54,869 bases of DNA, taken from contig WRIW01000009.1 of NCBI GenBank assembly GCA_009782505.1, positions 1 to 54,869 of the forward strand, read 5' to 3'. The notes below the pieces were generated by a model. It was given only the letters and a program-made list of their open reading frames with translations. It was not told where the DNA came from and did no database searches. This DNA is from Clostridiales bacterium (lineage in GTDB: Bacteria; Bacillota; Peptococcia; DRI-13; UBA5745). Position numbers and translations under genes: made by a program. This document shows, one piece after another, positions 1 to 54,869 of this stretch (positions within the stretch are counted from its first letter, which is position 1; every line of letters begins with the position of its first letter).

Positions 1-1315
1 TGGGAGGCTTTGGCGACAAGTCCAAGAGCACCCGGTTGACGCCGGCGACCTCCGCCAGTATCCTGCCGGTGATCCTCTGAAGCAAAGCCCAGCTGATTTG
101 AGGTACTTCTGCGGTCATGGCGTCCACTGTATTGATCGCACGCAGGATAATCGGGTAAGCGTACGTGCGCGCGCCCCCGGCGACGCCGGTGGACTTATAC
201 TCCGGTATCACCGTGAAGTACTGCCATACATCGCGTTCCAGGCCGGCGGCGGCAAACTCTTCCCTCAGGATGGCGTCCGCCTCCCGCAACGCGCCCAGCC
301 GCTCCCTCGTGACGGCGCCCAGGCAGCGCACCCCCAAACCGGGCCCGGGAAAGGGCTGGCGGTACACCATGCTTTCCGGCAGCCCAAGCTCGACGCCGCA
401 GGCCCGTACTTCGTCCTTGAAAAGGAACTTGACCGGCTCCACAAGCGCAAACTTCATGTCTTCCGGGAGCCCGCCTACATTGTGGTGGCTCTTCACCACC
501 TGAGCGGTCTTCGTGCCGCTTTCCACGATGTCCGGGTAAATAGTCCCTTGGGCAAGAAAGTCAAATTCCCCCAGCCCCGCTGCTTCCTCCTCAAATACAC
601 GGATGAACTCGGCGCCGATGATTTTTCGCTTTTCCTCCGGATCCGCTACCCCGCTCAGCTTGCCGAGGAAGCGCTCCGACGCATCTACGTAAGCCAGGTT
701 CGCCTTAAGCCGCTTCCGGAAGACCTCCACGACCTCCTCGCTTTCCCCTTTGCGCATCAGCCCGTGATTCACATGGACGCAATGAAGCTGCTTGCCGATA
801 GCCTTAATCAATAATGCCGCCACTACTGAAGAGTCCACGCCGCCGGAAAGAGCGAGAAGTACCCGCTTATCGCCTACCTGGCGTCGAATCAAATCGACCT
901 GATCCGCGATGAAGTTGGGCATGTTCCAGTTCGCCTTAGCGTCGCAGTCCTCGAAAACAAAAGCTTTCAGCAATTCGGCGAGCTCATCATCCCTTGCCGG
1001 CGCTATAGGCGCCAGCCGAACCGGCGCGGATGGGGAGGCGGAAGCGGCGCCGTGATTATCCGGATGCCCGACAAAAAGCAGAGGGAAACCGGCAGACGCC
1101 AGCCATGGCTCTACATCGATGGGGCGCCCTTCGGCGGTATTGTTTTTCCCACCGTTAATAATGATGCCCCGCAGATTCTCCATAGCCTTCAACTCAGGCA
1201 AGGAAATGTCATGAGGGTATATCTCGCTATAGACGCCGAGAGCGCGGACAACACGAGCAAGGCGGACGTTTTCCTCGCTACCAAGGTCCAGAATGACGAT
1301 CAAGTCTTGTTTCAT
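1..1315 (-). CDS. guaA: GMP synthase with truncated glutaminase domain (3' end cut by window)
   Basis: This gene makes GMP from XMP, ATP and an ammonia source, the last step of guanine nucleotide synthesis. Reading the minus strand from the ATG at 1315, the C-terminal two-thirds is a normal ATP-pyrophosphatase and dimerisation domain: the PP-loop SGGVDSS is near residue 160, followed by QGTIYPDIVES, the PFPGPGLGVR loop and a C-terminus ending NRVLLDLSPKPP, so only about six codons plus the stop lie outside the window. The N-terminal part is only about 115 residues instead of about 190. It keeps the first strands of a class I amidotransferase, but where the nucleophile-elbow cysteine should follow (GICYGMQ in typical enzymes) it reads FVGHPDN, and the region with the catalytic His and Glu is missing. 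The start is supported by AAGGGGG about 10 bases upstream. Identity as GuaA is certain; loss of glutaminase activity is inferred from missing residues. Confidence 0.95.
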   Translation of the reverse strand, partial: MKQDLIVILDLGSEENVRLARVVRALGVYSEIYPHDISLPELKAMENLRGIIINGGKNNTAEGRPIDVEPWLASAGFPLLFVGHPDNHGAASASPSAPVRLAPIAPARDDELAELLKAFVFEDCDAKANWNMPNFIADQVDLIRRQVGDKRVLLALSGGVDSSVVAALLIKAIGKQLHCVHVNHGLMRKGESEEVVEVFRKRLKANLAYVDASERFLGKLSGVADPEEKRKIIGAEFIRVFEEEAAGLGEFDFLAQGTIYPDIVESGTKTAQVVKSHHNVGGLPEDMKFALVEPVKFLFKDEVRACGVELGLPESMVYRQPFPGPGLGVRCLGAVTRERLGALREADAILREEFAAAGLERDVWQYFTVIPEYKSTGVAGGARTYAYPIILRAINTVDAMTAEVPQISWALLQRITGRILAEVAGVNRVLLDLSPKPP

Positions 1316-1384
1316 CGCGGCGCTGCCCCCTTACTGATCAGTCGGAATCATCCCCGACGTCCTTCGCGAATCATATGATTGTTC

Positions 1385-1413
1385 ATTTTACCATACTACG
1401 CCGGATATGAAAA
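1385..1413 (-). promoter_or_regulatory. Predicted promoter of guaA
   Basis: On the minus strand TTTTCA (1413-1408) is followed after 17 bases by TAAAAT (1390-1385), preceded by TGG, which makes an extended -10. It would start transcription about 60 bases before guaA. It lies back to back with the promoter of the gene at 1494. Confidence 0.45.
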
Positions 1414-1432
1414 TCAAAAGAAAACGCATGGC

Positions 1433-1460
1433 TTCAAAGTTATGTTCCATATGATATAAT
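1433..1460 (+). promoter_or_regulatory. Predicted promoter of the glucosaminidase-like gene
   Basis: TATAAT at 1455-1460 is preceded by TGA, giving an extended -10. A weak -35 match TTCAAA lies at 1433-1438 with a 16-base spacer. The gene starts 33 bases downstream. The same TATGATATAAT string recurs at other promoters in the window. Confidence 0.5.
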
Positions 1461-1493
1461 AGATACATCACAGCAAAGGAAACGCCCAGTCAT

Positions 1494-2489
1494 ATGATCG
1501 GATACGCACGCCTCTCCCGAAGCGAATTGGCCCGCAGAAGAAGAATAAAGTTCAGGCACAGGCTCCTTGGCTCATCCGCCCTGGCAGCTCTCTTTGTCTG
1601 CGCCTGCGTAGCCGCCGCCCTCTCCTTCCCGGCGCGCCCGCCATCACCCGCGGCAGAGCAGGCTGCGGCTCCGGGGCAGGCTGCTCCGCCAGCGCCGGCT
1701 CCCACGCCTGCGGCTACCCTCGAGCAACCGATCCTATCGGAGCGCATCGAAACGATACCTGACGAAAGCGTTCCCACCGCGGTGAACAAATACTTCGACG
1801 GCATCCCATATTTTGTAAACACAGCCACGCTTACCCCGGTCCACGCCGAAGGGGACGAACTGTCGGAGATCGTCGGCTCCCTGAGCCCCGGCGCCGTGGT
1901 CTTCGGATTCCCACATGACAGCTCATGGGTGTGCGTTGTCGACCTGTACGACATGGAGTACTTCGTCAGGGCGGAATACCTGATCCCATTCAGCAGGGAC
2001 ATGTCGGAGGTATCCATCTTCCCAAGCGGCCACGAGGTGATATCCGAGGGCTTCACCGTCAATGTCAATATCAACAGCATAAGCGGCATGACGCCGGGGG
2101 ATATGGCATACTTGCTTCAGGATTATCCGGCTCTGCAGGAAATCAGGGAACATGTCCTCCTGTTTGAGAAGAAATACGGGGTCAACGCATATTTCATATT
2201 AGGCGTAGCGTCCCAGGAAAGCGGCTACGGGACTTCCCTGATGGCGGCGAGGAAAAACAACCTCTTCGGGATAGGCGCCTTCGACGACGACTCCTATGAG
2301 AACGCCTTATCCTTCGCCACAAAATCCGAAGGCGTGGAATATTTTTGCATGCTCATCGCCGGATACAAGGAAAATCAACGGTCGACCCCTGCCGCGATCA
2401 ACGAGCGCTATGCCTCCGACCCGGCTTGGGCAAACAAAGTCGTATATCTCATGAATCATTTCTCATCCAAGGTTCATGACCGCGGATAA
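1494..2489 (+). CDS. Membrane-anchored SH3-like / glucosaminidase-domain cell-wall protein
   Basis: The 331-residue product has a basic N-terminus, one membrane segment at about residues 27-45, a Pro/Ala-rich linker (about 48-75), an SH3-like region (about 95-165) and a C-terminal domain of the glucosaminidase/lysozyme-like superfamily (about 195-330). In the last, the segment ILGVASQESGYGTS carries the Glu expected to be catalytic, followed by NNLFGIGAFD, typical of PF01832-type proteins. It would act outside the membrane on peptidoglycan glycan strands, as a hydrolase or wall-binding protein. The ATG at 1494 has AAAGGA 13 bases upstream, a rather long spacing. It stands alone on its strand with its own promoter, divergent from guaA. 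Substrate and exact cleavage type cannot be read from sequence. Confidence 0.75.
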   Translation: MIGYARLSRSELARRRRIKFRHRLLGSSALAALFVCACVAAALSFPARPPSPAAEQAAAPGQAAPPAPAPTPAATLEQPILSERIETIPDESVPTAVNKYFDGIPYFVNTATLTPVHAEGDELSEIVGSLSPGAVVFGFPHDSSWVCVVDLYDMEYFVRAEYLIPFSRDMSEVSIFPSGHEVISEGFTVNVNINSISGMTPGDMAYLLQDYPALQEIREHVLLFEKKYGVNAYFILGVASQESGYGTSLMAARKNNLFGIGAFDDDSYENALSFATKSEGVEYFCMLIAGYKENQRSTPAAINERYASDPAWANKVVYLMNHFSSKVHDRG

Positions 2490-2650
2490 GGGCCCGTCTC
2501 ATTCATTGGAGTGGAGGGGCTGGAGCGTAGGAGTGGATGATATGATTGCATGCAAAGGTTTTCCTTTCGATATATAGACTACCGGCCCGGGATATGATAT
2601 CTTATAAAGCGAATAATGAATAAGAATCAAACAGCAGGAGGTGCACGATT

Positions 2651-3955
2651 TTGAATTATTCTGCGCATTACGACGCAAGGAAGCGAACGCCGGAGCACGC
2701 CATATCGTTGATACAAAACGATGACGTGATACTGGTTGCCGGCAGGCCCGGAGCGCTTCTGGGGGCCCTCGATCAGGCTAAAGGCCGATTTGACGGGCTA
2801 CGGTTGTTCTCCGTGTTCGGATTGGATTGCGACGCGGGCGCCGGCCTGTGCTCGCCGGAAGCGGCGGGGCATGTGCTGGTCTCTTCGGCAATCCTGAGCA
2901 AGCATGAGGAAAACGCATGGCTGTCCGGGAGCATCGATCAGGCGCCGGTCCATCTCAGCGCCGTAGACGAGTTCATCTCGGACACATGCCGCCCGACGGT
3001 TTTGTTCGTACACTGCCCCCCGCCGGACGATGAGGGCTACTTCTATCCGGGGATCGACAGCGGCGGCGTCTTCACCGCCGTGCAGCAAAACGCGAGGATC
3101 ATGGTCCAGGTGAATCCAAACATGCCGCTGATCTACTCGGACACGCGTTTCCACGTCACGAAAGCCGACGTGATATGCGAGTCTGCCGAGCCTGTCCCGG
3201 GCAACGCGACTGCCGACGAGGCAGACGAGGCGGGTAAAGCCATCGCCGGGTTCGTGGCCGAGCTGATCCCAGACGGCGCCACGATCCAGCTTGGGGCCGG
3301 CCTTCTCCCCGAGCTTGTAGGCAAGGCGCTGCTGGGCCACAAGGATCTGGGCATCCATACGGATTACTTCAATGGCGCCATGATCGATCTGATCAAGAAA
3401 GGCGCGGTCAACAATAGTAAGAAAGCGGTACTCCCCGGCGTGAGCGTCGGTTCATATTTCAACGTACCCGCTGCGGAACTGAAGTTTCTCGAAAAAAACC
3501 CGGAGATCGTGAGCAGGATGCTGAGCTGGGCCTGCCGATCCTCCGTCATTAGCCAAAACGACAAAGTCCGCGCGGTCAATGAAGGGATCGCTGTGGACTT
3601 CCGGGCTCAGGCAAGCACATGCAACCTCGGCATGAGCTTCACCGGAGGAGTCGGCGGCGCTTTCGACTTCTTCCGCGGGGCACAACGCTGCAATGACGGC
3701 CTATCCTTCATCGTCATGAAGTCTACGGCTGTAGGCAAGGATGGCGCCAAGACGTCGCGTATCCTCCCGGCGATGCCCGACGGTTCGCTGGTAAGCATAC
3801 CCCGCAGCGACATGATGTACGTAGTCACCGAGTACGGCGCGGTCAACGTCAGAGACCTGACCATCAAGGAACGCGTCCGGTCCCTGATCGGTCTGGCCCA
3901 TCCCGACTTCAGGGATTGGCTTTCTGATGAAGCCGCGAAAAACGGCTATAGCTGA
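2651..3955 (+). CDS. Acetyl-CoA hydrolase/transferase-family CoA-transferase, catalytic Glu replaced by Asp
   Basis: This 434-residue protein belongs to the 4-hydroxybutyrate / acetate CoA-transferase family (Cat1/AbfT type), which moves CoA between acyl groups through a glutamyl-CoA thioester. The family's C-terminal features are present: LGIHT near 233-237, TGGVGGAFDFFRGA, and VVTEYGAVNVRDLTIKER followed by AHPDFRDW. In the LGIHTE motif that supplies the catalytic Glu in the family, this protein has Asp238 (codon 3362-3364). It starts with TTG at 2651, seven bases after a perfect AGGAGGTG. The next gene is a paralogue beginning 13 bases after its stop, so the two are co-transcribed and could form a mixed complex. 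The acyl substrate is unknown. A weaker activity, or a structural role beside an active partner, is inferred from the Asp. Confidence 0.82.
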   Translation: MNYSAHYDARKRTPEHAISLIQNDDVILVAGRPGALLGALDQAKGRFDGLRLFSVFGLDCDAGAGLCSPEAAGHVLVSSAILSKHEENAWLSGSIDQAPVHLSAVDEFISDTCRPTVLFVHCPPPDDEGYFYPGIDSGGVFTAVQQNARIMVQVNPNMPLIYSDTRFHVTKADVICESAEPVPGNATADEADEAGKAIAGFVAELIPDGATIQLGAGLLPELVGKALLGHKDLGIHTDYFNGAMIDLIKKGAVNNSKKAVLPGVSVGSYFNVPAAELKFLEKNPEIVSRMLSWACRSSVISQNDKVRAVNEGIAVDFRAQASTCNLGMSFTGGVGGAFDFFRGAQRCNDGLSFIVMKSTAVGKDGAKTSRILPAMPDGSLVSIPRSDMMYVVTEYGAVNVRDLTIKERVRSLIGLAHPDFRDWLSDEAAKNGYS

Positions 3956-3968
3956 GGAGGCGAAGGAT

Positions 3969-5279
3969 TTGAATTTTCAAGATATGTACAACGCGAAGAA
4001 GCGGAGCCCGGAGGAAGCGGTTTCCCTCATCAAGAATGGAGACAAGGTATTCACCGGAGGCAGCCCCAACGCTTTGCTTAAGGCAATGTTCGATTTAAAA
4101 GACACTTACCAGAATGTCCGGCTGTATTCGCAGTTCGGCATGCTGGGCGCTTCCGGCGACGCTATGTATCAGCCGGAAATGACCGGCCATATGTCGTTCA
4201 CCTGCACGACCCTGCCACTGTCCAGCGTGATGAACTCCTGGCCGAACGCCAATCTCGACCAGATATCACTGAGCTTCAGCGACCTGGAAAGGCTCATCGA
4301 GGTAGTGTTGAAGCCGGATGTGGTACTAATGAGCGGCTGCCCTATGGACGACGAAGGCTTCATCAGCCTGGGCAGCAACCACGGTTGCAACCGGGCAGCT
4401 GTCGACGTCGGCGCCAAGGTGTTGATACAAATCGACAGCAACATGTATAACGCCACTACGGACTACTACCGCGTCCACATCAGCGAAGTGGAAGCCCTTT
4501 GCGAGTTTGACAATCCCATACCCGCGGGCATGCCCGCCCGTCCCCTGGACGAAAGGGACAAGCTAATCGCCACATTTATCGCCGAACGGGTAGCCAATGG
4601 CTCGACTATCCAGCTGGGCGCCGGCGGCGTATCCAACGCCATGGGCAACTATCTGACGGAGCACAAAGACTTGGGCATACACGCCGAGACCCTGATGTCC
4701 TCCTTATACCAGCTCATCGAGAGCGGCGTCGTCAACAATTCAAAAAAGCCGCTTATGCGCGGGATTTCCGTGGCGGGCTTTAACGCCGGCGGCACAGAGC
4801 TCATGAAGCTCTCCCATAACAACCCCAAAATCATGTTCAAAAAGCTCGCCTGGGTCAACCACCCCGACGTAGTCAGCCAGATCCCCAATATGGTCTCCAT
4901 CAACGCCTGCCTAGCCGCCGACTTACGCGGCCAGGTCTGCTCGGAAAGCCTGGGTATGGGTAATACCGGCGGCATCGGGGGCCAACTGGACTTTGTGGAA
5001 GGGGCAAGAAGGGCGCCAAGCGGCCAGTCTTTCCTCGCGATGCATTCCTCGGTGGTGACCCGCAAAGGTGACAACCTCTCCAAGATCACCATGGGCCTCC
5101 CTTCAGGCAGCGTGGCTACCTCCCCGGCTAACGACGTGATGAACATCGTCACCGAGTACGGCGTCGCCGAGATATGGTGCAAGAGCGCGAAGGAAAGGGC
5201 AAAAAGCATGATCCGCATCGCCCATCCCGACTTCCGCGACGAATTGACCTTCAACGCGAAGAAGCACGGCCTCCTGTAG
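3969..5279 (+). CDS. Acetyl-CoA hydrolase/transferase-family CoA-transferase (second copy, Glu intact)
   Basis: A 436-residue paralogue of the preceding gene in the same CoA-transferase family. It keeps the catalytic-type Glu (LGIHAE, Glu240), the GNTGGIGGQLDFVEGA glycine-rich stretch and the C-terminal IVTEYGVAEIW and AHPDFRDEL motifs. The start chosen is TTG at 3969, eight bases after AGGAGG at 3955-3960. The resulting N-terminus aligns with that of the first copy, which also starts at TTG after a strong ribosome site. An in-frame ATG at 3927 would overlap the upstream gene by 29 bases and has no such site. Role: probably acyl-CoA activation or product release in fermentation (4-hydroxybutyrate, butyrate or similar), together with the first copy. 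The substrate is not deducible. Confidence 0.85.
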   Translation: MNFQDMYNAKKRSPEEAVSLIKNGDKVFTGGSPNALLKAMFDLKDTYQNVRLYSQFGMLGASGDAMYQPEMTGHMSFTCTTLPLSSVMNSWPNANLDQISLSFSDLERLIEVVLKPDVVLMSGCPMDDEGFISLGSNHGCNRAAVDVGAKVLIQIDSNMYNATTDYYRVHISEVEALCEFDNPIPAGMPARPLDERDKLIATFIAERVANGSTIQLGAGGVSNAMGNYLTEHKDLGIHAETLMSSLYQLIESGVVNNSKKPLMRGISVAGFNAGGTELMKLSHNNPKIMFKKLAWVNHPDVVSQIPNMVSINACLAADLRGQVCSESLGMGNTGGIGGQLDFVEGARRAPSGQSFLAMHSSVVTRKGDNLSKITMGLPSGSVATSPANDVMNIVTEYGVAEIWCKSAKERAKSMIRIAHPDFRDELTFNAKKHGLL

Positions 5280-5388
5280 GGGCCGCCGTCATGCGGTTCC
5301 CTGCAGATGCGGGGGTCTCGCCACAGAAATGATCCCTGCCTGAAAAGCCAGAAAGGGGCTGTAACAAAAGTCCCGCCAACAGAGAAAA

Positions 5389-5421
5389 AATCCCGTTCAG
5401 CAACAATTGTTGGACGGGATT
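5389..5421. terminator. Bidirectional intrinsic terminator
   Basis: AATCCCGT (5389-5396) pairs with ACGGGATT (5414-5421), enclosing the inner palindrome CAACAATTGTTG. On the minus strand a run of T follows directly, ending the ftsZ transcript. On the plus strand a CT-rich tail follows, serving the CoA-transferase operon. The flanking genes are convergent. Confidence 0.8.
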
Positions 5422-5450
5422 CTCTTCTTCCTTAAAACCGCGCCCGGCTT

Positions 5451-5906
5451 TTACTCCGGCACATAAGTCATGCATATTTCGTCGCAGTTGGGGAACTTCG
5501 GGCAGTTGATACACTCCATCCATACTTTTTGGGGCATATTGTTTTTATCTTCTTCCCTGAAGCCGCAGGTCCCGAAAAATACCGGCTGATAGGTCAGTGC
5601 GAAAAACTTTTTTACCCCCAGGGCCTTCCCGTCCTCCAGCAGCTCCCTGACGATCCTCGACCCTATCCCCTGCCTCTTATGGCTTTCGGCTACCGCCAGT
5701 GTACGGACTTCCGCCAGGTCGCTCCACATGACATGAAGGGCGCCCATGCCGATGACCGTGCCCTGATCCTCCGCGACCACGAAATCCCGGATGTTCTCAT
5801 ATATCTGATACCTAGCCCTGGTGAGCATATCGCCCTTTTCCGCGTAATAATTCGCCAGCTCGTATATCTGCTCGGCGTCGTCGAGCAATGCTTTCCTGTA
5901 AATCAT
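5451..5906 (-). CDS. GNAT-family N-acetyltransferase, ArgA-like with Cys-rich tail
   Basis: The 151-residue product has the GNAT fold. It begins MIYRKALLDDAEQIYEL, continues with the EVRTLAVAESHKRQGIGSR acetyl-CoA pyrophosphate-binding segment and QPVFFGTCGF, and ends with a cysteine cluster CINCPKFPNCDEIC. Short clostridial acetyltransferases related to N-acetylglutamate synthase share this layout, so acetylation of glutamate for arginine synthesis is possible but not proven. The ATG at 5906 is preferred because AAGGG lies upstream and family members start there. An in-frame ATG at 5930 overlaps the end of ftsZ. It is the last gene before the terminator at 5389-5421 and appears to be co-transcribed with ftsZ. 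Confidence 0.7.
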   Translation of the reverse strand: MIYRKALLDDAEQIYELANYYAEKGDMLTRARYQIYENIRDFVVAEDQGTVIGMGALHVMWSDLAEVRTLAVAESHKRQGIGSRIVRELLEDGKALGVKKFFALTYQPVFFGTCGFREEDKNNMPQKVWMECINCPKFPNCDEICMTYVPE

Positions 5907-5922
5907 GTCTTTATCGCCCTTA

Positions 5923-7077
5923 TCATTCATCCGAAAATGTCTTCCGCAGAAAATCCGGTAAATCGGCGTTGCGGCCAACCGTGTCGTTCACCGTGCGGAA
6001 TGAGGGGATCTCGTTTCTCGTATCCCGGTTGAAGACCGGCTCCAGCTCGATCTCCACCGCCCCGCCGGAAGGTATGCTCCGGCTGACCGGCTGGCTCTTC
6101 CCTGTGGTGACATTTCGCGAAGTCCCGAAATCCGTAGCGATGACCGTGATCCGGACAAAGTCCCCCAATGCCTCGTCTACGGCTTGCCCCCAGTAGATAT
6201 CCACTTCAGAGCCCGCGGCTTCTTTGATCAGGTTGATCGCCTCGCCGACCTCTTGTAAAGTGATGCTGGGGCCGCTGGTGATGTTCAGCAATACCTTTTT
6301 CGCGCCTTCGACGGGTACTTCCAGCATGGGGCTGGAAATCGCCGCCTGAGCGGCTTGTATAGCCCTCTTATCGCCATTCGCCTCGCCAATGCCCATGACC
6401 GCTTCCCCGCCGTCTTTCATGACGGCGGTAACGTCCGCGAAGTCCATATTGACTTCGCCGTGGGACACGACCAGGTCGGTGATGCCCTGCACCCCTTGCA
6501 TAAGCACTTCGTCCGCTTTCATGAAGGCGTCGATCATCGTCGTATTTCTCTCGACGATTTGAAGCAGCTTCTCATTGGGGATAGTGATCAGCGCGTCCAC
6601 ATTCTCTCTCAGCTTAGTGATCCCTTCCTCCGCCAGCCTCGCCCGCTTCTTGCCTTCAAACATAAAGGGCCTGGTCACGATGCCGACGGTGAGCACTCCT
6701 TCTTCCTTGGCGATCTCCGCGATCACGGGCGCCGCCCCGGTGCCGGTCCCTCCGCCCATGCCGGCCGCGATAAATAACATGTGCGTACCCTTGATCAAGG
6801 CGGCTATATCGTCCCGGCTCTCTTCCGCGGCATGCTCCCCAACTTCCGGATTGCCTCCAGCGCCCCGTTCTTTCGTGAGCTTTGGCCCCAATACCACGCG
6901 TATATCGGCCTGAGAATGATTCAGGGCTTGCCCGTCTGTATTTAGAGCGATGAGATCAACGCCCTTCACGCCAAAAGAGACCATGCGGTTTATCGCGTTG
7001 CCTCCACCGCCGCCAACCCCCATCACCTTGATGACTTCGCGCTTTTCATCTTGATCGATATCAAACTCCACCGTCAA
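5923..7077 (-). CDS. ftsZ: Cell division GTPase FtsZ
   Basis: FtsZ polymerises into the cytokinetic ring. The 384-residue protein contains the N-terminal GVGGGGGNAINRM nucleotide loop, the tubulin signature GGGTGTGAAP (about residues 109-118), the T7 loop with NMDFADV, and a short linker to the conserved C-terminal peptide DLPDFLRK, which binds membrane tethers and regulators. It starts with TTG at 7077, preceded by GGGGG. In many Firmicutes ftsA lies next to ftsZ, but here ftsZ follows ftsQ directly. The downstream GNAT gene lies 16 bases beyond its stop. It should be transcribed both from the mraZ promoter and from the internal promoter at 7935-7963. Confidence 0.98.
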   Translation of the reverse strand: MTVEFDIDQDEKREVIKVMGVGGGGGNAINRMVSFGVKGVDLIALNTDGQALNHSQADIRVVLGPKLTKERGAGGNPEVGEHAAEESRDDIAALIKGTHMLFIAAGMGGGTGTGAAPVIAEIAKEEGVLTVGIVTRPFMFEGKKRARLAEEGITKLRENVDALITIPNEKLLQIVERNTTMIDAFMKADEVLMQGVQGITDLVVSHGEVNMDFADVTAVMKDGGEAVMGIGEANGDKRAIQAAQAAISSPMLEVPVEGAKKVLLNITSGPSITLQEVGEAINLIKEAAGSEVDIYWGQAVDEALGDFVRITVIATDFGTSRNVTTGKSQPVSRSIPSGGAVEIELEPVFNRDTRNEIPSFRTVNDTVGRNADLPDFLRKTFSDE

Positions 7078-7118
7078 TTTTTATCCCCCGCTTCCTTCAG
7101 GTTTTCTGTTAGTCCATA

Positions 7119-7913
7119 CTATTTCCAACTCAGGGTGATTTGCGTGTCGTATCGGATATCCACATAGTTTAAAGTCGAGGCGTTGCACTTTTCCCTGTTT
7201 TTGATCAGCAGCTCCTCGTAGTTCTGCAGCTTTCGATCCAGGTCCTCCGGGGGCCCGAAGTACACGGGCAGCCCGTCTATATTGATCACCGCCAGCTTTT
7301 CCGCCGACGGGGCGTCAAACTCAAGTATGTTTTCCAGGAAAAACGGATCCAGCTTCTTGATCAGGGCTAAAGCGGCCAATATCCCTTTGTCTTGCGTCTG
7401 CCGGCCAGGCTCCAGCGCCACCCCTTCGCTGCTGCATCGGATACAAGGCAGAGTCCAGCTTTCCGCCGCCACTAATGCGGCTTCCGTAAGGCAGTATCCG
7501 CTTTCATCCAGCACCAGATACTGCCCGTCGGCGCCCACCAGGGCCATGGGCGTACGTTCGCCGACCCTGATCTCTACCCTGCCGGGGAACACCCGCTTGA
7601 CGCCGATCTCTTTGATGTACGGCTGGACGGAGATGCTCTCCGCTACCCTGCCGCCGGATACTTTCAGTAGATTGTCGCCCATCCGCAGCCCGGACAAAGC
7701 GACGATCTCATCCCGGGAGATAGCCGCGTTCCCCTCCACCCGGATCTCCTCCAGATCGAAAAAAGAGGAATTCGCCAAAGTATAACCGCTAAACCCGGCG
7801 AAAGCGATAAGTATCAAACCCAACCCGGTAAAGAAGGCGTGCTTCAGGCGGCGTAGCCTAAGTCTGTACATGAAGCTGGTATCCTTTTTCGCCACCTGCA
7901 AAGTCCTTTCCAT
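7119..7913 (-). CDS. ftsQ: Cell division protein FtsQ/DivIB
   Basis: A 264-residue bitopic membrane protein of the divisome. Basic residues precede a single membrane helix at about 27-48, followed by an extracellular POTRA domain (FFDLEEIRVEGNAAISRDEIVAL onward, about 52-120) and the beta domain of FtsQ/DivIB ending LNYVDIRYDTQITLSWK. It connects FtsL and its partners to wall synthesis at the septum. The ATG at 7913 is chosen because GGAGG lies 5 bases before it; a GTG at 7919 is also in frame. A good promoter lies in the 63-base gap to murB, so ftsQ and ftsZ can be expressed apart from the wall genes. Confidence 0.93.
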   Translation of the reverse strand: MERTLQVAKKDTSFMYRLRLRRLKHAFFTGLGLILIAFAGFSGYTLANSSFFDLEEIRVEGNAAISRDEIVALSGLRMGDNLLKVSGGRVAESISVQPYIKEIGVKRVFPGRVEIRVGERTPMALVGADGQYLVLDESGYCLTEAALVAAESWTLPCIRCSSEGVALEPGRQTQDKGILAALALIKKLDPFFLENILEFDAPSAEKLAVINIDGLPVYFGPPEDLDRKLQNYEELLIKNREKCNASTLNYVDIRYDTQITLSWK

Positions 7914-7934
7914 ACCCACCTCCGGTATATGTAA

Positions 7935-7963
7935 ATAATATATGATACGCTATCCTTTGTCCA
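7935..7963 (-). promoter_or_regulatory. Predicted internal promoter before ftsQ-ftsZ
   Basis: On the minus strand TGGACA (7963-7958), a 17-base spacer and TATTAT (7940-7935) form a near-consensus vegetative promoter in an AT-rich gap between murB and ftsQ. Transcription would begin around 7928, just before the ftsQ ribosome site. Confidence 0.65.
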
Positions 7964-7976
7964 GTCTTCCCTTGCG

Positions 7977-8906
7977 CTATTCCCAGTAAACGATCTCGCT
8001 CTCCAACTCGACGCCGAAGCGCTCACGGACCTCGCGCCCCGCCGCTTCCATGAGCTCCCTGACCTCCCCCGCCTTCGCGCCACCCAGATTCACGATGAAA
8101 TTCGCATGCTTCCCGGATATCTGGGCGCCGCCCACGCGTTGGCCCTTCAGCCCGGCTTGGTCTATGTATCTTCCCGCCCCGCCGCCGGCAGGATTGCGGA
8201 AGACGCTTCCCCCGCTGGGCAAGTCCAGGGGCTGTTTCTCGCGCCTGGCCTGCAGATAACTGTCCATGAGCGCCCGTATCTCATCAGCGTCGCCGGGTAT
8301 CAGCCTCAGCGCCCCGCTCACGATGAGCTCCCCCGACTCTCTCAAGGAGCTGCTCCGGTAGCCGAACCCCGCTTCCTGCCCGTCGAGGACGTGTATATCG
8401 CCCTCTGCATCCATGCATCGTACATATTCCACCAGGTCGGAGATCTGCCCGCCATACGCCCCGGCATTCATGATCAGCGCCCCGCCGAAGGAGCCGGGTA
8501 TGCCCGCCGCGAACTCCAGCCCCCGTAAGCCCTTCCGCGCCGCGGCAGCTGCCAGCCCCGCCAAGGGTAGGCCAGCCCCGGCTTCCACCGTCACCGCCGA
8601 TTCTACATCTCCCTGCGGCGCGGCAGGCCATACGGCCTGGTCGAGCTTCCCCGTATGGACGACCAATGCTTCCACGCCTTCATCCGACGCCAGCAGGTTC
8701 GTCCCCAAACCCAGGAAGCGGAGGGGGAAGCCTTCCCGGCTGCAGTGCTTTATTAGCTGTGCCAGCTTACCCTCCCCTTCCGGCCACACCATCAACCGGG
8801 CCGGGCCGCCGATTTTCCACGAGGTATAAGCCGATAGGGGCGCCTGGGCGAGCCATTCGCCAATCTGTTTTTCCGCTATCCAATTTTCCAGTTTATGCCA
8901 TTCCAT
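7977..8906 (-). CDS. murB: UDP-N-acetylenolpyruvoylglucosamine reductase MurB
   Basis: MurB reduces UDP-GlcNAc-enolpyruvate to UDP-MurNAc with NADPH, using bound FAD. The 309-residue protein shows the FAD-binding segments SAYTSWKIGGPARLMVWP (about 25-42) and LGLGTNLLASDEGV, the core GIPGSFGGALIMNAGAYGG, and the type II MurB ending PSGGSVFRNPAGGGAGRYIDQAGLKG with the catalytic Ser in GGSVFRNP. Type II MurB is usual in Gram-positive bacteria. It lies between murC and ftsQ in the cluster and begins 48 bases after the murC stop, with GGGAG 12 bases before the ATG. Confidence 0.97.
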   Translation of the reverse strand: MEWHKLENWIAEKQIGEWLAQAPLSAYTSWKIGGPARLMVWPEGEGKLAQLIKHCSREGFPLRFLGLGTNLLASDEGVEALVVHTGKLDQAVWPAAPQGDVESAVTVEAGAGLPLAGLAAAAARKGLRGLEFAAGIPGSFGGALIMNAGAYGGQISDLVEYVRCMDAEGDIHVLDGQEAGFGYRSSSLRESGELIVSGALRLIPGDADEIRALMDSYLQARREKQPLDLPSGGSVFRNPAGGGAGRYIDQAGLKGQRVGGAQISGKHANFIVNLGGAKAGEVRELMEAAGREVRERFGVELESEIVYWE

Positions 8907-8954
8907 TGGATTTGCTTACTCCCTTTCCTTTACCATTGCCTTTGCTTCCCCCGG

Positions 8955-10358
8955 CTATCGATCCGGAAGCCCTTCCAAAAGCATTTCCCCAAGCCTGCGG
9001 ATATTTCCGGCGCCAAGGGTCAACGCCAGGTCGCCGGGCGCCAGCATCCCCAGGGCCATGGATAGCGCCTCCTCGAAGCTCTCCGCCACCGCCGGCCTCG
9101 CGCCCCGGTGCGCCTTCACTTTATCCGCGATCAGCTCCGCGTCCGCCCCGGCTATGAGGTCTTCCCCGGCGCTGTAAACGGGCAGCAGGATCAACTCGTC
9201 CGCGTCGCTAAAGGCCTTTCCGAACTCCTCCGCGAGAAGCCGCGTCCTCGTATAGCGGTGGGGCTGAAACAATACCAGCATCCGCCGGGCGCCTATCCAC
9301 TTGGCGGCCTTCAAGGTCACCTTTATCTCCGTGGGATGGTGGGCATAGTCGTCATATACCTTGACCCCGCTCTCTTCGCCCATGAATTCCAGCCGCCTGT
9401 GGGCGCCCCGGAAGCCGTACAGTATCCCCTCCATGGCCGAGAAGCCAAGGCCGCACTCCCGTCCCGTCGCTATGGCCCCCAGGGCATTCAGCAGATTGTG
9501 ATCCCCGTATACCTGAAGCACCAGGGTCCCGGCAGGCTCGCCCCGCCAGAAGACCTCCGCCCGGGCTTCACCGCCCTCGTAACGGAGATTCCCGCCCCGG
9601 AGATCGGCCTCCGGCGACAATCCATACGTAATGATCCGGTCATGGCTTATCCTGGGCAGCAGCCTCCGGACGCCGGGGTCGTCGAGGCAGAGTATGGCTT
9701 TTCCCGTCTCCGGCACCTTGTTGATAAACGCGACGAAAGCGTCGTCTATCTTGTCCGCCGTGCCGTAGAAGTCCAGATGATCGTCCTCCACGTTGGTGAC
9801 CAGGGCTATCTCCGGAGCAAGCTCCAGAAATGAACCGTCCGATTCGTCCGCCTCAGCCACGAGGTATTCCCCGCCGCCCCACTTCGCGTTTGTATCCAGA
9901 TTCCCCACGTAGGCGCCGACGAAGTAGGAAGGTTCATAACCGCTTTTCTCCAGCAGATAGGCTATCATGGCGCTCGTAGTGGTTTTCCCATGGGCGCCGG
10001 CTATGGCGACGCCTTTCTTTTGATCCATAAACCTGGCGAGGCAGCTTCCCCGGTGGATCACTGGTATGCCCTTCGCCAGCGCAGCCAGGCGCTCGGGATT
10101 GTCTTGCCGTATGGCGCTGGACACCACCACGGCTTCCAGCCCGTCCTCCACAAGCGCCGGGTCATGGCTTCCGATATGGACGTCCGCGCCGAGCCCGGCC
10201 AGCCGGTCTGTCAGCACAGAAGCCGCCAGATCGGAACCGCTCACCGGCTTGCCCATCTCAAGGCAGGCTTTGGCGATCCCGCTCATCCCTACGCCGCCTA
10301 TACCGATAAAATGCCATTTTCCGCCGCCCGCGGTCCCGCCGCGTGTCTCGTTCATCAT
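8955..10358 (-). CDS. murC: UDP-N-acetylmuramate--L-alanine ligase MurC
   Basis: MurC adds L-alanine to UDP-MurNAc using ATP. The 467-residue protein has the N-terminal IGIGGVGMSGIA nucleotide loop, the ATP-binding GAHGKTTTSAMIA motif, the EADESDGSF segment, NVEDDHLDFY, and the C-terminal domain with YDDYAHHPTEI and LFQPHRYTRT. The ATG at 10358 overlaps the murG stop (ATGA), indicating translational coupling, and GGAGTG lies just upstream. Although an in-frame reading continues further upstream inside murG, the conserved N-terminus begins here. Confidence 0.97.
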   Translation of the reverse strand: MMNETRGGTAGGGKWHFIGIGGVGMSGIAKACLEMGKPVSGSDLAASVLTDRLAGLGADVHIGSHDPALVEDGLEAVVVSSAIRQDNPERLAALAKGIPVIHRGSCLARFMDQKKGVAIAGAHGKTTTSAMIAYLLEKSGYEPSYFVGAYVGNLDTNAKWGGGEYLVAEADESDGSFLELAPEIALVTNVEDDHLDFYGTADKIDDAFVAFINKVPETGKAILCLDDPGVRRLLPRISHDRIITYGLSPEADLRGGNLRYEGGEARAEVFWRGEPAGTLVLQVYGDHNLLNALGAIATGRECGLGFSAMEGILYGFRGAHRRLEFMGEESGVKVYDDYAHHPTEIKVTLKAAKWIGARRMLVLFQPHRYTRTRLLAEEFGKAFSDADELILLPVYSAGEDLIAGADAELIADKVKAHRGARPAVAESFEEALSMALGMLAPGDLALTLGAGNIRRLGEMLLEGLPDR

Positions 10359-11524
10359 GATCCCACTCCGCCTCGTTCCGTTCCGCTTCCGCCGCCTGCC
10401 TCTATCGTATCCGCCAGCACGTCCAGGATATCCTCCAGGGCCCGCTTGAAGGCGGCCTGAGAGCTGCAGGCCGACATAGCTTGCCGCCTCTCCCCGTCGT
10501 CGATAAGCTCCCGCACTGCCTTGAGAAGCAGCGGCCCCGTCAGCGCCCGGTCTTCCAGCGCCATAGCCCCGCCCCTGTCCGCCAGGCTCGCCGCGTTGTG
10601 CGCCTGGTGGTTCTCGGCGGCGCCCGGCAGCGGGATAAGTATAGCCGGCAGCCCGCAAAGCGTGATCTCCGCCAGCGTGGACGCCCCCGCCCTGCCGATA
10701 AAGACGTCGGCTGCGGCATAAGCCAAGTCCATCCGGTCGATGTAAGGGAGCACACGTATGTTGCCGCCACCCTCGGATCTGTCCGGGCTTATCCCGCCTT
10801 CTTCCAGTTCCGCCTTTATCTGCTCATAGTCCCTGCGCCCGGTGGCAAACAGGATCTGCACCCCCGCGCTCCCGTTCAGCTCCCTGATCACATGGAGCAT
10901 AGCCTGGTTGATGCGCGCCGCCCCCTGGGACCCTCCCGCCGCCAGTATCGTCACGCGGCCCTTCCCGAGCCCGTAGAATCTATATGCTTCCTCCCTGTCC
11001 GCGTCCGCGATGCTCTCCCTTACGGGCAGCCCGGTCACCTCGACCCGCTTACGGGCGTGGGGCGGGAAGTACCCGGCGGCTTCCTCAAAGCTGACCATGA
11101 TCCCTTTCGCCCAGGCTGAGATGATGCGGTTAGTCAGCCCGGGAAAGGCGTTGGGCTCATGGATGAATACAGGAATGTGCTTTTGGATGGCTGCCAGCGC
11201 CACCGGCAGGCATACGTAGCCCCCCGTGCCGATCACAGCCTGAGGCTTCAGCGCCCCCAGCAGATTCGCCGCTTCCCGCCTCCCCCTGTGGTCGGCTCTC
11301 AGCGCGCTTGCGAGGCTGCGTATCTTCCTGCCCTGCCAGCCTTCCGCCGTGATCCCGCGAAAGGGGTAGCCGGCCTCCGGGACGATACGGCTCTCCATTC
11401 CGCCTTTCGTCCCGATATAGAATATCTCCGTGCCCGGCCAGCGGCGCTTTATCCCGTCGCCGATAGCCAAAGCCGGATAGATATGTCCCCCGGTCCCCCC
11501 GCCGGTGAGGATAAGTCTCGTCAT
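10355..11524 (-). CDS. murG: Lipid II synthase MurG (UDP-GlcNAc transferase)
   Basis: MurG transfers GlcNAc to undecaprenyl-PP-MurNAc-pentapeptide on the inner membrane face, giving lipid II. The 389-residue GT-B enzyme begins MTRLILTGGGTGGHIYPALAI, the glycine-rich acceptor-site loop, and has the C-terminal UDP-GlcNAc site with FIGRAGASTLAEI and PLPGAAENHQAHNA. The ATG at 11524 is favoured because GGAG lies 6 bases upstream and the product starts at the conserved motif. An ATG at 11536 would add four residues. The gene overlaps murC by four bases and follows ftsW after 25 bases. Confidence 0.96.
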   Translation of the reverse strand: MTRLILTGGGTGGHIYPALAIGDGIKRRWPGTEIFYIGTKGGMESRIVPEAGYPFRGITAEGWQGRKIRSLASALRADHRGRREAANLLGALKPQAVIGTGGYVCLPVALAAIQKHIPVFIHEPNAFPGLTNRIISAWAKGIMVSFEEAAGYFPPHARKRVEVTGLPVRESIADADREEAYRFYGLGKGRVTILAAGGSQGAARINQAMLHVIRELNGSAGVQILFATGRRDYEQIKAELEEGGISPDRSEGGGNIRVLPYIDRMDLAYAAADVFIGRAGASTLAEITLCGLPAILIPLPGAAENHQAHNAASLADRGGAMALEDRALTGPLLLKAVRELIDDGERRQAMSACSSQAAFKRALEDILDVLADTIEAGGGSGTERGGVGS

Positions 11525-11549
11525 CAATGGCTCCATTCCGATAAAAAAA

Positions 11550-12719
11550 TCATTTTCGGTAACGTGATATATTGAGCAGCACCCCCACCGACCCCATGGA
11601 CATCAGTAGGGAAGACCCGCCGTAGCTGACCAAAGGAAGCGTGACGCCGGTGACGGGCAGGCAACCCGTGACCACGCCCAGGTTCAAAGCCGCCTGCAAT
11701 GCGAGGCTCGTGGTGATACCCGTCGCCAGCAAGCTGCCATAGCGGTCGGGGCAGCGCATGGCGATCATATATCCGCGCCATGCCAGGCACAGGAAGAGGA
11801 TGATGATGAAGCCCGCGCCGATGAAGCCAAGCTCCTCCCCGATGATGGAAAAGATGAAATCTGTATTCTGCTCCGGCAAGAAGCCCAGCTTCTGCCGGCT
11901 GGCGCCGATGCCTACGCCCCAGAACCCTCCCGAGCCTAAGGCATAGTATGAGCCGATCAGCTGATAACCTGTGTCCAGGGGATCCGCCCAGGGGTCCAGG
12001 AAGCCCAGTATACGGCGCATCTGGTAGTCGCTGGACGTGACCAGGGCGGCGACAAGGGCCCCGCCCGCTACTACCGCCGACCCAGCGTACAGCCAATGGA
12101 GCCCCGCCGCCAGGAGTATGGCCATGGCTATACACGCCAGGGAGATGGTGGCGCCAAGGTCGGGTTCCTTGTACACCAGCCCCAATATCACAAGCAGCAT
12201 GATCGCTACGTGCCCCAGGGCGCCCTTGATATCATTGGGATCCGCGCTCCTCTTGCTCAGCAGGTTCGCCATATACAGGGACATGGCGAATTTCGCCACC
12301 TCCGACGGCTGCACCCTGACGCCGGTGGAGCCTATGGGTATCCAGCGGTGGGCATGGTTGATTTCTTCGAAAAAGAACACCGCGACCAATAAAAACACCG
12401 TGAAATACAAGACGGGCTTCGATAAGAAACGGTATTTCTGATAGTTGACGTTCATGGCGATCAGGGTGATCACCACGCCCGCCGCGGCGAAGCTCCCCTG
12501 GCGCTTCAGATATTCATAGGGATCGTTGGATAAGGTATCGTAGTAGCTGGCGCTAAATACCATGATGACGCCTATCCCCACCAGAAAAAGGGCGATAAGC
12601 AGCAGCCACAGATCCGGCGTACCCTTCTTAAGCGGCGCCGTGTTGACTTCCGCCGCCGGCCTGCTGCGGACCGGCTTCACGCCTTTATTCATGTACAGTA
12701 CATTGCTCTTCGCCGTCAT
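11550..12719 (-). CDS. ftsW: SEDS peptidoglycan polymerase FtsW/SpoVE
   Basis: This is a septal lipid II polymerase of the SEDS family, working with a class B penicillin-binding protein. The 389-residue polytopic protein has about ten membrane helices after a 36-residue cytoplasmic tail. It contains HRWIPIGSTGVRVQPSEVAKF, the EPDLG loop with the catalytic-type Asp, the FLPEQNTDFIFSIIGEELGF signature, and PLVSYGGSSLL near the C-terminus. It lies between murD and murG. SpoVE, the sporulation paralogue, has the same signatures and the two cannot be told apart here; position in this cluster next to a SpoVD-type protein fits either. Confidence 0.95.
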   Translation of the reverse strand: MTAKSNVLYMNKGVKPVRSRPAAEVNTAPLKKGTPDLWLLLIALFLVGIGVIMVFSASYYDTLSNDPYEYLKRQGSFAAAGVVITLIAMNVNYQKYRFLSKPVLYFTVFLLVAVFFFEEINHAHRWIPIGSTGVRVQPSEVAKFAMSLYMANLLSKRSADPNDIKGALGHVAIMLLVILGLVYKEPDLGATISLACIAMAILLAAGLHWLYAGSAVVAGGALVAALVTSSDYQMRRILGFLDPWADPLDTGYQLIGSYYALGSGGFWGVGIGASRQKLGFLPEQNTDFIFSIIGEELGFIGAGFIIILFLCLAWRGYMIAMRCPDRYGSLLATGITTSLALQAALNLGVVTGCLPVTGVTLPLVSYGGSSLLMSMGSVGVLLNISRYRK

Positions 12720-12725
12720 GTATTT

Positions 12726-14174
12726 TTACCTCTGTTGATTTGAGATCAGTGATTTTACGGATTCCTTAAATACCTTCCCCCGTTCCTCGAAGTTGCTGAA
12801 CATATCCAGGCTGGCGCAGGCGGGGGACAGCAGGATCATATCCCCGGGGCGCGCCAGGCTTTGGCAGACCGCCACCGCTTCCTCCAGGGTATCCGTCATC
12901 CTTATATCCGAGAAGCCCTGGCCCAGCAGCGCTTCTTCCACCTTGCCCCTGTCCCTGCCGATCAGTACGGCCGTCTTCGCCTTCTCTGCGACTTTTTCCG
13001 CAAGCTTATCAAAGGAGGCGTCTTTGCCGTCCCCGCCGGCGATGAGCAGGATAGGCCTGTCGTAGGAATCCAGGGCCTTGATGGCCGAAGCCGGATTCGT
13101 CGCCTTGGAGTCGTTCACATAGAGCACCCCTTCGTGTTCGCCCACATGCTCCATGCGGTGCTCTACCCCCTCGAAGGCGCTTATGCTCTGGCGCAGCGAA
13201 TACGGGCTGATCCCCAGCGCCAAACCGGCGCCCAGGGCAGCCAGGAGGTTTTCCCTATTGTGGCGGCCCGGCACGGAAAATATACCCGCCGGCATGATCC
13301 GGGCGTCTTTGCCGCCCCTGCCCGCCCCACCACGGTGTACGATCCAGTCCTCCCGGTCGATATACAAGCCCGCTTCCGGCTCCTCTTCCTGGCTGAACCA
13401 AAGTATCTTCGGGCCCCCCACAGCCGGCCGGCTTTCCAGATAAGCCTCGCCCTTTTCCAGCCGCTTCTCCCCTTCCAGCCGCAGCAGCTGGTCGTCATAG
13501 TTCAGAATGAGCCAGTCATCCTGCCCTTGAAACCGGGCGATATTCCACTTTGCCGCAGTGTAATTGTCGAAAGTCTTATGCCAATCCAGGTGATCCGGCG
13601 TCAGATTGAGAAAAATGGCTATCCTGGTCCTCAGGGAGAGCAGGCCCGCCAGCTGAAAGCTGGAAAGCTCCAGCACAGCCCAATCGTTCTCTTTCATCTC
13701 CGGCGCGGCTTCGATGAAAGGCTTGCCGATATTGCCCCCCACAAAGGGCGTAAATCCGGCGTCCGCCATTATTTTCCCGATGAGGCTGGTGGTCGTGGTC
13801 TTACCATTGCTGCCGGTGATCCCTACTATCCGCGCCTGGCTGATTTGCCAGCCCAGCTCTATCTCGTTGGTCACGGGTATATCCCGCCTCCGGGCCTCCT
13901 GCAGGATCGGCTGGTCCAGAGGCACGCCCGGGCTGGACACTACTAATCCCGCGTCCCAGCCTACAGGGTCCGCATCCGCCCCCAGCTCCAGCGCAAGCCC
14001 CTTCTTTGCCAGGGCGGCGAGTTCCGCCTGCTCTTCTTCTTTGAAGTCACCGGCTGCTTTCTTGTCATTCAGGCACACCTGCGCGCCCTGGCCCAGCAGC
14101 CACCTGGCCGCGGCCAGCCCGCTCTTTCCCGCGCCGATGAGATAGATGCGTTTTCCTTGCCACACGCCGCTCAT
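12726..14174 (-). CDS. murD: UDP-N-acetylmuramoyl-L-alanine--D-glutamate ligase MurD
   Basis: MurD attaches D-glutamate to UDP-MurNAc-L-Ala. The 482-residue protein opens with KRIYLIGAGKSGLAAARWL, has the ATP loop GITGSNGKTTTTSL, the Mg-site region LNLTPDHLDWH, and C-terminal VLYVNDSKATNPASAIKAL with the AGGDGKDASF loop. The ATG at 14174 lies six bases after the mraY stop, with a G-rich ribosome site (AGGGGG) unusually close to it. An in-frame start further upstream would overlap mraY by about 50 bases and precede the conserved N-terminus. Confidence 0.96.
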   Translation of the reverse strand: MSGVWQGKRIYLIGAGKSGLAAARWLLGQGAQVCLNDKKAAGDFKEEEQAELAALAKKGLALELGADADPVGWDAGLVVSSPGVPLDQPILQEARRRDIPVTNEIELGWQISQARIVGITGSNGKTTTTSLIGKIMADAGFTPFVGGNIGKPFIEAAPEMKENDWAVLELSSFQLAGLLSLRTRIAIFLNLTPDHLDWHKTFDNYTAAKWNIARFQGQDDWLILNYDDQLLRLEGEKRLEKGEAYLESRPAVGGPKILWFSQEEEPEAGLYIDREDWIVHRGGAGRGGKDARIMPAGIFSVPGRHNRENLLAALGAGLALGISPYSLRQSISAFEGVEHRMEHVGEHEGVLYVNDSKATNPASAIKALDSYDRPILLIAGGDGKDASFDKLAEKVAEKAKTAVLIGRDRGKVEEALLGQGFSDIRMTDTLEEAVAVCQSLARPGDMILLSPACASLDMFSNFEERGKVFKESVKSLISNQQR

Positions 14175-14179
14175 ACCCC

Positions 14180-15130
14180 CTAAAGCATTATCCACAGAAA
14201 AGCCAGCGCCGCGATCAACGTCGCCAGCCAAAACACCGCGTCGACCCGGCCTTCGTTCCAGCCCCCAAGCTCAAAATGATGGTGGAGCGGAGACATGCGG
14301 AAGAGCCTTTTCCCGCCGGTGAGGCGGAAGTATCCCACTTGCAGGATGACCGACCCTACTTCAACCACGTAAATGATCCCCAGCAGGGGCAGAAGCAGCT
14401 CCGTACCCGTGAGAAGGGCAAGGGCCGCGACACCGCCGCCTAAAGCCAGGGCTCCGGTATCCCCCATAAAGACTTTGGCCGGGTGCAGGTTAAACAATAG
14501 AAACCCAAGGCAGCTGCCCGCCAGCCCGCCGGCAAATAACGCCGGCCCCGTCATCCCCCACGCCCGGCATAAGAGCAGGAAGGCAACAGCGATGAGGAAG
14601 GTCACCCCGGAGCAAAGGCCGTCCAGGCCGTCGGTGAAGTTCACTCCATTGACTGTAGCGGTGATGACCAGCATCGCCAGGGGGATATAGAATATCCCCA
14701 GCTGATAGTGCCGGTCGACGAGCGGGAGCCAGACGCTTCCGCCTTCCATGCGCCAGAGGACGGCGGCAAAGATGAATGAGATCGCCAACTGCCCCGCCAT
14801 CTTCTGGCGGGCTGTCAGCCCCTCCGAGTGATGATTCCTAATTTTCAAAAAATCATCCGCGAAGCCCAGCAGCCCCATCGCCGCCGCGAGAAGCAGCGGC
14901 AGCATGCCCTCCGCCGTGACCCCGCCGGAAGCAACCATCGCTACAGGTAAAGCCAGCAGGAATACCAAGCCGCCCATGGTCGGGGTGCCGGATTTAGCTA
15001 AGTGGCTCTCCGGCCCCTCCGCCCGGACATACTGGCCCAGCCCCAGCTTGCGCAGCGCCGGGATCAGGAGCGGTATGCATATGACGGCCACCGCCAGGGC
15101 GGCGAAGCTTGCGATCAGGTAATCGGGCAC
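14180..15130 (-). CDS. mraY: Phospho-MurNAc-pentapeptide translocase MraY
   Basis: MraY transfers phospho-MurNAc-pentapeptide to undecaprenyl phosphate, forming lipid I. The 316-residue protein has about ten membrane helices, the KSGTPTMGGLVFL segment, GFADDFLK (first Asp pair), VNFTDGLDGLCSG, the FMGDTGALALGG loop and the cytoplasmic histidine motif MSPLHHHFE. It starts at GTG 15130, eight bases after GGAGG, and lies only four bases after murE. In most Firmicutes clusters murF sits between these two genes, but there is no room for it here. Confidence 0.97.
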   Translation of the reverse strand: MPDYLIASFAALAVAVICIPLLIPALRKLGLGQYVRAEGPESHLAKSGTPTMGGLVFLLALPVAMVASGGVTAEGMLPLLLAAAMGLLGFADDFLKIRNHHSEGLTARQKMAGQLAISFIFAAVLWRMEGGSVWLPLVDRHYQLGIFYIPLAMLVITATVNGVNFTDGLDGLCSGVTFLIAVAFLLLCRAWGMTGPALFAGGLAGSCLGFLLFNLHPAKVFMGDTGALALGGGVAALALLTGTELLLPLLGIIYVVEVGSVILQVGYFRLTGGKRLFRMSPLHHHFELGGWNEGRVDAVFWLATLIAALAFLWIML

Positions 15131-15134
15131 GCCT

Positions 15135-16646
15135 TCATCCTCCTTGCTCCATGCAGCTCTCTATCGCTTTTTGCGCTTCCACGTAGTCGTCGAAGTGATG
15201 CCTGACCTCCCCGATGACCTGATAATCCTCATGCCCCTTGCCGCAAATCAGCACCATGTCTCCCCCGCGGGCGATGGACACAGCCAGGCAAATCGCCTTT
15301 CTGCGGTCCGCCTCCATCATGACCTCCGCCCTGGCCGTGGGGCCGGCCATACCTTTCAGTACGTCCCGTATGATGTCCGCCGGATCCTCGTCCCGGGGGT
15401 TGTCGGAGGTGACGATGGCGACGTCCGACAACCTCGCCGCCGTCTCCCCCATCAGCGGGCGTTTTGCCGCGTCCCTGTGCCCACCGGCGCCAAACACACT
15501 GATGATCCTCCCGGCACAGAGCTCCCTCGCTGTGGAGATGCATTTTTCCAAGCTGTCCGGCGTATGGGAGTAGTCCACGTACACCTGGAAGGGCGGCGCC
15601 CCGCCCGGGGCGGCTACCTGCTGAAACCGGCCCGCCACGGCGTCCATATCAGCCAGGGCCCTGCTTATCACCTGAATGTCTACCCCTTCCACCAGAGCGG
15701 CGGCGATGGCCGCCAGAGAGTTGTACACATTGAAGCGTCCATGGAGCTTCAGGCTGATCTCCGCCGACTCCCCGCCATAAACAAGCCGGTACCGTATCCC
15801 CGATGGGGAAAGCTCGATATCCTCCGCCCGCACATGGCATAAGCCGCCCAGCCCATAGGTGATGACCGGTACGCTGCAGTAGTCGGCTAATCGGGTCCCC
15901 GCATCGTCGTCAAAATTCAGTATCGCCGCTTTTTTTCTTTCTTTCCCGCTCCCGGGCTTCAACCCGGCGAAGAGCTTCGCCTTCGCGCCCAGGTACTCGT
16001 CGAAGGTTTTGTGGTAGTCCAGATGATCCTGGCTGAGGTTGGTAAATATACCAAGGTCATACTCGATGCCGGCTGTGCGGGATTGGTCCAGCGCGTGGGA
16101 GCTGACCTCCATCACGGCGTAATCCACTTGCTCTTCCATCATTTGCCCGAACAGCTCCGCCAGCCGCCCGCTGCCCGGCGTCGTCAAGTCGGTCTCCAGC
16201 CTGCGTTTATCGATCCGGTTATATACGGTGCTAAGCAGCCCTACTTTCTTTCCGGCTTCCTCCATGATCGCGGCAAGCATATGGGCCACCGTAGTCTTGC
16301 CGTTTGTGCCGGTGACGCCAACCACGTTCATCTTTAAAGAAGGCTTTCCGGCCATATTTTGTTCCATCACGCCGCAAAACTCACGGCTGTTTTCCACCAG
16401 TATCCAGGGCTCGCCGCCGATACAGTACTCCTCGTCTTCCAGGACCACCGCCGACGCGCCCTTCCCCAGCGCCTGGGATATATAGCGATGCCCGTCGTGG
16501 TATTCGCCTTTGATGGCGACGAATATATCCCCGGCCCCTACGGAGCGGGAATCCTCCCTCACCGCGCCCACGTCCATATCCCAGTCTATACCTTCATGTT
16601 GACGGCGTATGCCTTTACAGCCTTCCGTCAATTCCCTAAGTATCAA
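15135..16646 (-). CDS. murE: UDP-MurNAc-tripeptide synthetase MurE, meso-DAP type
   Basis: MurE adds the third stem-peptide residue. The 503-residue protein has the ATP motif GVTGTNGKTTV (about 110-120), NLSQDHLDYH, and the substrate loop TSDNPRDEDP with DNPR at residues 415-418. This motif marks enzymes that use meso-diaminopimelate rather than lysine, so the wall should be of the DAP type. The gene starts with TTG at 16646 after AAGGGGG at a good spacing and follows the penicillin-binding protein gene by 12 bases. The next gene is mraY, with no murF in between. Confidence 0.97.
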   Translation of the reverse strand: MILRELTEGCKGIRRQHEGIDWDMDVGAVREDSRSVGAGDIFVAIKGEYHDGHRYISQALGKGASAVVLEDEEYCIGGEPWILVENSREFCGVMEQNMAGKPSLKMNVVGVTGTNGKTTVAHMLAAIMEEAGKKVGLLSTVYNRIDKRRLETDLTTPGSGRLAELFGQMMEEQVDYAVMEVSSHALDQSRTAGIEYDLGIFTNLSQDHLDYHKTFDEYLGAKAKLFAGLKPGSGKERKKAAILNFDDDAGTRLADYCSVPVITYGLGGLCHVRAEDIELSPSGIRYRLVYGGESAEISLKLHGRFNVYNSLAAIAAALVEGVDIQVISRALADMDAVAGRFQQVAAPGGAPPFQVYVDYSHTPDSLEKCISTARELCAGRIISVFGAGGHRDAAKRPLMGETAARLSDVAIVTSDNPRDEDPADIIRDVLKGMAGPTARAEVMMEADRRKAICLAVSIARGGDMVLICGKGHEDYQVIGEVRHHFDDYVEAQKAIESCMEQGG

Positions 16647-16658
16647 CGTTTTTCCCCC

Positions 16659-18812
16659 TTACGGCCCGGCTGCGTCGCCGTATGCGTCGGCAGCCAGGGG
16701 CTCCTCCAGCCATACCGCGACCTTACTGCCCGCGTCCGCCATCACCCCGGGCGCCGGCTGCTGATACATCACGACCCCCGAACCGCTTATCGCGAAGTCC
16801 AGGTTGCACTCCTGCGCCACGTCCATGACCTGGTCGTAGCTTTTGCCGGTGAGCTCCGGTACTACCGTATGCTGCACCGCCTCCAGGCTCTTTGGAAGCT
16901 TGGTATACAGCACCACGCTGCCGCCTCTCAGCATCCTGGTATTCGGCAGGGGGAGCTGGGCGTACACCACATCTCCCGTGCCCACCACGGATATGGTCAG
17001 CCCCTGGGCGGCGGCCTTTGCCTCGGCGGCGCTTACATTTGTCCCTGTATAGTTCTGCAGCGTGATTTCATCAAAGGAAGGGGCGCTTACCCGCTGGGGC
17101 TCGATCTGCGTGGGTACCTGCAGGTAGCTCAGCACGTCCTTCATCGCTTCCCGGAAGATGGGCCCGCAGATGGCGCCCCCGGTGACGTCCGCCCCTTTCG
17201 GATAGTCCACGACCACAAGGCAGACGACCTGGGGGTCGTTGACCGGGGCCACGCCAAGAAAGGACACGATGAACTCGCTCTTTGAGTACCCCACGCCTGG
17301 CACTACCTTCTGAGCGGTGCCTGTCTTGCCCCCTACCCGGTACCCGTCTATATAAGCCGTCTTGCCTGTGCCGGAACTGACCACCGTTTCCAGGACGCTC
17401 AGCACTTTTTCCGATGTAGCGGGGGATATCACCTGCCTCACCAGCTCGGGCTCTATGCTCTCCAGCACATTTCCGTCGGCGTCCCGTACCTCCTTCACGA
17501 TTTGAGGCTTCATCAGGCTGCCGCCGTTGGTGATGGCGCAGAAGGCTGTCAACAGCTGGATTGGCGTCACCGCGTTGGTTTGCCCTATGCTCATCGTAGC
17601 CAGATCCAACTCCCGGCAGTTCCGCTGGGATAACACGATACCGGCAGCCTCCCCTGATAGGTCGATGCCGGTCTTCTTCCCGAAGCCGAACCCATTCAGA
17701 TATTTGTAGACAACTTCCTTCCCCATGCTCAGCCCAAGGCTTACAAACATGGGGTTGCATGAGTTCTGCACCCCTTCGACGAAAGTCTGGTTGCCGTGGG
17801 GCAAGCCCCTCCAGCACTGCACCGTCCCGGATGTCAGCTTCACCGCGCCGCCGCAATAAAACTGGTCGTTGAGGGATACCGCGCCTTCTTCCAGGGCGCC
17901 GGCCATGAGCACAGTTTTAAAAGTTGAGCCCGGCTCGTAGACGTCGGATATAAGGAAGTTGCGCCAGTTCTGCTGGTCGGAGTCCGAGAAGCTGTTTGGG
18001 TTGAAAGTGGGATACTGGGCCATGCCCAGGACGCGCCCGGTATTTGGATCCATCACCAGGATGCCCATCTTCGCGGGGTTGTGCCTTTCTACCGCCGCCC
18101 GTATCTCCCTCTCCAGTATATACTGTATCGTCTCGTCTATGGTCAGCACCAGGCTGGAGCCATCCCGGGATGGGATGACCGTCTGTGTCGTATCCGGGAT
18201 ATTTTGCCCCCGGTGATCCAGCTCCAGCATCATTTTCCCCGGCGTGCCGGAGAGGACGCTGTCGTAAGCTATCTCCAGGCCGCTGAGCCCGATGTTGTCC
18301 GTGCCCACGAAGCCCAGGAAGTTGGCCAGCAGCTCGCCTTTCGGATATATCCGCATGGGCTCTTCCTGGAAGCTGATCCCGGGCAGCTTGAGCGCCCTTA
18401 TGTCCCGGGCCTGTTCCTCGGTGACGCGGCGCTTCACGTACATAAACCATCGGTTCGCGTTGTCCTTGAGCTTCTGCGTCAGTACCGTCTGATCCATGTC
18501 CAGGATATAGGCCAGCTTCGCGGCTACCTCTTCCGTTCTTTGGGATTTCGCCACCTCCACTGGATTGGCGATGATCGTCGGCTGCATGACGCTTACCGCG
18601 AGGGGCCTGCCCTTCGCGTCGTAGATGGCGCCTCTCCTGGCGTCCAGGGTGACCTGATTGAAGCGGTTCTCGAAGGCCATATGTTCATATTCCGCCCCCA
18701 GATACAGTTGTATCCAGGCCAGTCTGCCAAAGAGCCCCAGAAACGCGAGGGAGGCTATGACCAAAATGAACCGGATCCTATGCTTTGTTCTTTTCTCCAC
18801 AGACTGGCGCAT
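16659..18812 (-). CDS. spoVD: Class B penicillin-binding protein with PASTA domains (SpoVD/FtsI)
   Basis: A peptidoglycan transpeptidase anchored by one N-terminal membrane helix (about 12-38). It has a dimerisation domain starting near RRGAIYDAKGRPLA and a transpeptidase domain with the SxxK motif GSTFKT (Ser about 296), SCN in VQNSCNPMF, and KTG in VGGKTGTAQK. Two PASTA repeats make up about the last 140 residues. PASTA domains are typical of SpoVD and of some vegetative division PBPs, so the role may be septal, sporulation-specific or both. The ATG at 18812 is chosen because GGAG lies 7 bases upstream; a GTG at 18833 is in frame but lacks a ribosome site. It follows ftsL and precedes murE. 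Confidence 0.93.
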   Translation of the reverse strand: MRQSVEKRTKHRIRFILVIASLAFLGLFGRLAWIQLYLGAEYEHMAFENRFNQVTLDARRGAIYDAKGRPLAVSVMQPTIIANPVEVAKSQRTEEVAAKLAYILDMDQTVLTQKLKDNANRWFMYVKRRVTEEQARDIRALKLPGISFQEEPMRIYPKGELLANFLGFVGTDNIGLSGLEIAYDSVLSGTPGKMMLELDHRGQNIPDTTQTVIPSRDGSSLVLTIDETIQYILEREIRAAVERHNPAKMGILVMDPNTGRVLGMAQYPTFNPNSFSDSDQQNWRNFLISDVYEPGSTFKTVLMAGALEEGAVSLNDQFYCGGAVKLTSGTVQCWRGLPHGNQTFVEGVQNSCNPMFVSLGLSMGKEVVYKYLNGFGFGKKTGIDLSGEAAGIVLSQRNCRELDLATMSIGQTNAVTPIQLLTAFCAITNGGSLMKPQIVKEVRDADGNVLESIEPELVRQVISPATSEKVLSVLETVVSSGTGKTAYIDGYRVGGKTGTAQKVVPGVGYSKSEFIVSFLGVAPVNDPQVVCLVVVDYPKGADVTGGAICGPIFREAMKDVLSYLQVPTQIEPQRVSAPSFDEITLQNYTGTNVSAAEAKAAAQGLTISVVGTGDVVYAQLPLPNTRMLRGGSVVLYTKLPKSLEAVQHTVVPELTGKSYDQVMDVAQECNLDFAISGSGVVMYQQPAPGVMADAGSKVAVWLEEPLAADAYGDAAGP

Positions 18813-18835
18813 ACTGTAACTCCGCTTTGTCACGT

Positions 18836-19384
18836 TTATTTATTCAATATGGCGAGTATCGCGTCCAACACTTTCTCCAACGCCTTTACCGCTTCCTTGT
18901 CCGCCCCCGCCGGTAGATTGTCCACGGCTTCTTCTTCCAGGGCCCGGATCTTCCCTTCGGAGACGATGGTGGTAGACAGCACCATGTACTCAACCGTCTC
19001 GTTTTTGATCATGCCCAAGTCCCGTCTGGCGATTTCCTCGATCCGGTCAAGGGCCCGGAGCTCGGCGATCTGCCCGCGCACCCTGTCGTTGTCCAGCAGC
19101 AGTTGTTCATTTTCAGCCCGGATAGAGTTGATGTTATAGTTCACCTGGCTGACGCCGGCTTTGACAAATATAGAAGTGATCCCCATTAAAAACAATACGG
19201 AAGACATGCCCAGAAAGACCCAGGCTATGGTCCGCCTGAACTCGGAGTTTGAGCGGACTTCCCGCCTGATCAGCCGCTTCGGCGCCGCGGCCGCGGCTTT
19301 GCCCGCTTTCGCCTTTCCCCCCTGCTGCCGCGGCATGTAGTATCCTTCATACCCGCCGGCTGCCTTTCTTAGTGTTTCCGCCAT
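18836..19384 (-). CDS. ftsL: Cell division protein FtsL (septum-formation initiator type)
   Basis: A 182-residue bitopic protein with a basic, Ala/Lys-rich cytoplasmic tail (1-50), a membrane helix at about 53-75 and an extracellular coiled coil (about 80-120, NINSIRAENEQLLLDNDRVRGQIAEL in two parts) ending in ARRDLGMIKNETVEY, the usual FtsL/DivIC motif. A further 40-residue acidic and Ala-rich helix follows. The identification rests on topology, motif and its place between rsmH and the penicillin-binding protein, since FtsL sequences diverge quickly. It would bridge FtsQ/DivIB and the septal synthase. Confidence 0.85.
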   Translation of the reverse strand: MAETLRKAAGGYEGYYMPRQQGGKAKAGKAAAAAPKRLIRREVRSNSEFRRTIAWVFLGMSSVLFLMGITSIFVKAGVSQVNYNINSIRAENEQLLLDNDRVRGQIAELRALDRIEEIARRDLGMIKNETVEYMVLSTTIVSEGKIRALEEEAVDNLPAGADKEAVKALEKVLDAILAILNK

Positions 19385-19410
19385 ATCCTTCGCCTCAACT
19401 TTTTCGAGAA

Positions 19411-20388
19411 TTATTTCGCTTTCTGGAAAGCCCGCAGCTTTGCGCTCCTTGCCCTTGTATTCTCCTCAGTCTCCCCGTAGCCGGGCAATATAGGCTTCGG
19501 GGTAAGCATCTTGCCTTGCGAAGTCTTACCACACACGCAGACCGGCATATCCTTTGGGCAGACGCATCCCGCCGCCAGCTTCCTGAAGGTATCCTTAACC
19601 AATCTGTCTTCCAGGGAATGGAAGCCAATCACCGCCAGCCGGCCTCCGGGCTTCAGGGATTCCACCGTATCGGTAATCGCTCCTTCCAGGACTTCGAGTT
19701 CCTTATTTACGTAAATACGTAATGCCTGAAATGTACGTCTTGCCGGGTGGGGGCCCTCTTCCCTGGCCCCGGCCGGTATCGCTTTCTTGATGACCGTCAC
19801 CAACTGATCCGTCGTCTCGATGGGCGCCAAAACCCTTTCCTCTACTATAAACCGCGCGATCCTGCGGCTCCATCGTTCTTCGCCATAGTCCCGGATTATC
19901 CGCTCCAGCTCCCCGGCGTCTAGATCCCTGAGCGCGTCCAGGGCGGTCGGGCCTTCCTCCGTCTGATCCATCCGCATATCCAGCGCCCCGGGATGCCGGT
20001 AACTAAAGCCCCTTCCGCCTTCGTCCAGCTGATGTGAATTCACGCCCAGATCCATGATGGCGGCATCTATCCCATCGATGCCTAAGCCGCCGAGTATCTC
20101 CTTTATCCGGGAAAAATTACTGTGCACCATGGCGTAAGGCTTGCTGCCCGATCCTTCCCGGCCGGCGTCTTCCCGCCATCCACCGGCGATATTCGCCTCC
20201 GCGGCGGCCAGGGCTTCCGGGTCCCTGTCTATGGCTACCAGGAACCCCGACGGCATAATGCGCCCCAGTATCGCCCCGCTGTGCCCGCCGTAGCCCGCCG
20301 TACAATCCGCCACGACCATACCGGGCGCCAGGTTTAATATATCCAGGCTCTCCCTCAGCATGACCGGCTTATGCGCCGCAGTGGTCAT
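19411..20388 (-). CDS. rsmH: 16S rRNA m4C1402 methyltransferase RsmH
   Basis: RsmH N4-methylates C1402 of 16S rRNA in the decoding centre using SAM. The 325-residue protein has the N-terminal [13 protein letters not shown], the SAM loop [34 protein letters not shown], and C-terminal [14 protein letters not shown] and arginine-rich [12 protein letters not shown]. The ATG at 20388 overlaps the mraZ stop (ATGA). It is regularly the second gene of the division cluster. Confidence 0.97.
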
Positions 20389-20816
20389 TGAAAGATTTCC
20401 TCAGCCAGGGATTCATAATTCTCATCCGATATGCCGCCCCGATAGTCCTCCCAAGTCTCTTTATCCCATATCTGCATATGGCCCCCTACGCCTACGATAT
20501 AGACCTCCTTGGCGAGGCTGGCATGAGCGCGGAACTCCTGTTTGATGAGTATCCTGCCTTGCTTGTCGACTTCGCACGGCTCGGTGCCGGAAAAGAAACG
20601 CCGCTTGAAATCGCGGTTTCTCCGGTTGAAATCGTTGAGGGTGCTGAGCTTTTCTTCCAGCTTCTTATAAGTTTCCATAGGGTAGACGTCGACGCAACCT
20701 TCGAACCCTTTGGACAGCACGCACTTATTCCCGTAGCTGTCCCGGTAGCGGACCGGTAAGATGAGTCTTCCCTTTTCGTCTATATTGTGCTGAAACTCGC
20801 TTTCGAAGGCCACCAA
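20385..20816 (-). CDS. mraZ: Division-cluster transcriptional regulator MraZ
   Basis: MraZ is a ring-forming DNA-binding protein with two SpoVT/AbrB-like domains that controls its own operon. The 143-residue protein contains two copies of the family motif: [18 protein letters not shown] (about 9-26) and [19 protein letters not shown] (about 80-98). It starts at TTG 20816 or GTG 20813, with AAGGGG just upstream; I list the TTG. Its promoter carries four regularly spaced GTGG-type boxes, matching the tandem arrangement known for MraZ operators. Confidence 0.96.
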
Positions 20817-20860
20817 GCCTGTCCCCTTCCACTATTGTTCAACTTTTTCGGTTTGATACT

Positions 20861-20895
20861 CCACATTGTACCATAAACCCCCACAACATACCACA
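20861..20895 (-). promoter_or_regulatory. mraZ: MraZ operator (four 10-bp-spaced boxes) overlapping an extended -10 promoter
   Basis: On the plus strand CCACA, CCATA, CCACA and CCACA start at 20861, 20871, 20881 and 20891, an exact 10-base period. On the coding strand these are TGTGG/TATGG boxes facing one side of the helix. The -10 TACAAT (20870-20865) with TGG before it sits between the first and second boxes, and no good -35 is visible. MraZ is known to bind tandem G-rich boxes at about one helical turn in its own promoter. Binding here would block initiation. Confidence 0.75.
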
Positions 20896-20984
20896 GATAT
20901 TTTAAAATTTTCTTAAAAAAATTTCATAAAGAGTTTACAGACAACTGCGTCCTAAACTCTCACTTCTCTGTGCATACACGCAAA

Positions 20985-21002
20985 AACGGCCCGAAAGCCG
21001 TT
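20985..21002 (-). terminator. Intrinsic terminator of the dnaI operon
   Basis: AACGGC and GCCGTT form a 6-bp stem with a six-base loop. On the minus strand the stem is followed by a run of T. It lies 34 bases after the dnaI stop and separates this operon from the mraZ promoter. Confidence 0.65.
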
Positions 21003-21035
21003 CTACGTTTCCCATGTTCGTTTGTCGAAATTATA

Positions 21036-21965
21036 CTAACCTTCTTTGTCTTTCCGCGCCTTCTTGAAGCGGATACTGTTTTCGTTCAGGTAAAGCCTCG
21101 TCCCTTCCCCCAGCACCCTGTCTACCAGCCTTGGGTCATACCTGTCCGTGAACTTCTCGCCGATCAGGTGGCTGGTCACGATCCAGGGCTTCTGCCGGTT
21201 GATCCTGCCGTCGATGACGCCGATCAGCTGCTCCTCGGTGAAATCCGTCAGCCGCTCGGTGCCCAGGTCGTCGAGAATCAGCAGGTCGGCCCGCATGAGC
21301 CTCTCCTGCAAGTGGGAATAATCCCCTCTGCCGTACATTTCCTCCCGCAAAGCTTCCAACAGCTCCTCCACCCGGTAGTAGATCACGGTTTTTCCCGCCG
21401 CCAGCACCCGGTTGGCCACAGCGCCGCAGAGATGGGTCTTGCCGTTTCCAACCGGCCCGAATAGAAACAGGTTGCCGCAGGGCGCGCCTTGGATGAGCTT
21501 ATCCGCGAAGGCTTTCATCCGGCTCGCCAGCCCCTTGACCTCTTCCGGACGGCTGTACCATTCCAACGAGAAGTTCTCGAAGCTTTGCATCTTTTGGAGC
21601 GCCGAGAGGCCGCTTCCCACGAGGCGCTGAAGGCTCTCGTCCCGGCGTAGGCATTCGCAGGGCTCCCCCGGCGCCACATAACCCCTGTCCTGGCATACGG
21701 GGCAGTCCCATGGGGCGTCGTATACCCCCTCATCCACGCCCAGGGCGGCCAGGGCCTGTACCTTCCTGGCCTGCAGCATGCTTATCCTTTGGGCGACGGC
21801 TTCGATATCGCCCCCGTCCCAGGCCCGGAGCAGCCCTTCCTTGCCGGCTGCCGCCAACTCGTCGTCTATCTCCTTCAGGCGGGGGTTCTGTCTGTAGAGC
21901 AGCTCCACCCGCTTGTCCCGCTCCGCTTGCTTGAGCAGGCGAAGGGTATCCCTGTCGGTCATCAC
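21036..21965 (-). CDS. dnaI: DnaI/DnaC-family helicase-loading ATPase
   Basis: A 309-residue primosomal protein that would load the replicative helicase. The N-terminal part is helical and contains a zinc-type cluster CPVCQDRGYVAPGEPCEC (about 88-105). The AAA+ domain follows, with Walker A FGPVGNGKTHL (about 169-179), Walker B LLILDDLGTE, sensor IVTSHLI, and an arginine finger region DPRLVDRVL. The start may be GTG 21965 or ATG 21962; both follow GGAGGGG, and the end of the DnaD-like gene overlaps here (GTGATGA). Pairing with a DnaD-like gene is the usual clostridial primosome arrangement. Confidence 0.88.
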   Translation of the reverse strand: MMTDRDTLRLLKQAERDKRVELLYRQNPRLKEIDDELAAAGKEGLLRAWDGGDIEAVAQRISMLQARKVQALAALGVDEGVYDAPWDCPVCQDRGYVAPGEPCECLRRDESLQRLVGSGLSALQKMQSFENFSLEWYSRPEEVKGLASRMKAFADKLIQGAPCGNLFLFGPVGNGKTHLCGAVANRVLAAGKTVIYYRVEELLEALREEMYGRGDYSHLQERLMRADLLILDDLGTERLTDFTEEQLIGVIDGRINRQKPWIVTSHLIGEKFTDRYDPRLVDRVLGEGTRLYLNENSIRFKKARKDKEG

Positions 21966-22990
21966 AGCCCGTCCCCTCCTTCATCGAGGAATCCGCTCCA
22001 CACGCTGGAGCCGCGTTCCTTGTCCCCCTTGCGCCTGCTGGCCTTGCCCTGGGCCTGGCCGCTGCCCCTGGCCGCCGCCTGCGTCTTCTTCTCTTCATTC
22101 CAAAGCCGGATCGCTTCCTCGCAAGCCTCCATGTCTTCGGCGCCCAGCTCGTGCCAGCGCCCGATGATGGAGTCGATGTACTTAAATGTGGCATTGGCGG
22201 CGCCCACCGACTCCCGGGCGGCCCTGACGATGAGGGCGTGGCTGTAGCGCCAGGTGATATGCCATTTGACATAATACTCCCTCTCCATCACCGTCACCAT
22301 GTTGTACAAACCCAGATAGTCCTTCTTGAGCTCCGCCGCCTGCTTGCTTATCCAGTCCACCTCGCTCATAAAGGAAGCCAGGCCTTCCAGGGTATACACG
22401 CCGGCGCGGTGGATCTGCGCCGCCAGCGGCTTATAATTCTTTATCTGTATGAGGTTTCTCTGGCTGCATAAGCGGAAGAAGTTGATGATGAAGTCCGATG
22501 ACCATCCGTACTTCAGGTTGAACTCCTGGATCAACTGCTGCTCCCTGACGGTGACGCTCAAGCTGCCCCGGAGCCTGTCCAGCTCCTTGACTATCCTGCT
22601 GTAGTCAAAGCCGCCTTCCGCGGTGGGATGAGGGGCCTTAGCCCTTTCGTCCGCCTCCCGCTCTTCTTCCCATATCTGATAGAGCTTGCGCCACAGGGGT
22701 TCGAAATCCGCCCGCCGCTCCCGGCCCTCCCCGATCCATCTGGCCCAACCCTTCTCCAGCGCCCAACCGATCCACGGATCGGCGCCCCGGCCCTCCTCGC
22801 CAGGGTAGGGCTCATCGCGGCCCTGCCCGGCCCCTCCCGCCGCGTCCAGGCGCTGCCGGTAGAGGGCAAGGAGCAGGGAGCCCAGCTCCTCCGGGGTGAT
22901 GTCCATGGCCTGATACTTCTCCAGCAGGAGGCAGGAGACGGCGATATGGCCTTTTTCCTGTATATACGCGTTAAACTCCGCCTGCGTCAT
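21962..22990 (-). CDS. DnaD/DnaB-domain primosome protein
   Basis: The 342-residue protein has an N-terminal helical region resembling a winged helix (about 1-115), interrupted by a Gly/Glu-rich stretch, and a C-terminal DnaD/DnaB_2-type domain (about 130-300) with the family pattern VREQQLIQEFNLKYGWSSDF followed by YIDSIIGRWHELGA. The last 50 residues are basic and low in complexity. DnaD and DnaB proteins remodel DNA and recruit DnaI and the helicase at replication origins. Its stop overlaps the start of the dnaI-like gene, which supports joint function. Assignment to the domain is fairly secure; whether it equals B. subtilis DnaD or DnaB cannot be decided. Confidence 0.8.
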   Translation of the reverse strand: MTQAEFNAYIQEKGHIAVSCLLLEKYQAMDITPEELGSLLLALYRQRLDAAGGAGQGRDEPYPGEEGRGADPWIGWALEKGWARWIGEGRERRADFEPLWRKLYQIWEEEREADERAKAPHPTAEGGFDYSRIVKELDRLRGSLSVTVREQQLIQEFNLKYGWSSDFIINFFRLCSQRNLIQIKNYKPLAAQIHRAGVYTLEGLASFMSEVDWISKQAAELKKDYLGLYNMVTVMEREYYVKWHITWRYSHALIVRAARESVGAANATFKYIDSIIGRWHELGAEDMEACEEAIRLWNEEKKTQAAARGSGQAQGKASRRKGDKERGSSVWSGFLDEGGDGL

Positions 22991-23000
22991 CGCATCCCTC

Positions 23001-23810
23001 TCAAGCCGCTTCGCAGCTTCTCACTAATATGTGTACCTGTTCCACATGTATCCCGCACAGGATCAGTATCCTGTCCTGTATAAGTTGCCTTATCTCCTCC
23101 GCCATCCCGGGGATATGGACCGGTATCCGCACAGCGAGCTCCATATGGATGCCGGCGCTGCCTTTTTTCACCTCGGTCTGCACTTTGACTACCTTCGCCA
23201 CGCCGGGCACGCCTGAAGCGAGGAATCTTATCATCTGGTTGATCGCCTGCTCCGTGATGACCAGCTTGCCCACTGTGCTGAACCTGGGCTGGATGATCGT
23301 CCTCTCCCCCTGCCTGTGCCCGGACTTCAGCTGCATCAGGTAGCGGATAGGGCGCATCAGGTAGCCCTGGAGGTCCTCCCTGACTTCCACGATGGGTACG
23401 GGTATCACATGCATCCCATAAGCCCTGCGCAGCTCCTTCGCCGTGGCGATCTCCTTTGGCGTAGACACATTATCGATACTGAAGTAACGGCAAGGCTCCG
23501 GCAGGCCCAGGGCCTGGCATATCCGCTCCGTCATCTTCCGGGAAGTCCCCAGGATTAGAAGCTTATCCGGGTTGGCTTGCGCCAGGGCGGCCTTGACTTC
23601 GTCGCGATGCTCCCCTTTGAGGAAGATAGCCCTCTTCACAGCGCCGACGGCGGTTTTCTCGCCCTTTGCCGACACCCCGGCAAGGCGCTCCCCTTCCCTG
23701 ATGAGAAGGCCGTCGTCGATGAGCGTATCTATGCCGTTTTGATAAGCGACCGTCATCGCCTGATGGCTCTTGCCGGTCCCGCTTGCCCCGATGAGCGCGT
23801 AGACTTCCAT
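23001..23810 (-). CDS. P-loop NTPase fused to an Asp23/Gls24-like domain
   Basis: The 269-residue product begins with a Walker A motif, LIGASGTGKS (Lys14), followed by a small NTPase-like region up to about residue 125. A linker around 130-175 precedes a C-terminal domain that resembles Asp23/Gls24 (GKLVITEQAINQMIRFLASG, then VAKVVKVQTEV and a final HVEQVHILVR; about 180-265). Asp23 proteins are abundant envelope-associated proteins of Gram-positive bacteria, but fusion to a P-loop is unusual and I know no defined function. It lies 10 bases upstream of the DnaD-like gene, so it is co-transcribed with the helicase loader. No membrane segment is present. The role is unknown; a nucleotide-dependent scaffold is one guess. 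Confidence 0.65.
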   Translation of the reverse strand: MEVYALIGASGTGKSHQAMTVAYQNGIDTLIDDGLLIREGERLAGVSAKGEKTAVGAVKRAIFLKGEHRDEVKAALAQANPDKLLILGTSRKMTERICQALGLPEPCRYFSIDNVSTPKEIATAKELRRAYGMHVIPVPIVEVREDLQGYLMRPIRYLMQLKSGHRQGERTIIQPRFSTVGKLVITEQAINQMIRFLASGVPGVAKVVKVQTEVKKGSAGIHMELAVRIPVHIPGMAEEIRQLIQDRILILCGIHVEQVHILVRSCEAA

Positions 23811-23887
23811 AATCCCTCATTCGCAAAAAAAGCGGCGCGGCAATCAAATGTCTTTGACTGCTGCCCCACTCCTGTATCGGTGATCAA

Positions 23888-23953
23888 GGTCTCCTCTTCA
23901 TGTCCCGCCCAGCCCGTCTATCCGGGCTCAAGCGGGGAACAACGCCGGAGACC
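23888..23953 (-). other. Nested hairpin between the Fur-type gene and the P-loop gene
   Basis: Three nested stems are visible: GGTCTCC/GGAGACC (23888-23894 with 23947-23953), CCCGC/GCGGG, and AGCCCG/CGGGCT at the tip. The outer stem starts two bases after the Fur-type gene's stop codon on the transcribed strand. No T run follows directly, but seven T occur about 60 bases further on, before the P-loop gene. It may be a terminator variant, an attenuator or a processing element. Confidence 0.45.
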
Positions 23954-23955
23954 GG

Positions 23956-24357
23956 TTATATCGCCTTTTTCATTTCCAGGCAGTCGTTGCAGACGCCGAA
24001 AAACTCAAGACGATGGCCGGTGACCGTAAAGCTGCTCGCCGCTCTGGCCCTGTTTTCAATGGATTTGATCAATGGCATATGTATATCGTACACCTTACCG
24101 CACTCGGTGCAGCAAAAGTGGTAGTGATTGTCTCGGTTGCCGTCGAAGCGGCTCTGATGGCTGCCGAACTCCAGCTCGCTGATCTCCCCGTTGTCCCTGA
24201 GCTGGTTCAAGTTCCGGTAGACCGTCCCCAATGACAAGCCGGGGATTTTCTTGCGGGCTTCCTGATAGATCCATTCCGCGGTGGGATGGCTTTCCACCGA
24301 CCGGAGTATTTCCAGGATCGCTGTCTTTTGCTTCGTCATCCGCTGGCTTTTCGCCAT
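23956..24357 (-). CDS. Fur-family transcriptional regulator, PerR-like
   Basis: A 133-residue metal-dependent repressor. It has an N-terminal winged helix (MTKQKTAILEILRS to LSLGTVYRNLNQLRDNG), the metal ligand segment RDNHYHFCC, the first zinc pair CTEC and the second CNDC near the C-terminus. The pattern fits PerR-like sensors with a structural zinc, but Fur or Zur specificity cannot be excluded. The ATG at 24357 gives AAGG a 9-base spacing; an ATG at 24366 is in frame but touches the ribosome site. The promoter contains a palindromic operator over its -10, so autoregulation is likely. Downstream lie the P-loop/Asp23 gene and the primosome genes. Confidence 0.88.
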   Translation of the reverse strand: MAKSQRMTKQKTAILEILRSVESHPTAEWIYQEARKKIPGLSLGTVYRNLNQLRDNGEISELEFGSHQSRFDGNRDNHYHFCCTECGKVYDIHMPLIKSIENRARAASSFTVTGHRLEFFGVCNDCLEMKKAI

Positions 24358-24367
24358 CTTCATCATC

Positions 24368-24425
24368 CTTACTATTTCATAAATATTATTTACTAAATAG
24401 TAAGTGTTATTATCATCATTGTCAA
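24368..24425 (-). promoter_or_regulatory. Fur/PerR-type operator and consensus promoter
   Basis: On the minus strand TTGACA (24425-24420), 17 bases and TACTAT (24402-24397) form a near-perfect promoter. The -10 lies inside the palindrome TTACTAAATAGTAA (24390-24403). A second arm, CTTACTATTT at 24368-24377, pairs perfectly with AAATAGTAAG at 24395-24404. AT-rich dyads of this kind are typical Fur/PerR boxes, and their position would block initiation of the regulator's own gene. Confidence 0.75.
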
Positions 24426-24432
24426 TAGCTTT

Positions 24433-25002
24433 TCATCTTTTTTTCCACTTCGGCACGATAGACAGCTTTTCGTAATCTGATTTCAACATGCCCAGGAAGA
24501 AGACGTTGGCGTACTTCCCGTCAACGAATATCTGATTCCTCAGGTGCCCCTCGGGCTTGTACCCGAACTTGAGGGCGTTCTGAAGGCCGTATGGCTGGTT
24601 TTCCGATATGCGCATGTATGTCTTCTGCAAACGCAGCTCATAGTACGCGAAATCCAGGAGCACGATGAGCAGGTCGAGGCCGAATCCCGCCAGGCGCATG
24701 TCCTTCTCGCCTATGCCCAGCAGCAGCTCGGCGTTGCCGTTCATGCGGTCGATGTCCCGCAGGCAGCAGACGCCGATGGGCACGTCGTCCCTGGCTCTCA
24801 GTACCATGAAGATCATCTTTGACGTCCGGGGGTCATAGATGCCCCCTTTCGACAAGGCGATCTCGTCGCGTATCGAATCCAAATCGTTGCTGTCGTAGGC
24901 GTCGTATGCCTGGCGGAAATCCTTATCCATGTACCATTTCTGCAGTATCTCCGCGTCTTTTTCCTCCAAAGTCCGCAGCCTGACCTTCTTGCCTTTCAGC
25001 AT
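24433..25002 (-). CDS. GNAT-family N-acetyltransferase (RimJ/RimL-like)
   Basis: The 189-residue protein begins MLKGKKVRLRTLEEKDAEIL, the common start of RimJ/RimL-type acetyltransferases, and shows DVPIGVCCLRDIDRMNGNAEL (strand 4 region), a GEKDMRLAGFGLD acetyl-CoA loop in which the usual RGKGYG glycines are altered, and KFGYKPEGHLRN near the C-terminus. Proteins of this group acetylate protein N-termini, amino sugars or antibiotics; the substrate is unknown. GGAGGCG lies five bases before the ATG. It ends eight bases before the -35 of the Fur-type promoter and is probably a separate unit. Confidence 0.8.
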   Translation of the reverse strand: MLKGKKVRLRTLEEKDAEILQKWYMDKDFRQAYDAYDSNDLDSIRDEIALSKGGIYDPRTSKMIFMVLRARDDVPIGVCCLRDIDRMNGNAELLLGIGEKDMRLAGFGLDLLIVLLDFAYYELRLQKTYMRISENQPYGLQNALKFGYKPEGHLRNQIFVDGKYANVFFLGMLKSDYEKLSIVPKWKKR

Positions 25003-25060
25003 CTTTTCGCCTCCTATATCCTAAGATGAGCTACGCCCTAAACCCAAAAGCGGCATAGCC

Positions 25061-26254
25061 TTAGCCGGATGTCCGACGGGGCTCGGCGCGTCCGCAAGCG
25101 CGGAGCGGCGCCAGAATCAAGCCGGACAGTATCTTCGGCGCGAAAAACGTCGATTTCTCCGGCATTACGATATCCGGGTCCGATGTGCCGGCGTCGGCTA
25201 CCGCCATGAGCTCCCCGTGGCTCACCGGATGGAGCGCTACGGCTATATCGTAGAGCCCGTCGTCCACCGCTTTGCGCATTTTACCCAGCTCCCCTTCGGG
25301 GTAATAATCGAAATGCTTGCTGTCCATGATCATGTCATGGCCCAAACCCAAGAGCGGATACAAGGTCTCTTCCAGTATACGGCAGTCGAGGCGGCCTACG
25401 ACGTCCCCCTCGTCCACATCATCCGCCCGGTAAGTCCAGCAGCCTTCTCTCGTATACAGGCTGAAAGCGTGGCGCTCCGGGGTAGCGAAGCCCTGCGCCT
25501 CTTCCAGGGGCAGCTTGCCCTTCACCGCCTCGAAGCCGGCTTTGCCGCGAATGACCCTGTTGTAAGCCTGTATCCCCGCCCGGTCCCCGGGGCATATGTA
25601 CGCTATGCACCGGTCAAGGCCCATACGCAGGGCGCTGTGGTAGCGGTGGTGCCCGTCGGCGATGTAGAGGGGCGCTTCGCCCACGGCGCCCGAAAGGCGC
25701 CGCCCCCAGTCCCCCGCCTCGCTTACTTTATAGATACGGTTAACGATCCCGGAGAGCTCCGATTCCCCCATGAAATCCGAAGTGAACTCATACAGCGGGG
25801 CCTCGCTGCCGCATATCTCGTCCAGCGCCTCGCTTACCGGCGTCCCGGTGATGAGCCATATAGGCTCCGTGACATATCCCGTCTCCTCCATCAGACTTAT
25901 CCTGCCCGCGACCTTCTCGTCAAAGGTCTTCTCATGCCGGATGACCTCCCCGGCTTCATAGGGGCTGACTTCCATCGCCGCCAGAAAACCCCTGCGGCGC
26001 GACCCGCCGAAGCTTTGCTCATAGACATAGTATCCCGGCTCGTCGTCCCTGGCCAGGGCGCCCCTGTCCAGCATGCTTGCCAGGGCGTCCGCGGGGGCGT
26101 CCCCCAGTATCACATGATAGAAAGAATCCGGGTTGCCCCGCAGCAGCTTTTCCAAAGGAGAGCCGGGCTTGATCACGTCGTAAGGCGGGCAAGTGACCTT
26201 ATCCGCCCATCCGCTCCCCGGCCTGAGCCCCGCCAAGCCGTATATCTTCGTCAT
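25061..26254 (-). CDS. DUF1015 family protein (SerK/SbnI-like)
   Basis: The 397-residue protein matches the DUF1015 pattern throughout: VTCPPYDVIKPG near the start, FYHVILGD, RRGFLAAMEV, VIRHEKTFDEKV, ADGHHRYHSALR (about 197-208), and the C-terminal MPEKSTFFAPKILSGLIL. Relatives include free-serine kinases of archaea (SerK) and staphylococci (SbnI), so phosphorylation of a small molecule is plausible, but for the bacterial family the reaction is mostly untested. A GAGG site lies 8 bases before the ATG. The gene is divergent from the small DUF1858 gene, and their predicted promoters abut. Confidence 0.85.
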   Translation of the reverse strand: MTKIYGLAGLRPGSGWADKVTCPPYDVIKPGSPLEKLLRGNPDSFYHVILGDAPADALASMLDRGALARDDEPGYYVYEQSFGGSRRRGFLAAMEVSPYEAGEVIRHEKTFDEKVAGRISLMEETGYVTEPIWLITGTPVSEALDEICGSEAPLYEFTSDFMGESELSGIVNRIYKVSEAGDWGRRLSGAVGEAPLYIADGHHRYHSALRMGLDRCIAYICPGDRAGIQAYNRVIRGKAGFEAVKGKLPLEEAQGFATPERHAFSLYTREGCWTYRADDVDEGDVVGRLDCRILEETLYPLLGLGHDMIMDSKHFDYYPEGELGKMRKAVDDGLYDIAVALHPVSHGELMAVADAGTSDPDIVMPEKSTFFAPKILSGLILAPLRACGRAEPRRTSG

Positions 26255-26283
26255 CCTCAGCGCCTCGTTTCATCGGATAATAT

Positions 26284-26312
26284 ATTTTATCACAAAACTA
26301 TTGCTTTGTGCA
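26284..26312 (-). promoter_or_regulatory. Predicted promoter of the DUF1015 gene
   Basis: On the minus strand TGCACA (26312-26307), 17 bases and TAAAAT (26289-26284). The -35 directly abuts that of the divergent DUF1858 promoter. Confidence 0.4.
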
Positions 26313-26328
26313 CAGGCTCTGATATAAT
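26301..26328 (+). promoter_or_regulatory. Predicted promoter of the DUF1858 gene
   Basis: TTGCTT (26301-26306), a 16-base spacer and TATAAT (26323-26328) with TGA before it (extended -10). The coding start is 55 bases downstream. Confidence 0.6.
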
Positions 26329-26382
26329 AATACTTGGTCAATTTCGCAGGGCATTGACAATATTTTTCCGGGAGGTAGAGCA

Positions 26383-26580
26383 ATGATCACTAAGGATATG
26401 AGCATTACCGATATCGTTTTCCAGCACCCTGAGGTCATGTCGGTTTTCGCCGAGTACGGCATGGGCTGCATCGGATGCATGGCCGCCCGCTTTGAGAACC
26501 TTGGCCAGGGGGCGGAAGTCCACGGTATCGACGCCGACCAGTTGGTAGCCGACCTCAACGCCGCTATGATCGGCGACTGA
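26383..26580 (+). CDS. Small DUF1858-domain protein with CxxC
   Basis: The 65-residue product is a complete DUF1858-type domain: TKDMSITDIVFQHPEVMSVFAEYGMGCIGC, here in two parts around residues 3-32, with the pair Cys29/Cys32 and a helical tail. Such small helical domains also occur fused to hybrid-cluster or methyltransferase-like proteins, and the CxxC suggests redox or metal binding. The function is unknown. A strong ribosome site GGAGGT lies six bases before the ATG, and both a promoter and a terminator flank it, so it is a single-gene transcript and probably well expressed. Confidence 0.85.
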   Translation: MITKDMSITDIVFQHPEVMSVFAEYGMGCIGCMAARFENLGQGAEVHGIDADQLVADLNAAMIGD

Positions 26581-26613
26581 CCACACGATCCCCACTCAGA
26601 CGGTACAGACGCG

Positions 26614-26637
26614 AAACGGACACGCTTGTGTCCGTTT
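26614..26637. terminator. Bidirectional intrinsic terminator
   Basis: AAACGGACAC (26614-26623) and GTGTCCGTTT (26628-26637) form a perfect 10-bp stem with a GCTT loop. T runs lie on both sides. It serves the plus-strand DUF1858 gene and the minus-strand ribosomal/regulator cluster, whose genes converge here. Confidence 0.85.
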
Positions 26638-26655
26638 TACTTATGCCTCGTCCGC

Positions 26656-27363
26656 TCAATACCCGCTGTTTGCCCTGTTTTGAAGCATATAACCTACGCC
26701 GCTGCGGGTCACCAGATAAGCCGGGGAAGCGGGGTCGGCTTCTATTTTCTGCCTCAAGCGGCCGACGCCGACACGGAGGTAGTGTACATGCCCGGCGTGA
26801 TCCTCGCCCCAGACATGGGTGAGCAGCTCCTCGTGGCAAATCACCTGATTAGGGCGCTCCGCCATATAGATAAGCAACTTATACTCCGTAGGCGTCAGCG
26901 GGGCGGCTTTCCCCCTCACTACTACCTGCCTCCTGCCCAAGTCGATGACCATGCCGCCTATCCTCTTCTTGCCGTCTTCCTCATCGCCTTCCTCGCGGCC
27001 GGCGCGGCGCATGACGGCGCCGACGCGGGCAAAGAACTCATCGGTGGAGTAAGGGTAAGCCAGGAAGTCATCCGCCCCGGCCCTCAGGGCGGCCGCGACG
27101 CCCGCGCCGCCCTCCGCCTGCCCCATCATGACGACCGGTATATCGCTCACCTCGCGGAGGAGCTTGATAAATTCCAGGCCTTCCATATCCGGCAAGGCTT
27201 CGCCTACGACCAGCAGATGCCAGAAGCCATCGGCGATGTTGCCTAAGATATAATGCCCGCCGGGCGCGGTAGTCACGTCAAAGCCCGCCGCCCGCAGATT
27301 AGCCCGTAGAAGGCGTAGCGATTCCTTGTCCCGTATCGCGAGTATTGCTTTTGTGCGGTTCAA
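26656..27363 (-). CDS. Orphan OmpR/KdpE-type response regulator with degenerate receiver
   Basis: The 235-residue protein has a receiver fold (1-118) and an intact OmpR/PhoB winged helix (about 135-230; PLTPTEYKLLIYMAERPNQVICHEEL and HYLRVGVGRLRQKIE). The receiver has lost its chemistry. Where the phosphorylated Asp should stand (LLxD before xxxPDMEG) it has Gly54, the switch Thr position reads Gly, and the invariant Lys (normally in KPF) is Tyr. Only one of the N-terminal acidic pair remains. No histidine kinase gene is nearby. It therefore probably works without phosphorylation, as a constitutive or ligand-controlled regulator. It starts at TTG 27363 with GAGG 8 bases upstream, ten bases after obgE, as the last gene of the ribosomal cluster. 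Confidence 0.85.
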   Translation of the reverse strand: MNRTKAILAIRDKESLRLLRANLRAAGFDVTTAPGGHYILGNIADGFWHLLVVGEALPDMEGLEFIKLLREVSDIPVVMMGQAEGGAGVAAALRAGADDFLAYPYSTDEFFARVGAVMRRAGREEGDEEDGKKRIGGMVIDLGRRQVVVRGKAAPLTPTEYKLLIYMAERPNQVICHEELLTHVWGEDHAGHVHYLRVGVGRLRQKIEADPASPAYLVTRSGVGYMLQNRANSGY

Positions 27364-27373
27364 TATATTGACC

Positions 27374-28678
27374 TCATCCTCCCGCCGAAGTGTCGGCGTA
27401 CTCGAACTCCATCGGGCCGATGACGACAGTATCCCCGTCCGCGGCGCCCGCGGCCTTTAGTGTCCCGTCCACATCCATCGACCGCAGTATCTTCAGAAGA
27501 CGGCCCACTGCCGCTTCATTGTGGAAGTTCGTCCTCCTGATCTGGCGCTCCGCCTCGCTGCCGGAAAGTATCCACCGGTCGTTGTCCCGCCTGACCGCGA
27601 TGGGCGGCCCGTCCGCGGCTTCCAGCCTGGTGACGCGGATATCGCCGTCCCCGGGCGCCGGCTCCGGCAGCCTTGCCTGGATGGCGTCCTGCTCCTTCAG
27701 AAGCCTTCCCGCCTCCCGCATCAGCTCGGCACAGCCCAAACCTGTGGCGGCGGATATGGCGATGATTTGATGATCCCCGCCGAGCTTCTCCCGCAGGCGC
27801 GCAAGGTTCTCCTCAGCCTGGGGCAGGTCCATTTTATTCGCCGCTACGATCTGAGGCTTACTACTCAGGCCGGGGCTGTACAGCTCCAGCTCTTTCGTGA
27901 TGGTCTCGAAATCCTCCAGGGGGTCGCGGCCTTCGAAGCCGGAGACGTCCAGTACATGGATCAGCACCCTCGTCCGTTCCACATGCCGCAGGAAGCGAAA
28001 CCCGAGCCCCGCCCCTTCGCCGGCCCCTTCGATGAGCCCGGGTATATCGGCCAGCACAAAGCTTTCTTCATCGTCCAGCCGGACTACGCCCAGGTTCGGG
28101 TCGATGGTCGTAAACGGGTAGTCCGCTATCTTAGGCTTGGCGGCGGAGACCCTGGCGATGATGGACGACTTGCCCACATTGGGGAAACCGATCAGGCCTA
28201 CATCCGCCAGGAGCTTCAGTTCCAGCACCAGCCAGCTTTCTTCCCCGGTTTCGCCGTTGTCCGCCACCCGGGGCGCCCTATTTACCGAAGAGACGAAGCG
28301 GGCGTTGCCCTTCCCGCCCCGGCCCCCCCGGGCTACGGCGAGCCTCTGCCGGTGGAAGACCAGGTCGCCCACCACAGAGCCGTCGTCTTTCTTCACCACG
28401 GTACCCACAGGCACTCTCACCACCAGGTCGGCCCCGGCGGCGCCATGCATATTTTTGCTTTTGCCCGGCTCGCCCGGCGCGGCGTTGTAGTGCTTTCTGT
28501 ACCGGAAGTCCACCAGGGTCCTGAGCCCTTCGTCGGCGACGAAGACGACGCTTCCGCCTTTTCCGCCGTCGCCGCCGGAAGGCCCCCCGGCGGGCACATA
28601 CTTCTCCCGGCGGAAAGACACCATGCCGTCGCCGCCTTTACCGGCTTTCACGAATATTTTCGCGTAATCGTAAAACAA
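27374..28678 (-). CDS. obgE: Ribosome-assembly GTPase ObgE/CgtA
   Basis: Obg is an essential GTPase in 50S assembly and stress signalling. The 434-residue protein has the glycine-rich Obg fold (FYDYAKIFVKAGKGGDG to GGRGGKGNARF, about 2-155), the GTPase domain with G1 GFPNVGKSS, DIPGLIEGA, NKMD and SAATG, and the C-terminal OCT domain (about 345-425). The start is TTG 28678, seven bases after GGAG, giving the conserved N-terminus; an upstream GTG at 28723 would add 15 unconserved residues. A very stable hairpin lies just upstream in the gap to rpmA. The response-regulator gene follows. Confidence 0.96.
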   Translation of the reverse strand: MFYDYAKIFVKAGKGGDGMVSFRREKYVPAGGPSGGDGGKGGSVVFVADEGLRTLVDFRYRKHYNAAPGEPGKSKNMHGAAGADLVVRVPVGTVVKKDDGSVVGDLVFHRQRLAVARGGRGGKGNARFVSSVNRAPRVADNGETGEESWLVLELKLLADVGLIGFPNVGKSSIIARVSAAKPKIADYPFTTIDPNLGVVRLDDEESFVLADIPGLIEGAGEGAGLGFRFLRHVERTRVLIHVLDVSGFEGRDPLEDFETITKELELYSPGLSSKPQIVAANKMDLPQAEENLARLREKLGGDHQIIAISAATGLGCAELMREAGRLLKEQDAIQARLPEPAPGDGDIRVTRLEAADGPPIAVRRDNDRWILSGSEAERQIRRTNFHNEAAVGRLLKILRSMDVDGTLKAAGAADGDTVVIGPMEFEYADTSAGG

Positions 28679-28701
28679 TTCCTTGCTCCGTAAAATGCTG
28701 T

Positions 28702-28753
28702 CGCCGCCGGAAGCGAAACACACCGCAGATAGTATGTTTCGTTTCCGGCGGCG
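28702..28753 (-). other. Large hairpin in the rpmA-obgE gap
   Basis: CGCCGCCGGAAGCGAAACA (28702-28720) is complementary to 28735-28753 over 19 positions with a single G/T-type mismatch, leaving a 14-base loop. No T run follows on the minus strand. The obgE ribosome site begins about 15 bases beyond. It may be an attenuator, an mRNA-processing or stability element, or a translation-control structure for obgE. Confidence 0.7.
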
Positions 28754-28839
28754 CCAAAGTTAAGTGGATATCGAGCTGCCTGCCCGGGTCTCCGATGCTT
28801 TGCGTTATCGCGGGATAAGAACCGCAAATCAGCAAGGCG

Positions 28840-29139
28840 TCAAGCGTTATGGGACACAACTCTCTCCGGGTATATGCTGACTCTTTTCCGGCTTTTGTCG
28901 AGATGCTCGAATTTGACATATCCGTCGATGAGGGCAAAAAGGGTATCGTCCTTCCCCAGCCCTACATTTGTACCGGGATGTATCTTCGTGCCTCTCTGGC
29001 GGACGATGATATTGCCGGCGGTCACCAGCTGCCCGTCGTATCTCTTCACGCCCAGCCTCTGGGCGGCGGAATCCCTGCCGTTGCGGGAGCTCCCCACGCC
29101 TTTCTTATGGGCAAAAAGCTGTAGATCCATTCTGATCAT
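28840..29139 (-). CDS. rpmA: 50S ribosomal protein L27
   Basis: The 99-residue L27 precursor begins [24 protein letters not shown]. The N-terminal part up to the LQLFA site is the Firmicutes extension removed by the Prp protease before L27 enters the ribosome, exposing the HKKG end near the peptidyl-transferase centre. The rest shows [21 protein letters not shown] and [17 protein letters not shown]. The ATG at 29139 lies eight bases after AGGAGG, which overlaps the end of prp. The gene order rplU-prp-rpmA is standard for Firmicutes. Confidence 0.97.
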
Positions 29140-29144
29140 GACAC

Positions 29145-29474
29145 TCACCTCCTGTAGGCTAAATCGATATGCTTCCTGTGGCTCTTCCGTATCGCCTCCA
29201 GGCCCAGGGCCATGGCGTATAGCATCGCCTGCGCCTCGGCCGCCCCGGTCTCGGGAAAGCTCCCGTCGAGCCGACAGTAAATCAGGCCCTGAGGCAGTAT
29301 GCGGTAATTGACACTCCCCGGAAACCGCCGGGCGAGCCCCATCACCGCCGCCGTAGCGACGGCGGATACCCCCGCGCAGACGATATCCGCGCCTTGGGGG
29401 GCATAGCGGGCGTGGCCCCAGACCAGGAAACCTTCTATATGATCCTTGCTTCCTTTGAGCCTGATCCTGATCAT
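29145..29474 (-). CDS. prp: Ribosomal-processing cysteine protease Prp
   Basis: Prp cleaves the N-terminal extension of L27. The 109-residue protein has the two catalytic residues in their usual places: His in [12 protein letters not shown] (about residue 21) and Cys in [10 protein letters not shown] (about residue 33). The ATG at 29474 overlaps the rplU stop. Its substrate, rpmA, starts five bases after its own stop codon. Confidence 0.93.
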
Positions 29475-30145
29475 TCGTCCCGGGCGCCGTCCGCGGCGGG
29501 CTCTTCCGTAGCCGGAGCTTCTTCTGCAGCAGCTTCTTCTGCAGAAGAAGCTGCTGCAGCGGCAGCCTCTTCCGCAGCCGGGGCTTCGCTGGCTACAGCC
29601 TCCTCGGCTACAGTAGCCTCGTTGACCGGCTTAACCTCTTCCGCGGCCTGCATCTCCTGCGCCGCGACGGCTTCGCTAACCGCAACCTCCTCAGCCACGG
29701 CAGCCTCGCCCACCGGCTTGGCCTCCTCCGCGGCTTTCGCCTCAGCCGCCTTGGATCGTCTCGCCGGCTTGGCTTCTTTTGCCGGCTTTGCCTCGGCAGT
29801 CGCTTCGTCAACCGCGGCGGCCTGTGCCACGCCGTCCACATATATCCCGTCGATGACGACTTTGGAGTATGGCTGGCGGTGCCCCCGCAGCTTGCGATAC
29901 TTCTTCTTCGGCTTATACTTGAAGACCAGTATCTTCTCGCCCTTGCCTTGCTCCACGACCTTAAGGACGACCTTAGCGTTCTCCACATAAGGCTTTCCTA
30001 CGGTGAAGCCGCCAGGCTGCCCTAAAGCCAGCACCTTGGTCACCTCGACGGTATCCCCCGCCTCGGCGTCGAGCTTCTCCACCGTCAGTACGTCGCCCTG
30101 CTGGACTTTGTATTGTTTGCCGCCGGTTTCCATGATTACGTACAT
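29471..30145 (-). CDS. rplU: 50S ribosomal protein L21 with long Ala/Glu-rich C-terminal tail
   Basis: Residues 1-103 are a normal L21 ([20 protein letters not shown], then [21 protein letters not shown]), a 23S rRNA-binding protein. The remaining 120 or so residues form a low-complexity tail, first Lys/Ala/Glu-rich, then purely Ala/Glu/Val/Ser, ending GARDE. L21 is usually 100-105 residues long. The tail DNA contains a 36-base perfect palindrome at 29524-29559. The gene has its own promoter and a leader of about 150 bases. The prp start overlaps its stop. The tail looks like a slippage-driven expansion but is an open frame in phase with the ribosomal protein. Confidence 0.95.
29524..29559. 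repeat. 36-bp perfect palindrome inside the rplU tail
   Basis: The sequence from CTGCAGCAGCTTCTTCTG to its exact complement is symmetrical about 29541/29542 with no loop. It encodes Ser/Ala/Glu residues of the low-complexity L21 tail. Such a perfect palindrome could extrude as a cruciform or fold tightly in mRNA. Confidence 0.9.
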
Positions 30146-30307
30146 TCTTACACCTCCTGACCTGGTCTCGCCGCCCCGAAGGCAGTCGTTAGCATCCCGA
30201 CATTTAGCCCGGCTATTGTGCCGGAGCCCCGGGCGAGCGGTTTGGCAGGCTTCTGTACTGCGCCGTGCAGTACTTGCATCCGGGATAACCGGCGCCTACG
30301 TCAGATG
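30146..30307 (-). promoter_or_regulatory. rplU leader (candidate L21 leader RNA)
   Basis: About 155 bases lie between the predicted start of transcription (near 30301) and the rplU ATG. They hold several stems, the clearest being GTACTGC/GCAGTAC (30255-30261 with 30267-30273) and CCGG/CCGG around 30278-30291. Firmicutes rplU genes are known to carry an autoregulatory L21 leader. I did not verify the consensus fold, so this is a candidate by position and structure. AGGAGG precedes the ATG. Confidence 0.5.
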
Positions 30308-30336
30308 ATGATATCATTTTCCCCCGCGCTTGTCAA
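30308..30336 (-). promoter_or_regulatory. Strong predicted promoter of rplU-prp-rpmA-obgE
   Basis: On the minus strand TTGACA (30336-30331), exactly 17 bases and TATCAT (30313-30308), with TGA before the -10. It starts right after the rng stop codon. Confidence 0.8.
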
Positions 30337-30343
30337 ATGGATT

Positions 30344-31612
30344 TTACCTGGGATATATTGCCATTTCTTCCAGCGCTTTGAGCGGGATGCGGCCTTTACC
30401 GTCGCAATGGGGGCATACGATCTCCCATGTGCTATGCAGCGGCTGGCCGACCTTCTTACGGGTGATCTCCACCAGGCCCAGGGGGCTGAACCCCAGGATA
30501 TGGGTCTTGATCCTGTCTTTGTTCAGCTCGTCGATGAGCACATCCAATATCTTTTGCTTGTGGCTCTCATTGTCCATATCGATAAAGTCGATGATGATGA
30601 TCCCGCCTATGTTACGTATCCTCAGCTGGCGCGCTATCTCCCGGGCCGCCTCCATATTGGTCCTCAGTATAGTGTCCGTAAGGTCTGTGCTGCCCACGTA
30701 CTTGCCGGTATTGACGTCGATGACGGTCATGGCTTCCGTACGGTCGATGATCAGGTAGCTCCCGTTTTTCATCCAGACTTTACGGTCGAGAGCGGCGTCC
30801 ATTTCCTGAGCGATGGAGTATTTCTCAAACATCTCCTCCATGTTGCACACGAAGACCTTCCGCTTCAGGCGCGGCTCCATGATATCCAGGTACCCCAGCA
30901 CTTCATTGTATAACGCCCGGGAATTCACCATCAGCCGGTTGATCTCCGTAGAGAATACATCCCTGAGTATCCGCTGGCAGAGGCCCATGTCTTTGAAGAT
31001 GAGACCCTTCGCCACCCCCTGATCGAAGCGGTTCCTGACCCCTTCCCATATCATCATGAGCTGCTCCTGGTCCTGTATCAGCTCTTCCCGGGAAGCCCCT
31101 TCCCCTATGGTCCGGACGATGAGCCCCATATCCTGCGGCTTCAACTCCTCAGCCAGGGACTGGAGCCGCAGGCGCTCGGCCGGCTTCTGTATCCGCCTGG
31201 ATACCGCGCAGTGCTCCACCGCGGGCATCAGCACCAGATAACGCCCCGGCAGGGTGATCTGGGCGGTGATCCTGGCGCCTTTTGAGCCGGCAGGCTCCTT
31301 CGTTATCTGCACCATCAGCTCCTGGCCTTCCTTCAGCAGACCCTGTATAGGTATATCCCCGGAGCACGCAGCCGGTACAGAGGTATCCGTCCGGGCGTCG
31401 TCCACATAGAGGAAGGCGTTTTTCTCCAGCCCGATATCCACGAAAGCCGCCTGCATGCCGGGCAGGATGTTTTTCACGACGCCTTTATATATGTTGCCCA
31501 CCACGCGCCTGTCCGATTCCCGCTCCAGGTACAGCTCCGCCAGGCGGCCTTCCTCCACCACCGCCACGGTGGTCTCATTATCCTCCGAACGCATCAATAG
31601 CTCTCTGCGCAT
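30344..31612 (-). CDS. rng: Ribonuclease E/G
   Basis: A 422-residue endoribonuclease of the RNase E/G family, acting in rRNA maturation and mRNA decay. It has the S1-like RNA-binding region with VVGNIYKGVVKNILPGMQAAFVD (about 35-57) and ARITAQITLPGRYLVLMP, the catalytic DNase I-like domain with LIIDRTEAMTVIDVNTGKYVG and IGGIIIIDFIDMD (metal-binding Asp residues), and a zinc-link CPHC motif in VCPHCDGKG, close to the C-terminus. The ATG at 31612 lies one base after the stop of the TIGR03936 gene. It ends immediately before the rplU promoter. Confidence 0.94.
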   Translation of the reverse strand: MRRELLMRSEDNETTVAVVEEGRLAELYLERESDRRVVGNIYKGVVKNILPGMQAAFVDIGLEKNAFLYVDDARTDTSVPAACSGDIPIQGLLKEGQELMVQITKEPAGSKGARITAQITLPGRYLVLMPAVEHCAVSRRIQKPAERLRLQSLAEELKPQDMGLIVRTIGEGASREELIQDQEQLMMIWEGVRNRFDQGVAKGLIFKDMGLCQRILRDVFSTEINRLMVNSRALYNEVLGYLDIMEPRLKRKVFVCNMEEMFEKYSIAQEMDAALDRKVWMKNGSYLIIDRTEAMTVIDVNTGKYVGSTDLTDTILRTNMEAAREIARQLRIRNIGGIIIIDFIDMDNESHKQKILDVLIDELNKDRIKTHILGFSPLGLVEITRKKVGQPLHSTWEIVCPHCDGKGRIPLKALEEMAIYPR

Positions 31613-31613
31613 A

Positions 31614-32432
31614 TTATACCGCGACTCCTTCCATCGGGCTAAAGGTCTTGCCATCCTGCCGGATCAGCAGAGCCGTGCGGCAAATAGCCGGAGGCGCGGC
31701 AGCTTCGAATCCCCCCGCCGCGCATATCATCTCCCAAAGCTCCCGGGGCTGCAGCTGCCCCCCGGCTGTCATGCCCAGCTCCGCCTCGATGGCGACGATC
31801 CTGCCTGCCCCGCCGCTGCCTGCCCCACCGCTGCTTGCCCCGTCGCTTCCCGCTCCGACGGCGATGGCGCCGGCGCTGTCGGCGTTCAACCCGCCAGCGC
31901 CCGCCCAGGCAGCACCCGCCTCCTCGACTATCTCGATGCGCCGGACGAGCCCGCGCACCTCCTTGGCGGGTATAGGCTTTTTCCCCGGCTTCAGCTTCGG
32001 CTTACGCCACAGTTCCCCGGCTGCCAGCACCCCGGCGACGCCGGCGGCCGCCTTCTCTTCATCGCCGGCGCTCAGCCTCGCGCTTATCCTATACACCGCC
32101 AGGTTGATCGCGGAGGACAGGCTCCTGGTACCCGGGCCGATCTCCAACGCCGCGACGAACGCGAGGGCGGCGGGGAAAGCCGACTCCAGCGCCCTGCCGA
32201 AGCTCCCGATATCCACCCGGTAAGCGAGCTCTACGTCGATGTACTCCCTGCATCCGGTGACGCCCACAGCCAGGGCCGAGGCAAAGGATATCTTAGGGTG
32301 GGGGTTGAATCCTTCGGAAAAAGCAAGGGGCGCTTTCGCCCGGCGGAGGCCCCGCTCCATGGTCCGGGCTATATCCAGATGAGACAGGTACCTGCCGGCT
32401 TCCGTCTTGCTGAAGCATATCCTGACCTTCAC
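31614..32432 (-). CDS. TIGR03936 / DUF2344 radical-SAM-linked protein
   Basis: The 272-residue protein begins MKVRICFSKTEAGRYLSHLD and continues with FSEGFNPHPKISFASALAVGV, both diagnostic for the DUF2344 family that regularly follows the TIGR03960 radical SAM gene. Residues 171-210 are an Ala/Gly/Ser low-complexity insertion not expected in the family core. Its start overlaps the radical SAM stop by four bases. The exact reaction is unknown. The linkage with RNase G and ribosomal genes, common in Clostridia, suggests a role in RNA or ribosome modification. Confidence 0.88.
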   Translation of the reverse strand: MKVRICFSKTEAGRYLSHLDIARTMERGLRRAKAPLAFSEGFNPHPKISFASALAVGVTGCREYIDVELAYRVDIGSFGRALESAFPAALAFVAALEIGPGTRSLSSAINLAVYRISARLSAGDEEKAAAGVAGVLAAGELWRKPKLKPGKKPIPAKEVRGLVRRIEIVEEAGAAWAGAGGLNADSAGAIAVGAGSDGASSGGAGSGGAGRIVAIEAELGMTAGGQLQPRELWEMICAAGGFEAAAPPAICRTALLIRQDGKTFSPMEGVAV

Positions 32433-34342
32433 TGATCCACCGCCTCGCCGAAAAGTACATTGCCGCCTTTGCCGGGCTGCCGCCCCGCCGCGCCTGTCTC
32501 AGTATCGCGCCCGTCTGTCTCAATATCGCGCCCGCCAGCCCATGTATCGTACGCGTCTGCCTCCGCGGCGCAGGCGCCGCAACCGGTGCAGCCGGCGTAC
32601 CGGCAGTCCCCTGTGGTCTCGCCCCTGAGGGATTTCTCGTATTCCCGCCGCAGATACCCCTTGCTCACGCCATGGTCCAAATGATCCCAGGGCAGGGCGG
32701 CGTCCAGGTCATACGTCTTAACCGCCAGGGCTTCCATGTCCAGCCCCGCCTCCGCAAATACGCTCTGCCACACATCCCGCCGCAACTCTTCTGTCCAGCT
32801 GTCGAAGCGGCAGCCCCGGTTCGCGGCCGCGGCCAGCAGGGGGGCAAGCTCCCGCCCGCCCCGGGCAAATACGGCTTCCAGCATACTGGTGAAGGCGTCG
32901 TGGTAGCTATAGCTGATATGGCGGCTTTTCATAAGCTCTTTCAGCCTGGCCTGCTTCGCCTTGAGCTCCTCCTGCCCCGCCTGGCCTATCCATTGGAAAG
33001 GCGTCTGAGCTTTTGGTACGAAATTCGACACGGAGCAGGAGACCCGCAGGCCGCCCTTGCCGCCCGCGGCCCTTATTGCCTGGTTGCCCGAACGAACCAC
33101 CTTCTCGCAGAGGCCGGCTATGGCGTCCACATCTTCCATCGTCTCCCCCGGGAGGCCGATCATGAAGTATAGCTTTATCTGCCGCCAGCCCGCAGATACC
33201 GCTTTCATTACCGTAGACAAAAGGGCTTCCTCTTCGACGCCTTTGTTGATGGCGTCCCTCATCCGCTGGCTGCCCGCTTCCGGGGCGAAGGTAAAGCCCG
33301 TTTTCCGCACTTTGCGTATTTCATTTGCCAGGTCCACGGAGAAATGGTTCGCCCGCAGCGAGGGCAGGGATATACTGATCCTCTCCCCGGCGAACTCGGC
33401 GGAAATCTCCCTGACGATATCCCCTATGCAGGTATGATCCGAGCTGGAAAGGGAGGTCAGGGATATCTCCCTGTGCCCGGTGCTTTCCTTGATGGCCCTG
33501 GCCTGCTTCATCAGCGTATCCTTGCTCCGCTCCCGCACCGGCCGGTAGATCATCCCGGCTTGGCAAAAGCGGCAGCCCCTGGTGCAGCCCCTCAGTATCT
33601 CCAGCATCATGCGGTCATGGACCACCTCGATGTACGGCACGAGCGGGGCAAGGGGGTACGCGGCTCCTTCGATGCTGCCAAGGCGCGCTTTCCTTACCTT
33701 TTGCCCTTTCATGGAGGGCACATATACCCCCGGCATGGCCGCCAGATCCCTGAGCAGGCTCACCCTGCCGCCCCGCCCGGGGCCCTTCGCGTTGTGGGCG
33801 GCGACTACTTCCAGAAGCGCCGGCAGGAGCTCTTCCCCCTCCCCCGCCACGATGGCGTCCAGAAAGGGCGCCATCGGCTCTGCGTTTGCCGCGCAGGGCC
33901 CGCCGGCTATGACGAGCGGCGCGTCTTCGCCCCGCTCCTCCGCCCAATATGGGATCCTGGCAAGCTTCAGCATTTGCAGGACGTTGGTATAGCTCATCTC
34001 GTGCTGAAGGGTGAAGCCCACGCAGTCGAAAGCCTCCGCCGGCTCGCCTGATTCCAGCCCATATAAAGGTATGCCCTCCCGGGTCATCACGGATTCCATA
34101 TCCTTCCATGGCGAGAAACACCGCTCCATCAGCATATCCGGCCTGCGATTCACCGCTTCGTACAGGATATGCATGCCCAGATGGGACATGCCGACTTCAT
34201 ACACGTCCGGAAAGCCAAAGAGGAAACGGCACTTCACCGCTCCCCAGTCTTTCTTCACTTGATTGAATTCGTCCCCCAGGTATCGCTGGGGTTTCTCTAC
34301 CTGTCCCAGAAAGGGCCTTATCCGCCCCTTGCAGTCCGCCAT
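32429..34342 (-). CDS. TIGR03960-family radical SAM protein
   Basis: The 637-residue protein has an N-terminal B12-binding-like region (RFLFGFPDVYEVGMSHLG, about 40-60), a radical SAM domain with the cluster motif CTRGCRFCQAG (about 255-265), and FAPEAGSQRMRDAINKG and YFMIGLPGETMEDV downstream. The C-terminus carries a further cysteine group, CRYAGCTGCGAC, and an unconserved acidic tail. It works with the DUF2344 protein encoded next to it; the substrate of the pair is not established. The ATG at 34342 gives the family-like start; a TTG at 34363 is also in frame. The short-chain dehydrogenase gene lies 57 bases upstream. Confidence 0.9.
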   Translation of the reverse strand: MADCKGRIRPFLGQVEKPQRYLGDEFNQVKKDWGAVKCRFLFGFPDVYEVGMSHLGMHILYEAVNRRPDMLMERCFSPWKDMESVMTREGIPLYGLESGEPAEAFDCVGFTLQHEMSYTNVLQMLKLARIPYWAEERGEDAPLVIAGGPCAANAEPMAPFLDAIVAGEGEELLPALLEVVAAHNAKGPGRGGRVSLLRDLAAMPGVYVPSMKGQKVRKARLGSIEGAAYPLAPLVPYIEVVHDRMMLEILRGCTRGCRFCQAGMIYRPVRERSKDTLMKQARAIKESTGHREISLTSLSSSDHTCIGDIVREISAEFAGERISISLPSLRANHFSVDLANEIRKVRKTGFTFAPEAGSQRMRDAINKGVEEEALLSTVMKAVSAGWRQIKLYFMIGLPGETMEDVDAIAGLCEKVVRSGNQAIRAAGGKGGLRVSCSVSNFVPKAQTPFQWIGQAGQEELKAKQARLKELMKSRHISYSYHDAFTSMLEAVFARGGRELAPLLAAAANRGCRFDSWTEELRRDVWQSVFAEAGLDMEALAVKTYDLDAALPWDHLDHGVSKGYLRREYEKSLRGETTGDCRYAGCTGCGACAAEADAYDTWAGGRDIETDGRDTETGAAGRQPGKGGNVLFGEAVDQ

Positions 34343-34399
34343 AGAATCGCCCTGCCCATTCAAAACTGGTACGCCGCCGCAATCAACGATCCCGAGGGA

Positions 34400-35107
34400 T
34401 CAATGCACCCCGCCGTTGATATCGATGCACGCGCCGTTGATATACGCGGCTTCATCCGTGCACAGATAGCAGATCAGGCTCGCCACCTGCTCGGGCTTGC
34501 CCAGCCCGGGGCCGTCGCCGCCCTTGGGGAGGTTAGCCGTCATAGCGGTCTCTATCCCCCCCGGCACGATGCAATTCACGGTAATATTCTTGCGCCGCTC
34601 CTCCCTGGCCAGGGTTTTCGTCATGGCGTAGAGGCCGCCCTTGGCCGCCGCGTAGTTGGACTGCCCTACGGCGCCGTAGACGGCGATGGACGATATGAAA
34701 ATGATCCGGCCGTACTCCTGCTCCCGCATGGGGTTGATGACCTCCCTGGTGCAGTGGTAAGCGCCGTTCAAGTCCACGCCGACCACGCTGTCCCAGTTGT
34801 CGTCGCTCATCTTATGGAACATAGCGTCCCTGGCGATGCCCGCGTTATTGATCATAAAGTCGATCCTGCCGAACTTTTCGTACACTTGCTGTATAGCCGC
34901 CCGCGCGCCTTCCCTGTGGGCTACATTGCACTTGAGCGCAAACAACCTGCCCCCGGATGGGTCAAGCTCCCCGGTATAAGGCACATCCGCCATATCCAGC
35001 ACCGCCACGCCGGCCGCCCCGTCCGCCATCAGACACCTGACGATAGCCTCGCCTATACCCTGGCTCCCGCCGGTTACCACCGCGTATTTCCCGGTAAAAT
35101 CAAACAT
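34400..35107 (-). CDS. Short-chain dehydrogenase/reductase, FabG-like
   Basis: A 235-residue classical SDR. It shows the cofactor loop TGGSQGIGEA (residues about 13-22), the NNAG motif in FMINNAGIARDAMF, catalytic Ser in IIFISSIAVYG, and YAAAK. The C-terminal substrate loop IVPGGIETAM and final YINGACIDINGG are typical of 3-oxoacyl-ACP or acetoacetyl-CoA reductases. An Asp at the end of the second strand (VAVLDMAD) suggests NAD preference. The ATG at 35107 lies 10 bases after GGAGG. It may start the transcript that continues into the radical SAM gene. The substrate is unproven. Confidence 0.85.
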   Translation of the reverse strand: MFDFTGKYAVVTGGSQGIGEAIVRCLMADGAAGVAVLDMADVPYTGELDPSGGRLFALKCNVAHREGARAAIQQVYEKFGRIDFMINNAGIARDAMFHKMSDDNWDSVVGVDLNGAYHCTREVINPMREQEYGRIIFISSIAVYGAVGQSNYAAAKGGLYAMTKTLAREERRKNITVNCIVPGGIETAMTANLPKGGDGPGLGKPEQVASLICYLCTDEAAYINGACIDINGGVH

Positions 35108-35163
35108 GTTGCACCGACCTCCATTTCTAGCTGTGTTGTACAAATCGCGCGACAGATGGTATA

Positions 35164-35204
35164 GGTTATTATATCATATGAAGCAACGCGCAATATGATA
35201 TAAT
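35164..35204. promoter_or_regulatory. Divergent extended -10 promoters in a 12-bp inverted repeat
   Basis: ATTATATCATAT (35168-35179) and ATATGATATAAT (35193-35204) form a perfect inverted repeat with a 13-base centre. Each arm carries an outward-facing TGATATAAT extended -10: the left one for the short-chain dehydrogenase (minus), the right one for metH (plus). The symmetry means one bound regulator could control both. Confidence 0.6.
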
Positions 35205-35213
35205 CTGCCATGT

Positions 35214-35311
35214 CGGGCGGTTCTCCCAGAGGGAGGAGCCCGGCGGCAATTAAATCTGTATAATAACCGCAGAACCAGCGCGCCCGGTGGTTATTATATC
35301 ATAGTTTTTTT
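35214..35311 (+). promoter_or_regulatory. Structured metH leader with terminator-like hairpin
   Basis: The predicted metH transcript begins near 35211. A first hairpin pairs CGGGC/GCCCG and CTCCC/GGGAG (35214-35242). A second pairs TATAATAACC (35259-35268) with GGTTATTATA (35289-35298), followed after six bases by seven T (35305-35311). The arrangement resembles a transcription attenuator. I could not match it to a known SAM, cobalamin or T-box element. Confidence 0.45.
35293..35301 (-). promoter_or_regulatory. Second extended -10 promoter toward the dehydrogenase gene
   Basis: On the minus strand TGATATAAT at 35301-35293 repeats, within a 15-base direct repeat, the element at 35176-35168. 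It could be an additional upstream promoter of the short-chain dehydrogenase gene, or an operator copy. Confidence 0.35.
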
Positions 35312-35361
35312 CCATTATTCGTGCTAATATATTCGCAGATATCCGAAAGGCAGACTTTATT

Positions 35362-37911
35362 ATGCCAAATATCATTGACACGCTCCAACAACGCATCCTC
35401 ATTGCCGACGGCGCCATGGGCACCATGCTGCTCGGCAGGGGCCTGCCCCCGGGCGTGAGCCCCGAAGCCTGGATGCTGCAGAACCCGGATAAAGTCCTGG
35501 ACGTCATGGCGGCTTACGTCAAAGCCGGCGCGGAGATCGTCGAGACCAACACTTTCGGGGGAAGCCGGCTGAAGCTGGCGGAGTCCGGTCAAGGGGATAG
35601 TGTAAACGCCGTAAACGGGGCGGCGGTAAAGCTGGCGAAGCAGGCAGCGGGGCCCGACCGATTCGTAGCCGGCGTCATCGGTCCGAGCGGGCGCTTTCCC
35701 GAGCCGGTGGGCGGCGTCCCTCTTGAAGAGCTCATAGACGTCTTCGCCCAGCAGGCGCAAGCCCTCTCCCTGGCCGGCGCCGACCTGATCCTCATCCAGA
35801 CTTTCTCCGACCTGGGGGAAGCCCGGGCGGCATACCTGGGCGCCCGTAAGGTGACGAACCTGCCGGTGGCCGTGTCCCTGACCTACGGTACGGACCGGCG
35901 CACCCTTACCGGCGCCGACCCGGAGACCGTAGCCGCGGTGTTTACCGCCCTGGGCGCGGACATACTCGGCGTCAACTGCTCCACCGGGCCGTCGGAAATG
36001 CTGGAGATCATCAGCCGCTACCGGAAGGTCAGCAAGCTCCCCCTTCTGGCGGAGCCTAACGCCGGTATACCCACTCTGATCGACGGAAAGCCGGTATACC
36101 CCATGACGCCGGAGGATTTCACATTCTTCGTCCCCTTGTTCCTGAAGGCGGGCGTCCGTTACCTGGGGGGCTGCTGCGGCACGGCCCCGCCCCATATAAA
36201 GGCAATGGCGGAAGCCGCCGCGGGCTGGGACGGCGAAGTCATCCCCCCGCCTCAGACGCCGCCCTCTATGCTTACCTCCCGCTCCCGGGCTATCGCCCTG
36301 GGCGCCGGGCAGCCCCCCCGCATGATTGGGGAGCGGCTGAATCCCACAGCCAGAGAAAGCATCTCCTCGGCTCTCGCGAATGGCGATTTTGACGTCTTCG
36401 TGCGGGAAGGGGCCCGCCAGATGCAAGCGGGCGCAGATCTTCTGGATGTGAACGCCGGCCTTCCGGGCGCCGATGAAGCGGCAAGCCTGACGCAAATCAT
36501 CCTCCGTCTCCAGCAGTCCCCGGACGCCCCCCTGGTCATCGACACCGTCGATCCGGCGGCCCTGGAGCAGGCCTTGCTCCACTATCACGGTAAAGCCCTT
36601 GTCAACTCCGTCAACGGCAGTGAATCAAGCCTGGCGGCCGTCCTGCCTCTGGCGAAGCATTACGGCGCGGCTGTGATAGGCTTGACCCTGGACGAAGGCG
36701 GCATACCCGAGAAGGCGGAAGAGCGGCTTCGCATAGCCGAACGCATCCTGGAGAGGGCTGTGGCCGAAGGTATACCGAAAGAAGACGTCTACATCGACTG
36801 CCTTGTCATGGCGGCGGCTACCGGGCCGCGTTTCGCGGAAGAGACCGTCAGGGCCCTCGCTCAGGTTAAAGGCAAGCTCGGCCTCGCTACTGTGCTGGGG
36901 ATCAACAATATCTCCCACGGCATGCCGGACCGCCACTGGCTGAACCAGGCGTACCTGGCCCATGCCCTGGCTACCGGCGCGGACCTGGTCTTCGCCAACC
37001 CCCTGGACCCCGGCGCCAGGAAAGCCTTCGCCTCCGGCGCCTTCCTGGCGGGAAGGGACCCAAATGGTGAAGCATATATCCGGCAGGCACAAAAGGAAGC
37101 CGCCCTCGAAGGCGGCGCCGACGCCTATCCGGGCGCGGCAAGTATTGCAGGCCAGGCAGACGCGGCAGGCCAAGCGGACGCGGCGGGCAAATCCGGCGAG
37201 CCGGGTATGGTCGGCGCGGCAAACATTACCGGCGCCGCTGCCCGGGCGGCCCTTGACCGATCCGCGCTCATCCAGGCCATCACGGTGGACGACCGGCAGA
37301 GCATACGGGCTTTGCTTGAGCCCCTAATCCCGGATACAAGCTTCGGCGAGCTGGTCGATATGAGCATTATCCCGGCGCTGAACTCCGCCGGCGAATCCTA
37401 CGCCGGGGGCGTCTCCTTCCTGCCCCAGCTCCTCCTGGCCGCCGACGGCGCCGGATACGCCTTTGAGTATCTGAAAGCCGCCATGCCGGCCGCCGCGTCG
37501 GCGGTGCTGGAAACGGTGGTACTGGGCGCCGTCGAAGGCGACGTCCACGACATCGGCAAAAACATCGCCAAAGCCTTGCTGTCCAGCTACGGCTATCAGG
37601 TCGTAGACCTGGGAAAAAACGTCCCCGCCGAAGAATTCGTCAAGGCGGTCTTGAAGCATAACGCCAGCATACTGGGGTTGTCCGCCCTGATGACCACCAC
37701 CATGACGGAGATGGGGCCGGTGATACGGCGGATCCGTGAGGTAAGCCCGGGCACCAAGGTCATTGTAGGCGGCGCCGTCCTCACTCAGGAGTACGCGCAA
37801 GCCATCGGCGCCGACGCGTACATCAGCGACGCGGCTGAAGCCCACCGCGTCATACGCCGCTTGCTGGACGGCGAGGCCCCGAAGGAGCCGGCTCTCCCCG
37901 AAGTCGTCTGA
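35362..37911 (+). CDS. metH: Cobalamin-dependent methionine synthase, three-module form
   Basis: The enzyme transfers the methyl group of methyltetrahydrofolate to homocysteine through bound cobalamin. The 849-residue protein has a homocysteine/zinc domain (1-295; GVNCSTGP and GGCCGTAP supply the zinc cysteines), a pterin-binding domain (about 320-580; GERLNPTARESI, LDVNAGLPG), a low-complexity Ala/Gly linker (about 585-630), a B12 cap and a B12-binding Rossmann domain with the ligand motif DVHDIG (Asp727, His729, Gly732). The C-terminal SAM-dependent reactivation domain of E. coli MetH is absent, as in many anaerobes, so reactivation needs a separate protein. AAAGG lies 11 bases before the ATG. 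The leader is structured. Confidence 0.93.
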   Translation: MPNIIDTLQQRILIADGAMGTMLLGRGLPPGVSPEAWMLQNPDKVLDVMAAYVKAGAEIVETNTFGGSRLKLAESGQGDSVNAVNGAAVKLAKQAAGPDRFVAGVIGPSGRFPEPVGGVPLEELIDVFAQQAQALSLAGADLILIQTFSDLGEARAAYLGARKVTNLPVAVSLTYGTDRRTLTGADPETVAAVFTALGADILGVNCSTGPSEMLEIISRYRKVSKLPLLAEPNAGIPTLIDGKPVYPMTPEDFTFFVPLFLKAGVRYLGGCCGTAPPHIKAMAEAAAGWDGEVIPPPQTPPSMLTSRSRAIALGAGQPPRMIGERLNPTARESISSALANGDFDVFVREGARQMQAGADLLDVNAGLPGADEAASLTQIILRLQQSPDAPLVIDTVDPAALEQALLHYHGKALVNSVNGSESSLAAVLPLAKHYGAAVIGLTLDEGGIPEKAEERLRIAERILERAVAEGIPKEDVYIDCLVMAAATGPRFAEETVRALAQVKGKLGLATVLGINNISHGMPDRHWLNQAYLAHALATGADLVFANPLDPGARKAFASGAFLAGRDPNGEAYIRQAQKEAALEGGADAYPGAASIAGQADAAGQADAAGKSGEPGMVGAANITGAAARAALDRSALIQAITVDDRQSIRALLEPLIPDTSFGELVDMSIIPALNSAGESYAGGVSFLPQLLLAADGAGYAFEYLKAAMPAAASAVLETVVLGAVEGDVHDIGKNIAKALLSSYGYQVVDLGKNVPAEEFVKAVLKHNASILGLSALMTTTMTEMGPVIRRIREVSPGTKVIVGGAVLTQEYAQAIGADAYISDAAEAHRVIRRLLDGEAPKEPALPEVV

Positions 37912-37916
37912 GGCGG

Positions 37917-39599
37917 TCACCGCTCCTTCTCGTATATCCCTTGCAGCCGGATGATCGTCCCGTCCGAGGTCAGCTCGCTGAACAATATCAGATAGCGGCC
38001 GGTAAAGTTGAATACCAGCCTGTCCTTATCCCCCGACGCCGCGTTGTCCGCCCAATAGTGGCCGTCGTCGATTTTATGCAGGCTTTTTCTGACCAAAGGC
38101 TCCTCTTCCCTGCCCCTCAGCACATTGGCGTAAGCGAAGGTCATAACCCCGCCATCTTCGGCCACCCTTATGACCTGCGCGCCGCCCATCGTATAGACGC
38201 CGGCGACGCCGCCCGTATCCGCGCCCCCGGCAAACACGACGGGGTTTTCATACATAACCGGATGGGACTTTACGAACTGAAACGCCTCTTGGGACATCAG
38301 CCCTTTGTCGGCTTTAGACGTCCGGTAGTACGTGCTTTCCTTTTCGCTGCTGTAGTAGGTGAGGCTCGTGTCCTCGTCGCTCATCTCCAGCAGCAGCAGG
38401 TCGCGTATATCCCCGCCCTCTAAGCTGCAAGCAGGCATCACATATACGCCACCGTCGGGGTCGCAGTACAGCTCCATATAGCCGGGATAGTACTCTTGAA
38501 ACGCCCCGGAGGCGTCTTCGTATATATCCCCGGCTATGGCGCGGATCTTGCTCCCCGCGTCGTCCCGCTCCAGCAGGGCCGCGGGCTTCTCATGCCCGGA
38601 CGCTATCTGCGCGAAGAGCCGGTACAGGCTGCCGTCTCCCAGAGCCGCCGCGCCGGTTATGGCGCCACCGGCGCCATCCGATACGCCCGCCGCCACCGAT
38701 GCCGCGCCCCCAAACGCCTCCGATGCGCCTGCCGCCTGGCTTAGTCCCGCCCCTCCGGCGCCGTCGCTCTTGCGCGAAGCCAAACCGCCGACGCTTGTGA
38801 CCAGGCTGCCAACGCCGCCGCCGAAGCGGGCGACGGCAAAGAAAACCCCGGCGCATACGAGGAGGGCGGCCAGGGCTATCGCCGCTACTTTGCCGAAAGC
38901 TAATCCCCCCGGCTTCAGCGCTTTCCTGAGGGCGGATACGCTTTGGTAGCGCTTGCCGGGGTCGGGCAACGCGCATCTGTCGGCGACTTTTCGCAGCTTT
39001 TCGCTCACCGTACCGCCGCCTTGCCCCTTGCCCATACCGTCGCCTTGCCCTCCGCCATCCGCTATCATCCCGCGAAGCAAGACCCCCGCCGCGTATATGT
39101 CCGCCCGCGGGTCCGCCGTGCCGCCGCGGCCCTCTGGCGCGGCCGGATCCCCCGACGTGTTGAAGTCAAGAAGCTTCAGCGCCCCGTTTGGGGAAATGAT
39201 GATTTTATCCGGCTGTATATCCCCCAGTACGATGGGCGGCTTCTGGCTGTGCAGGTAAACTAAAGTGTCGCAAAGCTGCGCCATATAGTCCGCCGCCTTG
39301 CCCTCCGTCAGCGGGCCGTTCTCCAGCAGGGACTGCAGGGTCTGCCCCCTCACATAGTCCTCGATGACGATTATACTGCTCCCCTCGCGAAACACGTCGT
39401 ATATCCGCACAAGGTTCTCATGTTTCAGGAAGATGAGCCTTGAGTAGAAGTCCAGATGCTCGTCGCTGAAGAGCCTCTTTCTCACATAAGACCGGTTTGC
39501 GGCCTCGTCCTTGATGATGTGTATCCTTTTGGTCTCGCTTTCCGATATAAGCCGGACCTCTTTATAAGAAGCGTATTTGTTCTTTTTGTCTTCCGCCAT
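37917..39599 (-). CDS. Membrane protein with degenerate Ser/Thr kinase domain
   Basis: The 560-residue protein has an N-terminal kinase-like domain (about 10-225), a membrane helix at about 235-258, a 60-residue Gly/Ala/Ser linker and an extracytoplasmic C-terminal domain (about 320-560) with no recognised family. The kinase part is degenerate. There is no glycine-rich loop, the catalytic loop reads LGDIQPDKIII (Asp127 kept, but the usual Lys is Gln129 and the metal-binding Asn is Lys132), and the DFG triplet is DFN (145-147). Activity is doubtful; it may be a pseudokinase that senses an external signal. It is convergent with metH (five bases between stops) and has its own promoter with a palindrome at the start site. 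Confidence 0.72.
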   Translation of the reverse strand: MAEDKKNKYASYKEVRLISESETKRIHIIKDEAANRSYVRKRLFSDEHLDFYSRLIFLKHENLVRIYDVFREGSSIIVIEDYVRGQTLQSLLENGPLTEGKAADYMAQLCDTLVYLHSQKPPIVLGDIQPDKIIISPNGALKLLDFNTSGDPAAPEGRGGTADPRADIYAAGVLLRGMIADGGGQGDGMGKGQGGGTVSEKLRKVADRCALPDPGKRYQSVSALRKALKPGGLAFGKVAAIALAALLVCAGVFFAVARFGGGVGSLVTSVGGLASRKSDGAGGAGLSQAAGASEAFGGAASVAAGVSDGAGGAITGAAALGDGSLYRLFAQIASGHEKPAALLERDDAGSKIRAIAGDIYEDASGAFQEYYPGYMELYCDPDGGVYVMPACSLEGGDIRDLLLLEMSDEDTSLTYYSSEKESTYYRTSKADKGLMSQEAFQFVKSHPVMYENPVVFAGGADTGGVAGVYTMGGAQVIRVAEDGGVMTFAYANVLRGREEEPLVRKSLHKIDDGHYWADNAASGDKDRLVFNFTGRYLILFSELTSDGTIIRLQGIYEKER

Positions 39600-39636
39600 G
39601 ATTTTTCTCCAAACGATTCCCGCGCAAACGCGCTGT

Positions 39637-39686
39637 TTAGCATTTATGCTAACATTATTTTACGATAAAAATAGTCTGCCGCGCAA
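39637..39686 (-). promoter_or_regulatory. Predicted kinase-gene promoter with palindromic operator
   Basis: On the minus strand TTGCGC (39686-39681), 18 bases and TAAAAT (39662-39657). Immediately downstream TTAGCAT-TT-ATGCTAA (39637-39652) forms a 7-bp dyad that would cover the transcription start, either as an operator or as a 5' hairpin. Confidence 0.45.
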
Positions 39687-39721
39687 GAGCCATCAAGGCC
39701 TGAAATACACGGAAATATTGA

Positions 39722-39750
39722 TTGACCAGACAACTCTTCCGTGCTAGAAT
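39722..39750 (+). promoter_or_regulatory. Promoter of tRNA-Leu
   Basis: TTGACC (39722-39727), a 17-base spacer and TAGAAT (39745-39750), 12 bases before the mature tRNA. Confidence 0.75.
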
Positions 39751-39762
39751 AAGGCTTGCCGG

Positions 39763-39847
39763 GCGAGAGTGGCGGAATAGGCAGACGCGCCAGCTTGAGG
39801 TGCTGGTGCCCGTAATGGGTGTGTGGGTTCAAGTCCCGTCTCTCGCA
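39763..39847 (+). tRNA. tRNA-Leu (anticodon GAG)
   Basis: The acceptor stem GCGAGAG (39763-39769) pairs with CTCTCGC (39840-39846), with A as discriminator. The anticodon arm is CCAGC-TTGAGGT-GCTGG with GAG at 39797-39799. A class II long variable arm follows, and the T loop is TTCAAGT. The 3' CCA is not encoded. The 85-base length fits a leucine tRNA reading CUC and CUU codons. Confidence 0.95.
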
Positions 39848-39860
39848 CTTTCTAGTGCTA

Positions 39861-39890
39861 AACCAGAGATCGTTGATGTCTCTGGTTTTT
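39861..39890 (+). terminator. Intrinsic terminator after tRNA-Leu
   Basis: AACCAGAGA (39861-39869) pairs with TCTCTGGTT (39879-39887), followed by T residues. It ends the tRNA transcript; the next gene starts 37 bases further on. Confidence 0.85.
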
Positions 39891-39926
39891 AAATAACCGC
39901 GAACGCTTAAGGAGACTGGTTTTTCC

Positions 39927-41816
39927 ATGACGACCCGAACCGGACTATACAAACTGCTCCATATCCCCGTTTTCGCCGCCCTGTCCCTGTTTTTGTTTTT
40001 CTTCGCCCCCGTGGTATTTTTAAACAGGATACTGGCTCTGGCGGCCTGCGCCGGGGTCTTGCTCGGTATGCTTCCGAATAAAAAAGCGCAGACGGGCATA
40101 ACGCCTACGGAAGCCGGCCCGGCGTCCGGACCTGTCCCCCGCATCGCCCGCATTGCAGTCTTTCTCGCCGCCGCTTTCTACCTGGATTTCGCCGTCTTCG
40201 GCTTTGACCTTTTCTTCACGCCAAACGGGCTTACGGAAGGCTCCTTGCCGCGGCTTGCCTATCTTGGGCTCGGTTTTGCCTGGTCCTGTTATGCCTTGCG
40301 CGCCGCCCTTCGTCCGTTCGCGTCTACGGGCGCCGGCGCCGGCGCCCGCGCCCCCGCCTCCGTCTTCCTGCCCGCCGCCCAGCCGATCAGGGGCTACCTG
40401 GTGAAGTGGCTTACCCTCTTCGCCCTCCTTTTCGCGGCGCTGATGGTCTGGCAGAAGGCTTACAACCCGGCGGTCTTATCCTATGACTCCTGGGAGTACT
40501 TAGCCGGGTGGCGGGGGTATCTGGGCGGCTGGTCATGGGCGGAAGGCTCGTTTCTGAAAGGCCGCTCCATCCCCTATGTATTCCTGGTATCCTGGGTCTG
40601 CGCCCTCGCGCCCACAGCGCCGGAAGTAGCCTGGGTCGTCGTCGCCCAGGGCGCGGCTTTCGCGGTTATGCTCTCTACGGTACTGATGTACTTTCATCAG
40701 CAAAGGATACGGTTCAAGTACCTCCTCGCTTGCGCCGTACTCCTCCCTCTGATCCCTTCATTCGGCCTGCACACCGTAGTGGTCTGGTGCGACCTGGCTT
40801 GCGGCATATCCTTTCTTTGGCTTGCCTGGGTCTTGCTCAGAATCACGGAGACGCCATCTGCCTGGATATCCCAAGCGCCGGTTGCCGACATATCCCACAG
40901 ACCATCTGCCGGGAGCCTTTCCCTCTGTGTGCAGCTCTGCCTGGCGCTGACCTTAGTCTACTTTGCCCGGCCCAACACCTTCCTCGCCTATCTGGTTACG
41001 GCCCCCGTCCTCGCCGCCTTATTTCTGCTGCGTAAGAAATGGTCCTTACTGGCCGCCGTTGCATTGTCCGCCGTACTGGTGCTGGCCATCCGCTTCCCCG
41101 GTTATCGCGCTCTGGGCGCGGCGGACTACCCCCACCTTGAGGAGCACAAGTACTTCGCCTCCATGCATGATATGCACGCCACATACTATAACGGCGGGGT
41201 ATTTTCCGGCAAGACCCTCGCCGCCTTGAAGAAATATATCCCGGAGATAGACGCCCCCGCCACCCTTGAGCGCTTCTATCCCGACTGGGTCGTTAAAGAC
41301 CATTACGCCCTGAGTGAACTGGCGACAGGGGAGTTCATCGCCATGTACGCCGACAGTTTTATCCGCAACCCGGTCAAAATGGCTAAATCCATGCTTTACC
41401 GGAATCGCGCGTACTGGGTCGTCGACGCGAAAGCCGACGTCAACGGCGTCAACTACACCGATATCTACGACCCGGCTTCCGGCGCCTATGGCCTGCAGGC
41501 CCCGGATATCGGCGCTTACCGGCAGGAAAGCCTATTGACGGGGGTTTTGGATAAATACACCGCTATGATGAGTACGCCGCTGCCCGCCGCCTTCTTCTGG
41601 CGGTTTGGCGTCTGGACGGCGCTGATGGTCGTCACGGCGGCAGCGCTGTTCACCCGGGGCCGATATGCCCGGCTGCTCATCTTTCTCCCGGTATCCGTTT
41701 ATATAGCCACACTGCTTATCACAAGCGGCTGGACGGATTACCGCTATGGCTTGCCGGTATTCTTCACCGGCCTGTTCCTGCCCCCCGCCCTTATATTTGA
41801 TGAGCTGCGCCCATAG
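39927..41816 (+). CDS. Large polytopic membrane protein (DUF6020-like, possible GT-C glycosyltransferase)
   Basis: The 629-residue protein has roughly a dozen hydrophobic helices, a Pro/Ala-rich spacer after the first two, and the segment YNPAVLSYDSWEYLAGW (about 179-195) followed by a long soluble stretch near 410-540 before the last helices. The overall plan, with an acidic first loop and a C-terminal soluble part, resembles lipid-linked-sugar glycosyltransferases of the GT-C type and DUF6020-like proteins of Clostridia. No function is proven. It is followed by a polyprenyl-phosphate glycosyltransferase-like gene and a DUF2304 gene on the same strand, which supports a surface-glycan role. 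AAGGAG lies 12 bases before the ATG. Confidence 0.6.
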   Translation: MTTRTGLYKLLHIPVFAALSLFLFFFAPVVFLNRILALAACAGVLLGMLPNKKAQTGITPTEAGPASGPVPRIARIAVFLAAAFYLDFAVFGFDLFFTPNGLTEGSLPRLAYLGLGFAWSCYALRAALRPFASTGAGAGARAPASVFLPAAQPIRGYLVKWLTLFALLFAALMVWQKAYNPAVLSYDSWEYLAGWRGYLGGWSWAEGSFLKGRSIPYVFLVSWVCALAPTAPEVAWVVVAQGAAFAVMLSTVLMYFHQQRIRFKYLLACAVLLPLIPSFGLHTVVVWCDLACGISFLWLAWVLLRITETPSAWISQAPVADISHRPSAGSLSLCVQLCLALTLVYFARPNTFLAYLVTAPVLAALFLLRKKWSLLAAVALSAVLVLAIRFPGYRALGAADYPHLEEHKYFASMHDMHATYYNGGVFSGKTLAALKKYIPEIDAPATLERFYPDWVVKDHYALSELATGEFIAMYADSFIRNPVKMAKSMLYRNRAYWVVDAKADVNGVNYTDIYDPASGAYGLQAPDIGAYRQESLLTGVLDKYTAMMSTPLPAAFFWRFGVWTALMVVTAAALFTRGRYARLLIFLPVSVYIATLLITSGWTDYRYGLPVFFTGLFLPPALIFDELRP

Positions 41817-41867
41817 ACCCAAGGCGGCGCGGCCTGAGCCGGATCTATCCGGCCCCAAGGAGGTCAG

Positions 41868-42548
41868 ATGAGGATACTGGCGATCGTCCCCTGCTATAAT
41901 GAAGCGCAAAGCCTGAAGCGGACCGTAGACCGGCTGCGGGAGGCTGCGCCGGAGGTGGATTTCATCGTCGTGGACGACGGCTCCCGGGATCGCACCGGCC
42001 AGGTCTGCGCGGACAACGGCTACCCCGTGATCACCATGCCCTTCAACCTCGGGCTCGCCAACGCCGTGCAGACGGGCATGCGCTACGCCCGCGCCAACGG
42101 GTACGACATGGCGCTGCAGTACGACGGGGACGGCCAGCATAAGCCGGAGTACATCGGCGCTATGGCCCGGCTCATGGGGGAAAGCTCCGCCGACGTCGTC
42201 GTCGGCTCCCGGTACATGGCGGATAAGCCCCGCGGCTTGCGGGGCCTCGGCGGAAAGCTGCTGGGCGCGGCTATCCGTGTGACCACGGGCCAAAGCCTGA
42301 CCGACCCTACTTCAGGCTTTCGTTTGTACAACCGCGACATGATCGGGCGCTTCGCGGATCATATGAATTACGGGCCGGAGCCGGACACCTTAGCCTACTT
42401 GATGAAGCGGGGCGCCAGGATCGTAGAGGTACCCGTTGTCATGGCAGAGCGTACGGCCGGGCGCAGCTACCTCAACGCACTGGCCGCCGCAAACTATATG
42501 CTTCGCATGTTCGTTTCCATCATCATTATCCACTGGTTCAGGATATAA
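41868..42548 (+). CDS. GT2 glycosyltransferase, dolichol-phosphate mannose synthase-like
   Basis: A 226-residue GT-A enzyme of the DPM1-like group. It begins MRILAIVPCYNEAQSLKRTV, has IVVDDGSRDRTGQ, the metal/nucleotide-sugar motif QYDGDGQH (about 84-91), and DPTSGFRLYNRD. It ends in a short hydrophobic stretch (FVSIIIIHWFRI) rather than full membrane helices. It would charge a polyprenyl phosphate with a sugar at the inner membrane face. AAGGAGG lies about six bases before the ATG. A small stem (41838-41853) lies in the gap to the upstream gene. Neighbours are the polytopic protein and a DUF2304 protein. Confidence 0.88.
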   Translation: MRILAIVPCYNEAQSLKRTVDRLREAAPEVDFIVVDDGSRDRTGQVCADNGYPVITMPFNLGLANAVQTGMRYARANGYDMALQYDGDGQHKPEYIGAMARLMGESSADVVVGSRYMADKPRGLRGLGGKLLGAAIRVTTGQSLTDPTSGFRLYNRDMIGRFADHMNYGPEPDTLAYLMKRGARIVEVPVVMAERTAGRSYLNALAAANYMLRMFVSIIIIHWFRI

Positions 42549-42623
42549 AGCGCGCCTGCCTTGCCGGACATGAGCTGCCCGGCCTGACGGGCGATCCGCG
42601 ACTTGATTATGGGAGGGTTGACA

Positions 42624-42995
42624 TTGACGGTTTTTTTCAGGCTGCTGCTACTTATCGTCTCCATAGGCACGCTGATTTTCGTCCTCGGCCGCGTGCGCAA
42701 AGCCCAGGCGCAGATCGAAAGCGTTGTGTTTTGGATACTCTTCATGCTCGGGCTGGTGGCGGTGAGCGCCTTTCCCGGCGCCGTCGTTTATGTATCGGGG
42801 CTCATCGGCGTGGAGAGCCCGGCAAACTTCGTGTTTCTCTGCATCATCTTTCTGCTGCTTCTAAAGGTTTTCAACATGTCCCTACTTATGTCGAAGCTGG
42901 AATACCAGATCCGGCAGTTGACGCAAAGGATAGCCCTGGATGAAGAAAACCGGGGGGAAAGCGCCGCTCGCGGCGTTGCCCCCCCGGTTGACTAG
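42624..42995 (+). CDS. DUF2304 membrane protein
   Basis: The 123-residue protein has three hydrophobic helices (about 2-21, 33-60, 66-88) and a basic, amphipathic tail (SKLEYQIRQLTQRIAL), the pattern of DUF2304 proteins. These are regularly encoded beside DPM1-like glycosyltransferases and are thought to assist polyprenyl-linked sugar transfer or flipping. TTG at 42624 is chosen because GGGAGG ends seven bases upstream; earlier in-frame TTG codons lie at 42603 and 42618. Confidence 0.8.
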   Translation: MTVFFRLLLLIVSIGTLIFVLGRVRKAQAQIESVVFWILFMLGLVAVSAFPGAVVYVSGLIGVESPANFVFLCIIFLLLLKVFNMSLLMSKLEYQIRQLTQRIALDEENRGESAARGVAPPVD

Positions 42996-43044
42996 TACTC
43001 TGCCAAGCCTAAAATTTCGCAAATATTTGATCGCTCTCCGAACG

Positions 43045-44439
43045 CTACTCTGAGGAAGGCCCGGCGGATATCTTATCCCGCTGCAGATATTCCTTCGTGA
43101 GGGTAACGACCGTCTTGTAGAGCAGCAGCAGCGCCAGCAGGTTGGGGATGGCCATAAGCCCGTTTAGCGTATCCGCCACGTCCCATACGAATGTCAGCCC
43201 GCCCACGGCGCCTACGATGGTCAGCGCGCAGAAGAATATCCGGTACCCCAGGTCGATGGTCTTCTGGTTGCCCGTGAGGTAACCCAGGCATTGCTGGCCG
43301 TAGTATGTCCAGCCAAGGATAGTGGAGCCGGCAAAGCATAGTATGGCGACGGATACGAACATGCTGCCGAATGAGCCAAAGGTCCCGGAAAACGCCGCGA
43401 GTGTGAGATCCGCGCCGGCGAGGCCCTGGTTATATAAGCCTGACGTCACGATGACCAGAGCGGACAGCGAGCAGATCACGATGGTGTCCACAAACACCTC
43501 AAACACGCCCCAGAGGCCCTGCTGCACAGGGTCTTTCTCATTGGAAGCGGCGTGGGCTATAGGCGCCGAGCCAAGGCCCGCTTCATTGGAGAAAACGCCC
43601 CTGGCTATGCCGTAACGCATAGCCCGCATGATCACGTAACCCATGATGCCGCCCTCCACGGCTTCCGTGGAAAACGCGCCGCTGAATATCAGCCCGAAGG
43701 CGCCCGGGAGCTTACCCGCGTTGATGATCAGGATGATCACGCTGCCGATGATGTAGAATACCGCCATGAAGGGCACCAGTTTCTCCGTGACGGAAGCGAT
43801 GCGCTTGATGCCCCCGATGATGACCAGGGCGCACAAGGCGGCGATGACTACGCCTGTGACCCAGACGGGTATCCCGAAGGTCTCCTGAAAAGAACCGGCA
43901 ATGGCGTTGGCCTGGGTCATATTGCCGATACCGAAAGCCGCCAACGCGCCAAATATAGCAAAAATCACCGCGAGCCACTTCATCTTGAGGCCCTTCTCGA
44001 TGTAGTACATAGGCCCGCCGTGATGGGTGCCGTCCGCGTCTATCTCACGGTACTTCACCGCCAGCACGACTTCGGCGTACTTGGTCATCATCCCGAAGAA
44101 TCCGGACACCCACATCCAGAATACAGCCCCGGGCCCGCCCCGGTAGATCGCCGTCGCCACGCCCACGATGTTGCCCGTGCCGACTGTGGACGCCAGCGCG
44201 GTAGTGACCGCCTGGAAAGGTGTGATATTCGCCTCGTCGGCCCCGGCTTTCCCCTTCATCTGAAGGATGAGCTGGCTGAAGGTGGCTTTCCACCAGACCT
44301 TGATCTTCGTTACCTGAAAGACGCCGGTGAGTATCGTCAGGAATACCCCCGTCCCCACCAGGAAGAACAACATATAAGGGCCCCATACGATGTCGTTGAT
44401 AAAACTGTTGACCTGTTCGGCCACTTCCATGAATCCCAT
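43045..44439 (-). CDS. AGCS-family alanine/glycine:sodium symporter
   Basis: A 464-residue transporter that imports alanine or glycine with sodium. It has about ten helices and the family hallmarks: GTGVFLTILTGVFQV, FQAVTTALASTVGTGNIVGVATAI (split here as two parts of the sodium-site region), the loop WVSGFFGMMTKYAEVVLAVKYR, GGPMYYIEKGL, and FSNEAGLGSAPIAHA. The ATG at 44439 is eight bases after AGGAGG; a longer in-frame reading upstream has no conserved content. It has its own promoter and is divergent from the PK_C gene. Confidence 0.95.
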   Translation of the reverse strand: MGFMEVAEQVNSFINDIVWGPYMLFFLVGTGVFLTILTGVFQVTKIKVWWKATFSQLILQMKGKAGADEANITPFQAVTTALASTVGTGNIVGVATAIYRGGPGAVFWMWVSGFFGMMTKYAEVVLAVKYREIDADGTHHGGPMYYIEKGLKMKWLAVIFAIFGALAAFGIGNMTQANAIAGSFQETFGIPVWVTGVVIAALCALVIIGGIKRIASVTEKLVPFMAVFYIIGSVIILIINAGKLPGAFGLIFSGAFSTEAVEGGIMGYVIMRAMRYGIARGVFSNEAGLGSAPIAHAASNEKDPVQQGLWGVFEVFVDTIVICSLSALVIVTSGLYNQGLAGADLTLAAFSGTFGSFGSMFVSVAILCFAGSTILGWTYYGQQCLGYLTGNQKTIDLGYRIFFCALTIVGAVGGLTFVWDVADTLNGLMAIPNLLALLLLYKTVVTLTKEYLQRDKISAGPSSE

Positions 44440-44497
44440 GATCATTTCCTCCTCTTGCTTATGACATGTCCGGATAAAATAAGAAAAATACTTTATG

Positions 44498-44526
44498 ATA
44501 TTAAACCAATAACGTCCACATGTCAA
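44498..44526 (-). promoter_or_regulatory. Promoter of the AGCS symporter gene
   Basis: On the minus strand TTGACA (44526-44521), 17 bases and TAATAT (44503-44498), 59 bases before the ATG. Confidence 0.65.
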
Positions 44527-44551
44527 ATCCTGCGGCGCTCTCCGGGCATGT

Positions 44552-44581
44552 TTGACTAATGTATACTTATATGGGTATAAT
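44552..44581 (+). promoter_or_regulatory. Promoter of the PK_C-domain gene
   Basis: TTGACT (44552-44557), an 18-base spacer and TATAAT (44576-44581). The start codon lies 70 bases downstream. Confidence 0.65.
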
Positions 44582-44650
44582 TTCGGTAAGGGCAAACCCG
44601 GCTGGCAGGACCGCCGGAAACGCCCGAATAATCAAGGAGGTGCTTATCAG

Positions 44651-45211
44651 ATGAAAGTTTTTGAGAAAATGGGCCGGGAAAACACCGACGAGACAAGCCG
44701 GCTGGCTGTCGAACGGGCTATGGCTATGGGCAGCGCCCACATCGTGACCGCCACGTCCACCGGGGCCGCCGGCGTCAGGTTTTGCGAGATCGCGAAGGAA
44801 ATGGGTTTCAGCGGCAAAGTGGTCGTCGTCACCCACGCCTGGGGCTCCATGAAGCCCGGGGAAAACCGTATGCTGCCCGAGAACCGCGCCGCCCTGGAGA
44901 AGCACGGCGCCGTCCTCGTAACCGCAGCCCATGCCCTCTCCGGCGTAGAGCGGGCGATGAGCACAAAGTTTCACGGCGCATACCCTGCGGAGATCATCGC
45001 CCATTCGCTGCGGATGCTGTCCCAGGGGATGAAGGTCGTGGTGGAGATCGGCTCCATGGCCCTGGACAACGGCGCCATCCCATACGGCGAGCCCATCGTA
45101 TGTGTAGGGGGCACGGGGAGCGGGCTGGATACAGCCGTTGTGATGAACCCCGCCCACGCCAACGCCATCTTCGACACAAAGATCCACGAGATCCTTTGCA
45201 TGCCTTACTAA
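44651..45211 (+). CDS. Stand-alone pyruvate kinase C-terminal (PK_C) domain protein
   Basis: The 186-residue protein corresponds only to the C-terminal alpha/beta domain of pyruvate kinase (PF02887): TSRLAVERAMAMGSAHIVTATSTGAAGVRFCEIA, given here as two joined parts, then KVVVVTHAWG and a final VCVGGTGSGLDTAVVM. It has no barrel, so it cannot be a kinase. In pyruvate kinase this domain holds the effector site, and free-standing copies occur in archaea and Clostridia with unknown function. AGGAGGTG precedes the ATG at 44651. It is followed after 51 bases by a D-2-hydroxyacid dehydrogenase and is divergent from an alanine transporter, pointing to pyruvate or amino-acid metabolism. Confidence 0.85.
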   Translation: MKVFEKMGRENTDETSRLAVERAMAMGSAHIVTATSTGAAGVRFCEIAKEMGFSGKVVVVTHAWGSMKPGENRMLPENRAALEKHGAVLVTAAHALSGVERAMSTKFHGAYPAEIIAHSLRMLSQGMKVVVEIGSMALDNGAIPYGEPIVCVGGTGSGLDTAVVMNPAHANAIFDTKIHEILCMPY

Positions 45212-45262
45212 GATGAGCTATGCCCGCGACCTGCTACAGCGCGTAATAAGGAAGGACGGCTT

Positions 45263-46219
45263 ATGAATCTATTATTGCTCAATACCGGCGTCTTCACCAT
45301 CAGCGATGAAGAACTGGCCCTCCTGGAAAAAGAAGCCCCCGGGCTTCATGTCTCGCAAGCCTCCGCCGCTCAGGCGACGGACGGGCAAATGAGCGAGGCG
45401 GAGGTCATATTCGGCTGGCCGGAAGCGAAGCGCCTGCACCTGGCTAAAAAGTTGAGATGGCTGCATACCCCTTCGGCGGGGATCGACATGTTTGCCGACC
45501 ACAGCCTTTTCGCCAACCCGGACGTGATCGTTACCAGGTCGAAGGACGTGTTCAACATCCAGATAGCCGAGCATGTCATCATGTTATTCCTCGCCCTCAA
45601 CCGCGGCCTCATCCGCTGCGTCCAGTCCACTCTGGAAGGCAAGTGGGCCAGGATATCCGACCAGCTGGAGCTCACCGGCGCTACCGTGCTTATCGTTGGC
45701 GCGGGCGCCATCGGCGGCGAGCTGGCGAAGCAGCTTCAGGGCTTCCAGTGCAGGGTCATAGGCATCCGGCGCGACCCGTCGGTCAAGCCCGCGTTTTTCC
45801 ACGAGATGTACGCCGAAGGGGATCTGGACGCCAAGCTGCCTGAAGCGGACTATGTGGCCCTCTGCCTCCCCAGGACGCCGGACACGAAAGGCATGTTCGA
45901 CTACCGGCGCTTCACGCTCATGAAGCCAGGCGCCATCATCTCAAATATCGGCAGAGGCGACGCCATCGTCTCGGAAGACCTTGACCGCGCGCTCAGGGAA
46001 GGTCTTATCTTCGGCGCGGGCCTTGACGTCACCGAGCCGGAGCCTCTACCCGAAGGGCACCCCCTGTGGAGCGCGCCGAATGTGATCATCACATCCCATA
46101 GCTCCGGCTTCAGCGTCAACGCCAACAAAAGGCGCTTCGAGGTCTTCTATGATTTATGGAAGCGCTACAACGCCGGCCTCCCCATGCACAGCATCCTGGA
46201 TTTCGGCAAAGGGTACTAA
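45263..46219 (+). CDS. D-isomer 2-hydroxyacid dehydrogenase
   Basis: A 318-residue NAD(P)-dependent reductase of 2-oxoacids. The coenzyme loop is VGAGAIGGELAKQL (about 145-158), with basic residues in GIRRDPS after it, which hints at NADP. The catalytic triad is present as Arg in NIGRGDAIV, Glu in DVTEPEPLPEGHPLW and His in ITSHSSGFS. The missing lysine/histidine pair of lactate dehydrogenases and the TSHSSG sequence resemble the GhrA/ketopantoate-like subgroup. It likely reduces a small 2-oxoacid such as glyoxylate or hydroxypyruvate. GGAAGG precedes the ATG. It is probably co-transcribed with the PK_C gene. Confidence 0.88.
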   Translation: MNLLLLNTGVFTISDEELALLEKEAPGLHVSQASAAQATDGQMSEAEVIFGWPEAKRLHLAKKLRWLHTPSAGIDMFADHSLFANPDVIVTRSKDVFNIQIAEHVIMLFLALNRGLIRCVQSTLEGKWARISDQLELTGATVLIVGAGAIGGELAKQLQGFQCRVIGIRRDPSVKPAFFHEMYAEGDLDAKLPEADYVALCLPRTPDTKGMFDYRRFTLMKPGAIISNIGRGDAIVSEDLDRALREGLIFGAGLDVTEPEPLPEGHPLWSAPNVIITSHSSGFSVNANKRRFEVFYDLWKRYNAGLPMHSILDFGKGY

Positions 46220-46225
46220 AAGAAG

Positions 46226-46273
46226 CCGCGCCGCCCTATAAGCGCATCATTCGCATACACTGGGGCGGCGCGG
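46226..46273 (+). terminator. Probable terminator after the dehydrogenase gene
   Basis: CCGCGCCGCCC (46226-46236) pairs over 11 bp with GGGCGGCGCGG (46263-46273), with a 26-base loop and a TTATTGTAT tail. The T run is weak. The flanking genes converge. Confidence 0.55.
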
Positions 46274-46327
46274 TTATTGTATAGAGCGATAAAAGCGCGG
46301 CTTTTCCGCGTCGCGGGGCGCCGACGG

Positions 46328-46723
46328 CTACAGCAGCTCGCTCATGGGCTTTTCGGATAGCGCGTTCTCGATGAGCTCCTGCAAACGGTTCAGCTCGATA
46401 TGTACATTGCACAGCTTCCCGTGGGTATTGTTTTCACAGACGTAGCCCGGCTGAAGGCACTCGTTCAGGAGCAAATGATCGTCTACGGCGGAAACGATGT
46501 CCAGCAGATTGATATGATCCGTCGTCTTCACCAGTTGGTAGCCTCCCGCGGAGCCGCGCAGGGACCTGACGATACCCGCGTGCTCCAGCTTCTTGAGTAT
46601 CTTATACGCAAAGGGATGGGGGATATGCTCGACTATGCAGACCGACTTGACGGATTTCATCTCCATGTCCGCCAGGGCCCTTACGATACGCATCGCGTAG
46701 TCACATTCTTTTGTTAGAAACAT
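46328..46723 (-). CDS. Rrf2-family transcriptional regulator with three cysteines
   Basis: A 131-residue Rrf2 protein with an N-terminal winged helix (CDYAMRIVRALADM, then IPHPFAYKILKKLEHAGIVRSLRGSAGGYQL as two adjoining stretches). The C-terminal cluster-binding loop has Cys89, Cys96 and Cys105, the three-cysteine spacing seen in IscR- and NsrR-like Fe-S sensors. It probably senses Fe-S status or redox stress. It has a near-consensus promoter and is divergent from the TAXI-TRAP operon, which it may regulate; no suf or isc genes are nearby. Confidence 0.88.
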   Translation of the reverse strand: MFLTKECDYAMRIVRALADMEMKSVKSVCIVEHIPHPFAYKILKKLEHAGIVRSLRGSAGGYQLVKTTDHINLLDIVSAVDDHLLLNECLQPGYVCENNTHGKLCNVHIELNRLQELIENALSEKPMSELL

Positions 46724-46800
46724 AAAACCGCCTTGTCTTGCGAAGATCTCCCCCGCAATTCGTTCTCGCGTTTCGGCTTCCTACTGTAGCCCTCTGTTAA

Positions 46801-46829
46801 ATTTTAGCATTATGGATAACGCAAGTCAA
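46801..46829 (-). promoter_or_regulatory. Promoter of the Rrf2 gene
   Basis: On the minus strand TTGACT (46829-46824), 17 bases and TAAAAT (46806-46801). A leader of about 70 bases follows. Confidence 0.7.
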
Positions 46830-46885
46830 GAATTTGTTGTTTTTTTTCAAAACGTGATTATGTTTTTTTATGTATTCATGTATGC

Positions 46886-46911
46886 CCGTATATGTTTATT
46901 GCCGTATACGG
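46886..46911. promoter_or_regulatory. Candidate operator upstream of the TAXI promoter
   Basis: CCGTATA at 46886-46892 recurs 16 bases later within the perfect palindrome CCGTATACGG (46902-46911), which abuts the -35. The position suits an activator or the neighbouring Rrf2 protein. Confidence 0.35.
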
Positions 46912-46940
46912 TTGTCTGGATTGGATTCTTGTGGTAAAAT
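46912..46940 (+). promoter_or_regulatory. Promoter of the TAXI-TRAP operon
   Basis: TTGTCT (46912-46917), 17 bases and TAAAAT (46935-46940) with TGG before the -10 (extended -10). Confidence 0.65.
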
Positions 46941-46974
46941 GCAGGTTGATATAGTTCAAGGAGGTCGATTCTTA

Positions 46975-47949
46975 GTGAAAAAAATCATCACCGTTTCATT
47001 ATTGGTCTTGCTTTTCGCGACTCTGCTGATTGGCTGCGGCTCCGGCGGGGGGCAAGGCGCGGATCAGACGAAGAGGCTGCTCATGGTGACGGGCGGTACC
47101 AGCGGTACCTACTACGCTTACGGCGGCGTCATCGCCAGTACGCTTTCCGAGAAGCTGGCGGGCATTGAGATCACGGCAAACACATCCGGCGCCTCAGCCG
47201 CTAACGCCCGCGCGCTGAAGAACAATGAGGCTGAGCTGGCTATACTGCAAAACGACGTACTGGACTACGCCTACAATGGCACCGTGGTCATGTCGGGAGA
47301 CGGCGCTATGCCCATGCTCCGTACCATCGCCACCCTCTACCCCGAAGTGATACAAGTCGTGGCGACGAAAAACTCAGGCATCAAAAGCGTAGCCGACCTC
47401 AAGGGTAAGCGGGTATGCGTAGGCGACGCCGGCTCCGGCACGGAAGCCAACGCCCGCCAGGTCATGGAAGCCTATGGGCTCAGCTTCGACGACTTAGGCA
47501 AGGTGGAGAACCTTAGCTTCGGCGATGCGGCCACCGCCATGCAGAATGGCACCATCGACGCGTCCTTCACCACCGCGGGCGTGCCGAATCCGGCTATCAC
47601 CGAGCTGAATAGCGCCATCGACATCGTTATCCTCCCGGTAAGCGGGGCGGAAGCGGATAAGCTCATTGCTTCTTACCCCTTCTACTCCAGGTACACCATC
47701 AAGGATTCGGACTATGGCGTGCCCGGCGTAGATACGGTAGCCATCCTTGCCACCATCGCTTGCACGGAAGGCCTGGACGCGGACATCGTTTATACCATCA
47801 CCAAGGGCCTGTTTGAGAACCAAGCGGCTTTGGCGGCGGGCCACGCTAAAGGCAACGAGCTCTCCGCCAAGAGCGCGGTCCAGGGCGTCAGCGTGCCCTT
47901 CCATCCCGGCGCTGAGAAGTATTACAAGGAAGCCGGCGTCCTGAATTAA
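46975..47949 (+). CDS. TAXI-family TRAP transporter solute-binding lipoprotein
   Basis: The 324-residue protein starts with a lipoprotein signal (hydrophobic stretch ending LLIGC, lipidated Cys21) and contains the TAXI family pattern: MVTGGTSGTYYAYGGVIAS, NTSGASAANARALKNNEAELAI in the ligand-binding cleft, LKGKRVCVGDAGSGTEANAR, and DASFTTAGVPNPAI. It captures a small organic acid outside the membrane and delivers it to the fused permease encoded downstream. Family members bind glutamate or related dicarboxylates, but the ligand here is unknown. GTG at 46975 is chosen because AGGAGG lies 10 bases before it. A terminator-like structure follows the stop, which would raise its expression over the permease. 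Confidence 0.93.
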   Translation: MKKIITVSLLVLLFATLLIGCGSGGGQGADQTKRLLMVTGGTSGTYYAYGGVIASTLSEKLAGIEITANTSGASAANARALKNNEAELAILQNDVLDYAYNGTVVMSGDGAMPMLRTIATLYPEVIQVVATKNSGIKSVADLKGKRVCVGDAGSGTEANARQVMEAYGLSFDDLGKVENLSFGDAATAMQNGTIDASFTTAGVPNPAITELNSAIDIVILPVSGAEADKLIASYPFYSRYTIKDSDYGVPGVDTVAILATIACTEGLDADIVYTITKGLFENQAALAAGHAKGNELSAKSAVQGVSVPFHPGAEKYYKEAGVLN

Positions 47950-48502
47950 TGCCGTTTCCCTTAAGAACGCAAGCCAGGGGGCGCCTGTACCACACAGGCG
48001 CCCGTATGCCGCGCTTGCGTTTTTTCTATTTCTGGCCGCTTCCCTCGTCCTGCTTTACCCGGCGCGGTGCCTGACGGCTTCGCTGGGCGGCAAGGTTTTG
48101 TTCGCCTGGCCCATCAAAGCCGGGGACTGCTTCGAGGTCACTTTCATCCATTCGTTGAATCGATCGCCTATCACCGACTTCATCGAGTGGACGGGCAGAG
48201 ACATGGTGGTGCGAAAGAGCAGGTTTAGTACTTTCGGCGCCGGCGTGCCGGTCCCGGCGGAGGGCGTCGGTACGGATTTGATATTTGCCGACGGGCATTA
48301 TGAGCTGATCGGCATCGATAAGCATATGCCCTTTTTCACCATTATGACCCAGGAAGCGCCCAACCATCAGGTAAGCCTTCACGGGCGTGAGGCTTCCCTC
48401 CTGGAGCTTGCGGGCTCCGGCCAGGCGGTGGACGTGGCGGTCAGGAGAATGCCGCTGCTCATCTGCCTTCTCGCCCCGGGGTATATACCTAGTACTCCGT
48501 AA
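47949..48502 (+). pseudogene. DUF1850 protein with a -1 frame break in a six-T tract
   Basis: DUF1850 proteins are small, single-span proteins that accompany TAXI-TRAP permeases. From about 48026 on, the reading FLFLAASLVLLYPARC and IKAGDCFEVTFIHSLNRSPITDFIEW (in two parts) to a stop at 48500 is a clear DUF1850 domain, but this frame has no ATG, GTG or TTG before a late TTG at 48098 and an in-frame TGA at 47942. The ATG at 47949 (overlapping the upstream TAA) and the ATG at 48006 are both in another frame that stops at 48072. Shifting by -1 in the T tract 48020-48025 (heptamer T TTT TTC) joins them into a normal protein beginning MPRLRFFLFL. It may be a real mutation, a sequencing error, phase variation or programmed frameshifting. 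Confidence 0.75.
47966..48025 (+). terminator. Intrinsic terminator/attenuator between binding protein and permease genes
   Basis: An outer stem AACGCAAGC/GCTTGCGTT (47966-47974 with 48013-48021) encloses a 10-bp stem GGGCGCCTGT/ACAGGCGCCC (47979-47988 with 47994-48003). Six T (48020-48025) follow directly. Partial termination here would give more binding protein than permease. The T run is also the frame-break site of the DUF1850 gene. Confidence 0.75.
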
Positions 48503-48540
48503 CACTTAAAAGTTGTCAATTCACATCACGGAGGACAAGA

Positions 48541-50748
48541 ATGTCGATATTTGATCAGTTGAAAAAATCGGATACGGAAGCCGCCCCCGGGCAAAGGCAG
48601 TCGGGAGACGTGCCGGCCCCTGCAGGCAGCGCGGCGGATCCCGCGGACGAGGTCATCTCAGAGGAGCGACTTGCCGCTCAAGACGCGGCGGCTATACTGG
48701 AGAAGTACGACAAGGAGTCCGCCTTTCGCAATAAGCTTCCGAAGCCCCTTGAGTTAGGTATCGGCTTTATGCTGATCGGCTTTTCCTTGTTTCAGCTTTA
48801 TTCCAGCATATTCACGATACAGGAGCGCCAGCTTCGCCCGGTCCATCTGATGTTTACCTTATCCCTGGTCTATCTGCTATATCCCGCGGCGAAAAAGCTC
48901 AGGCGGGACCGCATCCCCTGGTACGACTGGCTCCTTGCCGCCGCAGCCGTAGCCGTTACCCTATATATACCCGTCAATCTCCACTACCTGGTCAGAAACG
49001 TAGGCAACTACGGTACGGAGCAGATCATCGTCGGCGTCATCGGCATCCTTCTGCTCATGGAAGCCTGCCGGCGCATCGTCGGCACGCCGATCCTGATCAT
49101 TGTGTCCTGTTTCCTGACCTATACGCTCTTCGGGCAGTTCATCATGGGCACCTTCGGCCATCGCGGGTATACATTGCGCCAGATCATCACCCATATGTAC
49201 TTCACCTTGGAAGGCGTTTACGGCACCCCCCTGGGCGTATCGGCTACCTTTATCTTTCTGTTTATCCTCTTCGGCGCCTTTCTCGAGCAGACGGGCGTGG
49301 GTAAATTCTTCATCGACCTGGCTAACGCCATAGCCGGGAAGCGGCTGGGCGGGCCCGCCAAGGTGGCCGTCATCTCTTCGGCTTTCTTCGGCACGGTTTC
49401 CGGCTCCTCAGTGGCAAACACCGTGGGTACCGGCTCCTTCACCATCCCGGCGATGAAGAAGCTGGGATATAAGCCCGAGTTTGCCGGGGCGGTAGAAGCC
49501 GCGGCTTCCACCGGGGGGCAGATCATGCCGCCGGTCATGGGCGCCGCCGCTTTCCTGATGTCCGAGAGCACAGGTTTCCCGTACAGCCGTATCGTATTGT
49601 CCGCCGTCATCCCGGCGATCCTTTACTTCAGCGGTATCCTCATCAGCGTCCACCATGAGGCGCGCCGGGAAAGGCTCAAAGGCATGGAAGACGCCCAGGT
49701 GCCGAAAGCCGGGGAAATCATGAAGGAGCGGGGATATCTGCTTATCCCCCTCGTCTACATGATCTATATGCTTTCCTCCAGGGCTACCCCCGCCTACGCC
49801 GCTTTAGGCGCCATCCTGGCGTCCCTTATGTCGTACAGCATCAAGTGGTGGGCTCTCCTGCCTATCGGCGTCATGGTAGCCTGCAAAGAGATTTTTGTCC
49901 GGCTGCATTTTACCCGCTACGCCCTCATCGCCATCGGTATCTGGATGTGCGTCTGCCTTATCCGGCGGCGGCTTGGCTTCAAGCCCAAGGATATCATCGA
50001 CGGCTTGCGCAACGGCGCCCGGGGCGTACTCATGGTCGCCACCGCCTGCGCCATGGCTGGGATCATCGTCGGCTCCGTCACCCTCACCGGGCTCGGCCTG
50101 AAGTTCGCCACCGGCCTGGCATACCTGTCCGGCGGCAATATCTATCTGCTTATGTTTTTCACTATGCTCTCGTCGCTGGTCCTGGGCATGGGCGTACCTA
50201 CCACGGCAAACTATCTGATCACATCCACGATCTGCGCCCCGGCGATGATCTCCATCCTGGTGGGCATGTACGGTTTATCCGCCCCTACGGCGCCCCTCAT
50301 CATGGGCGCCCATTTATTCGTGTTCTACTTCGGTATCATCGCGGATATCACGCCGCCTGTGGCCCTGGCGGCCATGGCCGGCTCAGCCATCGCCAAGGGC
50401 GAGCCCTTTAAGACAGGCGTCACCGCTACGCGCATCGCCATCGGCGCCTTCATCGTACCCTATATCTTCCTCCTGAACCCGGCTATGCTGATGATGGAGA
50501 CCCACGTCCTGATCATCCTGCAGAGCCTGGGGACCGCCATGCTGGGTATGTATTCCCTGTCCGGCGCCCTGACGGGTTTCGTACAAGACGACTGCAAATG
50601 GTACGAACGCCTGCTTCTGGCGGCGAGCGGCTTGGGGATGATCTACCCCGAGACCATGACCGATTTGATCGGCCTGGCCGTGCTCGCCGTCCTATTCATC
50701 CTGCAGAGGCGGCGCTTCAAGGCGAGGGAAGCCGCCGTAGTGCTTTAA
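48541..50748 (+). CDS. TRAP transporter permease, fused 4TM/12TM (DctQM-type)
   Basis: The 735-residue protein joins the small and large TRAP membrane subunits, as usual for TAXI systems. A 65-residue charged cytoplasmic N-terminus leads into four helices (about 68-185), then the DctM-like core with FFGTVSGSSVANTVGTGSFTIP (about 280-300, two halves of the substrate/sodium site, the second with LGMGVPTTANYLITST) and PPVMGAAAFLM. It drives sodium-dependent uptake of the ligand brought by the binding lipoprotein. GGAGG lies shortly before the ATG. It is separated from the binding-protein gene by the terminator and the broken DUF1850 gene. Confidence 0.94.
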   Translation: MSIFDQLKKSDTEAAPGQRQSGDVPAPAGSAADPADEVISEERLAAQDAAAILEKYDKESAFRNKLPKPLELGIGFMLIGFSLFQLYSSIFTIQERQLRPVHLMFTLSLVYLLYPAAKKLRRDRIPWYDWLLAAAAVAVTLYIPVNLHYLVRNVGNYGTEQIIVGVIGILLLMEACRRIVGTPILIIVSCFLTYTLFGQFIMGTFGHRGYTLRQIITHMYFTLEGVYGTPLGVSATFIFLFILFGAFLEQTGVGKFFIDLANAIAGKRLGGPAKVAVISSAFFGTVSGSSVANTVGTGSFTIPAMKKLGYKPEFAGAVEAAASTGGQIMPPVMGAAAFLMSESTGFPYSRIVLSAVIPAILYFSGILISVHHEARRERLKGMEDAQVPKAGEIMKERGYLLIPLVYMIYMLSSRATPAYAALGAILASLMSYSIKWWALLPIGVMVACKEIFVRLHFTRYALIAIGIWMCVCLIRRRLGFKPKDIIDGLRNGARGVLMVATACAMAGIIVGSVTLTGLGLKFATGLAYLSGGNIYLLMFFTMLSSLVLGMGVPTTANYLITSTICAPAMISILVGMYGLSAPTAPLIMGAHLFVFYFGIIADITPPVALAAMAGSAIAKGEPFKTGVTATRIAIGAFIVPYIFLLNPAMLMMETHVLIILQSLGTAMLGMYSLSGALTGFVQDDCKWYERLLLAASGLGMIYPETMTDLIGLAVLAVLFILQRRRFKAREAAVVL

Positions 50749-50776
50749 AAAGCGAGGTTGTCTGGCAAACGAAGTG

Positions 50777-51517
50777 TTAGCGCCCGTAGACGCCCCGCAT
50801 CACTTCGCCCACCCGCCTGGAGCGGCAGTCCGGGCAGAAGCCGGCGTCGTCCAGGCCGGCGATGCCGGCGGCATGGCGGGCAGCCTCTTCCGTGGTATAC
50901 GGCTCGCCGCAGCGGGAGCACTTCGCCATCTTAAACGTCCTACCCCATATCTCCCGGGTCTCCCGGGTCTGCTCCACAGGGATCGCTTTCGTGGGGCAGA
51001 CTTCCGCGCAAGACCCGCAGCCGATACAACTTACAGGCGCTTCCTCATAAGGAGGCGCTACTTTTTTGATAACGCCCCTGTTGACCGTGGATATAGCGCC
51101 CGTCCCCAGTACGGCGCAGGCGCGGGCGCACAGCCCGCACATGACGCAGCGCTCGCCTGACATGGCTTCGAAGCGGCTGTCTTCAGGGACATGGTAGTAG
51201 GCGCAGAGCTGCCTGACCCGTTCGGCTTCGGGCGCGCGGAGGCGCAGCAGCGCGAGATTTTGCCGGCGTATCGCCGCGACCTCTTCTGTATCGGTGCGGA
51301 CTTCGAGCCCTTCCGAGACGGGGTATACGCAGGCTGTGACTATCCTCGATCTGCTGCCTTCCCCGATCTCCACCAGGCAAAGCCTGCAGCAGCCCTGCTC
51401 GGGCAAGCCGTCGTGGTGGCAGAGGGTAGGTATAGGGATGAGGTTGCGCCGGGCTACATTCAGCACGAATTCGCCCGCTTCAGCGGGATAAGACGTCCCG
51501 TTGATCCTGATTTCCAT
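50777..51517 (-). CDS. 2Fe-2S / 2x[4Fe-4S] electron-transfer subunit with C-terminal Cys4 site (HoxU/NuoG-N type)
   Basis: The 246-residue protein resembles the diaphorase subunit HoxU or the N-terminus of NuoG. It has a plant-type ferredoxin domain with Cys33, Cys44, Cys47 and Cys63, then two [4Fe-4S] sites (Cys124/127/130/134 and Cys164/167/170/174). The last 50 residues add CSRC (200/203) and CPDC (228/231), likely a zinc ribbon or rubredoxin-like site not usual in HoxU. Its ATG at 51517 overlaps the stop of the NuoF-like gene (TGATG). In this operon it would pass electrons between the aldehyde oxidoreductase and the flavin subunit. It is convergent with the TRAP gene. Confidence 0.85.
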   Translation of the reverse strand: MEIRINGTSYPAEAGEFVLNVARRNLIPIPTLCHHDGLPEQGCCRLCLVEIGEGSRSRIVTACVYPVSEGLEVRTDTEEVAAIRRQNLALLRLRAPEAERVRQLCAYYHVPEDSRFEAMSGERCVMCGLCARACAVLGTGAISTVNRGVIKKVAPPYEEAPVSCIGCGSCAEVCPTKAIPVEQTRETREIWGRTFKMAKCSRCGEPYTTEEAARHAAGIAGLDDAGFCPDCRSRRVGEVMRGVYGR

Positions 51518-53295
51518 CACGATACCACCGCCTTTTTCTGAACGTGCACAGCTCCGGATGGACAAGCGCCGCGGCAGGAGCCGCAGGCCGCGCACCCGGC
51601 CGCTTGGATAGCATGGGCTTTCCCAACCTCCCCTGATATACAGCCGGCGGGGCAAGCCTTTTGGCATAACCCGCAGCCCGTGCAGGCCGACGGGTCTATG
51701 ACATAGGCGCTCAGCCCGGGGCAGACCCCTGCCCGGCAAAAGCCTTCGTGGATATGCTCCTCATACTCTTCAGGAAAGTAGTCCAGCGTAGTCAGGACCG
51801 GGTTTGCGGCAGTCTTGCCCAGGCTGCATAGGGAGCCCCCGCGCATAGCCTCCGCTATACCGCGCATCAGCTCTACGTCGCCGGGTTTTCCCTGGCCTTC
51901 GCAGACGTCGGTGAGTATCTCCAGCAGGCGCCGGAGCCCCTCCCTGCACGGCGTGCATTTGCCGCAGCTTTCCCCGCTGAGGAAAGACACGTAGTAGCGG
52001 GCGACTTCCGCCATACATACACGGTCGTCCATGACGATCATGCCGCCGGAGCCCATCATCGCCCCATGGGATTCCAGGCTGTCAAAGTCAACAGGCAGGT
52101 CAAGCATGGATCCCGGGATGCACCCCCCGGAAGGCCCGCCGGTCTGCACCGCTTTAAACGTACGATTTCTTCCCACGCCACCGCCGATGTTGAATATCAA
52201 ATCCCGGAGCGTGGTCCCCATGGGGACTTCAACGAGCCCTGTGCGCCGCACATGCCCCACCAGCGCGAACACTTTCGTCCCTTTCGAGCCGTCAGTCCCC
52301 AGCGCGGCGAACTTCTCCGCGCCCTCCGCGATGATGACCGGGATGTTGGCCAGGGTCTCCACATTATTTAGCACCGTAGGCTGATCCCATAAACCGCGCT
52401 GCACGGAGCGTATATACTTCGCCCGGGGCTCCCCTACACGGCCTTCGACGGACGCCATCAAAGCCGTGGACTCGCCGCAGACGAAAGCGCCGCCGCCCCG
52501 GACGACCTCGATGTCGAAGCCCTTTCCACAGGCGGCCAGCCACCCGGCTTCCCGGGCTTGTTCGATGGCAAGGCGCACATGATGGAGGGCCAGGGCGTAT
52601 TCGTCCCGGATGTAGAAAAAACCTTTCGACGCGCCCACGGCAAGGGCCGCTATGCACAAACCTTCGATGACGCTGTGGGGGTCGCCCTCCAGGATCGAGC
52701 GATCCATGAATGCCCCGGGGTCGCCTTCGTCCCCGTTGCAAATCACATACTTCGGATGGTTCGCGTAAGACGCGCACTCCCGCCATTTCCGCCCGGTGGG
52801 GAAGCCTGCCCCTCCCCTGCCGCGCAGCCCGGAGCGTTCCACCTGGGCGATGATCTCTTCGGGCGTCATCTGCCTTGCCCGCTCCAGGGCGCGGTAGCCG
52901 CCGGCGGCGGCGTAGTCGCCTATGTCCGCCGGATCGATGGTTCCGATGTTACGGAGGGCTACTTTTATTTGAGGGCGATAGAAAGGGTGCTCAGACTGGC
53001 TTTTGATCCGCACGCCGTCGTCCCGGCGGTAGAGCAGGCGCTCGAGGGGCTGCCCTGATTTTGCCGAGCTTACGATTTCCGGGACGTCCGCAGGCGCGAC
53101 CTTATAATAACTCACATCGTCCGGCAGGATTTTTACGATGGGGCCGTTTTCGCAGAAACCGTTGCAGCCGGTAGATTTGATTTTTATCTCCAAGTCCGCG
53201 CCGGTTTCCTTTATGGACCGTTCCAAAGCCTCCAGGACGTCCTTGCTGCCCCCGGCGATACAACCTGTGCCGCAGCACAGAAGTAATGTCTTCAT
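51517..53295 (-). CDS. NuoF/HydB-type NAD(P)H-binding flavoprotein subunit
   Basis: The 592-residue protein has the same plan as the diaphorase subunit of bifurcating hydrogenases: an N-terminal thioredoxin-like 2Fe-2S domain (Cys8, Cys12, Cys44, Cys48), the FMN and NAD(H) domain (GLRGRGGAGFPTGRKW, about 154-169; CNGDEGDPGAFMDR; GGGAFVCGESTAL), the [4Fe-4S] site SCGKCTPCREG with a fourth Cys in SLCSLGKTA, and two C-terminal [4Fe-4S] clusters (CTGCGLCQKACP and CAACGSCRGACP). It should reduce NAD or oxidise NADH, with possible coupling to ferredoxin. Its start overlaps the NuoE-like stop by four bases. Confidence 0.93.
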   Translation of the reverse strand: MKTLLLCCGTGCIAGGSKDVLEALERSIKETGADLEIKIKSTGCNGFCENGPIVKILPDDVSYYKVAPADVPEIVSSAKSGQPLERLLYRRDDGVRIKSQSEHPFYRPQIKVALRNIGTIDPADIGDYAAAGGYRALERARQMTPEEIIAQVERSGLRGRGGAGFPTGRKWRECASYANHPKYVICNGDEGDPGAFMDRSILEGDPHSVIEGLCIAALAVGASKGFFYIRDEYALALHHVRLAIEQAREAGWLAACGKGFDIEVVRGGGAFVCGESTALMASVEGRVGEPRAKYIRSVQRGLWDQPTVLNNVETLANIPVIIAEGAEKFAALGTDGSKGTKVFALVGHVRRTGLVEVPMGTTLRDLIFNIGGGVGRNRTFKAVQTGGPSGGCIPGSMLDLPVDFDSLESHGAMMGSGGMIVMDDRVCMAEVARYYVSFLSGESCGKCTPCREGLRRLLEILTDVCEGQGKPGDVELMRGIAEAMRGGSLCSLGKTAANPVLTTLDYFPEEYEEHIHEGFCRAGVCPGLSAYVIDPSACTGCGLCQKACPAGCISGEVGKAHAIQAAGCAACGSCRGACPSGAVHVQKKAVVS

Positions 53296-53765
53296 CCGGC
53301 AGCCTCCTTCCTGTATGACGCGATGAGGGCCGAAAGGGATCCCGGCGTGACTTTGCCGTAGTATTTATCACCTATCATCATCGCCGGCGCGATGCTGCAC
53401 GACCCCAGGCAGTTCACCGTCTCCAAAGAGAATAAGCCGTCCGCCGTCGTCTCCCCGGCTCCGATGCCCAGCTCCCCCCTCAGGCTGCTCAGCAGGAGGG
53501 GCTCGCCTTTCAGGTGGCAGGCTGTGCCGTCGCATAAGCGGATGACGTACTTCCCCTTCGGCTTAAGGCTGAGGGCCTTGTAGAAGCTTGCCATGGCGTA
53601 GAGGGCCGACAGAGGGCGCCCAAGCCGCGCCGACGTCGCCTCCAGCCCTTCCCGGGGTACGTAACCCAACCGGCGCTGCATATCCTGCATCGCCGGCAGG
53701 GAGAAACGCTGCTCCGCCGGATAGCTTTCCAGTATTTCCTGTATGATTTCCTTCAAAAGCCTCAC
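53292..53765 (-). CDS. NuoE/HydC-type 2Fe-2S subunit
   Basis: A protein of about 157 residues with an N-terminal helical bundle (EILESYPAEQRFSLPAMQDMQ) and a thioredoxin-like 2Fe-2S domain whose cysteines are in LCDGTACHLKG and NCLGSCSIAP, the NuoE pattern. It partners the NuoF-like subunit at the NAD-reactive end of the complex. The start is uncertain: GTG 53765 (used here) follows GGAAGG, and TTG 53756 follows AAGGTGA. It is 26 bases downstream of the MoaD-like gene. Confidence 0.9.
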   Translation of the reverse strand: MRLLKEIIQEILESYPAEQRFSLPAMQDMQRRLGYVPREGLEATSARLGRPLSALYAMASFYKALSLKPKGKYVIRLCDGTACHLKGEPLLLSSLRGELGIGAGETTADGLFSLETVNCLGSCSIAPAMMIGDKYYGKVTPGSLSALIASYRKEAAG

Positions 53766-53791
53766 CTTGCCTTCCTTGACGCCGGCCCGCG

Positions 53792-54064
53792 TCAGCCTCC
53801 CGCTACCATGGGGAATATATGGATCGTATCGTTTTCCACAAGCGCCGCGTCCAGGCCGCCCAGATGCTCGATGTGCCGGCCGTTTACCATGAGGATCACA
53901 TCCCCCGGCTCTTCCGAGCCGGGGGCGTAGATTTTCTTGCGGAGGGTCTCCCCGTACTTCGCGCACAAAGACCGGAGCAGCGTCCGCATGTCCGGCTCAG
54001 CCGGCCACGGTTCCTGCTTGCAGCCCGTGATATCACGGATATAGGCGAAATATAGAATCTTCAT
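53792..54064 (-). CDS. MoaD/ThiS-family ubiquitin-like sulfur carrier
   Basis: A 90-residue beta-grasp protein ending in the required Gly-Gly (FPMVAGG), through which sulfur is carried as a thiocarboxylate to make the dithiolene of molybdopterin. The start is MKILYFAYIRDITG, and VILMVNGRHIEHLGG is the central motif. MoaD-like genes are often placed beside tungsten aldehyde oxidoreductases, whose cofactor is a bis-pterin. It lies 54 bases downstream of the aor gene. Confidence 0.92.
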   Translation of the reverse strand: MKILYFAYIRDITGCKQEPWPAEPDMRTLLRSLCAKYGETLRKKIYAPGSEEPGDVILMVNGRHIEHLGGLDAALVENDTIHIFPMVAGG

Positions 54065-54118
54065 GCGTACCTCTGTTCGCGGATGATCCAGGCATACAGA
54101 CGCGGCTGTTATACCTGT

Positions 54119-54869
54119 CTACCTGGCCGCGAGTTTCGAGTCAGCCAGCGCCAGTTCGCTCAGCTTCTCGCCGGTGGGCGCGCCTTCGGCATCCCAGCCC
54201 CGGACCTGATAGTATTCCGGCAGCATGACGCTTAGCTCGGCGACCTTGCCGGCGGCTACGCCTTCCGCCACCGCTTCATTCAGCAACCTCGGCGGCAGCG
54301 TGTCTTTCTCCACCCCGGCGGCGATGTTGAACATTTTCTCCAGATTCCAGATCCTCTCGCCTTTCTGCAGGAATTCATCGTCGGTGCAGGTATCGCCTAC
54401 ACAGGTGCGGAATTCTTCCGCCAGCTCGGGTAATCCGATGCCAAAGGTCGTGAAGAGGCAGGTTCCGCTGGAATCCACGCAGGCTGTGAGGTCCTGAAAC
54501 AATTTGAGGAAAGCGGGTTTGCCTTCGGTGACCAGCTGGTCGATCTTGACCGGTACCCCCAGCAGTTCGGGGCTGGTCATATAACCTCGTACATGGCAGC
54601 CGCCCCGGTTGGACGTGGCGTACTCCAGCCCCATGCCCTGGGCGCTGCGGCCGTCGTAAGCGGGCATCTCCTGCTTCTTCGCCGTCATGGAAAGCTCGGG
54701 GGCGCCGTACATCTCGGCGAGCCGGTAGGAGCCCAGCATAAGCTTCTTGCCGAAGCCTTCGGCTTTCGCCACGAGCTCGGTCATCTTCACGATGGCTTCG
54801 CCGCTGCCGAACTCAAGGGCCATGCCGATCTCATCCTGCTTGATCAATCCGCGCTGGAAAAGCTCCATG
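54119..54869 (-). CDS. aor: Aldehyde:ferredoxin oxidoreductase, C-terminal part (5' end outside window)
   Basis: The visible 250 residues are the C-terminal end of a protein of about 600. They include KKQEMPAYDGRSAQGMGLEYATSNRGGCH (two adjacent stretches), the typical AOR domain-2/3 segment, and DSSGTCLFTTFG with the Cys that binds the [4Fe-4S] cluster near the pterin. These tungsten (or molybdenum) bis-pterin enzymes oxidise aldehydes to acids, or run in reverse on acids with low-potential electrons. The 5' end, with the remaining cluster cysteines, is cut by the window edge. Genes for MoaD-like, NuoE-like, NuoF-like and Fe-S subunits follow on the same strand, suggesting one NAD-linked complex. 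Confidence 0.92.
   Translation of the reverse strand, partial: MELFQRGLIKQDEIGMALEFGSGEAIVKMTELVAKAEGFGKKLMLGSYRLAEMYGAPELSMTAKKQEMPAYDGRSAQGMGLEYATSNRGGCHVRGYMTSPELLGVPVKIDQLVTEGKPAFLKLFQDLTACVDSSGTCLFTTFGIGLPELAEEFRTCVGDTCTDDEFLQKGERIWNLEKMFNIAAGVEKDTLPPRLLNEAVAEGVAAGKVAELSVMLPEYYQVRGWDAEGAPTGEKLSELALADSKLAAR

Follow-up and report, generated by a model that had tools for sequence, protein, structure and literature searches.

The window, by which is meant the whole stretch of DNA analyzed here (54,869 nucleotides), is one contig (C9) of an assembly that comprises 73 contigs, is 83% complete and looks metagenome-derived. It carries an operon for a TAXI-type TRAP transporter in which a gene for a solute-binding protein (SBP) is followed by a DUF1850 gene and then by a gene for a permease, the three being recognized by PF16868, PF08905, and PF06808, respectively. 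The position of DUF1850 between the TAXI SBP and the TRAP permease is identical in relatives; a search of one literature library found no paper on DUF1850. The genes and features of the junction are as follows.

46975-47949, forward strand: TAXI-type TRAP solute-binding protein (PF16868, 289.9 bits)
47945-48502, forward strand: DUF1850 frame, open from stop to stop, encoding the signal anchor RRPYAALAFFLFLAASLVLLYPA and then PF08905
47949-48074, forward strand: frame-0 open reading frame that starts at the coupled ATG (TAATG), encodes 41 aa and does not share the frame of DUF1850
47963-48024, forward strand: long two-part hairpin (RNAfold -43.6 kcal/mol, z -5.3)
48020-48025, forward strand: T6 tract, the candidate terminator's U tract, giving Phe-Phe (TTT TTT) when read in the DUF1850 frame
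48541-50748, forward strand: TRAP permease, fused and DctM-like (PF06808, 288.6 bits)

The SBP gene begins with GTG behind a strong Shine-Dalgarno sequence (duplex -12.1 kcal/mol), and that of the permease is also strong (-9.5 kcal/mol). The frame-0 starts at the SBP/DUF1850 junction have none (-2.9 and -2.5 kcal/mol). A Shine-Dalgarno sequence is missing before DUF1850 in several relatives as well, and its lack is consistent with low, coupled translation of this gene. Divergent from the operon lies an ORF of 131 aa (46328-46723 of the window, reverse strand) that resembles Rrf2-type regulators and may regulate the transporter genes. Downstream of the transporter, and convergent with it, ORFs with cysteine motifs (50777-53966, reverse strand) appear similar to subunits of NADP-reducing hydrogenase or of the NuoF type. 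Permease-related matches number more than 20 per genome in two genomes of the same genus (G003 and G004), against one in the genome of the window.

An earlier, sequence-only reading of this DNA had described a DUF1850 gene whose sensible starts lie in a frame other than that of its conserved sequence, and the description was confirmed. ATG 47949, which together with the overlapping SBP stop makes up TAATG and is coupled to that stop as had been claimed, shares frame 0 with ATG 48006, and translation in this frame gives 41 aa from the former and stops at 48072-48074. PF08905 is matched only in the -1 frame (50.7-52.4 bits against a cut-off of 27), within an open frame of 185 aa that is free of stops. 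No ordinary start codon precedes the signal anchor in the DUF1850 frame, the first ATG, GTG, or TTG of which is the TTG at 48098; a truncated DUF1850 protein initiated at this TTG was ruled out, as the signal anchor seen in homologues would be missing. The mismatch between the annotated starts and the DUF1850 frame is real in the assembly. Since the DUF1850 domain is intact and its codons are typical (0.157 nats per codon; true coding sequence has a median of 0.24), it is not a pseudogene of long standing. The place of the join is less constrained than had been supposed. It had been put on T TTT TTC, but both frames are open over 47951-48071, about 120 nt, and the DUF1850 frame reaches back to 47945; a shift anywhere in the interval open in both frames would connect them, so that the join need not lie at the T tract. 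The addition of one T does restore the protein, as claimed, but it is not the only one-base shift that joins the frames.

Between the SBP and membrane-component genes lies a GC-rich stem-loop with a U-rich tract. Its outer stem (47963-47974/48013-48024), one arm of which pairs part of T6, is separated by an internal loop from an inner stem (47977-47988/47994-48010) that comprises 10 continuous pairs and two more past a bulge. Shuffled sequences fold at -28.0 +/- 2.9 kcal/mol and none of 200 was as stable as the hairpin itself. The strong hairpin of the sequence-only reading is thereby placed far beyond chance, but as a terminator whose T run is the T tract it is absent from the list returned by a simple terminator scan, its stem being in two parts with an internal loop. 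A 97-base search of the genome found a single copy, which rules out a repeat or mobile element as the origin of the hairpin, and a search of Rfam gave no meaningful match. The slippery heptamer that had been pointed out, T TTT TTC at 48020-48026, is indeed in phase with frame 0 and has the form X XXY YYZ. In-frame T TTT TTC elsewhere in the genome is rare, although not unique (12 per 136,656 sampled coding codons).

The frame that codes ahead of the T tract was assessed with a codon usage model trained on 455 kb from the same genome. The likelihood of the DUF1850 frame relative to frame 0 was 10.5:1 over the 25 codons before the join, 4.5:1 over the first twelve (47951-47986), and 19.5:1 over the six codons that end with T6, T6 included. 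Before the tract, frame 0 resembles a wrong frame, only 0.2% of true coding segments scoring as badly against their alternative frame. A homologue profile scored the N-terminus in the DUF1850 frame higher by 1.6-3.4 bits across six alignments. The uncharged anchor is 21 residues long in the DUF1850 frame, which is near the median, compared with 15 if the join is at the T tract, and anchors of 15 residues or fewer occur in only 3 of about 54 homologues. The residues before the tract in the DUF1850 frame, RRPYAALA-FFLFLAASLVLL, also extend the signal anchor better than the frame-0 residues ARMPRLR-FFLFL. Codon usage, profile, and transmembrane length agree in mildly favoring a DUF1850 frame that would already be running through the 3′ arm of the hairpin and the T tract; this evidence is modest, coming from at most 25 codons under the constraint of the hairpin and from lines that partly depend on one another.

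Operons for comparison were found by a permease search of genome contigs, and their DUF1850 proteins show 35-60% identity, the best relative being at 59.6%; no near-identical DUF1850 was found in genomes of the genus, family, and order or in viral contigs. Counting that of the window, 59 DUF1850 frames differed from one another, and the conserved His-Ser allowed 55 of them to be anchored. An ATG, GTG, or TTG lies in frame ahead of the anchor region in 53 of the 55, the exceptions being the gene of the window and one homologue, L075 (3418-3470), whose start is probably a CTG located eight bases past GGAGG (LKKTLSIPL...). The two-frame arrangement was sought in all 55 anchored sequences and none of the homologues requires a shift, so nothing here points to selected recoding. 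Comparison of the tract in relatives had been proposed together with the frame break. Two genomes from the same family as that of the window (G007 and G008, loci L122 and L126) have a hairpin and T6 inside DUF1850 codons; the tract is read in frame there, as GCC TTT TTT, without a shift, a fourth modest line in favor of the DUF1850 frame, and an in-frame GTG adjoins the SBP stop. Their residues at this point, SRRAG-LGCLSAFF and SRRAG-YVCLSAFF, are comparable with HRRP-YAALAFF of the window. Among the four nearest relatives of the DUF1850 protein (L046, L038, L045, and L043; 50-60% identity), a strong junction hairpin is present only in L045, and it differs in sequence; homology of the hairpin is therefore not demonstrated, and its embedding in the gene seems to come and go.

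Hairpins nevertheless recur at this junction. With a fixed criterion (a stem of at least 8 pairs, -14 kcal/mol or lower and a tail with 4 T or more), terminator-like hairpins were found at 21 of 39 non-redundant junctions, compared with 22 of 944 equally sized tiles cut from these loci (Fisher p 4e-21), a contrast part of which may be explained by the control tiles being mostly coding and the junction partly intergenic. The window hairpin fails this simple criterion on account of its two-part stem and is excluded from the 21. When the T criterion was dropped, a strong hairpin was present at 36 of 55 junctions: 17 overlap the signal-anchor (transmembrane) codons of the open DUF1850 frame, 6, including that of the window, abut them and 13 lie upstream, where the T run often immediately precedes the ATG. 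The 17 are unaffected by the objection from intergenic sequence because they lie inside anchor codons, although they include close relatives (the L011-L023 group), so that independent cases of embedding number fewer than 17. In that group, the hairpin GCCGCAACC...GGTTGCGGTTATTTT (about 1378-1406) is entirely inside signal-anchor codons, its loop varying among genomes and its stem being kept. Five junctions from different genomes (L007, L009, L021, L025, and L036) carry near-identical GAGCATTGG hairpins whose TTTT runs into the DUF1850 start, and the sequence ATTTTATGA exemplifies a terminator that directly abuts a start codon.

By analogy with internal terminators characterized in other transporter operons, we regard an internal terminator set within a gene, a variation on a type already known, as the most likely identity of the hairpin. 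We consider it probable that such an in-gene terminator is combined with a mismatch that arises upstream of the T tract, through either a one-base indel or a non-standard start. The hairpin would lie inside the first DUF1850 codons and act as an internal intrinsic-terminator-like element of the TAXI-TRAP operon, stopping part of the transcription that passes the SBP gene and leaving SBP in excess over DUF1850 and the permease. Its U tract would double as hydrophobic codons of the signal anchor, TTT being Phe, so that the DUF1850 frame would cross the hairpin and T tract unshifted; since U-rich codons specify hydrophobic residues, a U tract could probably be fitted into such codons at little cost. 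The mismatch with ATG 47949 would be due to a one-base indel, whether a true mutation or an assembly error, between this ATG and the 3′ arm of the hairpin, or else to a DUF1850 frame whose translation begins at a non-standard codon. Both the attenuation and the place and nature of the defect are what we infer from these comparisons, and it counts against this reading that the favored DUF1850 frame has no ordinary start. The earlier suggestion that the site sets transporter assembly is plausible if it operates through attenuation of transcription at the hairpin; a switch at the T tract is not supported.

An indel of either origin can be considered against the quality of the assembly. A Viterbi scan of 455 kb found no genuine frameshift, in a setting where simulated single deletions were detected in 123 of 252 cases (about 49%); seven candidate frameshifts in the same 455 kb were all ordinary gene ends or overlaps. 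The assembly is therefore not error-ridden, and in the absence of another frameshift in this sample an error is not favored by base rate. A hairpin of such strength would itself be a likely spot for a local error.

Several other explanations were weighed. Rather than a terminator, the hairpin might be an element that stabilizes the 3′ end of the SBP mRNA or acts as a barrier to its processing, or only a by-product of coding, a view that deserves consideration but that we regard as unlikely. It would suit the two-part stem and the partly paired U tract that the simple terminator scan missed; however, hairpins with T-rich tails recur at the junction, paired U tracts and mid-stem gaps occur in internal terminators that have been tested (PMC9045158), and the observed z of -5.3 makes it unlikely that the hairpin merely results from the coding sequence.

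It is likewise rather improbable that the defect is an indel within T6 itself, which would be a T7 that has lost one T through mutation, replication slippage, or an error of sequencing or assembly, with initiation at ATG 47949 or 48006 and frame 0 read through the hairpin. T6 is the longest homopolymer of the interval in which both frames are open, the overlap of ATG 47949 with the SBP stop is ideal for coupling, and a start at ATG 48006 would place the N-terminus 48 residues ahead of the conserved His, inside the range of homologues. Against this stand the poor codon score of frame 0 before the tract, the short anchor of 15 uncharged residues, and the lower score against the homologue profile. 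Taking all causes together, a join located at the T tract is unlikely, most of its chance lying with an indel or error and very little with recoding.

One branch of the explanation that we prefer, an intact gene read by translational coupling from a non-standard start in the DUF1850 frame, such as an ATT at 47945 that overlaps the SBP stop, is doubtful when taken by itself. The frame is open back to that position and its first twelve codons are favored by codon usage; a weak Shine-Dalgarno-like stretch is present upstream (-5.2 kcal/mol), L075 also lacks ATG, GTG, and TTG and has a CTG after GGAGG, and several relatives begin DUF1850 without a Shine-Dalgarno sequence. ATT starts are, however, very rare, the Shine-Dalgarno-like stretch is poorly spaced, and an ordinary start codon is available in nearly all of the anchored sequences.

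Programmed recoding at the T tract, in which slippage of RNA polymerase at the hairpin and U tract, or a -1 frameshift of the ribosome at T TTT TTC, would yield DUF1850 from ATG 47949, is very improbable, and the notion of a recoding site or phase switch is not upheld. Slippage mediated by a stem-loop with terminator-like features is documented for an insertion sequence of Roseiflexus (Penno et al., 2015, as cited in PMC5009743), and in IS1447 of Firmicutes a stem-loop lies next to A7-A9, on which +1 slippage takes place (PMC6211511). As in the T5C5 of Roseiflexus IS630 and the A7-A9 of IS1447, a hairpin in the window stands directly upstream of a homopolymer where frames overlap. Unlike in these systems, the tract here has only six T, whereas slippage required at least 7 T with E. 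coli RNA polymerase (PMC6260861) and at least 7 A in IS1447 (PMC6211511). A shift here would also need an added base, yet at stem-loop-stimulated T6-T9 tracts base deletion predominates, according to the account of Penno et al. given in PMC6260861. The shifted arrangement, moreover, is not conserved among the homologues examined, and the T6 of the same-family relatives is in frame. The likeness to -1 frameshifting of the dnaX/IS3 type lies in the correct frame-0 phase of T TTT TTC; unlike those cases, the region that follows the heptamer (48031-48110) is no more stably folded than shuffled sequence (z +0.97), the product frame is unsupported upstream, where frame 0 looks non-coding, and the arrangement is unconserved. 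A single device joining terminator and recoding, in which polymerase escaping at the U tract adds a U and DUF1850 could be translated from the coupled ATG on read-through transcripts alone, merits hardly any credence.

If the frame break stems from an indel, it matters little as such. Of wider consequence would be the appearance, in several lineages, of an internal terminator of TAXI-TRAP operons written into the codons for the DUF1850 signal anchor, where hydrophobic codons (NUN) readily accommodate a U tract. If this is true, the ratio of SBP to the membrane part of the transporter could be set with no need of an intergenic region, and the passage of ribosomes translating DUF1850 over the hairpin might itself decide whether transcription continues. 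Such starts should also serve as a warning, as they will be misread by gene finders and frameshift scans.

The closest parallel to an internal terminator at this junction comes from the ABC transporter operons of cellulolytic Clostridia, in which stem-loops downstream of SBP genes act as partial internal terminators and SBP transcripts are in excess (Wu et al., 2022; PMC9045158). The internal terminators tested in that study have long stems, unpaired regions in mid-stem, and U tracts paired to 5′ sequence. As in those importers, the stem-loop of the window lies between an SBP encoded by the first gene and a membrane component; it has a long stem, a mid-stem gap, and a U tract paired with 5′ sequence, and would be expected to reduce downstream transcription. 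The window differs from the ABC operons in that it holds a TRAP (TAXI) operon and that termination is here a prediction, and its hairpin, in place of an intergenic location, would lie within the codons of the gene that follows.
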